Shown here: piece by piece, positions 1 to 64,000 of the stretch
Layout of the letters: every line of letters begins with the position of its first letter
How positions within the stretch are numbered: the stretch's first letter is position 1
NCBI GenBank assembly: GCA_030295235.1
Contig: AP026162.1
Span: 744,001-808,000, forward strand
DNA: 64,000 bases
Origin: Fistulifera solaris
Lineage: Eukaryota; Bacillariophyta; Bacillariophyceae; Naviculales; Stauroneidaceae
Direction of reading: 5' to 3'
Notes under the pieces: generated by a model
Databases searched by the model: none
The model's input: the letters and a program-made list of their open reading frames with translations, nothing else
Told to the model about the DNA's origin: nothing
Translations under genes and position numbers: made by a program

Positions 1-269
1 TCTACCACATTTTGTTGGTCAAATGAGAACAGCCGGCGGGCGATTTATTTAACGGCTTCGTTTCTAGTATCGTATAACGTGTAGTCACTGAGTAGCGGAC
101 AGCGGACGCACCTTCCGTTGTAATTCAAAATATAAATCCGGGTTTTTTACTTCATGTTCGATGGCCGCCTTTCATCTTCGTCAACATTCATAGATATTCA
201 TTCTTCGCCACACTTGAGGTCGACATAAATGAATAAGATTAATCTCTATTGCTGTTAATAGTTCCCAGT

Positions 270-1310
270 ATGGACCCTAGTCAAGTCTGGATTTATCATG
301 AACGTCAGCGTGCTTTACTGTGCGGTCAGCATGCACTGAATAATCTCGCTCAAAATAATGTGTTCTCAGCTGGCGAGCTCGCTGACATTGCTCACGACCT
401 CGATAAATTAGAGATGGATGTTTGGGCTCAAAACAATGAGGGAGGAGTCAATTCAAAGGAATTTCAACAGCGGCTGATAGAAGGTAGCAGCAATGTCGAC
501 GCTCAGGGAAATTTTAGTATCGAGGTTCTCAAAGAAGCAATGCACCAACGCTACGGAATCCGATTGCCTCACTTATCGGCGCAAGACTTGCTGTCGGGCA
601 GGGATATTACTGATATGCAGGGATTTTTATGTCACAAATCAGATCATTGGTTCGCGATTCGTCTCATAGGTGACAGATTCTGGAATTTGAACAGTATGCT
701 CGAAATACCTGTCGTTGTTAGTCACTTCAAGCTCGCGACCGAAATGAGCAAGTGGAAGGACGAAGGCTACACTATCTTTTGCGTCCCTTCGGGACTACCA
801 ATTGCTGGTGTAAAGCTGGGAAGTGATGCGTCTTGGCATTGTATGGCTGATCTGTTGCAAGGTAGAGCCACAAGCGACGCGTCGCGAAAAAATGCTTGGG
901 AGAATGTGGGGTCAGGGATGCGTCTTGATGGACAAGTAACAAGCAGATCCATCGAAGATTTAACAGAAGAAGAACAATTGCAGCTTGCGTTAGCAGATAG
1001 TTTGAATCCTACGATGCTGAATCCAGTCAGTAGGGAAACTCATTCGATTCCAGTCCCAGAGGAGCCTCCCGCAGGTACACCTGGAGCCGCGCGCATTCAG
1101 TTTCGGCTACCGGATGGAAAGCGCGTCGTACGGCGTTTCAATGCAACAGATTCGGTTGCCTGTATTTATGCGTTTGTAGAGCAGGAGTGCGGGGGAAGTG
1201 CCGTCGATTTGAAAGGTGGTTATCCTCTGAAGGATCTTGCTAGCTTGCTTACTTTAACCATCGCGGATGCCAAACTTGCTGGTGGAAATATTCAAGCATC
1301 GATAAAATAG
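270..1310 (+). CDS. ATXN3-like: Ataxin-3-like Josephin deubiquitinase with UIM and C-terminal UBX-like domain
   Basis: A 346-residue single-exon protein predicted to trim ubiquitin chains. The Josephin domain spans about residues 3-170, with catalytic Cys18 in LLCGQHALNNL, His126 in SDHWFAI and Asn139 in FWNLNS, so the triad is complete. A ubiquitin-interacting motif lies at about 232-245 (EEEQLQLALADSL). The tail from about 274 (IQFRLPDGKRVVRRF) looks like a UBX fold that could bind p97/Cdc48. The open frame extends back to 249 only through a TTG. I chose the first ATG at 270, which directly precedes the conserved VWIYHERQ start of the domain. Josephin and UIM follow the known ATXN3 family; p97 recruitment by the UBX end is inferred. 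The first 269 bases hold no gene I can see. Confidence 0.9.
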   Translation: MDPSQVWIYHERQRALLCGQHALNNLAQNNVFSAGELADIAHDLDKLEMDVWAQNNEGGVNSKEFQQRLIEGSSNVDAQGNFSIEVLKEAMHQRYGIRLPHLSAQDLLSGRDITDMQGFLCHKSDHWFAIRLIGDRFWNLNSMLEIPVVVSHFKLATEMSKWKDEGYTIFCVPSGLPIAGVKLGSDASWHCMADLLQGRATSDASRKNAWENVGSGMRLDGQVTSRSIEDLTEEEQLQLALADSLNPTMLNPVSRETHSIPVPEEPPAGTPGAARIQFRLPDGKRVVRRFNATDSVACIYAFVEQECGGSAVDLKGGYPLKDLASLLTLTIADAKLAGGNIQASIK

Positions 1311-1392
1311 TAAATATTACAATGCTGTGATATGTGAAACCGAGTATAAAAGTCATGATTTATAGTAAGCGAAGCGGGATCACGCCGATTAA

Positions 1393-4300
1393 CTAAACGT
1401 TTTGAACTTCTTGTGCTGCCCGCTCAGAGACACCGGAACCAAATGTGATTGATTCTTCCTCCCCGTCGTCTCGGCCATTGGTTGTGCGCATACGTGCCAT
1501 GGTACTCTTCCGAAATTGATTCATTCTTGCAAAAGTCTGCTGACCGGATGCCTGAGCTGTAGTTGTAGTGCCTTGTTGCTGGCCTCCAAAGCGAGCAAAC
1601 GGATTCCTCTTCAACACCGCTGGAACGCTCGGAGTAGCTTTAGTCTCAGTTTTTGTTCCTGGATTGCTGGGAGTAGAAGCCTTATTCACGGAGTTAATAC
1701 TCGTCTTGACGGAATTGTTAAGAGCTGCGCCCAAACCTTTGAAAGGGTTGGACCTTTGAACGTCCTTTGCTTCATTTGGAGCGACAGGTGCAGGAGAGTC
1801 CGACTCTTGTTGCTTTTTGGTAGGACTAGCAATGTCACCCTCCGATTTGGGTTTTTCTGTGGCCTCGTCGGAACGATTCGGTGCCTTTGTACGACCGGCG
1901 AATGGATTGAGGAAGGTTATACGATTTGCATCTTCCCCCTGTCCATCCGATTGGCGTTCTCTCGGACGGAAAAGTTGCGGCATACGAAAATTGCTTTCTT
2001 TCTTCTCCATATCGGCCGCAATGTTCTCCAACTGTTGCGAACGCTTTGTCATTGCCACCAACGAACTTTCCAGCAGGTTTCCAAAGACACGCTGAGCCTT
2101 TTCTGAGGCCGTCTCATTGTGCATTTTCTCCATCTGTCCGAACAAAGACGACTCGGGGTTGTAGTCAACGAGAACACTAGATGCTGACAAATGATGAGCT
2201 GGGCCTTCTCGTACGAGCCACGAGTGTGCCGCTGCGAAACCTCCTTCCATGATCGAAACGAATGGAAATCCCTTCTTGATGAAAAATAAAGCGCACAGGT
2301 TTGTTCTCGAGTCATCTCCGCTAATAAGATCAATCAAGTTTTGCGAACTTTTTTGTGAATAAAGAGAAGGTAACGCCGAGAATCCTTCTCCCATGATCAC
2401 AATGTGTACAGCTCCGCGAAGCGACTCGAACATCTCTTCGTTCATTTTGATCCTTTCAGGGTCCAAAAGCGCTTCAGGACTCAAGCTAACAGCAGTTGGA
2501 AATCTCCCTTGTTCCGTGGCGGCTTCATCCGAGCGAGCATCGACAATATAATATTTCAGAGACTTGCGAGAGGTGAGCAGGCCCCTTCTCCGTGCCGATC
2601 CTCGTGTTGATGAAGCATCTTTGCTCCAGCACACTACTGGTAATACCTCACCCGGAGAGACAGTGACGGTGACTTGATTGTTCCCAGAATCACCGTCAGA
2701 AGATTGTCCATCTTTGTCAGGGGCGACTTTTCGACGATTACCCAATCCCCGATTCATAGCAGCAAGTAATTTAGAGGTACCCCGCAGAGGATTTTCGCTA
2801 GTTTTTGCAGTGGGCGTTTGCCCATTGGTGCTGACCGAGTTAGCAATAGCCGGGTTGAATCCTTCCCCGTATTTAAGAAGCAACTTCGAGTTCAAAACAT
2901 CTAATCGGCCCTCATAGTTCTTCATTATCTCATCAATGTTGCTCTCTTTATCCGGCGCGTGAACTCGGTAGAAAGCCACCAAACGCGCTCTATTCAACCT
3001 TTCACGTGCCGCATTGGCTTTTTCCTCCTGAGCTTTCTGGTGAGCTTCGGCCTCTGCTTTCAGTCTTGCTTCAAGAGCAGCTTCTGCGCGTTCTCGACGA
3101 AGATCCAACGCCTGCATGAGCGCCTTGTCCACCGACATATTCAGTATAGAGATCACAGATTCAGGAGTACGACTTTGTAAAGATTCAGCCTGATCCCACC
3201 ATTTCGCCACTTGACACCGTAAATCCGTGTCGTCACCGCCCTTGTGCGAAGCAGATGAAAGGAAAGACTGAAACTCATTTGCTAGAGCATCATCTGTCAA
3301 CAACAAAAGATCATCGGAAATATCTTGGAGCAAAGCCAGCGCCAAAAAGAAATGAACATCCTTTGATTCAAGCAGAAAGGTCTTGTCCCAGACATTCAAA
3401 ACGCTTTCTACGGGGAACGACTCTTTTCCGTCACTTTGTGGCCATGCCGCGCCAGCCCACATCGTCAAAAACCATGACCCCGGAAGCTTGCCTTGCTGCT
3501 GCAGATTACGACTAATGACGGTTGCGGATTGTGTTTCCGCTTTCGTCTCATCGGACTGTCCCAAAAGGCTTTCCAAACTAGGCCAGTACCAACCAGGCAT
3601 GTAACGATCCAGATGAAACACGAGAAGCGGCAAGTGATAAGTGGCCAAGGCATAGAAATCCGTGTGTAACAATAACGCGGCCTCCCATCTTTCATTTGAC
3701 TTCAGCGCCAACAGAGGCAAATGATTAGCGAGAACTTTGGAAAGAGCCACGCTCACCGCCGCTGCGGGCATTCCAGTCGACAACAATATTGCTGCTGCCG
3801 CAGGCACTAACGAATCGTCGGTCGATTCGGTAGTTGTACTATCAGCATTCTTTGCAGGATCTTCTTCGTTGGGTGGAGGCACCGCAATCGTGTCTTTGAA
3901 ATAACACATTAGAAGCTTGGTCAGGTCTCCTCGGCACTCGTCGGATGATCGTCCCGATTCTTGCGACACGACGGGCGCCCAACGAGTGGCGAGTTCTGTA
4001 ATCCATGCCGGTCGCTGTGACTCGTCTGGCAATTCCCATTTCTGAAACGAATCGGCTAAGCTAGTTGCCAGCGTTTCCTCCAATGACTTGGAACAGAGCA
4101 TTCGACAATAAAGCTCGGATCGAAGTTTCGGGTCGATTGATGGTGTTTGCACGCGGTATAATTCACGAATTTGCTGCGGTGTCGATTCGCTGGATTCCAG
4201 TGCTTCTTGAAAGGTTGCAAAAGTGGGAGGAAGATCGACGACGGTCGCCGCTTCTGGCAAAAGCGACGCTTCGGTAGTCACTTCTGGCGTCGATTCAGCC

Positions 4301-4626
4301 GACACCTTGGTATCCGCTGGAGGTGTGACTGTAAATGATGATTCTTCTGTCTCAACTTTCTTCGGACTAGCTGCTTCTAATAAAAGACTATCCGATATAT
4401 CATCATCCAACCAGTTCAAAATGTCTTGTGTTTCCTGATCCAAATTCACCGCCGTGTTCCCCGTCCCCACGGCGGCACTCTCATTCGCGATCATTTCTAA
4501 AAGGGAGTCATCCGTCCCAGTCCTTTCTCGCGTAGCCGGTAAAGCAGTTGAATTGGAAGTTAAATTCGTAGCAGTCTCCGCGGAAAAGGAGAACAAATCT
4601 GCCATGTCGTCATCGTCTGCGTCCAT
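1393..4626 (-). CDS. TBC1D23-like: TBC1D23-like protein (TBC plus rhodanese domains)
   Basis: A 1077-residue intact single-exon protein. After an acidic N-terminus of about 130 residues comes a TBC domain: RELYRVQTPSIDPKLRSELY, then the region with HLPLLVFHLDRYMPGWYWP, and LPGSWFLTMWAGAAWP before VLNVWDKTFLLESKDVHFFLALALL. A Glu/Ala-rich coiled coil follows (EARLKAEAEAHQKAQEEKANAARERLNRARLV, shown here only by its character), then a rhodanese-like domain starting near YYIVDARSDEAATEQGRFPTA. The C-terminus is basic and disordered with repeated NPF (NPFAG, NPFKG, NPFAR). This order matches TBC1D23, a trans-Golgi adaptor that links golgin-bound endosomal vesicles to the WASH complex and lacks GAP catalytic fingers. 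The NPF motifs suggest EH-domain partners (inference). It starts at an ATG at 4626 and is transcribed away from the GlcNAc transferase gene. Confidence 0.85.
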   Translation of the reverse strand: MDADDDDMADLFSFSAETATNLTSNSTALPATRERTGTDDSLLEMIANESAAVGTGNTAVNLDQETQDILNWLDDDISDSLLLEAASPKKVETEESSFTVTPPADTKVSAESTPEVTTEASLLPEAATVVDLPPTFATFQEALESSESTPQQIRELYRVQTPSIDPKLRSELYCRMLCSKSLEETLATSLADSFQKWELPDESQRPAWITELATRWAPVVSQESGRSSDECRGDLTKLLMCYFKDTIAVPPPNEEDPAKNADSTTTESTDDSLVPAAAAILLSTGMPAAAVSVALSKVLANHLPLLALKSNERWEAALLLHTDFYALATYHLPLLVFHLDRYMPGWYWPSLESLLGQSDETKAETQSATVISRNLQQQGKLPGSWFLTMWAGAAWPQSDGKESFPVESVLNVWDKTFLLESKDVHFFLALALLQDISDDLLLLTDDALANEFQSFLSSASHKGGDDTDLRCQVAKWWDQAESLQSRTPESVISILNMSVDKALMQALDLRRERAEAALEARLKAEAEAHQKAQEEKANAARERLNRARLVAFYRVHAPDKESNIDEIMKNYEGRLDVLNSKLLLKYGEGFNPAIANSVSTNGQTPTAKTSENPLRGTSKLLAAMNRGLGNRRKVAPDKDGQSSDGDSGNNQVTVTVSPGEVLPVVCWSKDASSTRGSARRRGLLTSRKSLKYYIVDARSDEAATEQGRFPTAVSLSPEALLDPERIKMNEEMFESLRGAVHIVIMGEGFSALPSLYSQKSSQNLIDLISGDDSRTNLCALFFIKKGFPFVSIMEGGFAAAHSWLVREGPAHHLSASSVLVDYNPESSLFGQMEKMHNETASEKAQRVFGNLLESSLVAMTKRSQQLENIAADMEKKESNFRMPQLFRPRERQSDGQGEDANRITFLNPFAGRTKAPNRSDEATEKPKSEGDIASPTKKQQESDSPAPVAPNEAKDVQRSNPFKGLGAALNNSVKTSINSVNKASTPSNPGTKTETKATPSVPAVLKRNPFARFGGQQQGTTTTAQASGQQTFARMNQFRKSTMARMRTTNGRDDGEEESITFGSGVSERAAQEVQNV

Positions 4627-4884
4627 GGTGACGTGTTACTTGCACTTGAAGCGGATCCGTAAAATGTAGCAATCGCACTCTGTAGTGCGCTGGCAAAATG
4701 TTCTTTTGATAATTTAATGACGTCCTTTGAGTCGCTTTTTTATAAACTTTGTTGCGATTGTCAAGTAGGAAAGACTTCAACACAGAAACACTCCACGCCC
4801 CACGCCGCCATGAGCAGGCGACGGGTGGAGTTTTTTTCGTCCTCCTGGAACGTTTTTTATAATAAACCTTACAAGATCGCGTGA

Positions 4885-5096
4885 ACGAGTGACTTTCTGT
4901 GTCACATCCTTTCCGTTGAGTTAAGCCTGAAACAGCATTTCTGTACTGTTATTCCTTGCTGTCACCCAAAGTGTAGATTACTTTTTTCACGACGAGTAAC
5001 GTTCTATGTCGTATCAACTCCGTTGTATTAAGTCTAAAACAGAATGTTTGCAGTGTGATTTTTACTATATTCCAAAGTGTAGATTACTTTTCTCAT
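4885..5096. repeat. Two diverged tandem copies of a 106-bp unit
   Basis: The block AAAGTGTAGATTACTTTT occurs at 4968 and again at 5074, and matching text lies upstream in both (CCGTTGAGTTAAGCCTGAAACAG against CCGTTGTATTAAGTCTAAAACAG, differing at a few bases). The copies look old because they differ at many sites. Confidence 0.6.
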
Positions 5097-5116
5097 GACT
5101 GGGCTTCAGTCATGAA
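5092..5116. repeat. Dispersed CAGTCATGA inverted repeat, copy 1
   Basis: TCATGACTG and CAGTCATGA face each other across five bases, next to GTGTAGATTACTTTT. The same combination recurs in reverse orientation at 46299-46336, and shorter relatives occur at 14938, 15186 and 41532. This resembles the ends of a short non-coding element, but no full element can be bounded. Confidence 0.5.
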
Positions 5117-5495
5117 TCATTTTGTTTCGACCCAATCTAAAAGTGCAATACTTTATTGTATCCATTTTCGATCTGTTTTGGTTGGATTGAGTTTACCAAC
5201 CGCCTTGACAAAAGCCGCAAATTTCGCAATATTGACACGATTACTACTTACGCTGGAGTGTTACAAATGGTTAGAGCTATCGTCATGTCGCACCACTACC
5301 GGTGCATTAGCCTGTCTTCTTTCGCATGACCCGCGTGATGATCGTTTCACGTTTGTTGATGCGAATGTAAACAACGACGAATGACCCTTATAGCCTTTAG
5401 CTTTTGTAAAGTTGTAGACCTTGCATCATCATTACTTACCATTCCTATCATCCTCAAGAAAGTCTATCAAAGCCGGGAAGAATTTGTTTAATAAA

Positions 5496-7286
5496 ATGGC
5501 GACTATATCAAGGAAAAAGAAATCGCGGTCTTCGACACCAAATTCCATCTACGTGATGGGCATTTTGTGTCTCTTTGTGTGCGTTCTCCTCGCCTTCGTT
5601 ATGATCATTACGGTCGATAACAGCCTTGAGGAAGGAAAAACAACACACGAGTTAAATAATGTCTTGGAACAAGACGCGCCGGGGATTCGAAAGAGTCTCA
5701 AATCCGCGGTCCTACAAGAACGATTTCGTTTACGAAAGGCACTCGAAACCATGGCCGAAGGAAAAATACCGCCCCGATTGAAAGCACTTCGCGAAAAAGG
5801 TCAAATAGTGGGAGAACGTTTAGCAGAAGTTCGTTCCGGTAAAGAAACAGTCCCCGAAATATTGCAAGGAGAAGGAAGTGATGGACAGCCACCCAAGTCC
5901 GAAACGTTGATCGACAAGCCGCCCATTGAGTTGAACGAAATCATTCAATATCTAGATTCCTGGATTCACACTTTGCACGAAGTGTTGTTGGAACACAAAC
6001 ACGCTACATTCGAAGGCATTTGGCAAGCATACCATGATTTGACCGTCAAAACGCTCTATCCGTGGGACCGAGAATATTTGCAGCGGATGCCTCCCCGTCG
6101 TGACGATGGCTCGATTTTTCTTTCCGTCGCCACTTATCGCGATGAAAACTGCTTCAATACAATTTACAACGCGTACGGGAAAGCCAAGAATCCAGAAAAG
6201 CTCTTTGTCGGTCTCGTGCAACAAAACTGTCACGAAAATTGCAAGTCGGGAGTGCTCAGCAATCTGACCATGGTCGATGTACCGCCGGACGATGACTGCC
6301 AAAAATTATTCTGTGAATCAGACTTGGGAAAATATTGCGATCAGATTCGTGTTTTGAACATCAACGAACCGGAATCTCTCGGACCGTACGCGGCGCGCTA
6401 TTTTACCAGCAAGCTGTGGTATGGCGAACCGTGGTTCATGCAAATTGATGCGCACATGACGTTTGCGACACATTGGGATTCGATTAGTATCGAGATGCTC
6501 AAAGCGTGTCCCGCTCCCAAGCCGGTCTTGTCACACTATCCGCCTTCGCACACGGTCGATTTGGACAAACGAACCAAGCTACCAACCAGTCGTCTTTGTG
6601 GGCCCGTATTTGCGACATCGGACCTTGAATCACAAATCATCCGCCTAGAAGGAGCGGCTGTGTACGACAAGGACAAGGCTCCACTGCCTTGTTTCGCGCC
6701 ATTCACTGCGGCTGGATATTTCGTGGCTCACTCCGACTTCCTTCGAGAAGTACCGTTCGATCCGTTTTTACCGTGGATTTTCATGGGAGAAGAGATTATC
6801 ATGAGCAGTCGTCTGTGGACGGCCGGATACGACATCTTTGGTCCCAATCAAGCCGTTGTCGGACACATGTGTAAACCCGGGGCTTGTTGAAGGCTTTATC
6901 TGTTAATATCTCATCCATTTGTATCTCGTATTACAGACGTGCGCCGTCACAAACCCAAATTTTGGGAATCGGTACATCGAATGTTCACGAATGGTGTCCA
7001 CAATCCGCTTCAAGCGATGGTCTTGGATCGAGTCAAGTATCAACTTGGGTATCCGGAATCGGCAAGAGACATGCTTCCGCATAAGAGTATCTTGACGGCG
7101 GTCGATCACTATACTATGGGGACGGCTCGTCCCCTAGAAGAATACCTTCGACTTGTGGGTCTCAACATGACAACAAAAGAGGTAACGTACACTGGGTGGT
7201 GCGAAGAGGGTACACCTCCACCAGGATTTGAACAATACAATCACCTATATCCTGGCAAGGCGAATATGAGATTCAAAGGTAACTGA
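5496..7286 (+). CDS. Membrane-anchored GT60-type (Skp1-like) polypeptide GlcNAc transferase
   Basis: Two exons, 5496-6870 and 6937-7286, encode 574 residues. The 66-nt GT-AG intron falls inside a Tyr codon and restores the family motif GHMYVRRHKPKFWES. A basic cytoplasmic stretch (RKKKSRSS) and one membrane segment near residues 18-40 make it type II. The lumenal catalytic domain starts near SIFLSVATYRDENCFNTI and carries the metal-site motif MQIDAHMTF and the GAAVYDKD / PCFAPFTAAGYFV region. Family GT60 includes the Dictyostelium enzyme that puts GlcNAc on hydroxyproline of Skp1; that one is cytosolic, so a Golgi substrate is likelier here (inference). The ATG at 5496 is the first in frame; the open frame upstream depends on TTG. 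The 3' end lies 19 bases from the convergent DUF6544-like gene. Confidence 0.85.
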
Positions 7287-7305
7287 GCGCATTATATAAC
7301 AAAGT

Positions 7306-8322
7306 CTACAACGTTGTTGAGGAAGATGCTTCTGCGTCGTCCCAATCGTATTGATAATCATGATTGTCTGCGATGAAGTAGAAGAAGATAGATGATTCGT
7401 TGTCTGGGTTCTTCCACCCACCTTCCATGTGAGTTGGAACTCGAATCACATCCAACATGTCTTTCGTAGGAATTGACTTCCATCGCGAAAGTTTACCGAT
7501 CCACGGAGCAATCTCAAACGCTCCATCTTTATGACGCTGTCTCATGCCTTCGACAATAACCTCCAAGTCGTTTTGTAGTTCCACAAACGTCACGTTCAAA
7601 GTAACAGTATGCATGACTCTTTCTAGCGTGCTAGTCTTCGAGTTGTAGACTGTTTCATGATCCAAGTAACTCATTGAAAGCTGCACTTTATTTGTGTCAG
7701 CTTCAGACTCTACTCGACTCCAAGCAACGTTTCCGGAACCGGGCAAAAGAGCAGTGGGAATTACAAACGCTTCTCCCAGCCATCTCATGATTTCACCCGG
7801 TAGCAGTGCTGGGTTCTTCGTATCTTCCGAAGCAATAGGGACGATGCCTTCGACAGTAGCTATCATTTGAGCGGTGTCACCCACCCAAGCGTCCCGAATG
7901 TAGATTCGTGGCCAACCCAGTTTTTGAATCAATGCCATTTCCGCTTCCCAAACAAAGCCTGGTGAAGAGTCCGATGCGGAGACGGTTTGTTTAGCCGAAA
8001 AGGGCGCCCATTCGCTATCTTCGCTCGTGCGGAAATGCCCATGCTGTTTGAAACGAAGGGATCGAATGGAAGGAATATGTTTGTTTTGTTCGAGACTCGG
8101 TAGAGTACGTTGAAAGAAGGAACGAACGGGCGAAGGAAGGGACTCGAACGAACTATCGTCGGTGGATTTGGCGACAATGGAGGAAGAGGACGTGAAGAGG
8201 TTCTCTACGAGATTATCACTCTCCCTGTGCCATTTATCTCCGCGCAGACCACCCCAGACGGCGACGGCAATCAGTGCAGAAAGCGCGAGAAAAGGCAACG
8301 GAAGCTTGGAAATGTGTTTCAT
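7306..8322 (-). CDS. DUF6544-like protein with N-terminal membrane anchor or signal
   Basis: A 338-residue intact single-exon protein. Residues 7-25 are hydrophobic (LPFLALSALIAVAVWGG) and act as a signal or anchor. The remainder resembles a bacterial domain family known to me as DUF6544: a LPSPVRSFFQRTLP motif, a short beta hairpin RSLRFKQHGHFR, then EWAPFSAKQTVSA, GFVWEAEM, IYIRDAWVGD, PGEIMRWLGEAFVIPTALLPG and a late APWIGKLSRW and PTHMEGGW. Function is unknown in that family. A mostly bacterial distribution would suggest transfer into the alga, which I cannot test here. It ends tail to tail with the GlcNAc transferase gene and follows the V-ATPase e gene on the same strand by 315 bases. 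Confidence 0.6.
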   Translation of the reverse strand: MKHISKLPLPFLALSALIAVAVWGGLRGDKWHRESDNLVENLFTSSSSIVAKSTDDSSFESLPSPVRSFFQRTLPSLEQNKHIPSIRSLRFKQHGHFRTSEDSEWAPFSAKQTVSASDSSPGFVWEAEMALIQKLGWPRIYIRDAWVGDTAQMIATVEGIVPIASEDTKNPALLPGEIMRWLGEAFVIPTALLPGSGNVAWSRVESEADTNKVQLSMSYLDHETVYNSKTSTLERVMHTVTLNVTFVELQNDLEVIVEGMRQRHKDGAFEIAPWIGKLSRWKSIPTKDMLDVIRVPTHMEGGWKNPDNESSIFFYFIADNHDYQYDWDDAEASSSTTL

Positions 8323-8637
8323 GGTGTTTTGGAGTTTTGTTTATGACATTTTTTAATTTTGAAACAATTTGAAAAATGCGAAGCGCTCGACACCATCACG
8401 TGCGAAGCGAAGCCGGCTATCAAGTTAAAACATCGAAACGGCTGTTGTGCGGATGAGCCGGAATTAACGATTCGAATACACCGAAAACGGAAAGAATAGC
8501 TGTGTTTGAGTTGATTGGTACTAGTTTAACACCATGTCGTGTCAATAAAATTAGAATGTTCATGATTTGGAAACAGCGGGGTCGACAAATCTTCCTGAGA
8601 CAAAACAAACAACAAGTTCGTGCTTCATCTCATATAA

Positions 8638-8865
8638 TTAGCCTTCATAAATCGGCTTGATCAAAGGGTGCCATTGATGCATCCATGCACAAAGCCAAAA
8701 CAACCACATGGCGAATGTCGCTATCGAAATGACAACGTTGGCAATTGCTGCGTTATCCTTTGATAATACCCCCGAAGACCTCGACGAGAACACAAAGCCC
8801 ACGCAGACCAGGCCCATTACCAAGTAAGCAATAGTGCCTTTAATGAGAGTTGGTGGGATACTCAT
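8638..8865 (-). CDS. ATP6V0E/VMA9-like: V-type proton ATPase membrane subunit e
   Basis: A 75-residue protein with two membrane helices (about residues 10-30 and 42-64), the usual size for subunit e (70-80). The second half, TFAMWLFWLCAWMHQWHPLI, matches the family's conserved SxxxYLFWLxxxxxQxNPL pattern. This small subunit sits in the Vo membrane sector and is needed for assembly of the proton pump of vacuoles and endosomes. The start ATG at 8865 and the stop are clear, and no intron is needed. Confidence 0.8.
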   Translation of the reverse strand: MSIPPTLIKGTIAYLVMGLVCVGFVFSSRSSGVLSKDNAAIANVVISIATFAMWLFWLCAWMHQWHPLIKPIYEG

Positions 8866-9303
8866 GATGACTATGAGTTAGTCGAATTAAAAGAATTTGT
8901 TATTGTCCTGCAAAGCGGTCGCTGCCTTTTCGCGGCGATGGCCGCAGCAGCAAGCCGCAAAGCGCGATGAAACAGCGAGCGAAATTCATTTACGGATGAC
9001 GACTATAAAGTTTTATGTATTATCCATAGCAGAATGAGGTGCGCCCTAAGTAAGCCTAATTATTGGCGAGATTACGACACCGTTGGAGTAATTTCACATT
9101 TTTTAATTAGTCTCATGGCGTCATGAACGGCAATGGTTTGTACAAAATTTCTGAGTCCCAATGCCGCTTACAAAACATTCATCGCCTTTTTCCGCCTCTG
9201 GAAAATATGACACCAATAATACGCCTTCTTGCAACAAAACAAGCAAGGAAAGCTGTCATTAAAATCCAGCAGAATGAAACGACAATGAGAAGATAGATCA
9301 GAA
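8866..9303. other. Intergenic, nothing recognised
   Basis: About 440 bases with no plausible coding frame, RNA gene or repeat visible. A short GC-rich stretch near 8925-8965 is the only compositional feature. Confidence 0.5.
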
Positions 9304-12300
9304 ATGAACGTCCCTACCTTGCTTAGACGGTTTGATGCCACCTTGGATTGGCTCACCGCGGTTACGCCAGAGGGTTATCTCGAGGATGAGTCGCAAAGCT
9401 TCTATTCATCGCGTCGTCCACATCAGTTCAAGTCGAGGCGTCGATTGCGACAAAGATTCGACGACAACTCTCCTACAATCAGAATTATACATGAAAGGAT
9501 AGTGAAGCCTGTGAATGAGGTGACTGTTGGGGGCAATTTGCAAGAATGCTTATCCGACATGACTTTCATTGAGCATGAAGGGGATTTTCAGGAGGATCAT
9601 CAGTTTTCGCCAAAAATGACACCAAGGACGATGCCTCGGCGCAATAAATACACGATTACGAGAAGAAACAGGTCTGACCGAGCAAACGAGCGCCCTTGGA
9701 CACCAGATAGCATTTCGAGTCCATCGAACTCGTCCGACTCCTTTTACGCAACAACGACAAGTACATTCCAACTAGCCAAAAGGCATCCGCAAAACAGTCA
9801 TGTAGAGAAACACGATGGTGTGGGATGCGGACGGCTCCGCGTCGTCGAAGATCGGCACCCTCTGATTTGTCTCGACGAAAAGATTACGACGTTTCTTTCA
9901 TTAGGGACGACATGTCGCAAATTTCCGCAAAGCGAAAAGAATCTCGAAAATTGCTTTCCAGGGAACAAATGAACTATAATTTACACAATTTACACAATCA
10001 TCACCCCGTTCGATTAAAAGAGACTCGTGAGAACGATGAAGAGTGCGAAAAACGACAGGAAAGTCTACGCCGACGCCGCCGAAAACTTCTCTCCGTGTCC
10101 GTTGATCTTCCAAATACAGATCCCGTCTATAGTCGCCATGATACTCCCGTCAGTAAGAACAGGGCACTGACTACGGAGCATGTCAGTCATCATATTCAAA
10201 AATTTGGTGAATGCATGGATCCAAATAGTGACCTTGGTATGTTTGCGTATGAGCTCCAAAATTCTTTGGGTACAAGCTTTTCGGAAGAGGAGCTTGGGGT
10301 ACCTGGTCTTGCGTGCAAGGCGCACAACAAGCAAAACGCGATATGTGGAACAATAGATGATACCGCGAATAATGGTACTTTGTTTGGCGATGAGATCTGT
10401 GCTCGTCTATCGGGGACTCTCGCGACCGCAATCGACGGAGTAAACGCCTGCTTTCACCGACGCTCTGCCGCGAAAAGCCGACGCCCGTCCTCATCGTACA
10501 TATTACCCGAATATAGCCAAGAGATGAGATGGCCCATGACGCACTCTCAGCTCGAAGAAATTTGGGGCGATGAGATTAGTATGCTTCGATTGAATGGTGG
10601 TGTATCTTCGTACGACCGGAGAGATGGAAAAGAGACTGTAGCATCATTGTCACCCAGAAGCGACCGTGAACAACCACCGCAATACACGTCTGCATATTTC
10701 GACTATGTCACAATCAAAGACATCCCTTTTGTACAGGGAATGGATGTCGCTGTTGCTCCAACATGCTACATACCAACAACCAATGAACCGCAACAAACGA
10801 TGGCCGACACAAAACCAGAAGAGCCCCCGTGTCTTCAGCCGAAACGACATGTTCAAAGTCATGTGCACCAGTGACAAACGTGTCAGTCGAATGCTCATCC
10901 CAGGGAGCGTCGATCCTGATTCAGACGCCAAGCAGTAACACCGGTTCGAAATCCGACCGAGGAAATGAAAGTACGGTACGGAATAATGTTGAAACCCGAC
11001 TTCAGGGAGAACTTGTCGGTAGGGGTGAAGAATTCACATCAAAGTGCATAGACAATGAAGGCAAAACGATAAGTTCGCTTGGCATTAGCAACTGCGATGA
11101 GAATAAAGACAATGAAACTCAAAGCAAGCAACAGGAATACTCGCAAAGAGATCCGCCAACAAGTACCTTAGATTTTGAGACGTTAGACAGCTGTTCGGAC
11201 AAGATGGCGTTGCCATCAAATTCACAGGAACTTGCTACTTTGCCAAACGTTCCAACTTCGGACGTTTCGTGCACGCTTCAACATAATTCGAAAATAGATC
11301 CGCCAACAACATCAATTGAAATCGATCCTCGAGAAAACAGTGTGGACAGTACTGCTCCGTCACCGAAAGTACAGGACGCTGTTTCGTTACAAAACAGGTC
11401 TTCTTCGGATTACTCTGGTGATTTGAAGGAGGCAGCGATAGATGAATGCGTTTTGAATGGAAGAATAGCAAACACGCCGAAAGAACCGACTGAGACTTCA
11501 CCACTTCATAAAGATCTTCATGCTTCTGATTTGCAAGCCAACCCTAGTGATTTTTGGGATGGTGAAATCGAATTCATAGAGCATTCTAGTGCTTCCGTCA
11601 GACGCCAAAAGAGCGCTTTGAACAAGTATGCCAGTAAGACTCTCCACGAACGGTCGCACTATTCTTCTGGGGCATCAAAAGACCAAACTACAAGTGAGAA
11701 AATTGGTAGCGAGAAAAATCTAGACCTTACTCAGTTACTCTCGTGTTCCGTGGAGGTAGAAAGGTCAGTGGAACAGCTTCGACTACAACAAGATATAGAC
11801 CACTCAGATGACGCAAAAGTGAACGAAGACTTGTTACGCCTTGCTGATGAAACGAGAGCTTGTGCTAGTAATTCAGCAGGCGATGATCAAGAACTAGAAC
11901 ATATTGAAATTGTTCATGTGGAGGAAAGCTTCGACCAAGGGGACTTCTTCCAGTCAGGCGAGACCAATGGTATAATTTTTGCTGCTCCCCACGCGGGCGT
12001 GATCGAAGACGTTTTCGCTCTATTAGGAGAAGGAAATGAGAGAGATCATGTTGATGCAACGGACAATTTCAACGAAATATCATCGGTAGACGAGTCTCGT
12101 TCTCCTAAATCTCTTTACGAACCTTGCGTTGAAGACGTCAGTGAAAGTTCGTCTATCAATGTGGACGACTATTCCGCTACATTCCTTGGAGTTATTCCGG
12201 GAAAAATTCCCACTTACTCTAAAAAAAGCAAAAATAGTTACTGCTAATGAAGCAAATGATGAGCAGGCTGATAAGAAAAGCTATTTTGCTTCTGCTAAGT

Positions 12301-14834
12301 CAAGCTTGGCTACCGATGTGCAATCAACGAAAACTGATGACGAGTTCATTGGATATCATTCAGAGGCAGCGCGATTGGAGAATGCTATTAGAGCTGAGAC
12401 AAAGCTCTTAACGGATCAATCGGCTTTATCGCTTGTTCATGCTAATCCTCTGGCATCCTCCGTTCTGTTCTTTAAACCAACAATCAACGTCTTTGGTGGC
12501 GAATCTGGAGCGAATGACCTTGCAGCGTTGACTCGTGCATTCAGTAAATTGCCAGATGTATCATCAGGAAGATCAGACAGAGAAAAATCATTTGGTTCGC
12601 CATTTGAGTTTAATCGTCAAAACAACAGCAAGTCGAAAACCAACGAGCGCTGGTGCGGAACTTTCTGTGATAACGACGATGATTCGTTTACCAAGGAACT
12701 TTCTCGACTGGCTACCTCTGAGAGATTACTAAGGGAAGAGCTAGAATCTTTTCAAAGAAAACTTTCTAAAGCTAGCGAAACCAGAACCATTATTGATCTT
12801 TCGATGATCGATGACTCATATGGATCTACTTTTCCCACCAACAGTAATAAAGACCTATGGGATTGCAAATCTACAAATGGGTTTGCGTCAAATTCAGATA
12901 TGAAAACTCAAATCGGAAACCAAGGTAGACGAGTCTTCCACTCTTATCCAACGCAATTCGATAGCACAACGCAACGTGCGCCATTGACTGCTATTGTGCG
13001 AAACGAGAATCCTCCATACATCAGGCAGTGTACACAGCAACCTTTTCAATCTGCAAATCACATTAGCGCGAGCGATGGACGAGTCAACGCCAAAATCGAT
13101 TTACTTCGATCTCGTTTAAATCAGAAGCGGAGCGCTTTGCGAACCGCGATCGATTCACAAAGAATCGCCGGTCAAATGGATCATTTTGAACAGAAAGACA
13201 TCAGCCAATTAGATGATGCTGGAAGCACCATATCGTTTACATGGCATGAAAGTGCACAGTCTGTGGAAGAAATCTTGGAGAGCTCAGAAAATGATCCATT
13301 TGAGAATACTCCAGGATACTACGCAGGGAATGCTGTGAATATAGTTGCATCATATTCAAACTCCTTCAGGGAGTCTACATTACCTACAATCGACAATTCA
13401 GGAAGCCGATCGTCTAACTTATCCAGCTCATCTACCAGACGGCTAAAAAGCAACAACCAGTTTGGTCAGTTCTCCAGTCGACCTGAATCCGGAGATCATC
13501 TTACTGGAACGCACGATTTCCCTGAAGATGACTTGCTCGAGTTTCCACAGATTGAGGTAGCTTTGTCTCCTAACTCGCTTGAATTTACAACAGAAGATGG
13601 ACTGACATTTAAAGGAATCGAAATGTCTTCATTCCATTCCGGTATGAAATCGAGCGCTCTCTCGGATGTATGCTTTGATAAGTCAGAAGCAGAGACGGGG
13701 ACTTCGTCAACAGAAAACGATAACGATCCGGTTACGGAGAGCAAAGAAAGCAAGTCATCCGAAAGCAAGAGCTCCGGCTATATCAGCCTCTCCGATGATT
13801 CATCCAGCTTTCGGTTCTCTGAATCAGACGGAAGCAGACAGTTATCTCAACATATCACACCTCCAGGTGTGACCGCGACTAACTCGACAACAAGTTCATT
13901 ATCACTCCAGGAACATCTGCCTGTTTTCACTCGGCAAGAAGATTCAGTTGGAAGTCTTTCTTCGCGGCTTTCGCTCCTTACAATCGACTCTTCCAAAGCC
14001 GAGCAGATGCTTGTTTCGTACCGTGAATCACAACGCGGTCGGGATCCCCTAACAGTCAATCTTTTTCGAAAGGACTAACACCTTCACAGAAAACCAGTGT
14101 CGCCTCTTGTCACCGCCATGTTCGATTCGATCTACCGCTACTGTTAGAGCCAAAAATTTCCTACAATATATCATCGGATCTCGACGACGTCGATGCTTAC
14201 GTCCCAGGAAACAACGATGTTGTCACAGCTCCCTTTCTTTCCAGCCTATCGACGGGGCAAAGCACTAGCGACACAAAAGCAGACCCACCGGGCTGTCTTG
14301 AAAAAGATCCTGATGAATACCTGACAAGCGAGGCAGAATTTAAACCGTATGTTGTCCTGAACAGCTCTCATCCAACTGAAAACACACGGCTTTTTTAAGG
14401 CTGGAGCGAATGAGAAGGAAAAAGAAGCAGTACACAAAAGAAGATACTCTCGAAACGTCCGCAACGAGTTTCTTCGTGTGAAGCTCCAAGAGAAATGCGA
14501 ATTTCAGTTCCCTCCAAGAATACCTACCTAGACAAACTCAAGTTGTCGAAGGACCTGAGGAAATCAATTTTGTTGGGTCACAAAAAGAAATCCAAGCCTT
14601 TGTAATTGAAAAACACACTTGTTAACGCTAACAAAGACACATTGCTTTCAGTTCCTTAACCGCCGTTCACCAGCAAGCTTACTGTGCCGCTCTAGTTTCT
14701 GTACTAGTTTCGTGTATCAGAGTCACCGGCTTGAATATATCCTCGGGGAACGAGACCCCCGCCCTCGTCCTCGTGCGGGAAGGGGAAGTACGAACAAACC
14801 TCCCGCACGGCCCAGACCAAAGCGGCTAGCGTAA
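9304..14834 (+). CDS. Large Ser/Asp/Glu-rich disordered protein, unknown function, coding frame interrupted several times
   Basis: Coding-like sequence runs for 5.5 kb but moves between frames. Open stretches lie at 9304-9972, 9825-10874, 10829-12247 and 12129-14078. Coding-like text continues to about 14600 in further frames and to 14834 with a basic tail (ERDPRPRPRAGRG). Changes fall at or near short runs: GGG at 9822, C5 at 10824, A7 at 12221, CCCC/T5 near 14046-14066 and T6 at 14391. The protein, of order 1700-1800 residues, is low in complexity and rich in Ser, Asp, Glu and Asn. It has two possible coiled coils (near RLATSERLLREELESFQRKL and VNAKIDLLRSRLNQKRSALR). I recognise no domain. 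It could be a decaying gene or an intact gene with miscalled run lengths; the same pattern in conserved genes of this window favours the latter. Confidence 0.5.
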
Positions 14835-15490
14835 GAAAGGAAGAGCTTTTAAACACAATAATTCAAAATGTCCGTCTGCACCAAAACAAGGACCACCGTA
14901 GCGGCTATAGTCCAAAGTGTGTACTCATCTCATCTAAGACTGAAATTCAGTCATGAATAAAATTTCTTTGGAGCAACAAGGCAACAATGCTGCCAACAAC
15001 TCTTTCGTTTAGCAAACTTTCTTAAACTGAATTCGTCGCTCTCTAGAGTGCATTTCAATAGTCTTCAGCACCGTTTTCTTTAATGTAGTCTACATGCCTT
15101 GATATTTGTACGTCGAAAAGCCTGCGAAATGTGTCGTCATACTTTACTAACAATAAGTGTTGTCCGGATTTCGCCGCGAGTGCACTTCAGTCTTCAGTCT
15201 TCAGTCATGAATCAGTTTATTACGATATCGTCCGTGATATTTACTATAAGCCCAAAGTGTTGTCGCGCGAGTCAACGAAAACAGAGGTTGTTTTTTACAT
15301 ATGGGCTACTCGCGAAATCGTCGCCGTTATCGCCTTTTGATGGTCGCGTGTACTGCTTTGTATCGGAGGGACGAAAATGAAATAATCTCGTTCCACTTTT
15401 TGTGAAGAAAATTTTTCTCGCCATCAAAAGACGCATCGAACATCGAACTGAACGAACGACTTTGTGATCTGTTTTATTGTGATACAAACC
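14835..15490. other. Intergenic region with two CAGTCATGA repeat copies
   Basis: About 650 bases between two frame-interrupted genes. It carries ACTGAAATTCAGTCATGAAT at 14938 and a small tandem series CTTCAG-TCTTCAG-TCTTCAGTCATGA at 15186-15211. No gene is evident. Confidence 0.5.
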
Positions 15491-17570
15491 ATGAATTTAC
15501 AAGAACCAAGAGCATTCACACGAAGAGAAAAAAGCCCACAAAAGCAAGCTGCGTATCGACCCTTCGGAAAGCGCCGGTTTAAAGCCTATCGAGGTCCGCG
15601 TGGAGCGCCTTATTACAATTCTGTCAAGCTTTGAGGAATCAACAATCGACTCTTCAAACGCATTTAGTATCGGATCAAGCTTTTCTGAAGACAGCTATGA
15701 GTCCTTAGGTGTTATTACTCAACTGGAAGATTTCATTGTGAGAGAAATCGGTAATGTGCTGGATGGTTCTATGGACAACGACGATGACTATTCTCAAACT
15801 GGATATTGGACTCGCGCCGCCTTCAGTCAAGACTTTAGTGTATTGCCTTCAAAGCATAAAATAGTAAAGTCCGAGGAATGGAAGCGAAAGACAGGCGGGA
15901 CCGTTGAAGAAATCCTTGCTTGCTCGACCAACGACAGTTTTTCCCTGGTGCCAGTGGATATTCCTCTCGTTCAGAATCGCCGAAAAAAAGAACTTGATCA
16001 GGAAAACAAAAAGAGGCTGTAATATCCAAAAAGCCACTACCTCAGTCGGCTCAAAATGGCAAAAGCAAAGTTAAGAACAACAAGGATTGCTGCCAACAAA
16101 AGATTTTCTCAAAGAGATCCAAACGAACAATCTGCTCACCACTGACATCCGATACAAACTTACGTCCGCATCGTGTGGGGGACAGAACAGGTGCATTGAA
16201 TCTCAAGGTGTTCGCAAGTCGCAATCGAATGTGTCACAAAGTGTTCGAAAAAGAGCGATACGACCGGTCTATCAAATTTCTTCCAGGACAATATGACATT
16301 CCACGGGCCGGGGCATGATGATCAAACCGATAATTCTGTAAATTCTGTCGCACTAGAGTCTGAAATGAACAGGAACCCAGCCAGAGAATTCCACGTCGAT
16401 GAAAATCTCAAGGAAACTACTGACCACCAGCACTATGCCGCAGACTTGAGTCCAAATGAAACGATAGCTGAAAACAACCAGGAGCAAAATATTGCGCTGA
16501 TTGCTGGAGCAGATAGCGATAACCCCATGACGAGCGATTGTCAGCACAATCGATGTGCAGAAGAAGCGGGACCTAGTTGCAAGCGGTTGCAAGGACACAT
16601 AATGAAGAATCGAAGAAGCCTCAAATTGATGACGTCTAAATTTCAATCTATCATCGCGACACTTGAATCGCGAAAGAAGACGAGTGACTGGAAGATAAAG
16701 CTATTCAAAGGGTCTGATCGAGCGAAAAGGCACATTGATATTTCGAAATCCGCAGAAGAAGATGGAGATGTTGGACCTCGTAGCGTCAGTGAAACCAATT
16801 GCGCTGACAATAGTCTTCCAACCGTTCCTAGCTCTGTACCGCCAAATAAATCTCTCCGGCTTGGAAGCGAAAAGAATCCCAATGAAGAGTGCCCTTCTTC
16901 TAACAATGCTGAAGCAAACAAGAATCAAAAAGCATTCTTAGTCGATGACAACCTCGCGATTGCCATACCGGTCACACCAATAGAATCGTTGCAAACGAGT
17001 ATCATTGATCAAGGCTCGCTCCTTGAGCTTGGTCAGGAAGTCGTGGGTGAATTCGAACGTTCGATTGTTACCCCGAAAAGAAATCTGGGGGACTTATTGC
17101 GGCGTCCTTTCCGTAAATCACAGGATGGTACTCACCCGGAACATGCTTATAAGAGAGAAACTTTGATCGAGGCGAATGTAGAACCAGCAGCGGGTTGCCA
17201 GAATGAGACAAACAACGAAAGAAAATGTCACGAGAACGGAAGTTCTTCCAGTAACTCGTTAGGCACTGAATCCACCAAATCTCTACGTAAAAGTTTTTCT
17301 GGATCGGCGAAACCAGAAAATCACCACCGAAGTAAGGTGATCTCGGTTGCTACGAAACGCGAGATCCAACGACTAATTAGTGATATGGCATCTCTGAAAA
17401 ACGTCGAAAGCTCAAAATTTGCCCTGAAGCCTTTGAAAGATATAGCTGTACGTGGCGGCACTATTCAGGAAGGCCCTAACAGTGATAACGCACGACAAAA
17501 GTCATACACTCTGTTTGGCGTCGCAGACGATTTCACCAATCTCTTTTCATGTCATTGTAAAGCTCAATAA
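15491..17570 (+). CDS. Ser-rich disordered protein, unknown function, frame interrupted
   Basis: Coding-like text starts at ATG 15491 (MNLQEPRAFTRREKSPQKQA) and moves to another frame near 15600 (ERLITILSSFEESTIDSSNA). It changes frame again at the A5 run 16008-16012, passing into VISKKPLPQSAQNGKSKVK, and at G4 16310-16313, then runs open to 17570. The implied product is about 690 residues, Ser/Asn/Glu-rich and basic in patches, with no domain I know. A short motif, VEEILACSTNDSF, resembles VEEILESSENDPF in the large gene just upstream, so the two may be related (weak evidence). All three frame changes lie near short runs of one base. The 3' end is 108 bases from the convergent MAP kinase gene. 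Confidence 0.5.
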
Positions 17571-17678
17571 CTACTTTGTACATTATCAATCCACAAACAC
17601 GCTTTATACGTTATAACTAGATTGAGCATAGGGAATATAAATCACGAATACAACTTTTACCTGCTGCAGCACAAGCTC

Positions 17679-19140
17679 TTATGGCTCACTGCGCGATCCT
17701 GTAGCATCGATGGCGATCACTCCCCTCGCCGGAGCAACAGGAAGGCATGATGGTCGAAAATCTGCAGCTTCTTTCCATATCAATTCCTGAAGTCGCAGAC
17801 GATGCAGCTTTTCGTTTTCGAACGAAAAGTCAAAAGGGAGTTTTGAGACTACTTCCTCGTCAGCGTTGTGCAAAGAAGAGAAGAACGGATGTTCGAGCGA
17901 TTCTGCTACCGATACTCTTTTCTGGGGATGAATCTCAAGCATTTTTCGCATGATATTTAACGCGTCAGGAGGGGCTGCAGAGAACTGGGACGAGAATGGC
18001 TGCGGCGCTTTGTCAGGGAGCTTCTTCATAAAGCGTTTAGCCTTTTCAGATGTAACAAAGTCAAGACTTGACTCGTCTAATTTTCCCAGCTTTTCGCAAA
18101 TAATAGTCAACTGCAAGTAAGGTGTCAGGTACCATGTCTTATCAGCAATACACATCATCGAAAAAAAGATGAAAGCTCACCTGATCGATGTAGTCATCAC
18201 CGGGAAAGTAAGGCTTTCGTAGGATCAACTCAGCGAAGATACAACCGACGCTCCAAACGTCTACTGGATAAGAGTATTCATGACAGGCGAGCATTATTTC
18301 AGGGGCCCGATACCAGCGGGTGACAACATATTCCGTCAGGAACATGGTCGACGCGCGATCTCCGTCATCCTCATCGTGAAGCCCACGAGCCAGCCCGAAG
18401 TCACAGATCTTCAAATCGCAGTTTGAGTTGACTAAAAGGTTGCTAGGCTTCAAATCTCTGTGAATGACTCTGCACGAATGGATATACTTCAATCCACGGA
18501 GCACCTGATAGACGAAATATTGGACATGATCAATGGAAAGCTTCTGCTTCGAATAAATGATCCGGTGGAGATCTGTTTCCATAAGATCAGTAACAAGGTA
18601 GACGTCTCTAAAGTCTTCAAGGTACTGCACATTTGGAGGCATCATGTCAACCAGTTGGACAATGTTTTCGTGACGCATGTGCTTAAGCAATTTGATTTCA
18701 CGAAGAATGCGCTTAGCATCGATTTCATCTGAAAAAGCCTTCGGAACCATCTTGATCGCACAGTTCTTGTCGGTCTTTGAGTCTTTGGCCGAAATTACCA
18801 CGCCGTACGCACCCGAACCAATGGTCCTGATCATGGTGTAGCGTTCGTCCACTGTGAACGTGTGTTTGCCAGCTGGGAACGAATGAGATCGATAGGGCTC
18901 CCCACTGGTAGAAGTAACGGTTGGCTCCAATCCTTCACCGCTTCCACCTCGCGACATAATGACTTCCATGCCGACTTCCGATGCATCGTCGCCTTGGTCT
19001 GTCGAGTAGCTAATAGTTGCCGAAGTAGTGGTCGCTGTCGCCAGAGTGTGATGATCGTGATCAAATTCATCCGGAAGCTTTTTATTCAAGCCGAACTTTT
19101 TATTCATCTCACGAGAATGCTTGTGCAAAGCATTTGACAT
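17679..19140 (-). CDS. ERK-type mitogen-activated protein kinase (TEY)
   Basis: Two exons, 18181-19140 and 17679-18110, joined over a 70-nt intron (GTGAGC...TTGCAG) between Gln and Leu of DQLTIICEKLGKL. The kinase core has GSGAYGVV, the catalytic Lys in CAIKMVPK, HRDLKPSNLLVN, DFGLA and the activation loop FLTEYVVTRWYRAPE. The TEY dual phosphorylation site marks the ERK branch; upstream MAPKKs would activate it. The MAPK insert region follows in exon 2. The only in-frame ATG before the kinase is at 19140, giving 463 residues. However, the frame stays open and coding-like back to about 19461, beginning at GTG with a stop just beyond, so an upstream exon probably supplies the true start. That part is Ser/Arg-rich. 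Confidence 0.9.
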
Positions 19141-19461
19141 GACTCCGTCCTTGGCAACAATGTCCTCTTCGCGGAGTGGCCCTGTCGTTTTGTCGATAGT
19201 TGGAGCGGTGTCGAACGTACCACCGCACGTTATAAAGGAGCCCTGCACTTTCTTTGTCCACTTTGCAATCTTTGAACTGAGACTGTATGAGCTGCACGCT
19301 TGCGCTTTTTGGAGGGGTGCCTGTTTTCCTCCAGCTGAAATGTTCGTTGTACTGTTGAGGAGGCCGCGACTGCCGCTGCTACTTGTGCGTGCGCGGGAGC
19401 CACGGCTCTGGACGGAATACTCGTTGACAGTAATCTTAATGGTTTGAGTCTCGAAACGCAC

Positions 19462-20174
19462 AGATCTAGTCTACGCGCTTCGGAATGCTGAAGAAGTTGA
19501 TGTCAATTAGCTGACGCGCGCAAGGAGTGTCAAGTCGGCGTTCGAATGCAGTGTTAGTGTTGGAATCTCAGATCCCCTGGTGGAGTAATCAATAGCCTTT
19601 TGATAAAAAGGAACCGTCTTAGACAACGACAAGAGATGGATGAACGATGTTTCTTTCGTGTCACTGTCACGGCATTTTGTTGCGTTTTGTTGTGCATGTA
19701 AGAGCTCTGCCGGCGCTCAATTAGACAGAAGGTGGAGCGATATGGCTTTTACTACTTAAGAAATGAAGATAGTCTGGGACCGATTTTCTTAAATATATTC
19801 CTTGTATAAAATGGCTATAAACACTGTCTGCTAAGCATAGAACAAGTACTGGGCCATACACACTCTCCCAGATTTACAGTACCGGTACGAGATGTCAAAA
19901 CTACATAGAATGACGCTTTCGCGATCTGTACTGTAAATTTTAAAGTACTTTCCAATACCGTTGTTGACCTCATTTTATACATAAGCTATTGAGTGCCACT
20001 ACGTTCTTGTTCCCTTAAACCTGGATTTTGTTATTGTTCGTCCTCGACCTTGACCGCATTGTGAATTGTGAGGCAACAACGAATGAATGAAACGAATGAA
20101 TTTAGTCAGCATTTCAGCCTTGATCATTGTAATTGATTACCCGAAAAACGATCGCGAGCGATAAAGGTTGCATT
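19462..20174. other. Divergent intergenic region between MAPK and RecQ genes
   Basis: About 710 bases upstream of two divergent genes. The only structure I see is an 11-bp perfect inverted repeat, ATTTACAGTAC at 19872 and GTACTGTAAAT at 19928, with a 45-base loop. The missing MAPK first exon may lie here. Confidence 0.5.
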
Positions 20175-23100
20175 ATGACATCACTACGAAATAATGTGGA
20201 ACACTGTCGTGACGAATATCGAAGGAAAGCTAACAGTAATGATGGGAGAAACGGACGCACCGCGGGCTTTGAGTATGCTGTACAAAAGGGAGGAATTAGT
20301 TTGGCTGAAAGGCGATGGAGAGAGCTTCGTAGACAGAAACATTCCTGTTTTTCGCTTCACAAGCCCACACCAAGCTCAAGTGGACGCTACCAGCCGGTTT
20401 TTAACCTTGAAAGCGTGTCGACGTTGATTGAACAACAAAGAAAAGAACATGCTTCCGACCCTCAATTGCTACCACAACAACCTACTCTTTCCACTTCTGA
20501 TCCGTCAATATTACAAAACACAGACCAGCAGCATGATCATGCCGCGGGTACCCCGATGAAGCGGATACGAAATCGACACAACGCTGTGTACGGCGAACAT
20601 CTACCTAATGCTTTCAATTCTCCAGCTTGCGCTGCAAAGGTTTTTGGCAAACAGTCTCTTCAAAATGAAGAAAGAAATGTCTGTCAAAGTCTGATTACAG
20701 CTGGTACAGGTCTTCTTAATGAGTCAAATTTGCTTGTTGGACGTGCGGCTACGTCGGCATCGATAGGTATGGATTCGAATTTGGACGACGATGGTGATCT
20801 TGATGACATCATCGCCAGCATTGACGAGGAGCAGATCATAGCCCAACAGCGCCTCCCACAAGCAACTAGAGAGCAAAGGAACGACGACTACTCATTTGAT
20901 TATGGTGTTGAATGCCAGGATGAGAATTTCGACACAACGTCACTTTCTCGATCGTCTACTGGACACAACTTCAAAATGCCCTTGAACCGCCCAATTAATA
21001 CGCCGCAAAATGCAGATGTGCCTGGATTTTCTTCGGCTTCAACACTTGTTGACTCTTATTATTCGAATAGGGTATTCGCTCCGAAACCTCCACCCAATGT
21101 TCCTCACTCGATCGATGGCCGCAGCAATTTCCCACAATCCAACTCAGGTATCAGTCCGTATCAAGAACGTGATCCTTCTCCCAATTTCGGTTCCTTTTCT
21201 AGCCTTGGTCAAACTCCGCTGTGTCCTGGCCACGGGGTGCCTTGTCGTATCTTAACTGCTAGAAGCGCTAATAACAACGGCCGAGAATTTTACAAGTGCT
21301 CCCTTCCCGAGGACCAGAAATGCGACTTTTTTCAATGGGTTGACGGAGTTGAGGGAAGCTCTTACCAGGCAGGTGGGAGCGTCTCGAGTGGGGGTGAAGT
21401 GAAGGATATGTACGCCGAGAATCGACGAAAATTTGGTCACCGTGAGTTCAGACCGGGACAGAAAAATGTCATTGAGAATGCTATCGCTGGCCGTGATGTT
21501 TTCGTCCTCATGCCGACCGGAGGAGGAAAGTCTCTTTGTTATCAATTGCCCGCATGGTGCTGCCCCGGACTAGCAGTTGTAATCTCGCCACTGTTGTCCC
21601 TAATACAGGATCAAGTGCAATCAATGACCAAGCTTGGTATTGAGTCAGTGTACTTAGCATCTTCGCAAGACTACGAGTCAGAGCAAGTCGCCATTACACG
21701 GCGTATCAACGAAACTACAGCGCACGGCGGTGTCAAGCTTTGTACCTCACACCTGAAAAGCTGAGTAACTCAACACACATGCAGTCCATGCTTCGGCGTC
21801 TTCATAGCCGCAACCTCATTAGTAGATTTGTGGTGGACGAGGCGCACTGTTTAAGCGACTGGGGTCATGACTTTCGTCCGGACTACAACAAATTGGGAAT
21901 GATCCGTAGCCAATATCCCGGAGTCCCAATTATGGCACTGACAGCGACGGCAAATGAGAAAGTTGTCAATGATGCGATCCGTGCGCTAGGAATGCAAAAT
22001 GAATACCGATATGTCTCCTCTTTCAACCGCCCAAATCTGCGATATGAAGTGCGAAAGAAAGATGGCAAAGTCATTGAAGAGATTGCTGATTATATTGCTG
22101 GTCGACCGAACGACTCGGGGGTAGTATACTGCCTGAGCCGAAAGGATTGCGAAAATCTGTCCGAGAAACTCGAGGAAATTGTGCGGAAGAAACCGAATTG
22201 CCACAGGTTGCGTGTTTCATTTTATCATGCAGAATTAGATGCTCGTGAACGCGAGCGGCGTCATCGTGATTGGAGCAACGGTTCCATCAGTGTCCTATGC
22301 GCGACAGTTGCGTTCGGTATGGGCATTGACAAACCGGACGTTCGGTATGTGATCCATTATTCAATGCCCAAATCAATCACTCATTATTATCAAGAGAGCG
22401 GAAGATCAGGCAGAGACGGCGATGTGGCTGACTGCATTCTCTATTATTCATACAAAGACATGCGGATTCTAGCCGCAATGATAGAGAAGTCTTCCAGCGA
22501 TCCCCATGGCCAAGCTACGCGTCGCAAAATCGACCAGTTGCATACATGCGTACGATACTGTGAAAATGACTTTGAATGCAGAAGAACTATGCAACTAGAG
22601 TTCTTCGGTGAAAAGTTTGATAGCTCGAAATGCAAAAAGACTTGTGACAACTGCATAGCTGGCAGGCAACCCGAACAGCGCGACCACACTGCCACTGCCC
22701 TCTCGATTATCCAGTTACTAACAAGCACGCTGAATCAGCGCCGCAATGGCGGAATAACCCTGAATCAACTTTCCGAGCTATTTCGCGGATCGAAGAATAA
22801 GCAGACGACACGGTTTCTTGATACGGATCGGTTAGCCAATTATGGAGCGGGCTCTAGTATCAAGAAAGGTGACCTGGATCGCATCATCCACGCAATGATT
22901 TTTGAAAGAATACTGATCGAGACAACTGTACAGAATAAAGGGGGCTTCGCTTCCGACTATGTTTCACTTGGCGAGTCAGCCTACCAGATTGAGAATGGCC
23001 AAAAGAAGTTCATTGTGAATTTCCCCCGAATTGAACCGACTGGCGTTGAGAACAAAGAGAAGGCTAAGAAGAAAAAAGCGACGAAAACGTCATCTCTTCC

Positions 23101-23704
23101 AATATCCAAAAAGCAGGCGAAGAATGCAATAGCTGCTTTTAGCCGCTCAGTTGTCGTTATCGATTCGGATTCTTCTTCCGACGAAAGTCTCGAAGCATCT
23201 TTGTCGAAGAAACAACGAGCTGCTTCGACGTTGCAAGTTGACCACACGCAAAATTTGGCCGAACGAATTAAATTGCTTGCACAAAACTGGTCGGAAGAGG
23301 AACGGATGTGCGGTAAAAATATTTATTATTGGAATATTCTTTCCAATAACACGATGAAAGCTATCGCATCCCGAAGGCCGCGTACGATTGAAGAATTAAA
23401 AGATGTTGGCGGCCTAGGCGAAAACATCATTTCTGAATACGGAGATCGGATAGTGAAGGTAGTCGTATCGTATATCAACCAGAACGGGCTCGATGACATG
23501 ACCCGAGCAACGAAGCGACCTAAAATCCCATCAGATTCCGATAGCACGAACCAACGCACTGCTACAAACAACTTAAGCTCGAATATTGTTGAAATTTCGG
23601 ACAAAGATGACGAATTCGATGCTGGAATCGACTTTTCAACCATTGAGCTCCCCGAAATCGGCGGTACAAGTACAACCGGTTCGTCGAAGTCGCCTTACTT
23701 CTGA
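20175..23704 (+). CDS. RecQ-family DNA helicase with N-terminal GRF zinc finger and C-terminal HRDC domain
   Basis: A protein of about 1175 residues. The N-terminal 340 residues are disordered. A GRF-type zinc finger follows at about 344-392 ([11 protein letters not shown]...[10 protein letters not shown]...CDFFQW). The RecQ core starts with [10 protein letters not shown], then Walker [15 protein letters not shown] (near 446), DEAH in [28 protein letters not shown], the RecQ zinc Cys cluster ([19 protein letters not shown]), a winged-helix RQC region and an HRDC domain near [16 protein letters not shown]. It ends in an acidic tail. The reading frame shifts by one at TTT 21739-21741, exactly within [10 protein letters not shown]; a fourth T would restore the motif with no residue lost. 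The start ATG is 20175; the frame before it relies on TTG. Role: unwinding of recombination intermediates (family knowledge). Confidence 0.88.
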
Positions 23705-23828
23705 TAATGCTGTCATTCAGTGATTCGTTAGATAATTGATACGAAGTACCCCTGCTGTATTAGAAGAGACATAGATTATCATATTATTACACTACTTCGT
23801 ATTGTTCACACTTCTTTCTGCGTGTACG

Positions 23829-26498
23829 TCATACACTCTCAAGATAATCGAATGATCTTTCGATTCCTTGAATCAGATTGCTTTCCTGGACTGGTCTATG
23901 ATGCACACCTGTCGAGTGAAAGTCGGTGGTTTGTTGATTATGCTGGCTAAAGATGTGAATCTGTTTACTTTCATTTTTTCTGCTAGCTCCACCGCCATGC
24001 AGGCGACACAGTTGTCTTTTTCCAATAGCCACGCGATTGCAACCCTCTAATTTGCAGCGGACACCGCCTCCATGAGCGGCACAAAAATTTGTCCGACCCC
24101 GAGCTACTTTATCACAATCTGGTTGAGCACACTTCTTACCACCGCCATGCTTCACACAAAATTGGGTCGAAGACTGCGCAGACTTATCGCAACCTTCGAC
24201 AGAACAACGCCTTCCTCCACCATGAGCTGTGCAAAACTTAGATCCTCCTACAGCCGACTTAGAACAACCATCATGAATACACCGTTTTCCACCGCCATGG
24301 GCTGCACAGAAGAACTTATCACGCGCTCCCTTGTCACATCCTTGAAAAGTGCACCTCCGTCCTCCTCCGTGGGCGATGCAGAAGCGAGTAGATCCTTGGG
24401 CGCACTTAGAGCAGCCTTCATGCTCGCAAAGACGAGTCCCGCTGTGTTTCATACAATGAGGTCTTCGGGGCACAGCGATCTCTGAACAACCCTGTATGCG
24501 ACACATTTTTGCCGAATAATCGGGAATCATCACCGCAGAGCAATATTGACTGTTTAGAGCAACGTTGTTTACTTGACCATACACCAAAGGCCCCGATACA
24601 AATTCTTGAGATTGTTCCGAACCAAGCGACTGTGTCGAAGTCGACAAGGACGCTGAACGTTGATACACGTTAACGTTCATTGGTGAGTAGTCTTGACGGT
24701 CGACCTGTGGGCTGCGCTTGCCAGGGAGCGACTCAGCTGCACTGACTACTTTAGACGGCAAACGGTTGGGTTGGGACAAAGGAGCAGGGACACGGTTCAA
24801 AACATGCGCACGTTTCGTTCCCTCCACATTTGTATACATGTGATCAAAAGGAACAGCTGATCTGAAAGACAATAATGCATCCGAGACATGCTCATGAACA
24901 GTAGCATTGATTGGATTAGGATTCAAGTCCTCTTCCGTGAAGCCCAAGATTTTCATTTGCACAGTTAAAGGATAATTCTGATCATCGTTGGTTTCAAACT
25001 GATGTTCGGGAGTCGACATGGAATTATGCGGGCGCTTCTTCGACATAAAATGGTGCTGCATCTCGATATCCGCAGCCATCTCACCCAGATCTGCCGGTGC
25101 AACTCCGCTCCAAATTGTCTTATCGACGCTTTCATGAGGTTCGACTTTATCAAGGCCATCCCAAAGAAGGCGCAGAGCTTGCTGCACGAATTTCAAAACA
25201 AATGGCACAGACGCAGACTTTACTAACGAGTAGCACACCACTACACAAGATGGAGTCTTCCTTTTTCCCGCAAAAACGGGAACGGCGAGGACAGTTTGAA
25301 TCTTCGAGAAGACAAAGGCATCCGCGCGCATCGGGTCCGCGAATACATTAGGGTTGGCAGTCCAAACCGGATTCCCAGAAGCAAAAGCTCTACCCACGGC
25401 CCCTGTCCAATGCTTAATCAGCTTGTTTGTAGAGCACTTCCTGAACTCATTCAGCAACTCATTCGTTTCTGTACATGTTGCTGACATGCAAAGACTGAGA
25501 CTGTCGCTGTGATTACTATCGGGTACCCACACTTCAGCAAGGTCGAAGACCGACATGCCAAGAAAAGCATGGCAGAACTCTTCTAGTCTTTGGATTCGAG
25601 AAGGTTGCATCAATGAGATATCGTCCCCTATATACCCCGAATCCCTTTGCTGCGTCTCACGGTCACTGATATCAAAGACGCTAGCATATTCGGTGTCGTC
25701 TTCTATGCTTGTAACCGGCTTGTCCATAATAGTAGTCCAGACACCATAAGTTGCTTCATCAAAGGCATCGATTGGCTCGTCAGCGACTGTCCCACCGATT
25801 TCAGCAAAGGACGGTAGCATCGGAATACCGAAATCGTCTTTCGGCGCAGATTGTAAGTCATGATCATGGCTCAGGTCTGGCTCAAATTTTGTAACGGTAC
25901 CAGATCTCCTATCAATATCAGTAATTGATACAAATCGAGCGTTGACACCATCACCTAACAGATTTTGACCAGCGTTCCGCCCCAACGCCACAAGTGCTTG
26001 CTGACTGACCGTACTTGGGCCGATTTGTCGCATACCTGTTTGAACAGGATCAAAAGCAGGAAGTAAACAAGGGATCGATGTTGTTGCCGCACTCTGACTC
26101 AGTGACCGTAGAAAATCAAGCGCATCCTCCGTACTCTGAATATTGTTGGGGGAAAACATCACCACGACGCACATGTTTCCATTCGCATCCACTGCCACGG
26201 GCATTCCCACTGCTGTTTGTAAAACGACATCTGATCGTCCCGTCAGTCCCTCCTGTTTCTTTGTGGTTGCCCATACGACTTGCGCCGTAGAAGAGATAGC
26301 ATTTACGAGTCGAGGCGATAAGACATGCTCCGAAACCTCTGCTTCACTATCGTTCTTATCATTCCATGAATGATCCGGAGGATTAATCAGCTCCGCCCGA
26401 TGACTTTCAAAGTTTTTTGACGTGTACAATTGTACGAAACGGAGTTGCCTTCTTCCTTGACTTCTTGCTAAAGCACTATCTTGATCCTCTGCATTCAT
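23829..26498 (-). CDS. GAF-like protein with seven tandem CX4C zinc repeats (WRKY19-like zinc finger family)
   Basis: An intact 889-residue protein. Two stretches resemble GAF sensor folds: one with GRSDVVLQTAVGMPVAVD and MCVVVMFSPN, one with GAVGRAFASGNPVWTAN and IQTVLAVPVF. The last 190 residues hold seven zinc units of about 24-25 residues of the form CxxxGCxKxAxxxxxFCxxHGGGxRC, for example RCTFQGCDKGARDKFFCAAH. Such arrays are frequent in oomycetes and diatoms and are named after a domain next to plant WRKY19 proteins; their role is unknown, with nucleic-acid or protein binding assumed. A regulator that couples a small-molecule or redox sensor to a zinc array is an inference. The start ATG at 26498 is clear, and its 3' end faces that of RecQ across 124 bases. 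Confidence 0.8.
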   Translation of the reverse strand: MNAEDQDSALARSQGRRQLRFVQLYTSKNFESHRAELINPPDHSWNDKNDSEAEVSEHVLSPRLVNAISSTAQVVWATTKKQEGLTGRSDVVLQTAVGMPVAVDANGNMCVVVMFSPNNIQSTEDALDFLRSLSQSAATTSIPCLLPAFDPVQTGMRQIGPSTVSQQALVALGRNAGQNLLGDGVNARFVSITDIDRRSGTVTKFEPDLSHDHDLQSAPKDDFGIPMLPSFAEIGGTVADEPIDAFDEATYGVWTTIMDKPVTSIEDDTEYASVFDISDRETQQRDSGYIGDDISLMQPSRIQRLEEFCHAFLGMSVFDLAEVWVPDSNHSDSLSLCMSATCTETNELLNEFRKCSTNKLIKHWTGAVGRAFASGNPVWTANPNVFADPMRADAFVFSKIQTVLAVPVFAGKRKTPSCVVVCYSLVKSASVPFVLKFVQQALRLLWDGLDKVEPHESVDKTIWSGVAPADLGEMAADIEMQHHFMSKKRPHNSMSTPEHQFETNDDQNYPLTVQMKILGFTEEDLNPNPINATVHEHVSDALLSFRSAVPFDHMYTNVEGTKRAHVLNRVPAPLSQPNRLPSKVVSAAESLPGKRSPQVDRQDYSPMNVNVYQRSASLSTSTQSLGSEQSQEFVSGPLVYGQVNNVALNSQYCSAVMIPDYSAKMCRIQGCSEIAVPRRPHCMKHSGTRLCEHEGCSKCAQGSTRFCIAHGGGRRCTFQGCDKGARDKFFCAAHGGGKRCIHDGCSKSAVGGSKFCTAHGGGRRCSVEGCDKSAQSSTQFCVKHGGGKKCAQPDCDKVARGRTNFCAAHGGGVRCKLEGCNRVAIGKRQLCRLHGGGASRKNESKQIHIFSQHNQQTTDFHSTGVHHRPVQESNLIQGIERSFDYLESV

Positions 26499-27283
26499 TA
26501 TTCATTCAACAAGAAAACAAACAAAGTAAGAATGCAATGTCCGAGTCGAAGATTCAGCCAATCAGAATACTGGAATCAGTACCGCTTGGCGAGAATTTGT
26601 CGCAGCACTTAACAAAACACTAAACATGCAACAAGCTCCCCCTCTTCCGACAATTATCCGGAAGAAAGGACGATGAAGAAGAACTCACCGATTGCAGCAA
26701 CCGTAGAAGATCCGTTTTCGCTAGAAGTCCACCATACCTCTCCTACGTCAAAACCGAGGCCCGCGCAAGCAGCTTGTAAATATGCTCTTACACGTTCCGG
26801 ATCCATGTTCCGGTTCGATAATTTTTATCTCTTGATGGGGGAGGCGAAAAACAAAAAGAACTGTGATCGCAAGCGTTCGGACCGGAGGAGGTCTGAATGA
26901 ATTTTGGGGGGAGACCGTGGACGGTGGAGTGGGACTCAGTCAGCTGGTCCAAATTTCTGCCACGTGCGAGTACTTTCGAAGTGACAGCCACCCAAATGCT
27001 GTCGGAATTCTTGAATCGCACTCTCCGATGCAAAGTATATTACTTTTTCTGTATCGAATTGATTGTTAGGTACAGACATGCGTAGATTTCTACGTAAGGT
27101 TAAGAACAGATTCTTGCTTTGAGTCCCTAATGCTAGCGACTCGGTTCGGATTTTACCTAAGATGTTGAGGACAAAAGCAAAGAGAAAGCTTTAAGTTCAG
27201 AATCAAACCGTCATCATCTGAATAAAAAATAGATGGGTTTTTACAAATATGAGCAAAAGTGTCTAAATATTAAAATCAATTCA
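26499..27283. other. Intergenic, nothing recognised
   Basis: About 785 bases between two genes on the minus strand. Short open frames on both strands lack coding character, and I see no RNA gene or repeat. Confidence 0.5.
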
Positions 27284-30200
27284 TCAATTAGTCGGTTGTT
27301 GCAAAGCTGATATCTGCTCTTCAACTATGTTCCGAGCCATACCAACAGGTAAGGCAAAATGATCCTCTTCCATTTCGAAACCGCCACCCCAACTCATTAG
27401 ACCATCCACAAGGCTTTGCATAGAGGCGCTCATTGCGCCACTTTCTCCTCTATTTGTTTCTTCTTTGTCTTGCTCAAAGTCAGGAACATCGTGGATGCCC
27501 GCTTCTTGGTTTGACTCATCAAAAATGGGGGACGCAGTGACAAGCGGCAGGAAAGAGTCGTTATATGATACAGCATCACTCTCGCCTGCGCTGGCGTCGA
27601 CTTTTACTGACAAAACTTTGTGATCAACAGCAACTATTGTTGGAGGCAACATGTCGTTGCCTGGGGCAAGTGGATTCTCAAATATTCGCACAGAGACCTC
27701 GTCATAGTCAGCACTAGCATTTGAACTTCTAGATGGAGACCCTTGGCTGTTCCGATCTGTCATCGGAGACGCCGCAACTGTTCTCTCCTTCATCGACGGA
27801 ATGACCGGGGATACAATAAACCCATCCCGTAGGGTTGACCATGCATCAACAGATCTTCGCGCTGCTTCATGCTGAAGCTTGGCATACGATAAACATGCGT
27901 TAAGCATTTCCCTTTACGGTGAATGTTCCAGCATTTCACATCATGAGCGAGGGCCAGCGCTGCTCGTCTTTTCACCGAATTAGCTTCGTGTTCAATGACG
28001 GCGGCATGAATCGCATGACTCTGAGATATGGACGCTCTTGTCTGCGCAGCTCTTGCCTCATCTATGGACGAAAACTCTCCGTTTTCACATACAGATTGAG
28101 CAGAGAAGGCAGCGGCACTAGCGGCTGCTTTTGCGCTGGAGGCGGTCTTTGACGCGCGAACCGCCTTACGGACATCTTCAGCTGCTGCCACGGCCGAAGC
28201 AGCTAGCGAAGCCTGCCACGAGAGGTCTATAATACACAAAGTTAAATCCGAGTCAAAGAATGCTCTTGTTGATGCAAATGGACACAGTCACACAACGTAC
28301 CATCAATGAACGCAAGGTCGCTCTCTTCATACACCTCTCGGCTCTGACCAATACCAGGGACGCTCTTCATTAATGATCTTTGAGAAACAAAACGACCTCT
28401 CATTCCTTCCCACGAATCAAAACCTCCAACGATCTCTAAATGTTTCGACTGTCTTTCCTTTTGGGCTTTTCCGATTCTCCCGACGCTTACCAAGCATCGC
28501 GTCAGAGTGCTATCGACAGAACCAATTACTTCTCGGAGTTTATCTATATTTTCATCGACTGATATGTCTCCAAGAAAGGCAGAAGCGCCATCATCATCGT
28601 TGTGAGCCTCCAAAGCAAAGCCCCTTTCATCAAACCCCGTCCCGTAATGAAAGCGTTCTTCTTTCCCTGTGTTCGTTAGAACTTGACCGTGCCTGCTTCC
28701 AGCTGAAAGTATTCGACGCTCTGGAGCAGGTACTGGGAGCGGTAATAAGTCATAGCCATCTTCACCATCAACGTTGATAACCCCATCTTCAAAATCATTA
28801 CCGGCACATGCAGATAAAGGGAACGAACTATCTTCGATTGAGGAGTGAGCTAGTTGTTGAGCAAAGGTTTCATCCTCTTCGCGACCAATACCTCTTCCAA
28901 ATGTCGGCAAGGAGGCGTGCTGGAGCTTTGCACTAGCTGACTGAAGACCTGTTGTTTCCAACATTCCATGTACTTTCAAAGCCATTGCAGCCTGAGCTGC
29001 GGTCCTCACCCACGCAAAATTGGACAGCTCGGGCGAAACGCACGTCCAGGCCATCGACTTGTCGTCGCCGCCTACTTTGGGCGCATGATGACTCCTCTCC
29101 TTTGTAAGACGATGACACTCCGCAAGAGCAACCTTCGCAGCTTCTAAGCCAGACTGGCTTGCCTGGAAAGAGCAGATGTAAGCTTAAAGTCGTGCCTCAG
29201 AATTCTCCGCGTGCAGCAACTTACCTGTAAGATAGTGTTCAAAGGAAAAGACGTTGATAGCGCTGGATGCTCCAATAAGAAGTTCAGGTATCGTTCCAGT
29301 TGACGGCCCTTAAACACCGGTGAATTAGGATTGTAGTAGCTTTCAGGAATGGACGTCGAAGTAATGGTCGCGTTCTTCTTTGTAGACTTTTTGTGTGAGA
29401 CAGTCTGACCAGGTTTTTCATCGTGCATCATTGGATTTGCATTCGGCAACGACGATGGACTTGATTCACTAAATGAGGCAAATATTGACTTGGCAACATC
29501 ACGAACAATACCGACGCTAGCAGCGGCAGCGTTAATTGCACCACCCGTTTTCTTTATCGACGCATTGATTACCGAATCCTCTTTCTGGAAATGCGATGCA
29601 AGGCTGCCACCAGCGGTCTGCGAGCCACCTGGAAAAGGAGGAAGAATTCTACCACACAGTGTTCCGCCTAAGACTTTATGCGAAGCAAATGTATCGTCTA
29701 GCCACTTCAAATCCTCCATCGAGCGTCTTACTACCACCTCGTCGTGTGTGGTGTCTGATGGCTTTATGAACGTCAGCGCAAATTCTAAGGCTTTTGTTGA
29801 AGGGGCTTTCCCAACATTGGTCGGAAGAAACGTAGTTGGATGCTGAGTTCCGAAAAGAGATACCTTGACACGACCGCTTGTTCTGTAAGTCGCTTGATGT
29901 TTCGCAAGGTCATGAGCTGCCACAAGACTATGATCAAGATCCAATTCCGGCAAGGGCAAAGGTGTTTTATTCATCCGCTCGTAGTCCGCTAATTGTGCAA
30001 CGGATAAAGGCACCGGAGGATCAGCAGGCGGAACATCGATCATAACAACTTCACTGCCGCGAGGAGCATTGCGATGTCGCATAGTTTGTTGCAAGTGTCG
30101 AGCGGAGAACCTTCGTTTCGCCTCCAAATACTGTGCCAGAGCGACCATGCGACAAAAGACGAGCCATCCCTCAATACCGATAAGTTCAGGTTCTTCTTTT

Positions 30201-30586
30201 CGGGATGAATCAAGACCGCATTCACTTGAATTACATGCCGACAGCACGACTGCTTGCCATATCTCAGTGAATGTCATACTGCCTCTGTTCTTCGTCTCTC
30301 CCGTCAACTCTAGCCGACGCAAGTCATCGTCTCGCCTCCAGAATACAGGACACCGTAAGAGAGCAAACTCACGAACGCTCTCTCGAGTAACCCATCCCCG
30401 ATTTTCAGTATCCACAATAGCGAATAAATTCTGAGCAAACTCCAAATCGCGCCGACAAAAGACGAGCCGGTGAAAGCTATCCATTTCCGGAACTCGAATA
30501 TGAATGACGTACGGAGAGTCTAGGCTTTCATTTTCCCGGACCAACTGTCCGCGATGAGGCAAGTAGCGAGTAGATTCGGTCGTCAT
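27284..30586 (-). CDS. Sorting-nexin-like protein: EF-hand/EH-like, PX and BAR-like domains
   Basis: Three exons: 29225-30586, 28301-29162 and 27284-28226, with introns of 62 and 74 nt. The N-terminal part has an EF-hand/EH-like unit (FAQNLFAIVDTENRGWVTRESV). The PX domain follows: RRSMEDLKWLDDTF, then GRILPPFPG, and after an insertion of about 90 residues GRQLERYLNFLLEHPAL. PX domains bind phosphoinositides on endosomes. The C-terminal part resembles a BAR helix bundle, with an Ala-rich stretch (AASAVAAAEDVRKAVRAS) and the signature SYAKLQHEAARRSVDAWSTL, which bends membranes in sorting nexins. The frame breaks at GGG (forward CCC 27910-27912) between WNIHRK and MLNACLSYAK; a fourth G restores it. 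ATG 30586 is the first in frame; TTG opens the frame upstream. Confidence 0.8.
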
Positions 30587-31130
30587 TAATCGTAATTGCA
30601 ACAAAATGTCGAGCGGCGAAGCTCTCTTGCTTTGAGTTCTTTTACTTGCGATACGCAACCTTTGAAGAAATCAAATGCACCTCCGTGCATCAAACCAGTC
30701 AGACACGTCGCAACTCGATTTCTCGATGGTTCAGCGTTGACGATAAAGGTAAAATGTTACGTGATGGGTAGAGGAGTAGCACGTCACAGTTTTGAACGCT
30801 TGCGAAGAAACTTTGACCCGCTTGATTGAAACAAAACGTCACAACCACTAAACTTGTAACTCCCCCTTTAAATAAATTTGGAGCAACTCGTATTATCAAG
30901 ACGATATGATCACTCCACTTGTTTCAGGCAACGTCTTTCGCCAGAAAGAACTTGACCGTGAAGTTCGTTCGAAGTTCGAAATGGGTTCTGTCGTGTGTTG
31001 TTGTCATTCCGCGCGTGAGTTCTCGGTTCTGCAACCATCTTGAATCTTTGACGACTCGTGATTCGCACTATAAAATCGATACAGAAGAAGTTCTGACGTT
31101 TGGTTTTTGAGTCCCTCGAGGGGAAGAATC

Positions 31131-31655
31131 ACAGGAAATCTGGGAACGTTGTATTTACGCTGGTCCACAAAATCTGGACCACCGGTACTTTCAGGTTTCC
31201 AGGAAATCTGAGAGAGAGGTGTTACACGTGGTCCAGTAAATCTGGACCAGCTGTATTTTCACGTTTCCAGGAAATCTGGGATTGTGGTACTTACACTGCG
31301 GTTCAGATAATTTGGAACAGTTGTTTTTCACGTTCCTAGGAAATCTGGGAATGTGGTATTTACATTGGTCCAGAAAATCTGGACCAGCTGTATTTTCAAG
31401 CTTACAGGAAATCTGGAGGAGTAGCATTTACAATTGTCCAGAAAATCTGGACCAAATGTATTTTCACACTCTCAGGAAATATGGAAGTGTGGTTTGAGTG
31501 GTCCAAAAAATCTGGACCTGTAATACTTTCACGTTTCCAGGAAAGCTGGGTGTTTGGTGTTGGTTTTGGTCCAGAAAATCTGGACCTATTGTATTTTCAC
31601 GTTCCCAGGAAATCTGGAGGGCCGTGATTTCCCCTTGTCCGACATTTCCTCCGCA
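31131..31655. repeat. Tandem array of about 7.7 units, 66-69 bp each, with nested inverted repeats
   Basis: Unit starts (CAGG/TAGG of CAGGAAATCTGG) fall at 31132, 31200, 31268, 31337, 31405, 31473, 31539 and 31606. Each unit holds two short dyads: CCAG-GAAAT-CTGG and, about 35 bases on, GGTCCAGA-AAA-TCTGGACC. Spacer sequence between dyads varies while the dyads are mostly kept. The length is not a multiple of three and no shared reading frame exists. It lies between the divergent sorting-nexin and CSN4 genes, ending about 135 bases before the CSN4 start. Confidence 0.9.
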
Positions 31656-31791
31656 GAAACGCCACAAATCATAATCCTCATTGCAAAGCAATAACGACCC
31701 TCAAGCTTTCTGTATCCCTTTGTTTGTTTCTCATCTAATCCGTTAAAAGCTTAATTTGTGTAATCAAAAGTGAAGCTATTTGTTGTATAAA

Positions 31792-32991
31792 ATGGAGAAT
31801 CTAACGCGTAAAATTCAGAGCGCTATTCAAACGAACGACTTTGCCACCATCACGTCCGTCTTTACCGGATTCGGTCCCGACTCGTGGCAGAATGTCGGGC
31901 AGGGTGAGCAGCGATCATTAGCGTCCGATTTTATTTGTCAAGCGGTGGCGAATCCTAACTTTCTAGAGCAAGCGGTGAAACATCCCGAAATGGAGCAAAC
32001 CTTTTTGCAAGCGCTGGGTCATCTTCCCGCGACTGTCCCGAATGCCTCCGATAACACACTGCGTCAAGCATTGTTTGATGCGAAAGTCAATGCCGATGAT
32101 GCGGATTACTCCGGCGCTGCTCGCATTCTCGGTGGGATGCGCATGGACGATGATACGAATTCAGTGTATTATACTTCAAAAGTAGCCAAGGCGGAAATTT
32201 ATGTGAAAATTGCCGAATGCTTTCTGGCCGAGGATGAGATCGCGGAGTCCGATTCTGCCGTCAACAAAGCTGGAAGTGCGGTCGAATCACTTTCGACAGA
32301 AGAAAAAGAAGGACAAAGCGCGCTACTTTTGCGCTACAAGAGCACTACGGCTCGTGTACTTGATGCCAATCGAAAGTTTCTGCAAGCTGCCTCGCGATAT
32401 CATGAACTCAGTCAATCATCGTCCGATCTGCTTGACGCAGAAGAATTGCTACACTTTTTAGGGCGCGCCACGACATGCGCTATTCTGGCACCGAGTGGTG
32501 GGCAACGACAACGAGTTCTGGGGCACTTGTACAGGGACGAGCGCCTATCGGAGCTCGACCGCCTTTCGGACTTCTGCACGCACGCAAAGATTGTGCGCAA
32601 GATGTACCGCCACCAGATCTTGCAAGCTTCTGAATTGAAGCAGTTGGAAGAATCATTGGATCCGCATCAGAAAGCGATCATGGGCGACGGCTTGAGCATT
32701 TTGGAACGCGGCGTTGTTGAGCACAACATGGTTGCGGTGAGCAAGACGTATCGCTCGATCTATATTACCACCCTGGCTAAAATTTTGAATGTCGATGAGC
32801 GCCGAGCGGAGAAACTTGCTGCTAGTATGATTTTAGAGGGTTTTCTGCATGGCTCAATGGACCAGGTGAACGGGTTGCTAGAGTTCGACGCAGAAGAGCC
32901 CACTGAAGTGGCTTGGGACCGTTCGCTGTTGAGCTTCTGCTCGGAACTGAATCGTGTTATTGATGCTATTAAAGTCCGCACTACTACGTAG
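31792..32991 (+). CDS. CSN4: COP9 signalosome subunit 4
   Basis: A 399-residue intact single-exon protein, close to the usual 400. Helical repeats are followed by family signatures: YVKIAECFLAEDE, ARVLDANRKFLQAASRYHEL, CAILAPSGGQRQRVLGHLYRDER, LDPHQKAIMGDGLSILERGVVEHN and a PCI winged helix ending in EKLAASMILEGFLHGSMDQVNGLLEF. CSN4 is a PCI subunit of the COP9 signalosome, which removes NEDD8 from cullins and so resets SCF-type ubiquitin ligases. The start ATG at 31792 is the first in frame (TTG codons open it earlier). It is divergent from the sorting-nexin gene, with a tandem repeat array directly upstream. Confidence 0.93.
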   Translation: MENLTRKIQSAIQTNDFATITSVFTGFGPDSWQNVGQGEQRSLASDFICQAVANPNFLEQAVKHPEMEQTFLQALGHLPATVPNASDNTLRQALFDAKVNADDADYSGAARILGGMRMDDDTNSVYYTSKVAKAEIYVKIAECFLAEDEIAESDSAVNKAGSAVESLSTEEKEGQSALLLRYKSTTARVLDANRKFLQAASRYHELSQSSSDLLDAEELLHFLGRATTCAILAPSGGQRQRVLGHLYRDERLSELDRLSDFCTHAKIVRKMYRHQILQASELKQLEESLDPHQKAIMGDGLSILERGVVEHNMVAVSKTYRSIYITTLAKILNVDERRAEKLAASMILEGFLHGSMDQVNGLLEFDAEEPTEVAWDRSLLSFCSELNRVIDAIKVRTTT

Positions 32992-34451
32992 CCACTTCGA
33001 TCTTCTCGATGCAGTCCCTTTGCCTCGGTGATAGCAGATGTATCTGTGTCAGAGCTTTTGCGTAAATCCTTGGTTTCGACTCGGCTTTTAACACTAGGAT
33101 AATGCAGCTCTCTGTGAACAAGAAGAAATAACTGTGACAACAAGTAGCGTTTTATTTCGTAAAATATTTCATGTTACATGTGATCACCTCTAGACTAGCA
33201 GCATTTAGAATGATTAAATTTTGATTTCGAAAATCGTTTCTGATGGTGGTTCTAGGAACCACAACTACATATCACATACGAATGGATCAAGAAGAACAAG
33301 AGGCAACAGGAAGGCATCATTCCATGCACACATAGCCGAACGGATTTCACTTTTTTTTTGATCGTTCTTTATGTTGCTTCAAGGCTGCCGTGAATCCTTG
33401 AATTTCCACTATGAAACGGAGTGTTGGTTTACGCCAGCCAAGACTCAATTGTACAGTAGTCATGAACCGAACAACAAAGGGTTCCGTTTTGCGTCTCTCC
33501 CATCCGTCCATTGTCATTCAACTGCGAATACAATTATAATTACGGGTATATAAAGTCGCAACAATGATCATTCTAAACTACTTGTTAAAAGAGTTTCTTT
33601 TATTTTCACGTCGAAAATCCGAAGATCGACATCTTGCATTTCCACTATGATACGGAGTGTTGGTTTACGCCAGCCAAGACTGGATTGTCAGTGTACAGTG
33701 TACAGTAACCATGAAACATAATTGTTTTGTTTCCTAATGCGATGCCTTTCACAGAAACAAAACGTGGCCTTTGACATCACAACAAAGAACAAAGCAATGT
33801 CGACTTCATTACCATCCTTTGTTCGTCCTACTATACTAAATGGAATCAATAAACAGGTGTTTCTGCTTCGTTTTCTCTTTCACAGCGGCCAAAGCAACAA
33901 TCAACCGTCAAACATCTTCATTAAGTGTCACTTGTGGTCTATCCCTTGTTAATTGTTCATAGAAGCAGCAGTTTTATTAAAACTTGCCCAAGGCGGCCCA
34001 AGGGCCTTACCGGACGGGGTCAAAAGTTGAAAAAAAGAGCTTCGCCGAGGGTTGGAGATATCAAAGCCACGAACGCCACGTGCCGCGTCATTTGATCGAT
34101 GTCGCAGGTGTCAAGGTAACTTTAACTTGCTCTGTAGGACCCCTTTTCACGGTACTCACTGTTGAAGTAAGTGCGCCAAACAAGCCAAACAAGAGATGAT
34201 GGACGGACGAGTTTTGGTAGCATTTTTACGTACGGTGGCGCAGGTATCTTTTTCTGCGTTTTCTTGTCCCAACCTTGTCCTTTGGCGTTGCGAAAGTATA
34301 CCAGGTAAACTGGAATAAAACCGCGGAAGTTCGCCTCGTTGCTTTTGCATTCGAACATTCGCTTTGTAGAAAAGACCTTCGACCCTCCCGTCGGTGTACG
34401 ATAGCACTCTCGTCATTTTGTTTTGCCCTGGACCAAAGCAACAGCGCAATC
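32992..34451. other. Intergenic region with a long direct repeat
   Basis: About 1.46 kb without a supported gene. It contains a direct repeat pair (33403-33470 and 33639-33716), listed separately. Overlapping short frames on both strands near 34.0-34.4 kb look like chance openings upstream of the adenylate kinase gene. Confidence 0.5.
33403..33716. repeat. Direct repeat, two copies of about 68-78 bp, 236 bp apart
   Basis: TTTCCACTATGAAACGGAGT at 33403 recurs as TTTCCACTATGATACGGAGT at 33639. Both continue with GTTGGTTTACGCCAGCCAAG and end in ACAGTAGTCATGAAC or ACAGTAACCATGAAAC. The near identity suggests a recent duplication or constraint. Confidence 0.75.
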
Positions 34452-35477
34452 ATGATCTCCGTAGCAACTTTTCGTCTTCCAGGGTCGGCTCTTCGCCGAT
34501 ATCCTTCGCAGGTCATGATGTCGTTTACTACGTTGCAGCAGCGAAACTACAAATCGACGCAAGCTGTCGAACGCCCAGAAGAAGAGTCGCATTTTCTGTT
34601 GATACTTGGACCACCGGGAGGCGGAAAGGGAACGATTTCGAAGAAAATGTTGAAGGTACGGCGCCTCATAGGATGGACTCGTCACCGTCCAGCCAGAATT
34701 TGAGGAATTGCATTCGGTTTTGCACGTTACTCATCATTTTCGTTAATATCAGGACTTCTCTAGCTTTCACCACGTGTCGACCGGTGATTTGTTGCGACAG
34801 CACGTCAGACAAAGGACTGCTCTCGGTATCAAAGCGAAGGGATACATGGATAGCGGCGAACTCGTTCCGGATAATCTCATGATTGATCTAGTTATGGAAG
34901 ACGCTACTCCTTACCTTGAGGCGGGCCAGAGTCTTCTTTTGGACGGTTTTCCACGCACCATCGAACAAGCTATGGCCCTTGAGAAAGTCACGCACATTGA
35001 TGTTGTTGTTAATTTGGATGTTCCCACGGACACTATCGTGGAAAGATTGGCTGATCGGTACGTTTTGCTCAAAATGTAGTTCAAATGTTCTCAAAAAGTA
35101 CGCTCATTCGATTTTGTTTCAAACAGATGGATTCATCCGGCCTCGGGTAGGGTGTATTCTTACTCATACAACCCTCCAAAAGTTGCTGGCAAAGACGACA
35201 TTACTGGAGAAGACTTGGTTCAACGAGACGATGACAAGCCCGAAGCAATCCGAAAAAGGCTGGAATCGTATGCTAATGTAAGTGACTCAGAACTGAAATG
35301 CATGCCTTCTCAATCTGTTACGAACGTTCTTAATGGTGCGCTTGTATCTAGATCACGGCTCCTTTGGTGAAATATTATGAAGACAAGGGACTGGCTAGGA
35401 CGTTCTCCGGAACGAAGAGCGATGTTATTTACCCTCAAGTCAAGAAATTCTTGGAATCGACCCACTTCTTTTCGTGA
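34452..35477 (+). CDS. Adenylate kinase, AK3-like (GTP:AMP type), probably mitochondrial
   Basis: Four exons: 34452-34655, 34753-35057, 35127-35277 and 35352-35477, with introns of 97, 69 and 74 nt, all GT-AG, giving 261 residues. The P-loop is GPPGGGKGT. The AMP-binding part follows with [22 protein letters not shown] and [16 protein letters not shown]. The lid [19 protein letters not shown] and [20 protein letters not shown] matches the long-lid, zinc-free eukaryotic type most similar to AK3. The first 40 residues are Arg/Ser-rich without acidic residues ([20 protein letters not shown]), as in a mitochondrial presequence. The enzyme interconverts AMP plus NTP with ADP and NDP. The start ATG at 34452 is the one that gives this presequence. 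Confidence 0.92.
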
Positions 35478-35898
35478 GAAGATTTGAATAATGACTAAAT
35501 ATAGTCCATGTGTAAATCTAGAACTTGCAAGATATTATTCTTCAATCATTTAATTTTTATATCAGAAACCAGTTCGCGCACTGCTAGCCGCTGTATCGAT
35601 TATCAATAACCTTGCTCTTTTCGTCTTAATTAGCAACAACGATGTCCACCGCATGTGCGGGATTTAACCGCAATATATTTACTCATGCTGCAGAGAAACC
35701 TGGGAGTTTAAAAATAGGGCAGTGTATAGAACGGCGCATCGATAACGAAAGGTCTATTATTCCCATATAATAGGTGCTTAATTATTCGTATTCCCAAATC
35801 AACACGCAGTTTCAGAGCTGAAGATTTGATCGCCGCGACTGGCAGGTTTAATTTGCGTGGTGTATAAAATCTTACAAGCCAAGTCTCTTCGAATCCTC
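35478..35898. other. Convergent intergenic region, nothing recognised
   Basis: About 420 AT-rich bases between the 3' ends of the adenylate kinase and hydrolase genes. AATAAT and ATATAATAGG-like stretches fit 3' processing on either strand, but no site can be assigned. Confidence 0.4.
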
Positions 35899-36921
35899 TC
35901 AATTAGAATCGGCAATGATTTCCCAGCGCCGAGTCGATGATCTTGTACTTGCAGTCGAAGGTTTTCTTGCAATTTGTGTTCGACTAACGACATTATCCCA
36001 TACATTGTCTTCCAAATACTCCATGAGGCGATCTACAAACATGGGTCGTACTTGTGCATGGACGTTGTTGTGGCTCATTCCTTCAATATACAAGGGTCGT
36101 GCTTGACAGCTCTTCGGTAATGCATCAAAAAGTCGTTCGGAATGATGGAAAGGTACGATTTGGTCGCTGGTTCCATGAATGAGAAGTGTCGGTGAATTGA
36201 CCATTGGTATGACATCCAAGTTCGGGAACTTGTCACCGTACAGAGTGCAACCGGTATCAACAACAACTCGATAGACCGACAAGAAAGGAGCATGTAAAAT
36301 AAGTCCACCGACAGGACCATCATTACTTCCATATTCGGCGTCTTCTTTCGACTTCATCGCTGTCTGTGCTGCTAAATGACAAGAAGGACCCGACCCTAAT
36401 GAGCGTCCATAGAGCACAATATTTTGAGCTGGTATTCCAAGGGTGTTTCTCAAATAATCATACGCGGCCTCAATATCGGCGTAGCAATGCTCTTCTGATG
36501 GCGGACCTTTATGGTGAAGCGAAAGAAATGCGTTATCAGGTGCTTTAGAGAGGCTGTCTCTCGTGAAAGACGAACGGGAGGAACTTACCGTGCTTCATTC
36601 CCATGCCATAACCAGAATAATCATAAGCAAAAGATTCACTTGCAGCATTTTGCTGAGAAATTTACACCATGGATAAATTGAACCGAGATCTTCCGCGTTC
36701 GCGTGCGAGTATAATATTGTTATTCCTTCATCGGGCTGTGAATCTTTTATTTCTTCTGCTGACAAACTCCGACAACTCTCGACGCCCGCTTGCCGCCGGT
36801 AGGAAATGTAAAATCCAGGAATCCTGGAACCTCTTCTCGTGTTCAGCCAAACAATTTTATGTTCTTTCAGCTTCGACGGCGGAGGAGGCTGGAACAGTAA
36901 CGAGCTTACAGTATCACCCAT
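35899..36921 (-). CDS. ABHD17-like alpha/beta hydrolase (serine hydrolase)
   Basis: Two exons, 36589-36921 and 35899-36506, with an 82-nt intron that joins GMKH to GPPSEEHCYADIEAAYDYL. Family features in order: N-terminal FQPPPPS, WLNTRRGSRIPGFYI, ILYSHANAEDLG (oxyanion region), AYDYSGYGMG, nucleophile Ser in LYGRSLGSGPS, Asp in LLIHGTSDQIVP and His in EGMSHNNVH. ABHD17 enzymes remove palmitate from membrane proteins, but the animal forms have an N-terminal Cys cluster that is missing here, so the substrate is open. The frame shifts by one near forward TT 36640-36641, between SKMLQ and SESFAYDYSGYG; one added base restores it. The start ATG at 36921 gives MGDTVSSLLFQ; a longer frame opens only with TTG. 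Confidence 0.8.
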
Positions 36922-38046
36922 TGTGCAATCGCTGTTATGCAATTATATGAATCAAGAACTGTCCGATTTTGTTTGCGAAGACCTGCCTTGTGCAATCAAT
37001 AAAAGGTTCGGATGATAATTTCAAAGCTGCTACGAACGCTGCTAAATACAAGGAAAGCGGCTTCTATTGGTTGACAAGTCAATCGCAGCAATCAGTAAAA
37101 TTCAGGCGAACCGTTGGTCGTTATTTAGCTAGCAATTCGACTCCTTTAGTGACCTGCTACGTTTGCAATGAGAGTGATGACAGCGAGAGAGGAGTTGGGA
37201 CTTCGAAAACGAAAAAGTACGCCAAAAATAGTTGGCCAACGGGCGCATTTCAGCTCGTGAATTTCCTACGTATCATTGTAGTCCGTTGGAGGCAAATCCA
37301 ATGAGAATGATAGCGTAAGTACTTCGCGCAAGCCGTCCAATCGAGTTTTCAGATTATGGAGAGCCGGCAACAGAAGAGTGAGTGGCTTCCGTTATCCGTT
37401 CACTCCGTAAATTTTCAATGCCTAAGTAAGAATTTTGAAAATGACGAACGCTCCATGGCGTGACAGCCTACTGTAGGATACAATCTACTTCGGGCCTTCT
37501 AAACATTTTGAAATTATAGGATGCGCGCAGCTGACATTGCACTGTGGAACAATAAGAAGATTACCTTTTTGTAAGAAGCTTGAACCTTAGTGGGATGATA
37601 GTTCAGCCCTTGCTCGTAGCTCATGTTATTGACTAGGAAGGTCTATAGGGCTAGAGCGACAACGCACCTAGCTCTCAAGGCAGGAGACTACAGGACGTTT
37701 GCTGCTATGGACTAACCTATCAATTCAATGATCCAGCCTCTGAGAAGTTGTAGAAGCGCCTCAGAAAGTCAACAAGAAGAGAGTTAGAGTTCGAAGAACC
37801 AGCCATTGTCCCTCAGCCGTTCCCTTGGGTGCCCAGAAAGTTCTGCCATCTAAATTATCGTGTACAGCGGATGATCCGCATCTTAGCACAGAACAAACAC
37901 AGTTACACGAATTTTTCTTTATTTTACTGGTCTCCGTGCATTATGTTCTGATGAAATTCCCTCGGGACTGACTCGCAACTCGTAACGTTAAACGAAGAAC
38001 AGGCCACATGTAGACTAGATTGGAGTAGAAATTGCCAGCATGTCTC
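36922..38046. other. Intergenic region of 1.1 kb, nothing identified
   Basis: Short open frames on the plus strand (for example 36969-37304, starting at TTG) lack known motifs. The stretch 37.6-37.9 kb has a faintly coding look with stops in all frames and could be an old decayed gene or element, but I cannot name it. Confidence 0.4.
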
Positions 38047-38511
38047 CTATCTCTTGGTATCCGAACCTTTCTTTGCCTTCGCTTTGCTCTTGCTGGATGG
38101 AACGTCGGCATCGTAGGAGTAGCTGGACAAAAATGATTTTGCTTCGGCTGTTTGCTCGGCTTCCGTCTGTAACTTATAGCCCTCAGCCTCGAGTCGATTG
38201 TTTGTTTTCAATGCTTGTTCATTCAACGCATATGTCGCTGCGGATGGATTATCGCCACCAACGTTGCGTCGCTCGTATGCATTGACTGGAGCGACGCCAA
38301 AGAAAACATTGTTGCGGCGACAGAGCCGGCACGAACAACGGTCCCCAGAGGAGTCATGCAAATTTAAGTCTAAGGAGCTACCGATGGCAAAAGCCGGCGT
38401 GGCGACTGCGCACTTTTGTAAGAAATTTCTTCTCGAGGAATGTTGCTCGGTCGAAAGAGCCACCGCACTCACACATATCCCAAACGAAACCAAAACAATT
38501 TCTGCCCTCAT
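38047..38511 (-). CDS. Small secreted or thylakoid-lumen-type protein, unknown function
   Basis: A 154-residue single-exon protein. Residues 1-20 form a signal peptide (VLVSFGICVSAVALS). It is followed by SSRRNFLQKCAVATPAFA, a twin-arginine stretch with a hydrophobic core and an AFA end, as seen in Tat substrates of the thylakoid lumen. A diatom plastid protein should also have Phe at the first cleavage site, which is not evident, so lumen targeting is only a suggestion. A CSCRLCRRNN segment could bind metal. The second half is a charged helix (NEQALKTNNRLEAEGYKLQT) with a Lys/Ser tail. The motif pattern near NPSAATYALNEQALKTNNRL recalls small lumenal proteins, but I recognise no family. Confidence 0.55.
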   Translation of the reverse strand: MRAEIVLVSFGICVSAVALSTEQHSSRRNFLQKCAVATPAFAIGSSLDLNLHDSSGDRCSCRLCRRNNVFFGVAPVNAYERRNVGGDNPSAATYALNEQALKTNNRLEAEGYKLQTEAEQTAEAKSFLSSYSYDADVPSSKSKAKAKKGSDTKR

Positions 38512-38983
38512 GCCTCACCTGTAAATCAGCAAAGTATATATTACGCTTGTTTCGAATTCAATTGAAGACGGTTGCCATTCAATCTCTGATTTCGCAACAA
38601 TACGACGACCATGATCATCAACCTTCCAATCATCGTATTATGCGTGATGCGTAATGAGTAATGAGTAATGAGTGATGAGTGATGACGCAGATTTTCTCAC
38701 CCCATGGCCGTCTGTTCCCATCCGTTTCCATTTACCGTGAGACTACACAAATTCCCATTGTCAGTAGTACCGGACGACATCGATTTGAACTTTGAATGCA
38801 CCGACGTGCTGTACACGTACACTGTGATTGACGGTGATGGACAATCGAAAAACGACCAAAGACCAAAGACATCGCTTGTTTGATTCAAATGACAAACAAC
38901 AAATATCACTAGTCTAACAAGCAACTTCTAAAGACAGTTATTTCTATTGTTACATTACGCCTCTTCATTTCAACAGTCCTGCA
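38512..38983. other. Divergent intergenic region
   Basis: About 470 bases between a minus-strand and a plus-strand gene. It holds a short degenerate run of TGATGCGTAATGAGTAATGA-type 7-bp repeats at 38640-38690 and otherwise nothing recognised. Confidence 0.5.
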
Positions 38984-39702
38984 ATGACGAGTGACAGCGC
39001 CGAGTCTTCGGGTTTCACTCCCGATACAATTTCCGGTACAATCGAATCCATTCGCCTTCACACGTCGTCATGGATGGCAAAATGCAAAGTCGAGTGCGCA
39101 TCGAGACGCTTCGCCCGTTACCAGAGTTCCTTGGCATTGATCCTGCGGCTGGCTTTTGTTTGTCGTCGGGGGCATTTACTCCTCCAGTCAGGAAAGTCGA
39201 CAAGGGAAGCCCTGAAAAGGTGCAGAGTCGTATGAAGTTGAACTTGGCCTTTTTCCTGACAAACTATGTTGTGATTGCGGCAATGACTGCTGTCGTTGTA
39301 GCCCTTATGCATCCGGGTATGATATTCTTCGTCGGGCTGGTCTATGGGTTGTGGATGCTTCATGGCTACATGATCCGTCATGAAATTGTTCTTGGCGGGG
39401 TTCGTTTGCACTCTTTGGTATCCGTCAAGCATCGATTTTATGGTCTCTTCGTGTTGACGGTGCTCGTGATAATCTGGAAATGCCTGATTCCTACTTTGAT
39501 CTTTGTCGCGATCTCTGGTTTGCTCATTCTGATGCATGCGTTTATGCGCGATCCGAAACAAATAGAGATGCTCGACAGATCCAGAGCTGACAGCGAAGAT
39601 GATTACGATGCGATGGAAGGAGGAAAGCATGAAGGCAACAACTACTCAAAAGAGTCAGAAGGATTAATTAATCGTTCTCAAGGAAAAAATGACGCTGATT
39701 AA
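38984..39702 (+). CDS. PRA1-family (prenylated Rab acceptor) membrane protein
   Basis: About 239 residues. The core begins LRPLPEFLGIDPAAGF and continues MKLNLAFFLTNYVVIAAMTAV, followed by four membrane segments in two hairpins (to about LLILMHAFMRDP) and a hydrophilic tail. NL..F..NY is the PRA1/YIP3 signature. These ER-Golgi proteins help load prenylated Rab GTPases onto membranes. The core frame starts at ATG 39070, but a coding-like N-terminus lies in the frame starting at ATG 38984 (MTSDSAESSGFTPDTISGTI). The two join if the AAAA run at 39079-39082 is read with one more A, giving MAKMQSRVRIETLRPLP. I therefore give 38984 as the likely start, with 39070 as the conservative alternative. 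Confidence 0.78.
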
Positions 39703-40372
39703 GCCATTGTTTGTGCGACCGGGTTTGAGAATTGCCACCATAGTTATCATGTTTTGTATCCCTAAAGCTTTCTGTGATATTCTTAAAATAAAAACGAGTA
39801 TTTTTTCATGGGGCCAGCATAAGCTTGAGATTCGGATTTGTGCAAAGGCAGCTCTAACTTCATTATATCGACTAGTCTAGAGGTATAGAGACAACGAACC
39901 TTGATGAGAAAACAACGGGGATAGTCGTACATCCACACCCCATTTTCTATGAAAAAGCATCGAATAGTTCAGGGCGGGGAGTTTGAGGTGAGAGGAAAGT
40001 ATTTATTGTTAGGAACTAGGAAGCATGGACGTGAGACTAATCCCTAATCCGGACGTAAAGTACCGGTATTGTTGTGATTTGACGCGTTTCCTAGCCTATT
40101 TCGTAGCTCAAATCGAAGCAGTAAATCGGGATTGCGATTTAAATAAACTCAGTCATTGTCATTGATCCTCTTTGTCGCCATTCTAATCGTTGTCCGTACT
40201 TGAAGCGTGACTAAAAATTCAGTCGCGGTTTCCGTAATCCAACACATTGATCCTATAGTGCGACGTGCGACCATGAATAATGTCAATGATCCGCGGATGC
40301 TTGCGATATTACTAGTGTAAAAAAGGCGTTTGTTTTCAATTCTGATACCTGATACCAACACGCAACCAATTA
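39703..40372. other. Intergenic, nothing recognised
   Basis: About 670 bases; AATAAA-like sequence at 39787 may serve the PRA1 transcript. No other feature is visible. Confidence 0.4.
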
Positions 40373-41086
40373 ATGCATAGTAAGATGAACCTAGCCTCTC
40401 CAGCACCTCGTGTTGAACCTGCAACGGCAGCCGATGCCAAACACGAAGAACCTGCCCTGGCGCGAAGGGCGGAACAATGCGAACCTGCGATTGCATCGCC
40501 TGCCCCCATCGTAGAACCTGCTGGACTATCTTCAGATGTATTGCATGCAATAAAAGAAACAAGGAATGGTAGTACACCCAAGCTGACAGTTGAGATGCTG
40601 CGAGGGGAGAAGGGAGCTGATTTGGAATGCCACGCAGCAATCTTTCGCGGAGCCCCACCAAAGAACATTTTGAAAGTTCTTCTCCCGTGTATTTACGACG
40701 AACGAGATTTCATCTCTTACAACGAAGTGAAAAAATACATGGTCGTTCAATCTGGAACCTGCTTTGTGTATATGGAAGAAAAAGACCCTTTTCCTCTCTA
40801 TGCAATTTCACTTGATAAGTTCGTTGCTATTCTCGAAGACCCCGATAGACTCGATAAAGGCAGCGCTACAATATCCCCTGCACCTGGAACCAATAGGTCT
40901 CGTGATGGAATGGTAACTGTTCTATTGAAATACTCGGATACAGGAAAGCAAGCTTATCAATTTACATTTGATACGAAAGCGTTAGACAAATCATTTCCGA
41001 AACTTTTTATCGATTTGGTGTCACGAAGTCAGCAACAAAGCGAGAAAGTTTTCACAGAGACTGCACAAGTCGAGACGCTAGGCTAG
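40373..41086 (+). CDS. Unknown protein with PH-like domain
   Basis: A 237-residue intact protein. The first 60 residues are a low-complexity stretch with repeated EPA units (VEPATAADAKHEEPALARRAEQ, then CEPAIASPAPIVEPA). The remainder has the pattern of a pleckstrin-homology fold: ILKVLLPCIYDERDF, KKYMVVQSGTCFVYMEEKDP, PLYAISLDKFVAIL, GMVTVLLKYSDTGKQAYQFTF and a final helix SFPKLFIDLVSRSQQQ. That fold assignment is inferred from the strand pattern; no family match is claimed. The start ATG is at 40373, with a second Met at 40385 equally possible. Confidence 0.6.
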   Translation: MHSKMNLASPAPRVEPATAADAKHEEPALARRAEQCEPAIASPAPIVEPAGLSSDVLHAIKETRNGSTPKLTVEMLRGEKGADLECHAAIFRGAPPKNILKVLLPCIYDERDFISYNEVKKYMVVQSGTCFVYMEEKDPFPLYAISLDKFVAILEDPDRLDKGSATISPAPGTNRSRDGMVTVLLKYSDTGKQAYQFTFDTKALDKSFPKLFIDLVSRSQQQSEKVFTETAQVETLG

Positions 41087-41811
41087 CTTTCTGGAGTAGA
41101 ACAATCGGTATATAACTTAGGAAAACCTGTTAGTGTTGTGCATCCTACAGCACACTGATGTGGAATCGGTGGTGTCATAAAAACGCGGAAAGGAATGGGA
41201 TAGAATCTATCACAACTTCTCGTCACATGGGGGATGGGACTTGAATACAACTTAATACTTAGCCATGACCGATGCACAATGATCTTGATGTCCAATAATC
41301 AGCGCTGGCTTCGGCATATCGAGATAGAGTATGACTAAACATGATCTTTCCGAGCTAGATTGCAAATACAACTACCTTGAAAAGCGAAAAGTAACGTTAC
41401 TCTATTTCATTTATCTTCATCGGCATTCGCATTGCACGCTTCAAATCTCTTACGTCGGAAATCCTTTGAAAATCCTATGAACAAGATGTACGGAGTAAAA
41501 GAAAAATGGATCTAGAGCGGCGACTTTTTACCACGACTGCATTCATGATTTCAGTCATGATAAAATGCTCCCACTTATTACTCGAGTATTGATGTTCACT
41601 ATCACTTATAATGTGAAATTTTTCTAGCCGTTTGGCAAAAGGCACGAAAATAAGGCGCGCACCGCATGCACCATGATACTCATTGCGCTCAACGGTCGCT
41701 TGTAACTTTCGTCTTTCATCTTGAATCAAGTAACTTGCGTGTACAATCGCATCAACACGACAGTGACTCACTTCACCGGAAGAGACTTGGGAACGTTAAA
41801 AAACATTTACC
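41087..41811. other. Intergenic region with a CAGTCATGA repeat copy
   Basis: About 725 bases. CACGACTGCATTCATGATTT followed by CAGTCATGA lies at 41532-41560 and belongs to the dispersed inverted-repeat set. No gene seen. Confidence 0.5.
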
Positions 41812-43949
41812 ATGAAAGAAGGTCACACAGCGAACGCGTCGAATCACCCAAACGTAAGAAGCCTTGCTCAAGAGATCACAGCTTGGTACCTCTCACAAAT
41901 CGACGAACGAGCTCCCCATTCGGAGAATGTTCGGAACTTTTGAGGGCTCCCGTTATTGCCGTGACTGATCTCATTTTGACAAATGATGAAGAAACCGACA
42001 ACCCTCACACAACTGCAACTGCAACTGCAACTGCTGCTAGCGATAATAAATCCCTTTCGCACAGCGTCCCAAATCCAGACTGGAAGCAATACCTCGTAAA
42101 AGCAGGAAATGAAGGGATACCTCTCGGCAACTCTGACAATTACGAAAGATTTTCTAAGCGGACCAAAGCGAGATTGGAAGCATTTATGCTTGGGGTTGCA
42201 TTAGCTATGCCCGCGTCCTCGGCGGATGACACAGGGAATGATGAATCAAAATCCAAGAGAGAAAACAGTTCCTCAGGTTCCAATATTACGAGAAAAGGAC
42301 ATGATACTAGCAAACAATCTCCGTTCTCTCTAATTGATGGTTTAGCCAGTTTTCGTCCCTTTGAAAAGCATCAATCGAATTCTTTATTGCGATCCATTTC
42401 GTCATCGAGTTCCACAATGACACGAAAGCGCCCACAAATCCCAGAAAGCGATCTAGTCACCCGACTTGAATTATATTTACGGTGCCTTTACCGTGTGCAC
42501 TCGCTGAAACAAGAATGCGTCGTGAGTGCGGAGCCAGTGCGGGCGGTCAAAGCGCGAGCTAACGCTATTGTGGCCGCGTTCATTGAAACTGTGTCTACTG
42601 TTCGACAACAAGGCCCTGTGTTGACTAGTCTTCTAAGCTGCATGACGAAAGAAGTTTTAGCCGTGGACATACTCTCCGAGGACCTTGAGCGTGTGATTCG
42701 TCGGATTGTTTCGGAATATGAACACGCTACATCATTCGCATCTCTCGCATTCCTTTCGAGTCCCGAGGATGCCGCGGAACACAAATTGACTCCCCCTGAT
42801 ATTGGATTACTTGCGCTACCTGCGCGTCAATTGGCAAAACGCAGAAGCATCTTGTGAACTTGAGGAGATGCTACGAAATTGTATGGATCCTCAGATGCGC
42901 AAGACGTTCAAGACGGTTGAATTTCGCTCCATCGGTCATTTGCTAGAAGTTTGCCAAAGCTTCCGATCCGAGCTTCAGCAAATTCAAATACAGCCCAGCC
43001 GACAGTTTCGATCTGTGGTGGATACGAATGGCGGAGAAGACACCGCTTCCACGAAGGATGCTTTGCGACAAGCGATTCGTGACCTCAATCGCGAGGTGAT
43101 CACAATAAACGGGCATGTTTTACCACCCGCGACCAGTTACGAGCAGCTGAGCTATTTACTTTCTCAGACCTTGAACTCGCAAGCCTTAACGAGCACATTT
43201 GTATCCAACAAGCCTGCACATCGAAAGAAAAGTAAAAAAGAACGCCGACTGCATGGAGACCATGTGTCTGACTTGTCGGATTCAGGAAATGAAACCAATA
43301 ACTCCATTGGCAACGAATCGGCTAGATCTACATCGGATGGGCAGGGTTCGACGGGATATCGGAGCTTTAGGCAATCGACAATTGACTATCTTGCGAAGCG
43401 ACTCGTTTTGGCAGCTAGTCGTACAGGTACAGGTGAGATCTTACATGAGTGTTGCGGTTCTCTCAGCTGGTCATCGTTGCTAAACCATGCGGCACTGCTG
43501 TTTCTATTGGTTCACTAAAGGTGGCGATGCGTTCTTTGTAGTTAAAGATTTGTTCGGAGGGGGAGGATGTGGAGGTTGTTCCGTCTTCGCCCGCAAATCT
43601 ACTTGGTGAATCCTCGAGGCGCCGCGAGTCGATAGAAATAATTGTTCGATTAGCGAGTATCATCATTCGATGCCACGGTTCTTTTGACGTGTACCCAAAA
43701 GCTCTCGTGGGCTGTTGCGAACCTCTTATCCAAGTACATACTACTACTTCGGAAAGAATTTCATTGAAAGAATCAAGAGCTCCAGGCGTTGCGCGCAACG
43801 ATAGCAAGTCTGACGAATCCGACGAGGAAGGTGAAAATAGAGCACACATGGTAGTGCAAGAGCTTATCACTGACAAGTCGGGTTGGCGTACGCTATCAGT
43901 CCGTCCAGCTCTTTACGAGAAAATCGAAGTGTTGACAACACCTAGTTAG
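41812..43949 (+). CDS. Unknown helical protein with Ser-rich N-terminus, frame interrupted
   Basis: Coding-like text covers 2.1 kb. The N-terminal third is disordered and has an (AT)n-type tract TATATATAASD-like in protein (HTTATATATAASDN). A helical middle follows (SDLVTRLELYLRCLYRVHSL onward). A probable 88-nt intron at 43433-43520 joins SRTGTG to GDAFFVVKDLFGG. The C-terminal part has ESIEIIVRLASIIIRCHGSF and ends LYEKIEVLTTPS. Frame changes fall at CCC 41847-41849, AAAA 42836-42839 and G5 43559-43563. The first looks like a missing base, the other two like an extra base. ATG 41812 is the most plausible start; the main frame itself opens only with TTG at 41721. I recognise no domain. Confidence 0.5.
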
Positions 43950-44300
43950 ATATACTAACTATCCCTTTAGCTTTACGCGACCACAACGCATGGAATAAAT
44001 CACTTTTCGCTTCTAAACTCAACGTCTCGACGAAGCTAGCTGTTTCATCTATGCTTCTTTGACTCCAACCTCCAACGTTTTTTTGAAACGCATATTTTCA
44101 CTGGTCCCGGTACTGGTTCATTAGGATTTTCACGCGAGGCGCGTATGTGTATAACAATTTATTTGAAATTCAAAAATCATTGTTAAGCTGTTTCACAAAC
44201 GCTCAAAGAAAAATGTGCATGTGTATCCAATGCAGATGTTGCACGAAAGCACCTCAGTGCAATTAACCGCGTCATTGGAACTGTAAAGACGACTCTTGTC

Positions 44301-45890
44301 ATGAAAAGAGAAAAAGCGCTTACGATGATTGCATTGATTCATATTGTTGTGGTGTTGCTCATAGCACCGTGTTTCTCACGCGATCACATGTCTTTACGTG
44401 GGTTGAGTTTCGGAAGCCAGAGAGTTGTTTCGACCGCTTGCCGAAAAATTCGTAGTAAGCCGTATCGAGGGAGACTTGATCTTCTGTTCATTTATGTCAT
44501 TCAATACAGTTTGGAAGCAGAATTCGACTTGTGGGCTATCAATGCTGCAATATCAAGCCATCTGATCTCAGTTCTTGACGACTGTGACGTGAACGGCGAA
44601 CCGGAATTCGCCACTGAAATTGACCCTAGCAGCCATACCTTATTGACGACGCAAGGTAAACACATTTTTGTGCGTCCATTTCGCATAGTTTTTAAACATA
44701 GAGTGTCCTGACTTCTTTCGCTCTTTGAAGATGGTTTTTGCGAGTCTCCCAAAGCAGGCGAGGTCCAGTGTGCCGAGATTCGAGGAAGAGTGTCGGTATA
44801 TCTGGACGACAATGCAGCAGCCACTGAAAAGCGATCTATGCCCGTTATTCAATCGCTACTTGATGACACGTATTTGCTGGGGCAGTTAAGCGGATTATCC
44901 TTTGTCAATTCTTTCTTTGTGCGATCTCTGGGTGAAAATCTGGTTGTAATTGCTGACGGAGACGGCAAGACCGAGGAAAACATGGAATCGGACAGCGCCG
45001 ACATAGTCATTGCAGCTACTGTGATATCTTTTTTTGTCGTGACAGTGATGGTTGTATACGGTTTGTACCGTCGCCGTCAACCGGCTAGCCGTTTCGGATT
45101 TCTCTCCGTGAAACATGCAGTGGCTCATTTGTACAACCGACGACGACAGTTCTTTGAAGATCTCTCAGATGATGAAGAACACGAACCTAGTTGGATGGCA
45201 AGTTCACCGGAGAGCGCAATATACGAGCGCTGTCCTCCTCCGTCGATAACTTGGAGCGTATCTGACTTGACGAGTGACTCACGTTCCATCCGTAGCACTC
45301 TCCAACTAGGTCGGATTGTAGAGGAAAATAACTCCGAAGAAAGTCTTACAAGCGGTAGAAATCACGAACCACCCAGTCAAATTTATCGGCATTTCGACCC
45401 CGCGGATCTCGATTTTGTCCCCCAATGGAATGATGCAAGTTTCTCTGTCCAGTCTTCGTTCAAAGCAATTGACTCGACGGATTCATTCGACGATAGTATA
45501 GTGAATCGGTTTGGTTCTAACTCAAGTGACGATTTTGGAGTTTTTCCTCTCCGGGGATGTCAGTTCGTCCCGGACGCGAGTTTCGATGAAAGCTCCGAGA
45601 GTTCAAGCCATTCAAACCGTAGTCGGCGCACACTGTCTCTTGACAGCTGCATGTCTCCCTATGCAACGTCGATAAATGAGCCCGATGCAACGTTGATGAA
45701 TGACGGAGATGATCGATGCAAAGAACTAGACGACCCAGGTGTTCATGCAGCAGAAGACTCAGGCATTATGGAACGGGTCATTCTTTTCTCTTCTGCATTT
45801 CTAGTGCTCGACTTGAATTCATTGCTTTGGTGGGCAAAGTTTTGCATCGCTGTTAAGAGAGGACGTTCGGAGCCTCGGCTAAAATACTGA
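44301..45890 (+). CDS. Type I single-pass membrane protein with Cys-containing ectodomain, diatom-type, unknown function
   Basis: Two exons, 44301-44655 and 44731-45890, give 504 residues. The 75-nt intron removes an in-frame TGA and yields LLTTQDGFCESPKAGEVQCAE. Residues 8-26 are a signal peptide (TMIALIHIVVVLLIAPCFS). The ectodomain has a C...C.E..GRVSVYL element followed by LLDDTYLLGQLSGLSFVNSFF. One membrane helix (DIVIAATVISFFVVTVMVVYGLYRRR, about 227-250) is followed by a Ser/Asp-rich cytoplasmic tail of over 200 residues with many potential phosphosites. I recall similar ectodomain-plus-helix proteins as a large diatom family without known function; that recollection is not a database result. 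Confidence 0.65.
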
Positions 45891-46534
45891 TGTTCACCTA
45901 AAGATTAAGATAAAGATATAGCTCACGTTCCTTTCCTTATCTCGAAAACCGAAAGTATTTTACTTCTTATTGCTCTTCATAAGTTCATAAGTGCTCATCC
46001 ACTCATCCAGGCTCATCGTTCAAAAAAGCAGCAAACGGTAAGAAACGCGGTAAATACGAATAAGCTGCATCGATAAAATTCCTACGGGGCCTACGTGAAT
46101 TCGACGTAGAAACTCGAAGCTTAGTATCTTCGCTCTTTTGCTATGTTTTAACAGGGATTATATTCCCCTTGGTTTTAATTCTCAAACCAATGGTAATTAT
46201 AGCTTGTTAGTGTGAAGGATCAATGTTAGTTCTGAGTATGATGGCATTGCAGTCCAACAAACTCTATTCTTAGGTGTTTAATGCCACCGCATTTTTAATG
46301 ACTGAAATGCAGTCGTGAAAAAAGTAATCTACACTTCGGCTCACTCTAGCAAGTAGTACTCTAATAGCTATTGTACGATATGTGGCAGCCGTCCGTCGCC
46401 GGTCGCCGACGTTGGCTGCCGAAGATAATAAATAATCATCATCTCCCCCATGACCATGGGCCTCAGTTTTACCCTTTCTTCACCGAGCCTTTGTTACCCA
46501 TTTAATAATACCTCGGAAAAGAAAACAAAAGGAA
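45891..46534. other. Intergenic region upstream of HDAC with two repeat motifs
   Basis: About 640 bases. At 46084-46109 lies ACGGGGCCTACGTGAATTCG followed by ACGTAG, a relative of the motif repeated four times upstream of E(z). At 46299-46336 lies a reverse-oriented copy of the CAGTCATGA/GTAATCTACACTT repeat. Confidence 0.6.
46299..46336. repeat. Dispersed CAGTCATGA inverted repeat, reverse copy
   Basis: TGACTGAAATGCAGTCGTGA followed by AAAAAGTAATCTACACTT is the reverse complement of the 5077-5116 copy with few changes. The distance of 41 kb shows the family is dispersed. Confidence 0.55.
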
Positions 46535-47958
46535 ATGACTCGTCGTGTTTCCTATTTCTACGATGCCGAGGTCGGCAACTATCATTACGGACAAGGTAAG
46601 ATTTTGTCTCGCACGGTCGTGCTGTCTTTGGATCTTCGTCGTTGTCGAACCGTTTGTGGGTGTCAGTCTTTTACGCGCATACTTTCTTTTTTACAACATG
46701 ATTGCTCAGTCCTTTTGTTTCCAATGAAAATATACTCACTTTAATTATAAAAAATGAAGGCCACCCCATGAAGCCTCACCGCGTCCGCATGACGCACAAC
46801 CTTGTTGTCAACTACGGATTATACCGCAAGATGGAGGTCTTCCGTCCCCGTCTCGTCTCCCCGACGGCTTTGACCCGGTTTCATTCGGATGATTACATCA
46901 ATTTCCTACGCGTCATTACTCCTGACAACATGCAAGATTATATGCGTCAGTTGCAACGCTTCAATGTCGGAGAGGATTGTCCGGTGTTTGACGGGCTCTT
47001 TGAGTTCTGCCAGCTGTACACATCGGGGTCAATCGGAGGTGCTGCTCGTCTCAATGAAGACCAGGCCGATATTGTGATCAACTGGGCTGGAGGACTTCAT
47101 CACGCAAAGAAGGCCGAAGCTTCTGGTTTCTGTTACGTCAACGATTGTGTCTTGGCGATTCTCGAGTTGCTCAAGAAGCATGAACGTGTTCTCTATATTG
47201 ACATTGATATCCATCACGGAGATGGAGTCGAAGAAGCCTTTTATGCCACCAACCGCGTCATGACGGCGTCCTTCCACAAGTTTGGAGAGTATTTCCCCGG
47301 CACTGGTGACGTCCTCGACAGTGGTTTTGCCGACGGAAAGAACTACGCAATTAATTTTCCTCTCAACGATGGAATGGATGATGAAGCGTACAGAAATATT
47401 TTTCGTCCGGTTATTGGGAAAATAATGGAAATGTTTGCTCCGGGTGCCGTGGTGTTGCAATGCGGAGCTGATTCACTTTCCGGTGATCGTCTCGGGTGCT
47501 TCAATCTCTCCGTCAAAGGACACGCCGACTGCGTGGAATATGTTCGAAGCTTCAATATTCCTACTTTGGTTCTAGGTGGAGGTGGATACACTCTTCGTAA
47601 CGTGCCGCGTTGTTGGACGTACGAAACCTCCATCTTGACGGGCGAACAGGTGAATGACGAGCTCCCCTTCAACGACTATTTTGAATATTTCGGCCCTGAT
47701 TATCGGTTGCATCTTCCTGTGAGTAACATGGAGAACTTGAACTCGTTAGAATATCTCAATAAAACGCGTAACCAGCTCTTGGAGATACTGAGTCAAGTCG
47801 AACCGGTGCCGGGTACTCAAATTCAGACGGGCCAAGTGGAATCGCAACTCAATCCTAAAGGCATGGAAATTGATAAGGAGGAAGAAGAGGAAGAAGCCGA
47901 GCAAGCGGGCGAAAAAGGTGACACCGATGAGGGAGGAACGCAAGGAACACCCTGCTGA
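46535..47958 (+). CDS. HDAC1-like: Class I histone deacetylase (RPD3/HDAC1 type)
   Basis: Two exons, 46535-46595 and 46760-47958, with a 164-nt intron inside the Gly codon of [13 protein letters not shown]; 419 residues. All core motifs are present: [37 protein letters not shown] with the zinc-binding Asp and His, [26 protein letters not shown] with the second zinc Asp, and [15 protein letters not shown]. The C-terminus is acidic ([15 protein letters not shown]), as in RPD3 relatives that sit in Sin3 or NuRD-like corepressors. It removes acetyl groups from histone lysines in the nucleus. The short first exon is needed for the conserved start [17 protein letters not shown], which fixes the ATG at 46535. 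Confidence 0.96.
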
Positions 47959-49585
47959 ACTTGCTTCGTAACTTTGTCGATCGCTAGTAAATGAACCTAC
48001 CTAGCGGCTTTACTGAAATATTTTAATAATGGCATTAGTTGGCGGTCTAGTTTATTAGTTATGACACAATGCTTCAATGAATTTCGTGACCGTTTTGTTT
48101 GTAGAAGTTAGAATTTCTATTTTCTCGATATGTCGGCTTCAGTGAAAGGGACGATGACAACAAAAGTGGCCTTATTATACAATCTACATGATTGGGTGAT
48201 AATTCAGCCCGCATTTCGTGCAGTGCAACGGACATTCGGCGTGTGCGTACAGAGACGAGTGTTAGCATCGTGACACGTTATTTCCGCATAAAAAACAACA
48301 ACACAAGGAAATGAGGTACAAGTACGCGGAGAACGATTTCGCGCAAAGTAGAAGCAACTACCCCTGCCCTATCGACATTGCCCTATCGACAGCCCCCCTA
48401 ATCTTCGATTGAATCATCTTTAAATCTTGGTTAACAGTTAAGTCTTGCAGTTTTTGATGCACTGCTTATCATTACCAGGTACAACTAACTTTCTATCATC
48501 GAAATCCCTCCAAAAATTCTGATGACCATCATTATCTCGACGACTCACGACAACCAAAGTTTTCAAAAGTGATGCTGCGCACATCGGCACTCATTCACTA
48601 AGGTTTTATGTACATCTGTGACATTTCATTATACTACAGGCTACATAGTAGAATCTAAAATTATACTGTACGACCGCATCAAACTTGGAACTATGATCAC
48701 TCTTGTTCAGTCATGGTTCAATAATATGCGTCTTTTTAACGATACGTATGAGGTATGAGGTACAAGTACAAGTATCACAGTCACAGTAACAAATATCAAG
48801 TACCAAGTACCTTTTCACTTTTCACTTTCACGATTAGAATAAAGGACAAATTTCTTTGACGCCGTAAATGTTTTATGTTCCACGTTCTACGTGCTACATA
48901 AAAGGCTACACATTACACATACTGTTGAGTTTCCGAAATTGCTTCCGAATTCAGGCTGGCTCTGAAACTTTATTGCTGGAATATATGTATACGACAAATT
49001 TGTACTCCTCTCAGAAACGTTGAAACGTTCTCTACTGCAATTGAACCAAATGAAAACACTTGATCTTCGATAAAGAGCTAATTTTTCTAATTCCCACAGT
49101 AAGTTTCCTATGGATTTTACGGGGAATCGTCAACCGGTCGTGTTTAGGCACCATTCGATCGATCTCCGTCCGTTCTCCGTTCAATGTACTCATTTCCGAA
49201 TGACTTCGGATTTCGGATGACCGGTATCCGGTATCTATTAATCATATGGTTTCTCATATATCGCCGTAGCACGTCTCGAGCAGTCAACCGTGAACCCTCA
49301 ATTGTTCTTATTGGTCCAAAGTGAGCGTTTGAAGTGTGTTTGGTACCAATCGTACACAATGTGCGAATGAAATGCCGTTTTGGTTTACGGCATTTCCTCC
49401 CCGCTTCTACAAATTCTACGATACAAACGTGACCCTTTTCGCCGCAAGCTGGCTCCTCAACCAGTCGAAGACGGCATAAAAATCGACGCAAGACCCAGCA
49501 ACAAGCGCAACAGCATCCACTTGCCGCAAAAACTAATCAATTGAATAAACAATACGAGTAGTAATTCAATTAATTAAACACAACA
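47959..49585. other. Intergenic region of 1.6 kb, no supported gene
   Basis: AT-rich DNA with short imprecise direct repeats, for example CCCTGCCCTATCGACA and TGCCCTATCGACAG at 48363-48392, and GTATGAGGTATGAGGTACAA with related CAAGTACCAAGTACC at 48745-48810. A minus-strand open frame at 49144-49491 shows no family motif and is not called. Confidence 0.5.
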
Positions 49586-50716
49586 ATGGACGACAACAAT
49601 ATCGATTTCTCATCAATGCACGATGGTGACTATGACGAAGAAGTCTACCGTCGCATCGGGGTAGCAGCTCCCAGTTTTGGTGCTACTACATTCGAGCCAT
49701 CCTCTCTGGACCCCGAAGCGCAATCTACACAAGCAAACAAGATTCTTCATCAAGCTTCGCCACCAGAAGCGTTTCGCAATGGAGTGTGGTCAGTGACAGA
49801 TGATCAGATCTCTGAATTGCCTGATTTGTATCAACTAGACCCGAGCGCTGTGTTCATTCCGGATGAGTCTCCCGAACAGATCACCGCGCGAATCAGCGGA
49901 GAGCTCCGTGACCGATCGATTGAAGCTGAATTTGATCAAGAGCACGCGAAGGCTACTTGCACAACCACAGAGGGTGTTGAATTTCGAATCAAGCTGTATC
50001 GTGGCCGAGGAAAGTTCAGTAATGGAACCATCGTAGAGGTTCAACGAAGGTTCGGCACCGCGGCTAACTTTCATGCAGACACATCTGCTATTCTTGACAG
50101 AGCTCGAGGAAAGCAAATTGCGAAAGCGACCTTACGAAGCGCGAAGGACGTTTTGCCTCTTGTAGCGGACCAAGAAGATGACTACCAACCGGACGGATCT
50201 TCTTCACTAAAGATGGTTGCCAAGATGTTGAACCAACCGGGATACGACTCTCATTTCCTGGCCCTGCAAACTCTCTCTTCACTTACGGACGTTCAGAAAA
50301 TGGGAACTACTACGGTAAAGAGCGTTGCAAAGGAGCTGATCAAGGAGAACAATGAAGTGGGAAACAAGATTCTCTCCATGATTCTGAATAGCAAGGGCGA
50401 AGATGAGACATTCAAGCTTCGAACACTAGCCATGACTATTCTTGGCAACACTCTACAAGCCGTGAGCAAAGAAGAGATCTCAGATTCACTACGAGAGCAG
50501 CTTCAACCTGTCCTTCTTCGCGAACTTCGCGCGGCACACAAGAATCAGCGAAATGCCGTTCAAGCTGCGAAATGTGTAGAGTCTCTGCTTACTGTTGAAG
50601 ACAGTAGCTTTGCCGATTACGACGAGGCGTTGAAGATTGCAATGGAGGTCGGCCGATCAAGACACTTGGCTTTGGAGCGACAGGTCGAAAAGTGCTTCAA
50701 GAAGATTCAAGCATAA
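49586..50716 (+). CDS. Unknown protein with KA1-like middle region and ARM-like helices
   Basis: A 376-residue intact single-exon protein. The N-terminal 90 residues are acidic and disordered. The middle (about 100-175: ITARISGELRDRSIEAEFD, ATCTTTEGVEFRIKLYRGR and NGTIVEVQRRFG) has the strand and helix order seen at the ends of SNF1/MARK kinases (KA1 fold). The C-terminal half is helical, with SSLKMVAKMLNQPGYDSHFL, VKSVAKELIKENNEVGNKIL and further units like HEAT/ARM repeats. These fold assignments rest on pattern only. A ten-residue FSSMHDGDYDEEVY start follows ATG 49586. No function can be assigned; a kinase-associated scaffold is one possibility. Confidence 0.6.
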   Translation: MDDNNIDFSSMHDGDYDEEVYRRIGVAAPSFGATTFEPSSLDPEAQSTQANKILHQASPPEAFRNGVWSVTDDQISELPDLYQLDPSAVFIPDESPEQITARISGELRDRSIEAEFDQEHAKATCTTTEGVEFRIKLYRGRGKFSNGTIVEVQRRFGTAANFHADTSAILDRARGKQIAKATLRSAKDVLPLVADQEDDYQPDGSSSLKMVAKMLNQPGYDSHFLALQTLSSLTDVQKMGTTTVKSVAKELIKENNEVGNKILSMILNSKGEDETFKLRTLAMTILGNTLQAVSKEEISDSLREQLQPVLLRELRAAHKNQRNAVQAAKCVESLLTVEDSSFADYDEALKIAMEVGRSRHLALERQVEKCFKKIQA

Positions 50717-50924
50717 GCCGGCAGAGCAGAGGCTCATTGTGTTTCATAGTTTCCGTTTGTAGTTTTATACTAAATTGTAAATTACGAACGATATCATTCA
50801 AATTCGACTTGCTAGAGATGCAAATGTAGAGAATTAGAAGCACTCTAAGCTGCGAGTCAGCGTAGACTAGTGTCGTCAAGCTACAGGTATTTCGTTCTTG
50901 CACTTCACACAACCGCAATGGAAG

Positions 50925-50955
<31 letters not shown>

Positions 50956-51143
50956 GAAACTTGTCCTTTATAGTATTACTTTCTCTACTATGCTTGTCTA
51001 ACACGAGGATCAGTTGTACGACGTATCTGGTACGCTCAGAAGGGAAACGGTAGATCGCGAAGGAGCACCATTGAGGATAAGGTTAGTAGATAGACAGACC
51101 AGCACCATCTAACCAAAGCGGATGAGAGCTAAGGGGCAAACCA
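50717..51143. other. Convergent intergenic region with poly-T tract
   Basis: About 430 bases between converging 3' ends. It contains a 28-base T run at 50928-50955, the longest single-base run in the window. Confidence 0.6.
50928..50955. repeat. Poly-T tract, 28 bases
   Basis: An uninterrupted run of T. It could be a polymerase-slippage tract or the tail of a processed insertion on the minus strand, though no insertion is visible next to it. Confidence 0.9.
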
Positions 51144-52618
51144 CTACGCGGGCTGCGCAACAGCATAGAAACGGAACGGACTAGCATAAAGTTCTCGTTG
51201 CCGTTTGTGTCGTCCAAGCCTTCCCGTAGCTGACTGTGGTCCTGTTCCGATGTAACTGATAGTAATCTCCTCTCCCGATTCTATGGTCTCTTTGGCAACT
51301 AAATCAACATGATTGTCAACAAATTCTTGCGATAAGACCTCCGCATTGGGACAGCATGAATGATTGATACGTGAGATGAGAAGAAACAGCGCAACAATCT
51401 CGGGAGCTACCTTTGCATCAAGTTGGCGATCCATACCTCTCTGTAAAGACGATGCACCGAGGGCTCGCGCAACATGATTTTGAACTTCAAGGTGCTTGGC
51501 TGAGTTATCTCGTCCACCAATCGATCTCAAAAGAGCGGCATAGTAAGAGCGAAAAGGACTCTGTGTCCTTACTCCAAAGCCATTACGCGCAGCGATAGAT
51601 GCGAATCGACCTAAAAGCTCCGACGAAAGTGTTGATTGCTCTACAGCGGAAATTGAAAAGCGTTCGACCAAAGCGTCGTAGAGGCGTTGTAGGTTGTAAG
51701 TCAACCTCCCATCCGCACTGCTTACTACAGGCTGTCCCAACTCAAGCGCTATCAAATCCTCTGCATCTCCGCACATTGTTAGGATTGAATCTTCCATCCA
51801 GAGCTTGGATGCTGCGCGATAATGATGTACGTTGATCACAAACAAACGGGTTGCCAACATGAGAGCCGGCTCCACATCCTCGATCATTTCTACCTCTTCA
51901 TCATTTCTTGAAGAATGAATGTAGTTGCGTATCTCTCGCTGTATAGCAGTAAGCTTGCAACAGTCTCCTATGTGACTTTGAAAACTGTTGTGGCAGCTTG
52001 GAGAGCAAAAGTGACTCTGACATAAGTTGCAATGTCGTCTACCAAACCTGTCTATTTCTATGTTACCTTCAGCTTCTCCACTGGAAAAGTCGAGATTGGA
52101 TATAGGCCAAAGATGAGGAGATGGTAGTTGTTCTGTTTTCGAAACACAGCAAGATTGTATTGGTTCCAGAGAGCGAAAGCAAAATTGGCAAGCTCGAATC
52201 GTGGCCCCAAAAGTTGACTGGCTACGGCTGCACGCTCGGTGAATATGACTTGTCCTCGTTCGATCCGCTCGGTTGCAACCAAAATATTCCCTCGCCCTTC
52301 CGAAGACAGATCCACAATACGCACGGGAGGACGAAGGTTGCCGTACGGAGTACTTTTGTGAGAGTTAAGGAAGGCATCGTGACACGGAAAGGATTTCGAC
52401 GCGAAAAAACCGTGATGAAATATCTTTTGTAGATTCTCCTCTTCTCTTTGTCGATGTTCGTGTAAAACGTTTGTATCCGACACGCTATCCTGTTCGGGTA
52501 AACTTTGATTATCCCAAGCATCGTGTGTGAAATCGGAGGACGTCAGTCCACCCAATAAAAATCGTAAGCCTTCTTCCGTTTCTACCGACGAGCCGGAATA
52601 GTCTTCGTCATGGGTCAT
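51144..52618 (-). CDS. SMYD-type SET-domain protein with MYND-like zinc finger
   Basis: Single exon, about 490 residues. The split SET domain starts at GRGNILVATERIERGQVIFTE. A MYND-like zinc region interrupts it (ACQFCFRSLEP, CNLCQSHFCSPSCHNSFQSH, DCC). The SET core returns with SRINHSCCPNAEV, the AdoMet-binding signature, and EEITISYIG. SMYD proteins methylate lysines on histones and other proteins. The frame breaks at GGGG (forward CCCC 52205-52208): the upstream frame gives SQLLG and the downstream one ATIRACQFCFRSLEP. One more G joins them and completes the first zinc Cys pair. ATG 52618 opens the upstream part with an acidic disordered stretch of about 80 residues. The C-terminus stops soon after the SET end, shorter than animal SMYDs. 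Confidence 0.82.
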
Positions 52619-53076
52619 TTTAGACTCGATCGAAGGAATGAAAGACGCATTTAGTGGTTACAGTCGGTTCTAAGCCAATGAACAAAGGTCTTTTGATGAC
52701 ATGAAAAGAGTGAAATGAAAATGGCTTCATTTTTTCAATGGTGGGAGACTTTTCCGCGTCGCACTGTCAACTGTGGAACGTCGCACGCACAGTAAGATTT
52801 CTTGTATCTCTCAAATAGTATTGCACCTTTTTATCAACCTTTGAAGTACTTTCAATCGTGAACACGGATCAATCCGAGTGAATCGTGACAACGAGATGTC
52901 CCATCAGCTCTCGTCAGTGTGTTTGCGAAGAGCCGTATGTTTTTTCCACCGCACACCTCCATATTTTGTTGTCATTCAATGCACTATTTATTGTAAATCA
53001 ATCACTTTTCTCATTCACGACAATCGTGTTTCGTATTACTTTCTATCTCTTTTTTATTTATTTGTAAAGAAACAAC
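52619..53076. other. Divergent intergenic region, nothing recognised
   Basis: About 460 bases between the SMYD-type and DnaJ genes, pointing apart. No motif or repeat stands out. Confidence 0.4.
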
Positions 53077-54249
53077 ATGCCATCACCAAACTTGAATTCG
53101 GAAGACTATTACCAAATTTTAGGAGTTGCGCGAAACGCGGACGATGCCGAACTGAAAAAAGCGTATCGTAAGTTGGCCGTCAAGGTAAGTCATCCATTCA
53201 TGTATTATTCACACATCGTACGCATGTTCAGCAAGTCACTCACTTGATTCTTGTTTCTGTCGCTTTCATCTATAATTATAGTGGCATCCCGACAAAAATC
53301 CCGACAATGAAGAGGCTACTAAAAATTTCCAAAAAATATCCGAAGCCTACGCTACCTTGTCGGACAAAAAGAAACGTGACATGTACGATCGGTACGGAAA
53401 AGAAGGAGCGAATATGGCGGATCAAATGGGAGATGATGCCCCGGGAGGACACTTTCCCGGTGGAGGTTTCCATGGAGGTGGAGGAGGAGGCTTTCCGGGG
53501 GTTCGTTTCACTTTTCCGGTGGGCCGGGTGGTCACATGAGTCAGGAAGATGCCCAAGCCTTCTTTACTTCGTTCTTTGGTCATGATGATCCTTTTGGTGG
53601 ATTCGGTGGAGGCGGATTTGGTGGACCTCGTCGGTCCGTTCGACAGGATCCGTTCGCTACGATGTTTGGCGGAGGTGGAATGCCGGGTGGAATGCACGGA
53701 GGTTTTGGAGGTATGCCCATGGGCGGAGGAATGCCACAAAGACCACGCGTCAAACGATATGATGCGATTCCTAATGGTACCGTTGTTTCACTGAGAGATT
53801 TGGTCAGCAAACCGGAACGAAATGGAGATCGAGGAGAAATTCAGGATTTCGACCCGGCTACTGGCCGTTACACGGTAATACTAGAAGACACGGAGGAAGC
53901 ATTGCGTGTCAAACCGAGTAACTTACTACAGCATGTACACGTCAAACTGAATGGTATTGAGAGTCAACCGGAACTAAATGGTGCGCGAGGGACTGTTATT
54001 GCTTGGAACTCTCACAATGAGCGCTACAACATTTACGTCATGGACAAATCTCGCGTTGTGAGTCTCAAACCGACAAATGTTATTCTAGACAATGGTACAG
54101 TCGGTATGATTGTTGGTCTTGTGTCGAAACCTCATCTGAATGGTAAATACGGTACCATCAAATCCTGGGTACGAGATGCGAACCGATATGAAGTCCAAGT
54201 CTCTGCGGATCAAATCTTACGTTTGAAAGTAGAGAACATCCGCGTGTAA
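53077..54249 (+). CDS. DnaJ (HSP40) co-chaperone with Gly-rich linker and three KOW-like repeats
   Basis: Exons 53077-53184 and 53282-54249, with a 97-nt intron splitting LAVK from WHPDKNP. The J domain ([44 protein letters not shown]) is complete and would stimulate Hsp70 ATPase. A Gly/Phe-rich linker follows. The C-terminal 170 residues hold three similar units in which NG is followed by a Gly and later RY or [41 protein letters not shown] and [19 protein letters not shown]. Each ends in a KP-or-KV-x-N strand, as in KOW/SH3-like barrels. The usual DnaJ substrate domain is absent. The frame breaks at G5 53497-53501 between GGGFPG and [17 protein letters not shown]; a sixth G restores it. Confidence 0.85.
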
Positions 54250-54330
54250 TTATTTCCCCATAGCGATATCAAAATTATAGTTTTTAGTTAGCAGTTGTAG
54301 GTTCAATGAATAGTATGATTTACATAAGAA

Positions 54331-56183
54331 CTAGTTTGGGTGACCAGGAAGCGAACCGATCGCGCAAACCTCCCAGTGCGAACATCTCACCCAGCACTTT
54401 CTTCTTAACAGCGTTTGATTGTTGTCGTAATCCAGATCAGGTTCTTCCGCAGCAGTGGCATTGTCGGTCTCGACAATCATACCACTAGTTTCGATGCTCT
54501 TCGCCGGTTGTGGTGTTTGCGTGGTGTCGCCGAGTAGTAGCTTCTCCATTTCTTCAAGCGATAACGCTGCTGGCAACATTGATTTCGTTTCGTCATGACC
54601 AATCGCACTGTCTTGGCTGCTTTCCTGTATCACGGCCTCTTGCTGTAGAACGTATTCCGCACCAAAGTATTTGACACGTTCATCGCTCAGCATATCTCGG
54701 AACAAATTTGCAAGGATATAACTGGACGACGAAGGATCTGTCAACCCTTCATCTTCGCAACGGTCGCATAAGCTATTCAAAGGGAGTTGAAGCGACCGCA
54801 ACGAACGGCAATGAATGGTATCGCCTGGTTTGTAACATTTGAGTTCAGGCCCTAGAACCGGAAACGTTTGCACAAGAGAGTCTTTGGAAAGTAAGCAACG
54901 AACCCACTGTTCTAGCAGCGAAATCTTTGTACCAAGGTCTTCACCACTGCCGCTGCTCTCTTGATCCATTGTTTCCATAGAAAGCAAAGCATCCATCAAG
55001 TGAATCAAAATGGTTGTTAAAAATCCTGGCCATGCTCGGCATGCTGATTGTATCAAAGGCAAGTATCGCTGCTTTAGTAATTCAAAGCTATCGCCCACAC
55101 CTTGATCATACGCTTCCGCAAATAAAACGCCACCGACAATCATTTCATCGAACTCCGGGCCTTTCCAAATCATATAGGAAAGTATTGCGTGTCGCAAAAT
55201 ATCCAGAGCCACATTTGCTTTTACAAGCGCTTGTCCACACGAGGCACACGTCGATTTCCCGGATGCCAGTTGAATGATTTTGACGGCTTTCCGTGGCTCC
55301 TTTTGTATCTTTGCAACGGGTGGCTTTCGTTTTGGTCGTTTCTTCTTTTCTTGAGTTTTCTTGGACGTAGATTGGAGGACAGCGAAACGATTGAACGAAG
55401 TACCCAGCATTGATTGTTGAAAAGGCAATAACAGCGCTTTCAGTTCTGTATCTTCGGACTTTTCTTGTTTCCGATCCGGTGGTCGTTCACTCTTGACAGA
55501 AGGCTCACTTTCGGGTAGTGTCATCGGTTCCTCGGTCTCAAACACAACTTGTAACGCGGCCTTATGATAAGCTTGCAATAACGAATTCGCATCGTTCCAA
55601 TGATCAAGCTTAGCTCTCGCAAGAGGATCCCAGTAGACCTGATGAAAATAGTGCAACAACGATTTTGCGGATAGACGCAACACAGCCAGCGACGGAAGTT
55701 GATTGTGCGTTGATTCGTGTCGAATGCCGACCAACCATGAAGGAATACCGAGTTGCTGACACAAGACAGCGACACTCGCAGCGTTCACTCGCTGTTGCTG
55801 TAACACATCTGCCAGTCCATTGATGGCACGTAAAATAGCACTCGCATAAGCTAGCCTCAATTCCGTCGACGAAATGGTTGCCTGGACGTCGCGCAAAATG
55901 ATCTGAGACAAGGCTGCTGTCGACTCGATCGAGTGTGACATGACAGTCGTTCGTGACTTCCAGACATTCACTTGCTGCAAAGCATCTTCCAATCGTGCGA
56001 TAATTGATGCTCTATGATTCTCAGCTTCAGTGGAAATAATGTGGTCGTCGCTCTGCAACAATTCCGTAGAAAGAAGCAGCGCTTCGCCCATTCGTTCAAA
56101 TTCAAAACGTCCCTCCACGGATTCAACCGTGCATGTCCGCGGAGCCTCTCATTCCGCAGCAGTCCCCGTGCCGCATCCAGCAT
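54331..56183 (-). CDS. LAS1-like: LAS1-like HEPN endoribonuclease for pre-rRNA ITS2 cleavage
   Basis: Single exon, about 617 residues. The LAS1 domain has VNVWKSRTTVMSHSIESTAAL, then QQLGIPSWLVGIRHESTHNQ, where RHESTH is the HEPN active-site motif (RxxxxH), then LAVLRLSAKSLLHYFHQVYW. LAS1 cuts ITS2 during 60S ribosome maturation in the nucleolus, with Grc3 as partner. A Lys-rich stretch (KKTQEKKKRPKRKPPVAK) can act as a nuclear signal. The long frame opens at GTG 56118; an ATG at 56183 (MLDAARGLLRNERLRGHARL) joins it if the CC at forward GG 56119-56120 is read with one more base. I take 56183 as start, less surely than the rest. Its 3' end lies 81 bases from that of the DnaJ gene. Confidence 0.8.
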
Positions 56184-56287
56184 TCTGACGCCGAAATGGA
56201 ATGTTCGTATGGTGAATGGTTCCCCCGAATGGGTTTGATGGTTGTAAATGAAGGAAAAAAACTGCGAGGGTTTATGCAAGTAAAGTA

Positions 56288-57018
56288 TCCGGGTTCCCCT
56301 CTGACGATAAATTTCCTTACTGGGGCCTACGTGAAACCTACGTAGACATGTAACCAGTTGCATCCTTCATCATCCTTTATTCGTTATTCGTATTGAGTTC
56401 GAATTGATGTCTAATGTCACCAATTGGCACTCGTCATCCATGGTAGAGAAAGTAAAGGTGTTTTTGGGGCAAGATGGACCCGAAAATGGTCGTGGTCAAA
56501 TTTTTCCATTTCCGGGTTCCCCCTCTGTCGATAAATTTCCTTACTGGGGCCTACGTGAAACCTACGTAGACATGTAACCAGTTGCATCCTTCATCATCCT
56601 TTATTCGTTATTCGTATTGAGTTCGAATTGATGTCTAATGTCACCAATTGGCACTCGTTATGCATGGTAGAGAAAGTAAAGGTGTTTTTGGGGCAAGATG
56701 GACCCGAAAATGGTCGTGGTCAAATTTTTCCATTTCCGGGTTCCCCCTCTGTCGATAAATTTCCTTACTGGGGCCTACGTGAAACCTACGTAGACATGTA
56801 ACCAGTTTGCATCCTTCATCATCCTTTATTCGTTATTCGTATTGAGTTCGAATTGATGTCTAATGTCACCAATTGGCACTCGTTATGCATGGTAGAGAAA
56901 GTAAAGGTGTTTTTGGGGCAAGATGGACCCGAAAATGGTCGTGGTCAAATTTTACCATTTCCGGGTTTCCCCTCTGTCGATAAATTTCCTTACTGGGGCC
57001 TACGTGAAACCTACGTGA
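56288..57018. repeat. Tandem array, about 3.3 copies of a 224-bp unit with ACGT palindromes
   Basis: TCCGGGTTCCCC-type starts lie at 56288, 56511, 56735 and 56960 (steps 223, 224, 225). Copies are nearly identical, differing by a few bases, so the array is young or homogenised. Each unit has GGGGCCTACGTGAAACC followed by TACGTAG, a dyad with two ACGT cores. It fills most of the divergent region between LAS1 and E(z), about 105-130 bases from each gene start. Confidence 0.92.
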
Positions 57019-57147
57019 ATATTCGACGCGTTTTGTACGGCTAAACCTTACACCTTACACAAGAAAACTTCGTTGTTGACTGTTATTGACATCGCATGAA
57101 TGAGGATGCAAGTCAATTGATGGATTGATAATTGTGCGCATAAACAA

Positions 57148-59187
57148 ATGAGTCTCTTCAACATGCCAACATCTACCTGTTCAAGAGCCGAAATCGAGAA
57201 AGAAGTTCGGAGCTTATTTCAAAGCATCAAACAAAAAAGACGTCACCAGAAAAGCGTAGATTTGGAGCGAAAACTGAAATGGAATGAAAATGATAGTAAC
57301 AACTACCTGCATCCCAGCGACAATCGACCAATACAAATCATTCGTCGAACACCAGCTCCGAGCAACGGCCGTCCACCCAAACATTTCACTACCCTGCATT
57401 ACGAAGGAGAGCCATCGCGTGTCACGGCGGCAACTCCCACGAGATTGCCCCTGGTCGAACCGTTGCCCAAAAACATTCTACATGCACCCATCAGTCGTTA
57501 CAACTGCTCTTCTATGATCGTAGATCCCGTATTCATTCCGTATTTGGGCGACGACAAAGTAGATCATACTTCCTTCCTTTCGGAGCAGGAATTGGAGATT
57601 CGGATCAAAGCGACAGACGAAGGTCCGCCGATGGTTCGCGACGAAATGAATTCCATTGTCGATCAGGTTCTTTTGGAGTGTTCGGTCGTCAAAGGGGTGG
57701 CTGTGTGGGAACATGCTGAGACGACGGAGTATGTTCTTTCGGTACTCGTACAATGTGCTTGTCTCAAGCGAGCACGCATTCAAGAGCGGTATGAAGCGAC
57801 GATTCTTCCGCTACATTTACCACAACTAGCACAAAACAACTCCCTCACTCAGCCAGATACGGCGCGATCAAATGCGAATTATGATAGTAATCTCATCAAT
57901 ACACTGCAAATGGACGTGTGCGGAGAATGTGTCAACGAAGAACGAGCCGTAGACAACCAATTGGATGCCAAATACCTGCAAGATATGGACTCCTATCGCG
58001 CACTCTTCTGTCGAAGATGCCTTACCTACTGTTGCTCCATACATGGTATAGAGTCCAAGCCCAGCTTGGAGTTGCAACAGAACATTTTCCAAGAAATGGA
58101 TGAATCGAATTATTTTCCTTCTTTGGGCATTGAATTAATAGATACCGACATTCGTTTTGATGAAGTTGAAGAACTTTCCGCTTTTCAGAAGACAATGTGC
58201 AAACGAGCTTTTCTCATGTGTAATGGGGAGTACAAGCGCATTTCGCTGTTGCTGGGTGCGCCCGAGCACTTGATCCGAGCGTTTGTCCGTGAACACAATT
58301 TACAGCTTCCACCGAAGAGAGACACAACTGCGGTCAAGCTACGAGCCAACACAATCAAGTATTATTCAGTGAAGAATTACAATCAAAAGTGGTACAATGC
58401 GACCAAGGATGCTGAGATTCATCCATTTTTTACTCCGTGCTGTCACGAAGAAATGTGTTCCGAGGAGAACTGCAGTTGTATCCAAAATCGATTCTTTTGC
58501 ACCCCGGCCTGTTGCTGGGGCGCAGCGAGTCCCAACTTCTTTCGAGGTTGTGGATGTAAGGGTAGCTGCAATGCTAGTAATTGTACGTGCTTCGCGGCGC
58601 ATAGAGAATGTGATCCCGAATTGTGTTCATGTCGCACTTGCTCCGATCCACCCGATAGACCAGCATCGAAGCAGGTTTGCCGCAATGACAACATACGAAT
58701 GCGTCGACATGCCCATTTGCTAATAGCCCCGTCGGCTGTTTCGGGATGGGGGTGCTTCACAAAGTATGCTCTGAAGAAAGGTGAATTTATACACGAATAT
58801 GTCGGGGAACTCATTACTCAAGAAGTCGCAGAAAAGCGTGGTCAGTTTGACGATGCCAAGAATCGTAGCTATCTTTTCAACTTGACGTCCGATTACGTAC
58901 TCGACGCGTGTCGGACTGGAAACAAAACCCGATTTATCAATCACTCGGACAAGCCAAATGTCAAAACAAGAAACGTATTTGTCAATGGTGATCAGCACAT
59001 TGCAATGTTCGCACTTGAACACATTGATGCCGAAGAGGAGCTCTTTGTCGACTATCGCTATAACGTGTCCATGAGCAATGATCTCATCGAAAAAGCAAAG
59101 TTTGAACCGGAGTGGCTTTCAAATAGTGGACAGGTGCCATCGCCAAAGAAAACCAAGCACGGTAAACGCAAGCGGGGTAAACGATAA
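57148..59187 (+). CDS. EZH-like: Enhancer of zeste-type histone H3K27 methyltransferase (PRC2 catalytic subunit)
   Basis: An intact 679-residue single-exon protein. A helical N-terminus is followed by a Cys-containing middle (DVCGECVNEE, CRRCLTYCCSIHG), as in the MCSS region. A SANT-like helix set follows at about 345-390 (SAFQKTMCKRAFLMCNGEYK). The CXC domain spans about 424-510 (CCHEEMCSEENCSC, CGCKGSCNASNCTCFAAHREC, CSCRTC). The SET domain runs from 517 to 640, with SAVSGWGCFTKYALKKGEFI, EYVGE, RFINHSDKPN and ELFVDYRYN. CXC plus SET in this order is specific to E(z). PRC2 marks silent genes by H3K27 methylation; diatoms are known to keep PRC2. The C-terminus is a basic nuclear signal (KKTKHGKRKRGKR). 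ATG 57148 is the first in frame. Confidence 0.95.
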   Translation: MSLFNMPTSTCSRAEIEKEVRSLFQSIKQKRRHQKSVDLERKLKWNENDSNNYLHPSDNRPIQIIRRTPAPSNGRPPKHFTTLHYEGEPSRVTAATPTRLPLVEPLPKNILHAPISRYNCSSMIVDPVFIPYLGDDKVDHTSFLSEQELEIRIKATDEGPPMVRDEMNSIVDQVLLECSVVKGVAVWEHAETTEYVLSVLVQCACLKRARIQERYEATILPLHLPQLAQNNSLTQPDTARSNANYDSNLINTLQMDVCGECVNEERAVDNQLDAKYLQDMDSYRALFCRRCLTYCCSIHGIESKPSLELQQNIFQEMDESNYFPSLGIELIDTDIRFDEVEELSAFQKTMCKRAFLMCNGEYKRISLLLGAPEHLIRAFVREHNLQLPPKRDTTAVKLRANTIKYYSVKNYNQKWYNATKDAEIHPFFTPCCHEEMCSEENCSCIQNRFFCTPACCWGAASPNFFRGCGCKGSCNASNCTCFAAHRECDPELCSCRTCSDPPDRPASKQVCRNDNIRMRRHAHLLIAPSAVSGWGCFTKYALKKGEFIHEYVGELITQEVAEKRGQFDDAKNRSYLFNLTSDYVLDACRTGNKTRFINHSDKPNVKTRNVFVNGDQHIAMFALEHIDAEEELFVDYRYNVSMSNDLIEKAKFEPEWLSNSGQVPSPKKTKHGKRKRGKR

Positions 59188-59243
59188 ATATCGACAACTG
59201 AAATACAATTTCTTTTTTATATGCTCCGATAATTCTTTGAACT

Positions 59244-60902
59244 TTACATCGCGCTAAAATCGTAATCTTCAGCAGAGGCAAGGCCGTGTTGGACGTCCTC
59301 GTCCTCTTCCATCTCCGAATCATCAGACATTTCATCGTTGGAGCTGCTTTCGTCCCCATTCGAAAAGAACTGAATGGCGTCTTTAGAAGCTTCACCCATT
59401 TCAATTGTCTTTCCCGCATCTTCGAGCTTTACAAAATCCATTTCATCCATTTCACCGAGATGGTTTAAAACCTCAGCGTCAAATTTCGAAAGATCAAATT
59501 CAGTGGTAAACTTTGAGATGATCTGAGCATCATTTGCTCTTTCCGGTCCAGAGTCCTTTGGCGGCACAGTGTAAAATGGAATTTTCCCATGGTTCCAATC
59601 CTTTAGCACAGCTCGCGCAGCCGCAACTTTATCAGGAATTCCCCCTTTCAAGACACGCCCGAACGATCGTGCAACCATGGCCAAGAACATCATTACATCA
59701 CCCGGTGGAAACGCGGGGATGCTATACGTCATGAGCAAGCTCTCGTGGTTGCAACGCTGAAGCAAGGCTGCAACCGCTGGTATAGGATCTTCTATGGATT
59801 CAGCGTCTACGCAGTTTCCTAGCATCGCCGAGCGGTCATCAAAAACAACGCCAGGGCTATCCAAGAGGCGTACGTTGCGGTCAAGAACAACTTCTTGCAT
59901 CGAAGTCGTAAAACCGGGACGAGGGCTCACACCCACGGACCTTGTTCTTTTCAAAGCGTTGATAATGCTACTCTTTCCAACATTTGGGTATCCGATAATA
60001 CCAACAACAATCGTCGTCTTTGATTTTCCACCCGTTCCTCCGGTGCGAGCGTAGTTCTTTAGTAACTGGAGTAAACCATCCATACCCAGAACCGTTGCTG
60101 AATTCGCCGACGCCGCTTCATCTTCGATCGTAGTCGAACCCCAAACGCTACTCGCTTTGATGGCTATCGTCGGATGAGACCGCCTCAAATATGTTAGCCA
60201 GCTTCCAACTACTTCTTTGGGAACTAGATCGATTTTATTGAGTACCAAAACCATTCTTTTATCGGAGTGCGAAAGAATAGCATCTTCGACGGATGGATGA
60301 ATGCGTGACCCAAGAGGATCGCGGGCATCAAGAACTTGTAGCAGCACGTCAGCTGTGTCGACGACCTTTTTAGTTCTCGTAAATACTGCAAAGTAGAGAC
60401 AAAAGTATTTGTAAGATGAATGCGTATGCATAGCCGGTAAAGTGGTGTCAAAAGTACGTACGGCACGTCGTGATTGCTGGCCGGCCGCGACCGTTCCGTC
60501 ACTCTTTTGTTTCGCCATTTGTCCTCGACCCTCTTTTGCCTCAAAATTTGCTTTATCTTGATTGGCTTGATCCATTAGCTCTTGTACGGTTCTGGCTGTT
60601 CCGCCTTGCTCCTGATGAGCCCTGAGGGCACGAAGGTCGGATTTTCTACGTTCTTTCGTTTCCGCTTGCAGCTGTTGTTGTCTCTCACGCTGTCGCTGAA
60701 TCTCCTTGAGTAGATCCTGCTTGAAAGGCCAAGAGTTGGGAATGCCTGGATCCTTCTTTGACTTCCCATGCCGAATAACTCCATTCGCAGCATCTTGCTT
60801 ACTCTGCTTCTTGCGTTTCCGGTGCGTTTCGAGCGTTCTCTTCTGAATCTTGTACTTGTCTTGCAGCGTTGTACGCTTTGACTTGCCCTTCTTTTTCACC
60901 AT
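59244..60902 (-). CDS. NUG1-like: NUG1/GNL3-type circularly permuted nucleolar GTPase
   Basis: The basic N-terminus (MVKKKGKSKRTTLQDKYKIQ) and coiled coil are followed by permuted G motifs: G4 LVLNKIDLVP, G5 near KASSVWGS, then G1 GYPNVGKSSIINAL, G2 region PGFTTSMQEV and G3 DSPGVVFDD, with an acidic C-terminus. This order defines the YlqF/nucleostemin class; NUG1/GNL3 help export and mature the 60S subunit. A 76-nt intron (60386-60461, GTACGT...TTTGCAG) removes unlike sequence and gives RRAYLRELK before KVVDTADVLLQVLDARDPLG. This needs one more A at the A5 run (forward T5 60367-60371). Without splicing, the frame happens to stay open over 552 residues; the spliced product would be about 527. 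ATG 60902 fits the family start. Confidence 0.9.
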   Translation of the reverse strand: MVKKKGKSKRTTLQDKYKIQKRTLETHRKRKKQSKQDAANGVIRHGKSKKDPGIPNSWPFKQDLLKEIQRQRERQQQLQAETKERRKSDLRALRAHQEQGGTARTVQELMDQANQDKANFEAKEGRGQMAKQKSDGTVAAGQQSRRAVRTFDTTLPAMHTHSSYKYFCLYFAVFTRTKKVVDTADVLLQVLDARDPLGSRIHPSVEDAILSHSDKRMVLVLNKIDLVPKEVVGSWLTYLRRSHPTIAIKASSVWGSTTIEDEAASANSATVLGMDGLLQLLKNYARTGGTGGKSKTTIVVGIIGYPNVGKSSIINALKRTRSVGVSPRPGFTTSMQEVVLDRNVRLLDSPGVVFDDRSAMLGNCVDAESIEDPIPAVAALLQRCNHESLLMTYSIPAFPPGDVMMFLAMVARSFGRVLKGGIPDKVAAARAVLKDWNHGKIPFYTVPPKDSGPERANDAQIISKFTTEFDLSKFDAEVLNHLGEMDEMDFVKLEDAGKTIEMGEASKDAIQFFSNGDESSSNDEMSDDSEMEEDEDVQHGLASAEDYDFSAM

Positions 60903-61402
60903 GTTTTACAGTCACGAAGTTTTTATAGTCAAACAAAGTTTGCGACAAGGATTGTGTCGTTGATAAACGAAAGAATATCGCTTGCAAGGTGCTCGAGTGC
61001 GGAGCTGTAAAAAAAAAGATGGTTGGTTGCGTTGCAAGAAACCCAGCTTGTGTTGGTGTGAAGCGCAGACGTCGCGTTCGTTGTCCGTTGAGAATGGATC
61101 ACGCCTAAGTAACTCTGTTAATGTCTTAAGTAAAAAGTTGCGACTTTTAAATAGAGATTTCTACTCCGCTAAGAACTCTTATTCGTCTTAACGATACTTA
61201 GCAGAACCATATTTCCGTTGAGCCTGGGGTGAATTTTTGTACGTTGCAATAAGATGCCACGTCGTACTACTCTAAGCAGTAGAGTCACTAAATACTGTCG
61301 CGATTTCTGAATACCACGTCACACCTTTACTATGTCATTATGATGTCCCGAAAGGTAAGCAATAAGAAAATCAGGGACAAACTATGATGATCACCCTTTG
61401 AT
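60903..61402. other. Intergenic, nothing recognised
   Basis: About 500 bases between NUG1-like and TPI genes, both on the minus strand. An eight-A run lies near 61010. No gene or repeat seen. Confidence 0.4.
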
Positions 61403-62351
61403 TTAGACAGCGACAAACTCAGGCTTTTGAACAAAGTTGATAATGCGACTAAACTTCGACGCATCTAGAGAGGCTCCTCCGACAAGCGATCCGTCAATAT
61501 CTGGTTTGGCCATGAGCCCATCGACTGATTCGGGTGTGACGCTTCCTCCATACAGGATGCGAGTCTCGTCGGCAATTTCTTTGCCGTACATTTCAGCCAG
61601 GATGCCACGGCACATCGCATGAACCTCTTGTGCGATTTCAGGAGTGGCAACTTTGCCCGTTCCGATAGCCCAGACTGGTTCATACGCAATCACAACCTTA
61701 TCCATGTCCTCTGGTGCAATTCCCGCCAAACCTTTCTTTAGTTGGACCTCGCAAACAGCACTGGCCAGATTTTGCTCAAATTCTGCTTCCGTTTCGCCGA
61801 CGCATAGTACAACGTTCATCCCGAGACTAATGAGTAGTCGGCATTGTTTATTTATGTATTCATCGGTTTCTTTGAAAATAATTCGGCGTTCTGAGTGACC
61901 TGCTAGTGACCACTGAATGCCCATACTTTGGAGCATAAGGGGCGAAATTGCTCCAGTAAATGCCCCATACGTCTCGGGTGTGATCATCTTTATTTGATAA
62001 AAGCATTTGAGATCCTTTCATTCGAAATAGAACGTCGCATGACTTTCGACTTACCTCGGCGCCAACCGAAATCTTGTCGCCGACTGCGCTTTGGACTGCC
62101 TCAATGAAAGGAAAAGGAACGAATAATGAAACATCTCCTGGAGATCCTGGGGAAACCGATGCAGCAATATCTGTCGCCAACTTCACCGCCTCCGCCTTTG
62201 TTTCCGGATTCAATTTCCAATTTCCGGCAATAAATGGTTTCCGATTGGCTAGTAACTCCATCGGTAGCCGGAAGGCGTCATTCTTCGGCATAAAAGCCTG
62301 AGATTGGCCAGCAAGAAGCAATAGTGATAGTGATCCGCAATAAAATTTCAT
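61403..62351 (-). CDS. TPI: Triosephosphate isomerase, plastid-targeted
   Basis: Exons 62055-62351 and 61403-61987, with a 67-nt intron between SVGAE and MITPETYGAFTG; 293 residues. The active site is complete: Lys in AGNWKLN, His in LAGHSERR, Glu in AYEPVWAIGTGK, plus the phosphate loop YGGSVTPES and DGSLVGGASL. It interconverts dihydroxyacetone phosphate and glyceraldehyde 3-phosphate. The N-terminus MKFYCGSLSLLLLAGQSQAF ends in SQAF, followed by MPKNDAF, an ASAFAP-like site of proteins that cross into a diatom plastid. That makes a Calvin-cycle or plastid glycolysis role likely. The ATG at 62351 is required for the signal peptide. Confidence 0.95.
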
Positions 62352-62826
62352 TGTTTACGGTAAATGTTTCAATTTCCGATGAATGACAACAGGAGAACCT
62401 TGAGTGGTTTGAATCTCTTTCTTGTTCGAGTTCGGCTCGAAAGGCCGACGAAGGTGAGAAGGGAATGCAATGATGACGTGTGACCAGTGACGCAGGCGTG
62501 TAGTGATTTGTACTCTTGAGATCACAGTGACGTCAAATCCAAGTTGTTGCTGTCCGTCCGTCGGACAAACTTCTTCTCCTCCGCTCCGTTCTCCCTCCGC
62601 CGCCTGTGCGCCGGTCACGACCATGGCGCCATGGTGGATGAACAAAAAACATAAAGCGTGAAACGCAAGAGCACTATTTTTTGCTCGTGTCAATGCTTTT
62701 GCAACCGTCAATATCACAATTGATTCATGTCTTAAGGCGGAACAGATGAGCAAGGGTCTCCTGTGCTCGTAATCGGTTCAGTTATTATATTGTTGCGTCT
62801 CGCTGTCGAGAAATACTCAGCAAACG
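62352..62826. promoter_or_regulatory. Divergent promoter region of TPI with a perfect CRE palindrome
   Basis: TGACGTCA lies at 62528-62535, 177 bases upstream of the TPI start, and a second TGACGT core at 62474-62479. In Phaeodactylum, TGACGT-type elements mediate CO2/cAMP control of plastid carbonic anhydrase genes (established for that promoter). A similar role here is inference. No coding frame in this stretch is convincing. Confidence 0.5.
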
Positions 62827-63171
62827 ATGGCGTACGCATCGCGCGGTCGCACTATGGCCGAAGTCGTTTTGGCTGCCATATTCGTCGGCTTTTTAACTGG
62901 CTTTGTTGCTGTACTTTGCATTGGAAATTACTTTCGGGCCAAACGAGCAATGGAACGACAGCGGCAGCGTCGATTGGCTTATCTGGCCGCGGGTGGTACT
63001 TTCGATTCACCTCGCAGTAACTATTCGTCGTCCGGAGCGTCGTCCACTGGCGGCGAGCAACAAATGCTTCTAACAAGGCAACAAATGGGGGATCGACGAA
63101 AACGCGGAGACGAAGATTTGCTTATTTTCAACGAGAATTCCAGACCCGCAATGAATCTCATCCGGGTATGA
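62827..63171 (+). CDS. Small single-pass membrane protein, unknown
   Basis: A 114-residue protein starting at ATG 62827. One membrane helix lies at about residues 10-34 (MAEVVLAAIFVGFLTGFVAV). A basic stretch follows (RAKRAMERQRQRR), so the C-terminus probably faces the cytosol by the positive-inside rule. The tail is Ser/Gly-rich (SPRSNYSSSGASSTGGEQQ) and ends in a basic and then neutral segment. I recognise no family. It is divergent from TPI and could share its regulatory region. Confidence 0.6.
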   Translation: MAYASRGRTMAEVVLAAIFVGFLTGFVAVLCIGNYFRAKRAMERQRQRRLAYLAAGGTFDSPRSNYSSSGASSTGGEQQMLLTRQQMGDRRKRGDEDLLIFNENSRPAMNLIRV

Positions 63172-63270
63172 CGTGTCACATTTTCAAATAATATCATATC
63201 ACACAAATTTGAAAAGCTAATTTTACTAGAATGATAAGAAGATGCATGTCACATCTCTCGTTCCGCGCGA

Positions 63271-64000
63271 CTACATCATCGAGTCACCGGCAAAGGGAGG
63301 GCATCGATCACTCTTAAAGTAACGCTCCAAATTGGGACGATCTTTCATCCAAAGGTAATATTCTTTCAAGGCAGGAACTTCGCATTTATCCCATGCCATA
63401 TCATAGAACTCTGTATTGAATTGAACAACCGATGCATCAAGAACGTGGAACAAAGCAAAGTCGGCGTCTGAAGTGAAAATGACTGTTTAAGTTGACCTGT
63501 TAAAACACAACGCAAAGAAGAAGACCATAACGACACGTACATGTTACATGGTCTCCTCCAGCTACTGGCTTGTGAGAACCACTTTTCTTCACAACTTTGT
63601 TGAAGTGATGAAGATAGATGGGCATCCGCTTCTTGGAAAATTCCTTCGAAGCCTTGTCGCCTTCTTCCTTCTGGTCTTTATACGACATCTTGTCTTCAAC
63701 GGGATGAAAGCTGCGACGTCCTTCCGATATATAGTCCAAGGCATTGAGCATAATACAATCAGCTCGAGCTCGTTCCGCGGCCGATTTCGGTGCATATCCA
63801 AGGTTCTCCCCAAGATAGACCAGACAAGCGGCAACTTGATTGACGATTACTTCGTCTCCCTGCGCGGGACGATGCCAGATCGCCGGAGGGAACAGCAACG
63901 GAAAGGGTGCTACGTCCTGATCGACATCTTCCGGTGTGCCGCGAAACATGTCCATGACGCCCGTGGGTCCGTACAAATTGTCGGAACTATTTTCGTACTC
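63271..64000 (-). CDS. Glutathione S-transferase-like protein, N-terminal part beyond the window
   Basis: Two exons are visible: 63541-64000, open to the window edge, and 63271-63467, joined over a 73-nt intron that gives GDHVTYADFALFHVLDASVV. This GDxxTxADF-type motif and the following helix ALKEYYLWMKDRPNLERYFKS are the C-terminal helical domain of GSTs. The visible upstream part has PFPLLFPPAIWHRP and QVAACLVYLGENLGYAP, the end of the thioredoxin-like domain with its Gln/Asn-x-Ala-ACxxYL pattern. The glutathione-binding start lies outside. Function is conjugation of glutathione to electrophiles, by family. Confidence 0.82.

Follow-up and report, generated by a model that had tools for sequence, protein, structure and literature searches.

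Conserved motifs in otherwise unlike satellites are already known from Meloidogyne, in which satellites share a CENP-B-box-like motif of 17 bp (PMC3694981) and centromeric repeat families carry a box of 19 bp (PMC9673304). Satellites sharing such a CENP-B-box-like motif are the nearest known kind to the tandem array that we describe here from the diatom Fistulifera solaris. As in the Meloidogyne accounts, unlike satellites share one short conserved motif of the size of a protein site, and the likeness extends to partly polyploid hybrid genomes and to short arrays of 19-bp-box repeats. The F. solaris motif, however, is a near-perfect dyad (the two motifs are likened here by description rather than letter by letter), and the classed F. 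solaris arrays are found at the 5' ends of genes, with a bias to one homoeolog, whereas the described link to the centromere stands on the Meloidogyne side. Euchromatic copies of the satellite TCAST1 of Tribolium castaneum are likewise situated near genes and were proposed to modulate these neighbours (PMC4537270, PMC5844308), but organism and sequence are different, and the constraint on a dyad and the presence or absence between homoeologs are features of F. solaris. The satellite-like arrays borne by Helentrons in the Pacific oyster (PMC7492417) are also short, tandem and dispersed genome-wide, whereas the extra DNA at one F. solaris locus pair (L014/L040) is, as judged by eye, array-like. 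Within F. solaris itself, the TABASTA promoter motifs differ between the subgenomes (PMC5935921), but TABASTA is a 7-base motif and the main-text passages on it do not mention a 19-base dyad.

Among the papers listed by our literature searches, none was seen to describe the 19-base dyad or a diatom satellite of this kind. To judge from these papers, it is new that such a satellite occurs in a diatom, that its motif takes the form of a dyad, that it prefers promoters and that promoters with and without it are paired in one nucleus. Whether satellites near genes have a function has long been asked, and the test is difficult because presence usually has to be set against absence in another species. 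In F. solaris both states are found in one nucleus, with an array on one chromosome and none on its homoeolog at 18 of 21 loci.

The array upstream of CSN4 and its genome-wide family

The array lies in the window, by which we mean the whole analysed stretch of 64,000 nucleotides, and was found where the original prediction had placed it: Tandem Repeats Finder reported 31132-31617/8 with a period of 68 (7.2 copies), also with a period of 133, and 31170-31549 with a period of 34 (11.2 copies). Read in register on the forward strand, the array (31131..31617, unit of about 68) consists of 15 dyads at steps of 31-36 bases, in which 8 dyads of type B (around CCAGGAAATCTGG) alternate with 7 of type A (around GGTCCAGAAAATCTGGACC). 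A 34-base step on which the two dyad types take turns describes it better. Two of the 7 A dyads are perfect 19-mers, identified by exact pattern search at 31367..31385 (dyad 4, C1:775367) and 31568..31586 (dyad 7, C1:775568). The others were placed by register reading; one arm is changed in dyads 1 (31162..31180, GGTCCACAAAATCTGGACC), 2 (31230..31248, GGTCCAGTAAATCTGGACC) and 6 (31500..31518), the first base is changed in dyad 5 (31435..31453), and dyad 3 (31300..31318) is degenerate. The repeated part ends at about 31617, and the ATG of CSN4 at 31792 is located 137 bases from 31655 and 175 bases from the last repeat. The neighbouring genes had been predicted to encode a sorting nexin and CSN4. 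The identity of CSN4 (COP9 signalosome subunit 4; 31792..32991, forward strand) is confirmed by the Pfam domains PCI and PSMD12-CSN4_N, while the 504-aa frame of the divergent neighbour (29144..30658, reverse strand) matched no Pfam family at E 0.001, leaving the sorting nexin without such support. Elsewhere in the window, an 889-aa frame (23829-26498, reverse strand) contains repeated C..C..H..HGGG zinc-finger-like motifs, as read by eye.

The original prediction had called for a search of the whole genome for the dyad. Across the 51.7-Mb assembly we counted 1104 exact copies of the dyad GGTCCAGA-N3-TCTGGACC, far more than chance would give, against 0 for the reversed control; the arrays that contain them come in several unit lengths. 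The 100 listed sites of the 1104 group into 21 clusters on contig C1, over a stretch of 1.84 Mb; 20 of these clusters were studied as 10-kb pieces (L-numbered loci) and the 21st is the window array. From 4.8 perfect dyads per cluster on C1, about 230 clusters are extrapolated for the whole genome. A DNA search with the window array gave at least 89 matches on 18 contigs, with 40 of 152 candidates scored. The steps between neighbouring dyads concentrate at 33-36, 19-20, 22-23 and 50-57 bases, which correspond to unit classes of about 68 (34+34), 53 (34+19) and 57 (34+23), and longer higher-order units, e.g. 207, 213 and 218, are also present. With a relaxed pattern, individual arrays yield between 4 and 47 dyad matches, whose spacing is often near 34 bases. 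The units are arranged head to tail in non-coding DNA, related arrays occur at many places among genes, and spacers vary among the unit classes while the dyad is constant, hence one motif is shared by otherwise different satellites of the 68, 53 and 57 classes.

Among the individual members, a 213-bp higher-order array in L018 (8794-9901) is about 98-99% homogeneous and is probably a recent expansion. A rare dyad variant with the centre ATG/CAT is found at C40:45771 and C49:45639, nearly equal coordinates, and is perhaps another array common to a homoeologous pair. A viral origin of the dyad was considered and rejected; five IMG/VR stretches carry one copy each, none with a second copy adjacent, and were taken as chance matches.

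Divergence of dyads and spacers

To measure divergence, units were aligned cyclically to the consensus of their own array. The dyad arms were less diverged than the rest of the unit in all 22 distinct arrays measured, namely 13 of a first set, 3 more from the 68-class set and 6 on contigs C7, C13, C17 and C32. The first set was drawn from 23 array entries; among the ten remaining ones, a simple unit was lacking or the entry was passed over, and L025 entered a later measurement. In the window array, differences from the array consensus affect 7.1% of arm positions versus 20.3% of spacer positions. In the 68 class, ten arrays were measured on 131 of their 145 units, namely those with at least 45 letters (7 of the 10 arrays also belong to the first set), and the mean divergence of the arms was 0.44-fold that of the spacers, with ratios of 0.14-0.62. 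The arms were also slower in each of the six nearest relatives of the window array, those on C7, C13, C17 and C32, and the slower divergence holds for G/C and A/T columns separately. In the homogeneous 213-bp array L018b, the value was 0.992 for dyad columns versus 0.990 elsewhere, a margin of 0.002. The predicted retention of dyads over spacers is therefore seen in the window array as well as in the other 21, and equal divergence of the two, the result named beforehand as refuting it, was looked for and not found in the 22 measured arrays.

Circular shifts of the dyad position served as a control. For the pooled 131 units of the ten arrays, 0 of 68 shifts were as good as the true position, by the small margin of 0.094 versus 0.089 for the best shift. 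In single arrays, between 0 of 51 and 12 of 68 shifts equalled or bettered the true position; the figure was 6 of 66 for the window array alone, where the control is weak with 8 units, and L018b displayed no effect (89 of 212). Part of the spacer, TATTTTCAC, is also well conserved. Taken together, a short motif more conserved than the rest of its unit suggests that the dyads evolve under constraint.

On balance, we regard the array as a dispersed promoter satellite, biased to one homoeolog where tested, whose constrained dyads are putative sites of a dimeric protein, a reading built on sequence comparison. Each dyad would comprise two half-sites (GGTCCAGA, with the minimal core CAGA), both read by one dimeric sequence-specific DNA-binding protein, for which a host transcription factor, a domesticated transposase or a chromatin protein are candidates. 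Copies keeping these sites would be the ones retained or propagated. Because each dyad would offer two half-sites to a dimer and site-keeping copies would be retained, every array may place a ready-made cluster of putative sites (4 to 47 relaxed dyads) into a promoter. Dimer binding appears to be the best-supported cause of the constraint on the dyads and a selfish copying signal its main rival; the two would be compatible.

Presence and absence between homoeologous contigs

F. solaris, an oil-rich hybrid diatom with an allodiploid genome, is described as an allopolyploid with 42 homoeologous chromosome pairs (PMC5935921); the assembly consists of 61 contigs and has no one-to-one map onto this karyotype. 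One other copy of CSN4 was found, on contig C2 (C2:729767-730973), with 92% identical DNA. Upstream of this copy, alignment to the window extends to position 31116 (88.4%, 1661 columns) and resumes at 31692 (82.7%, 254 columns), so that the stretch 31117..31691 has no counterpart, and no dyads are present between the aligned flanks on C2. The dyads had been taken for a selected element of the CSN4 promoter, which finds no support here: since the homoeologous promoter is without the array, the array is not a conserved CSN4 element.

The homoeologous places on C2 of 18 more arrays were located with a joined probe of 18 gene pieces and those of two others through the DNA search with the window array. 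Of the 21 C1 arrays, 18 are missing on C2, 16 of them with both flanks aligned and 2 with one flank only (L020 and L023, absent in the C2 stretch examined); at L009 and L027 the right flank resumes on C2 only 1.3 and 3.0 kb beyond the array. Three arrays are common to both contigs, with dyad numbers of 6 and 30 (L015/L035), 33 and 8 (L019/L036) and 3 and 2 (L022/L046). The C2 gaps opposite C1 arrays mostly hold 47-671 bases of other sequence and clean empty sites are few, the cleanest being L014/L040, where the array-like appearance of the extra DNA extends from end to end. As all 21 arrays were ascertained on C1, presence and absence alone do not separate gain from loss. A second dyad in the C2 gaps, CAYGACTG..CAGTCRTG, was dropped as a counterpart because it is also present in C1; it is a further dispersed dyad in intergenic DNA of both contigs (L045, L046, L048, L049 and others).

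Two complete genome-wide lists (35 and 74 sites), which catch only dyads with certain letters, were used to count distinct arrays per contig pair, and they also define the scope within which C2 arrays missing from C1 were sought. They gave 12 arrays on C1 and 1 on C2, 3 on C15 and 0 on C16, 1 on C23 and 0 on C24, and 2 on C38 and 0 on C39, in sum 18 versus 1 over the four recognised pairs, where the pairing of C15/C16 and C23/C24 rests on the order of silicon transporters only (PF03842, 23 matches) and that of C38/C39 on one gene. The presence of silicon transporters points to a diatom, and a pattern for 18S rRNA had no match. PMC13276009 (2026) gives two guide targets for the two homoeologous apt genes of F. 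solaris; C39 has an exact match to one of them and C38 to the other. A third list of dyad sites, which reached as far as C13, was left out of the count. The dyad satellite is biased to one homoeolog of each testable contig pair.

Relative to genes, whose orientation was taken from codon-usage gene calls made in this analysis, 20 of the 21 C1 arrays could be classed (all except L027): 13 lie in divergent, 7 in same-strand and 0 in convergent gaps. A length-weighted draw from the array gaps plus 57 others, each 300 bases or longer, led us to expect 6.8 divergent positions (P 0.0038 for 13 or more), and the lack of any convergent gap had a P of 0.016. The classed C1 arrays prefer the 5' ends of genes, and the divergent promoter setting of the original prediction is borne out. 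The positional bias may be a bias of insertion, and the avoidance of convergent gaps could reflect insertion into open chromatin. Pfam families above the cut-off were assigned to 8 of 10 neighbouring frames, including metabolic enzymes, an RNA methyltransferase, Ku and thioredoxin.

Spacer identity between units was 0.727 within and 0.700 between arrays, and in a second set 0.779 within and 0.722 between. The flanks of homoeologous loci are mostly 82-94% identical (lowest 71%), values that include coding DNA and thus understate neutral divergence, and array units differ more from each other than these flanks do. Arrays may arrive already diverged, because their units are nearly as different within arrays as between them. 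On one reading, which we infer from these identities, the family would be old and already diverged arrays would have inserted in one lineage, rather than one founder having been amplified at each place; loss of arrays from C2 is the alternative to insertion in one lineage.

These data bear directly on a purely selfish satellite, which is possible although we consider it rather unlikely. Here the dyad would be the site of copying or inserting machinery, be it a transposase, a recombinase, or a cruciform from which break repair or rolling-circle excision is initiated, and dyads would look constrained since only intact copies propagate, with no gain for the host. The presence and absence between homoeologs, the unequal strict dyad numbers at shared loci (30 in L035 versus 6 in L015, 8 in L036 versus 33 in L019) and the near-equal differences within and between arrays all agree with such copying, as does the proposal that the conserved boxes at monomer junctions of Meloidogyne satellites promote rearrangement (PMC3694981). 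On the other hand, at five junctions read by eye, whose edges are decayed, no target-site duplication was recognisable, and no transposase was present among the ten neighbouring frames tested of the roughly 40 nearest. A block copy of the window array elsewhere, in register, was looked for and rejected, none of the registers being conspicuous in its six nearest relatives. Beside two other arrays, a 184-bp stretch that is 98% identical between L021 (5475-5655) and L023 (4512-4695) was noted, which in L023 is bordered on both sides by the repeat TGTTCTCGCATCGT (by eye) and is perhaps a separate small mobile element.

The putative binding of a dimer, our preferred reading, admits an extension that we regard as doubtful, in which a self-spreading operator satellite would have distributed site clusters for one dimeric regulator over many promoters of one parental genome, built a subgenome-specific regulon within the hybrid cell and helped to set which of two homoeologous genes is expressed. 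Expression data that resolve the homoeologs are already published (PMC5935921) and could show whether arrays shift expression. Furthermore, the dyad arrays are candidate markers for phasing the two parental genomes.

Compensation in the dyad arms and remaining explanations

Hairpin formation in RNA or single-stranded DNA, for instance as a source of small RNAs, might instead be what the dyads are kept for, an explanation that we judge improbable. Single 19-mers fold well, at -7 kcal/mol as DNA, and the whole window array as RNA reaches a folding z of -9.15 versus shuffles, but good folding is what any palindromic array would show, and a search of the window gave no Rfam match at gathering scores, on which ground a known RNA family was rejected.

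At 132 A-dyad positions (1029 pair comparisons) we counted 42 changes on the left, 32 on the right and 3 at both partners, and 0 of these 3 were complementary. By direct string search of 24 loci, 120 A dyads were intact, 55 had one change and 29 two changes; a G-T pair was left in just 9 of the 55 one-change dyads, and 0 of 6 double changes in the same pair were complementary. Among 282 core dyads, a wider set that includes types A and B, both partners were changed 3 times versus 2.3 expected. Two of these 3 were complementary, both in one B dyad of the L026 array (6716-7274), which reads CCGAAATTTTCGG for CCAGAATTTCTGG; in this one unit two neighbouring pairs are changed with the palindrome kept, the only compensated dyad found. 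Five copies in L026 share a double change that converts the half-sites to GTTCC and GATCC, which is a mismatch in a hairpin, yet falls at the same position in both half-sites. A tally of the 68-class arrays gave 27 double changes versus 10.2 expected, 13 of them complementary; these were rejected as within-type compensation, for 12 look like B half-units on A columns and 1 is a misalignment.

Paired differences do exist between the dyad types. The outer pair is T-A in A dyads and C-G in B dyads, and in L028 dyads with ACAGA..TCTGT and CCAGA..TCTGG differ in the same manner, a pattern also expected from a hairpin or from an inverted duplication. Compensating stem changes, the mark of a structured RNA, are thus lacking in A dyads, with the one compensated B dyad and the paired differences between types to the contrary. 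Half-sites read by a dimer are favoured over a hairpin because arm mutations are hardly ever compensated. Of the mechanisms originally proposed for the dyads, a bound dimer fits best, while the hairpin and the RNA structure are disfavoured on the same ground, with the L026 dyad as the exception.

Still less probable is a neutral minisatellite, the dyads of which would look conserved only through uneven mutation or homogenisation. Short arrays with strong turnover of copy number, an array absent from the homoeologous promoter between intact flanks and a shift control that is not significant for the window array alone are all consistent with neutrality, but this reading has to contend with arms that are slower in 22 of 22 arrays, in G/C and A/T columns alike, and with one dyad that persists across arrays of unlike spacers and unit lengths. 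Finally, a conserved cis-regulatory element of the SNX-CSN4 promoter or a unit of a holocentromere, suggested by the position in a divergent promoter and by the short Meloidogyne arrays with a conserved 19-bp box associated with CenH3 (PMC9673304), is very improbable, the former being already contradicted by the array-free homoeologous CSN4 promoter and the latter by 1 array on C2 versus 12 on C1 in the two complete lists, though C2 equally needs a centromere.

The window and the studied loci also contain other dispersed repeats. A second tandem family, with a unit of about 214, 224 or 428, is represented in the window at 56288-57016 and in L014 (6678-7162), L016 (2130-2541), L017 (8168-9901), L020 (5125-5856) and L025 (205-549). 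It has a well-kept block around TATCCGGGTT and CTACGTGAAA..ACGTAG amid drifting spacers, and its dyad CTACGT-6-ACGTAG, noticed by eye, was counted 4 times over 3 loci and was unlisted in a search for arms of at least 7. A third dispersed tandem family, with a unit of about 240 that is 72-91% alike between loci, occurs in the window at 33389-33688, in L016 (2576-3490) and in L024 (9251-9866).
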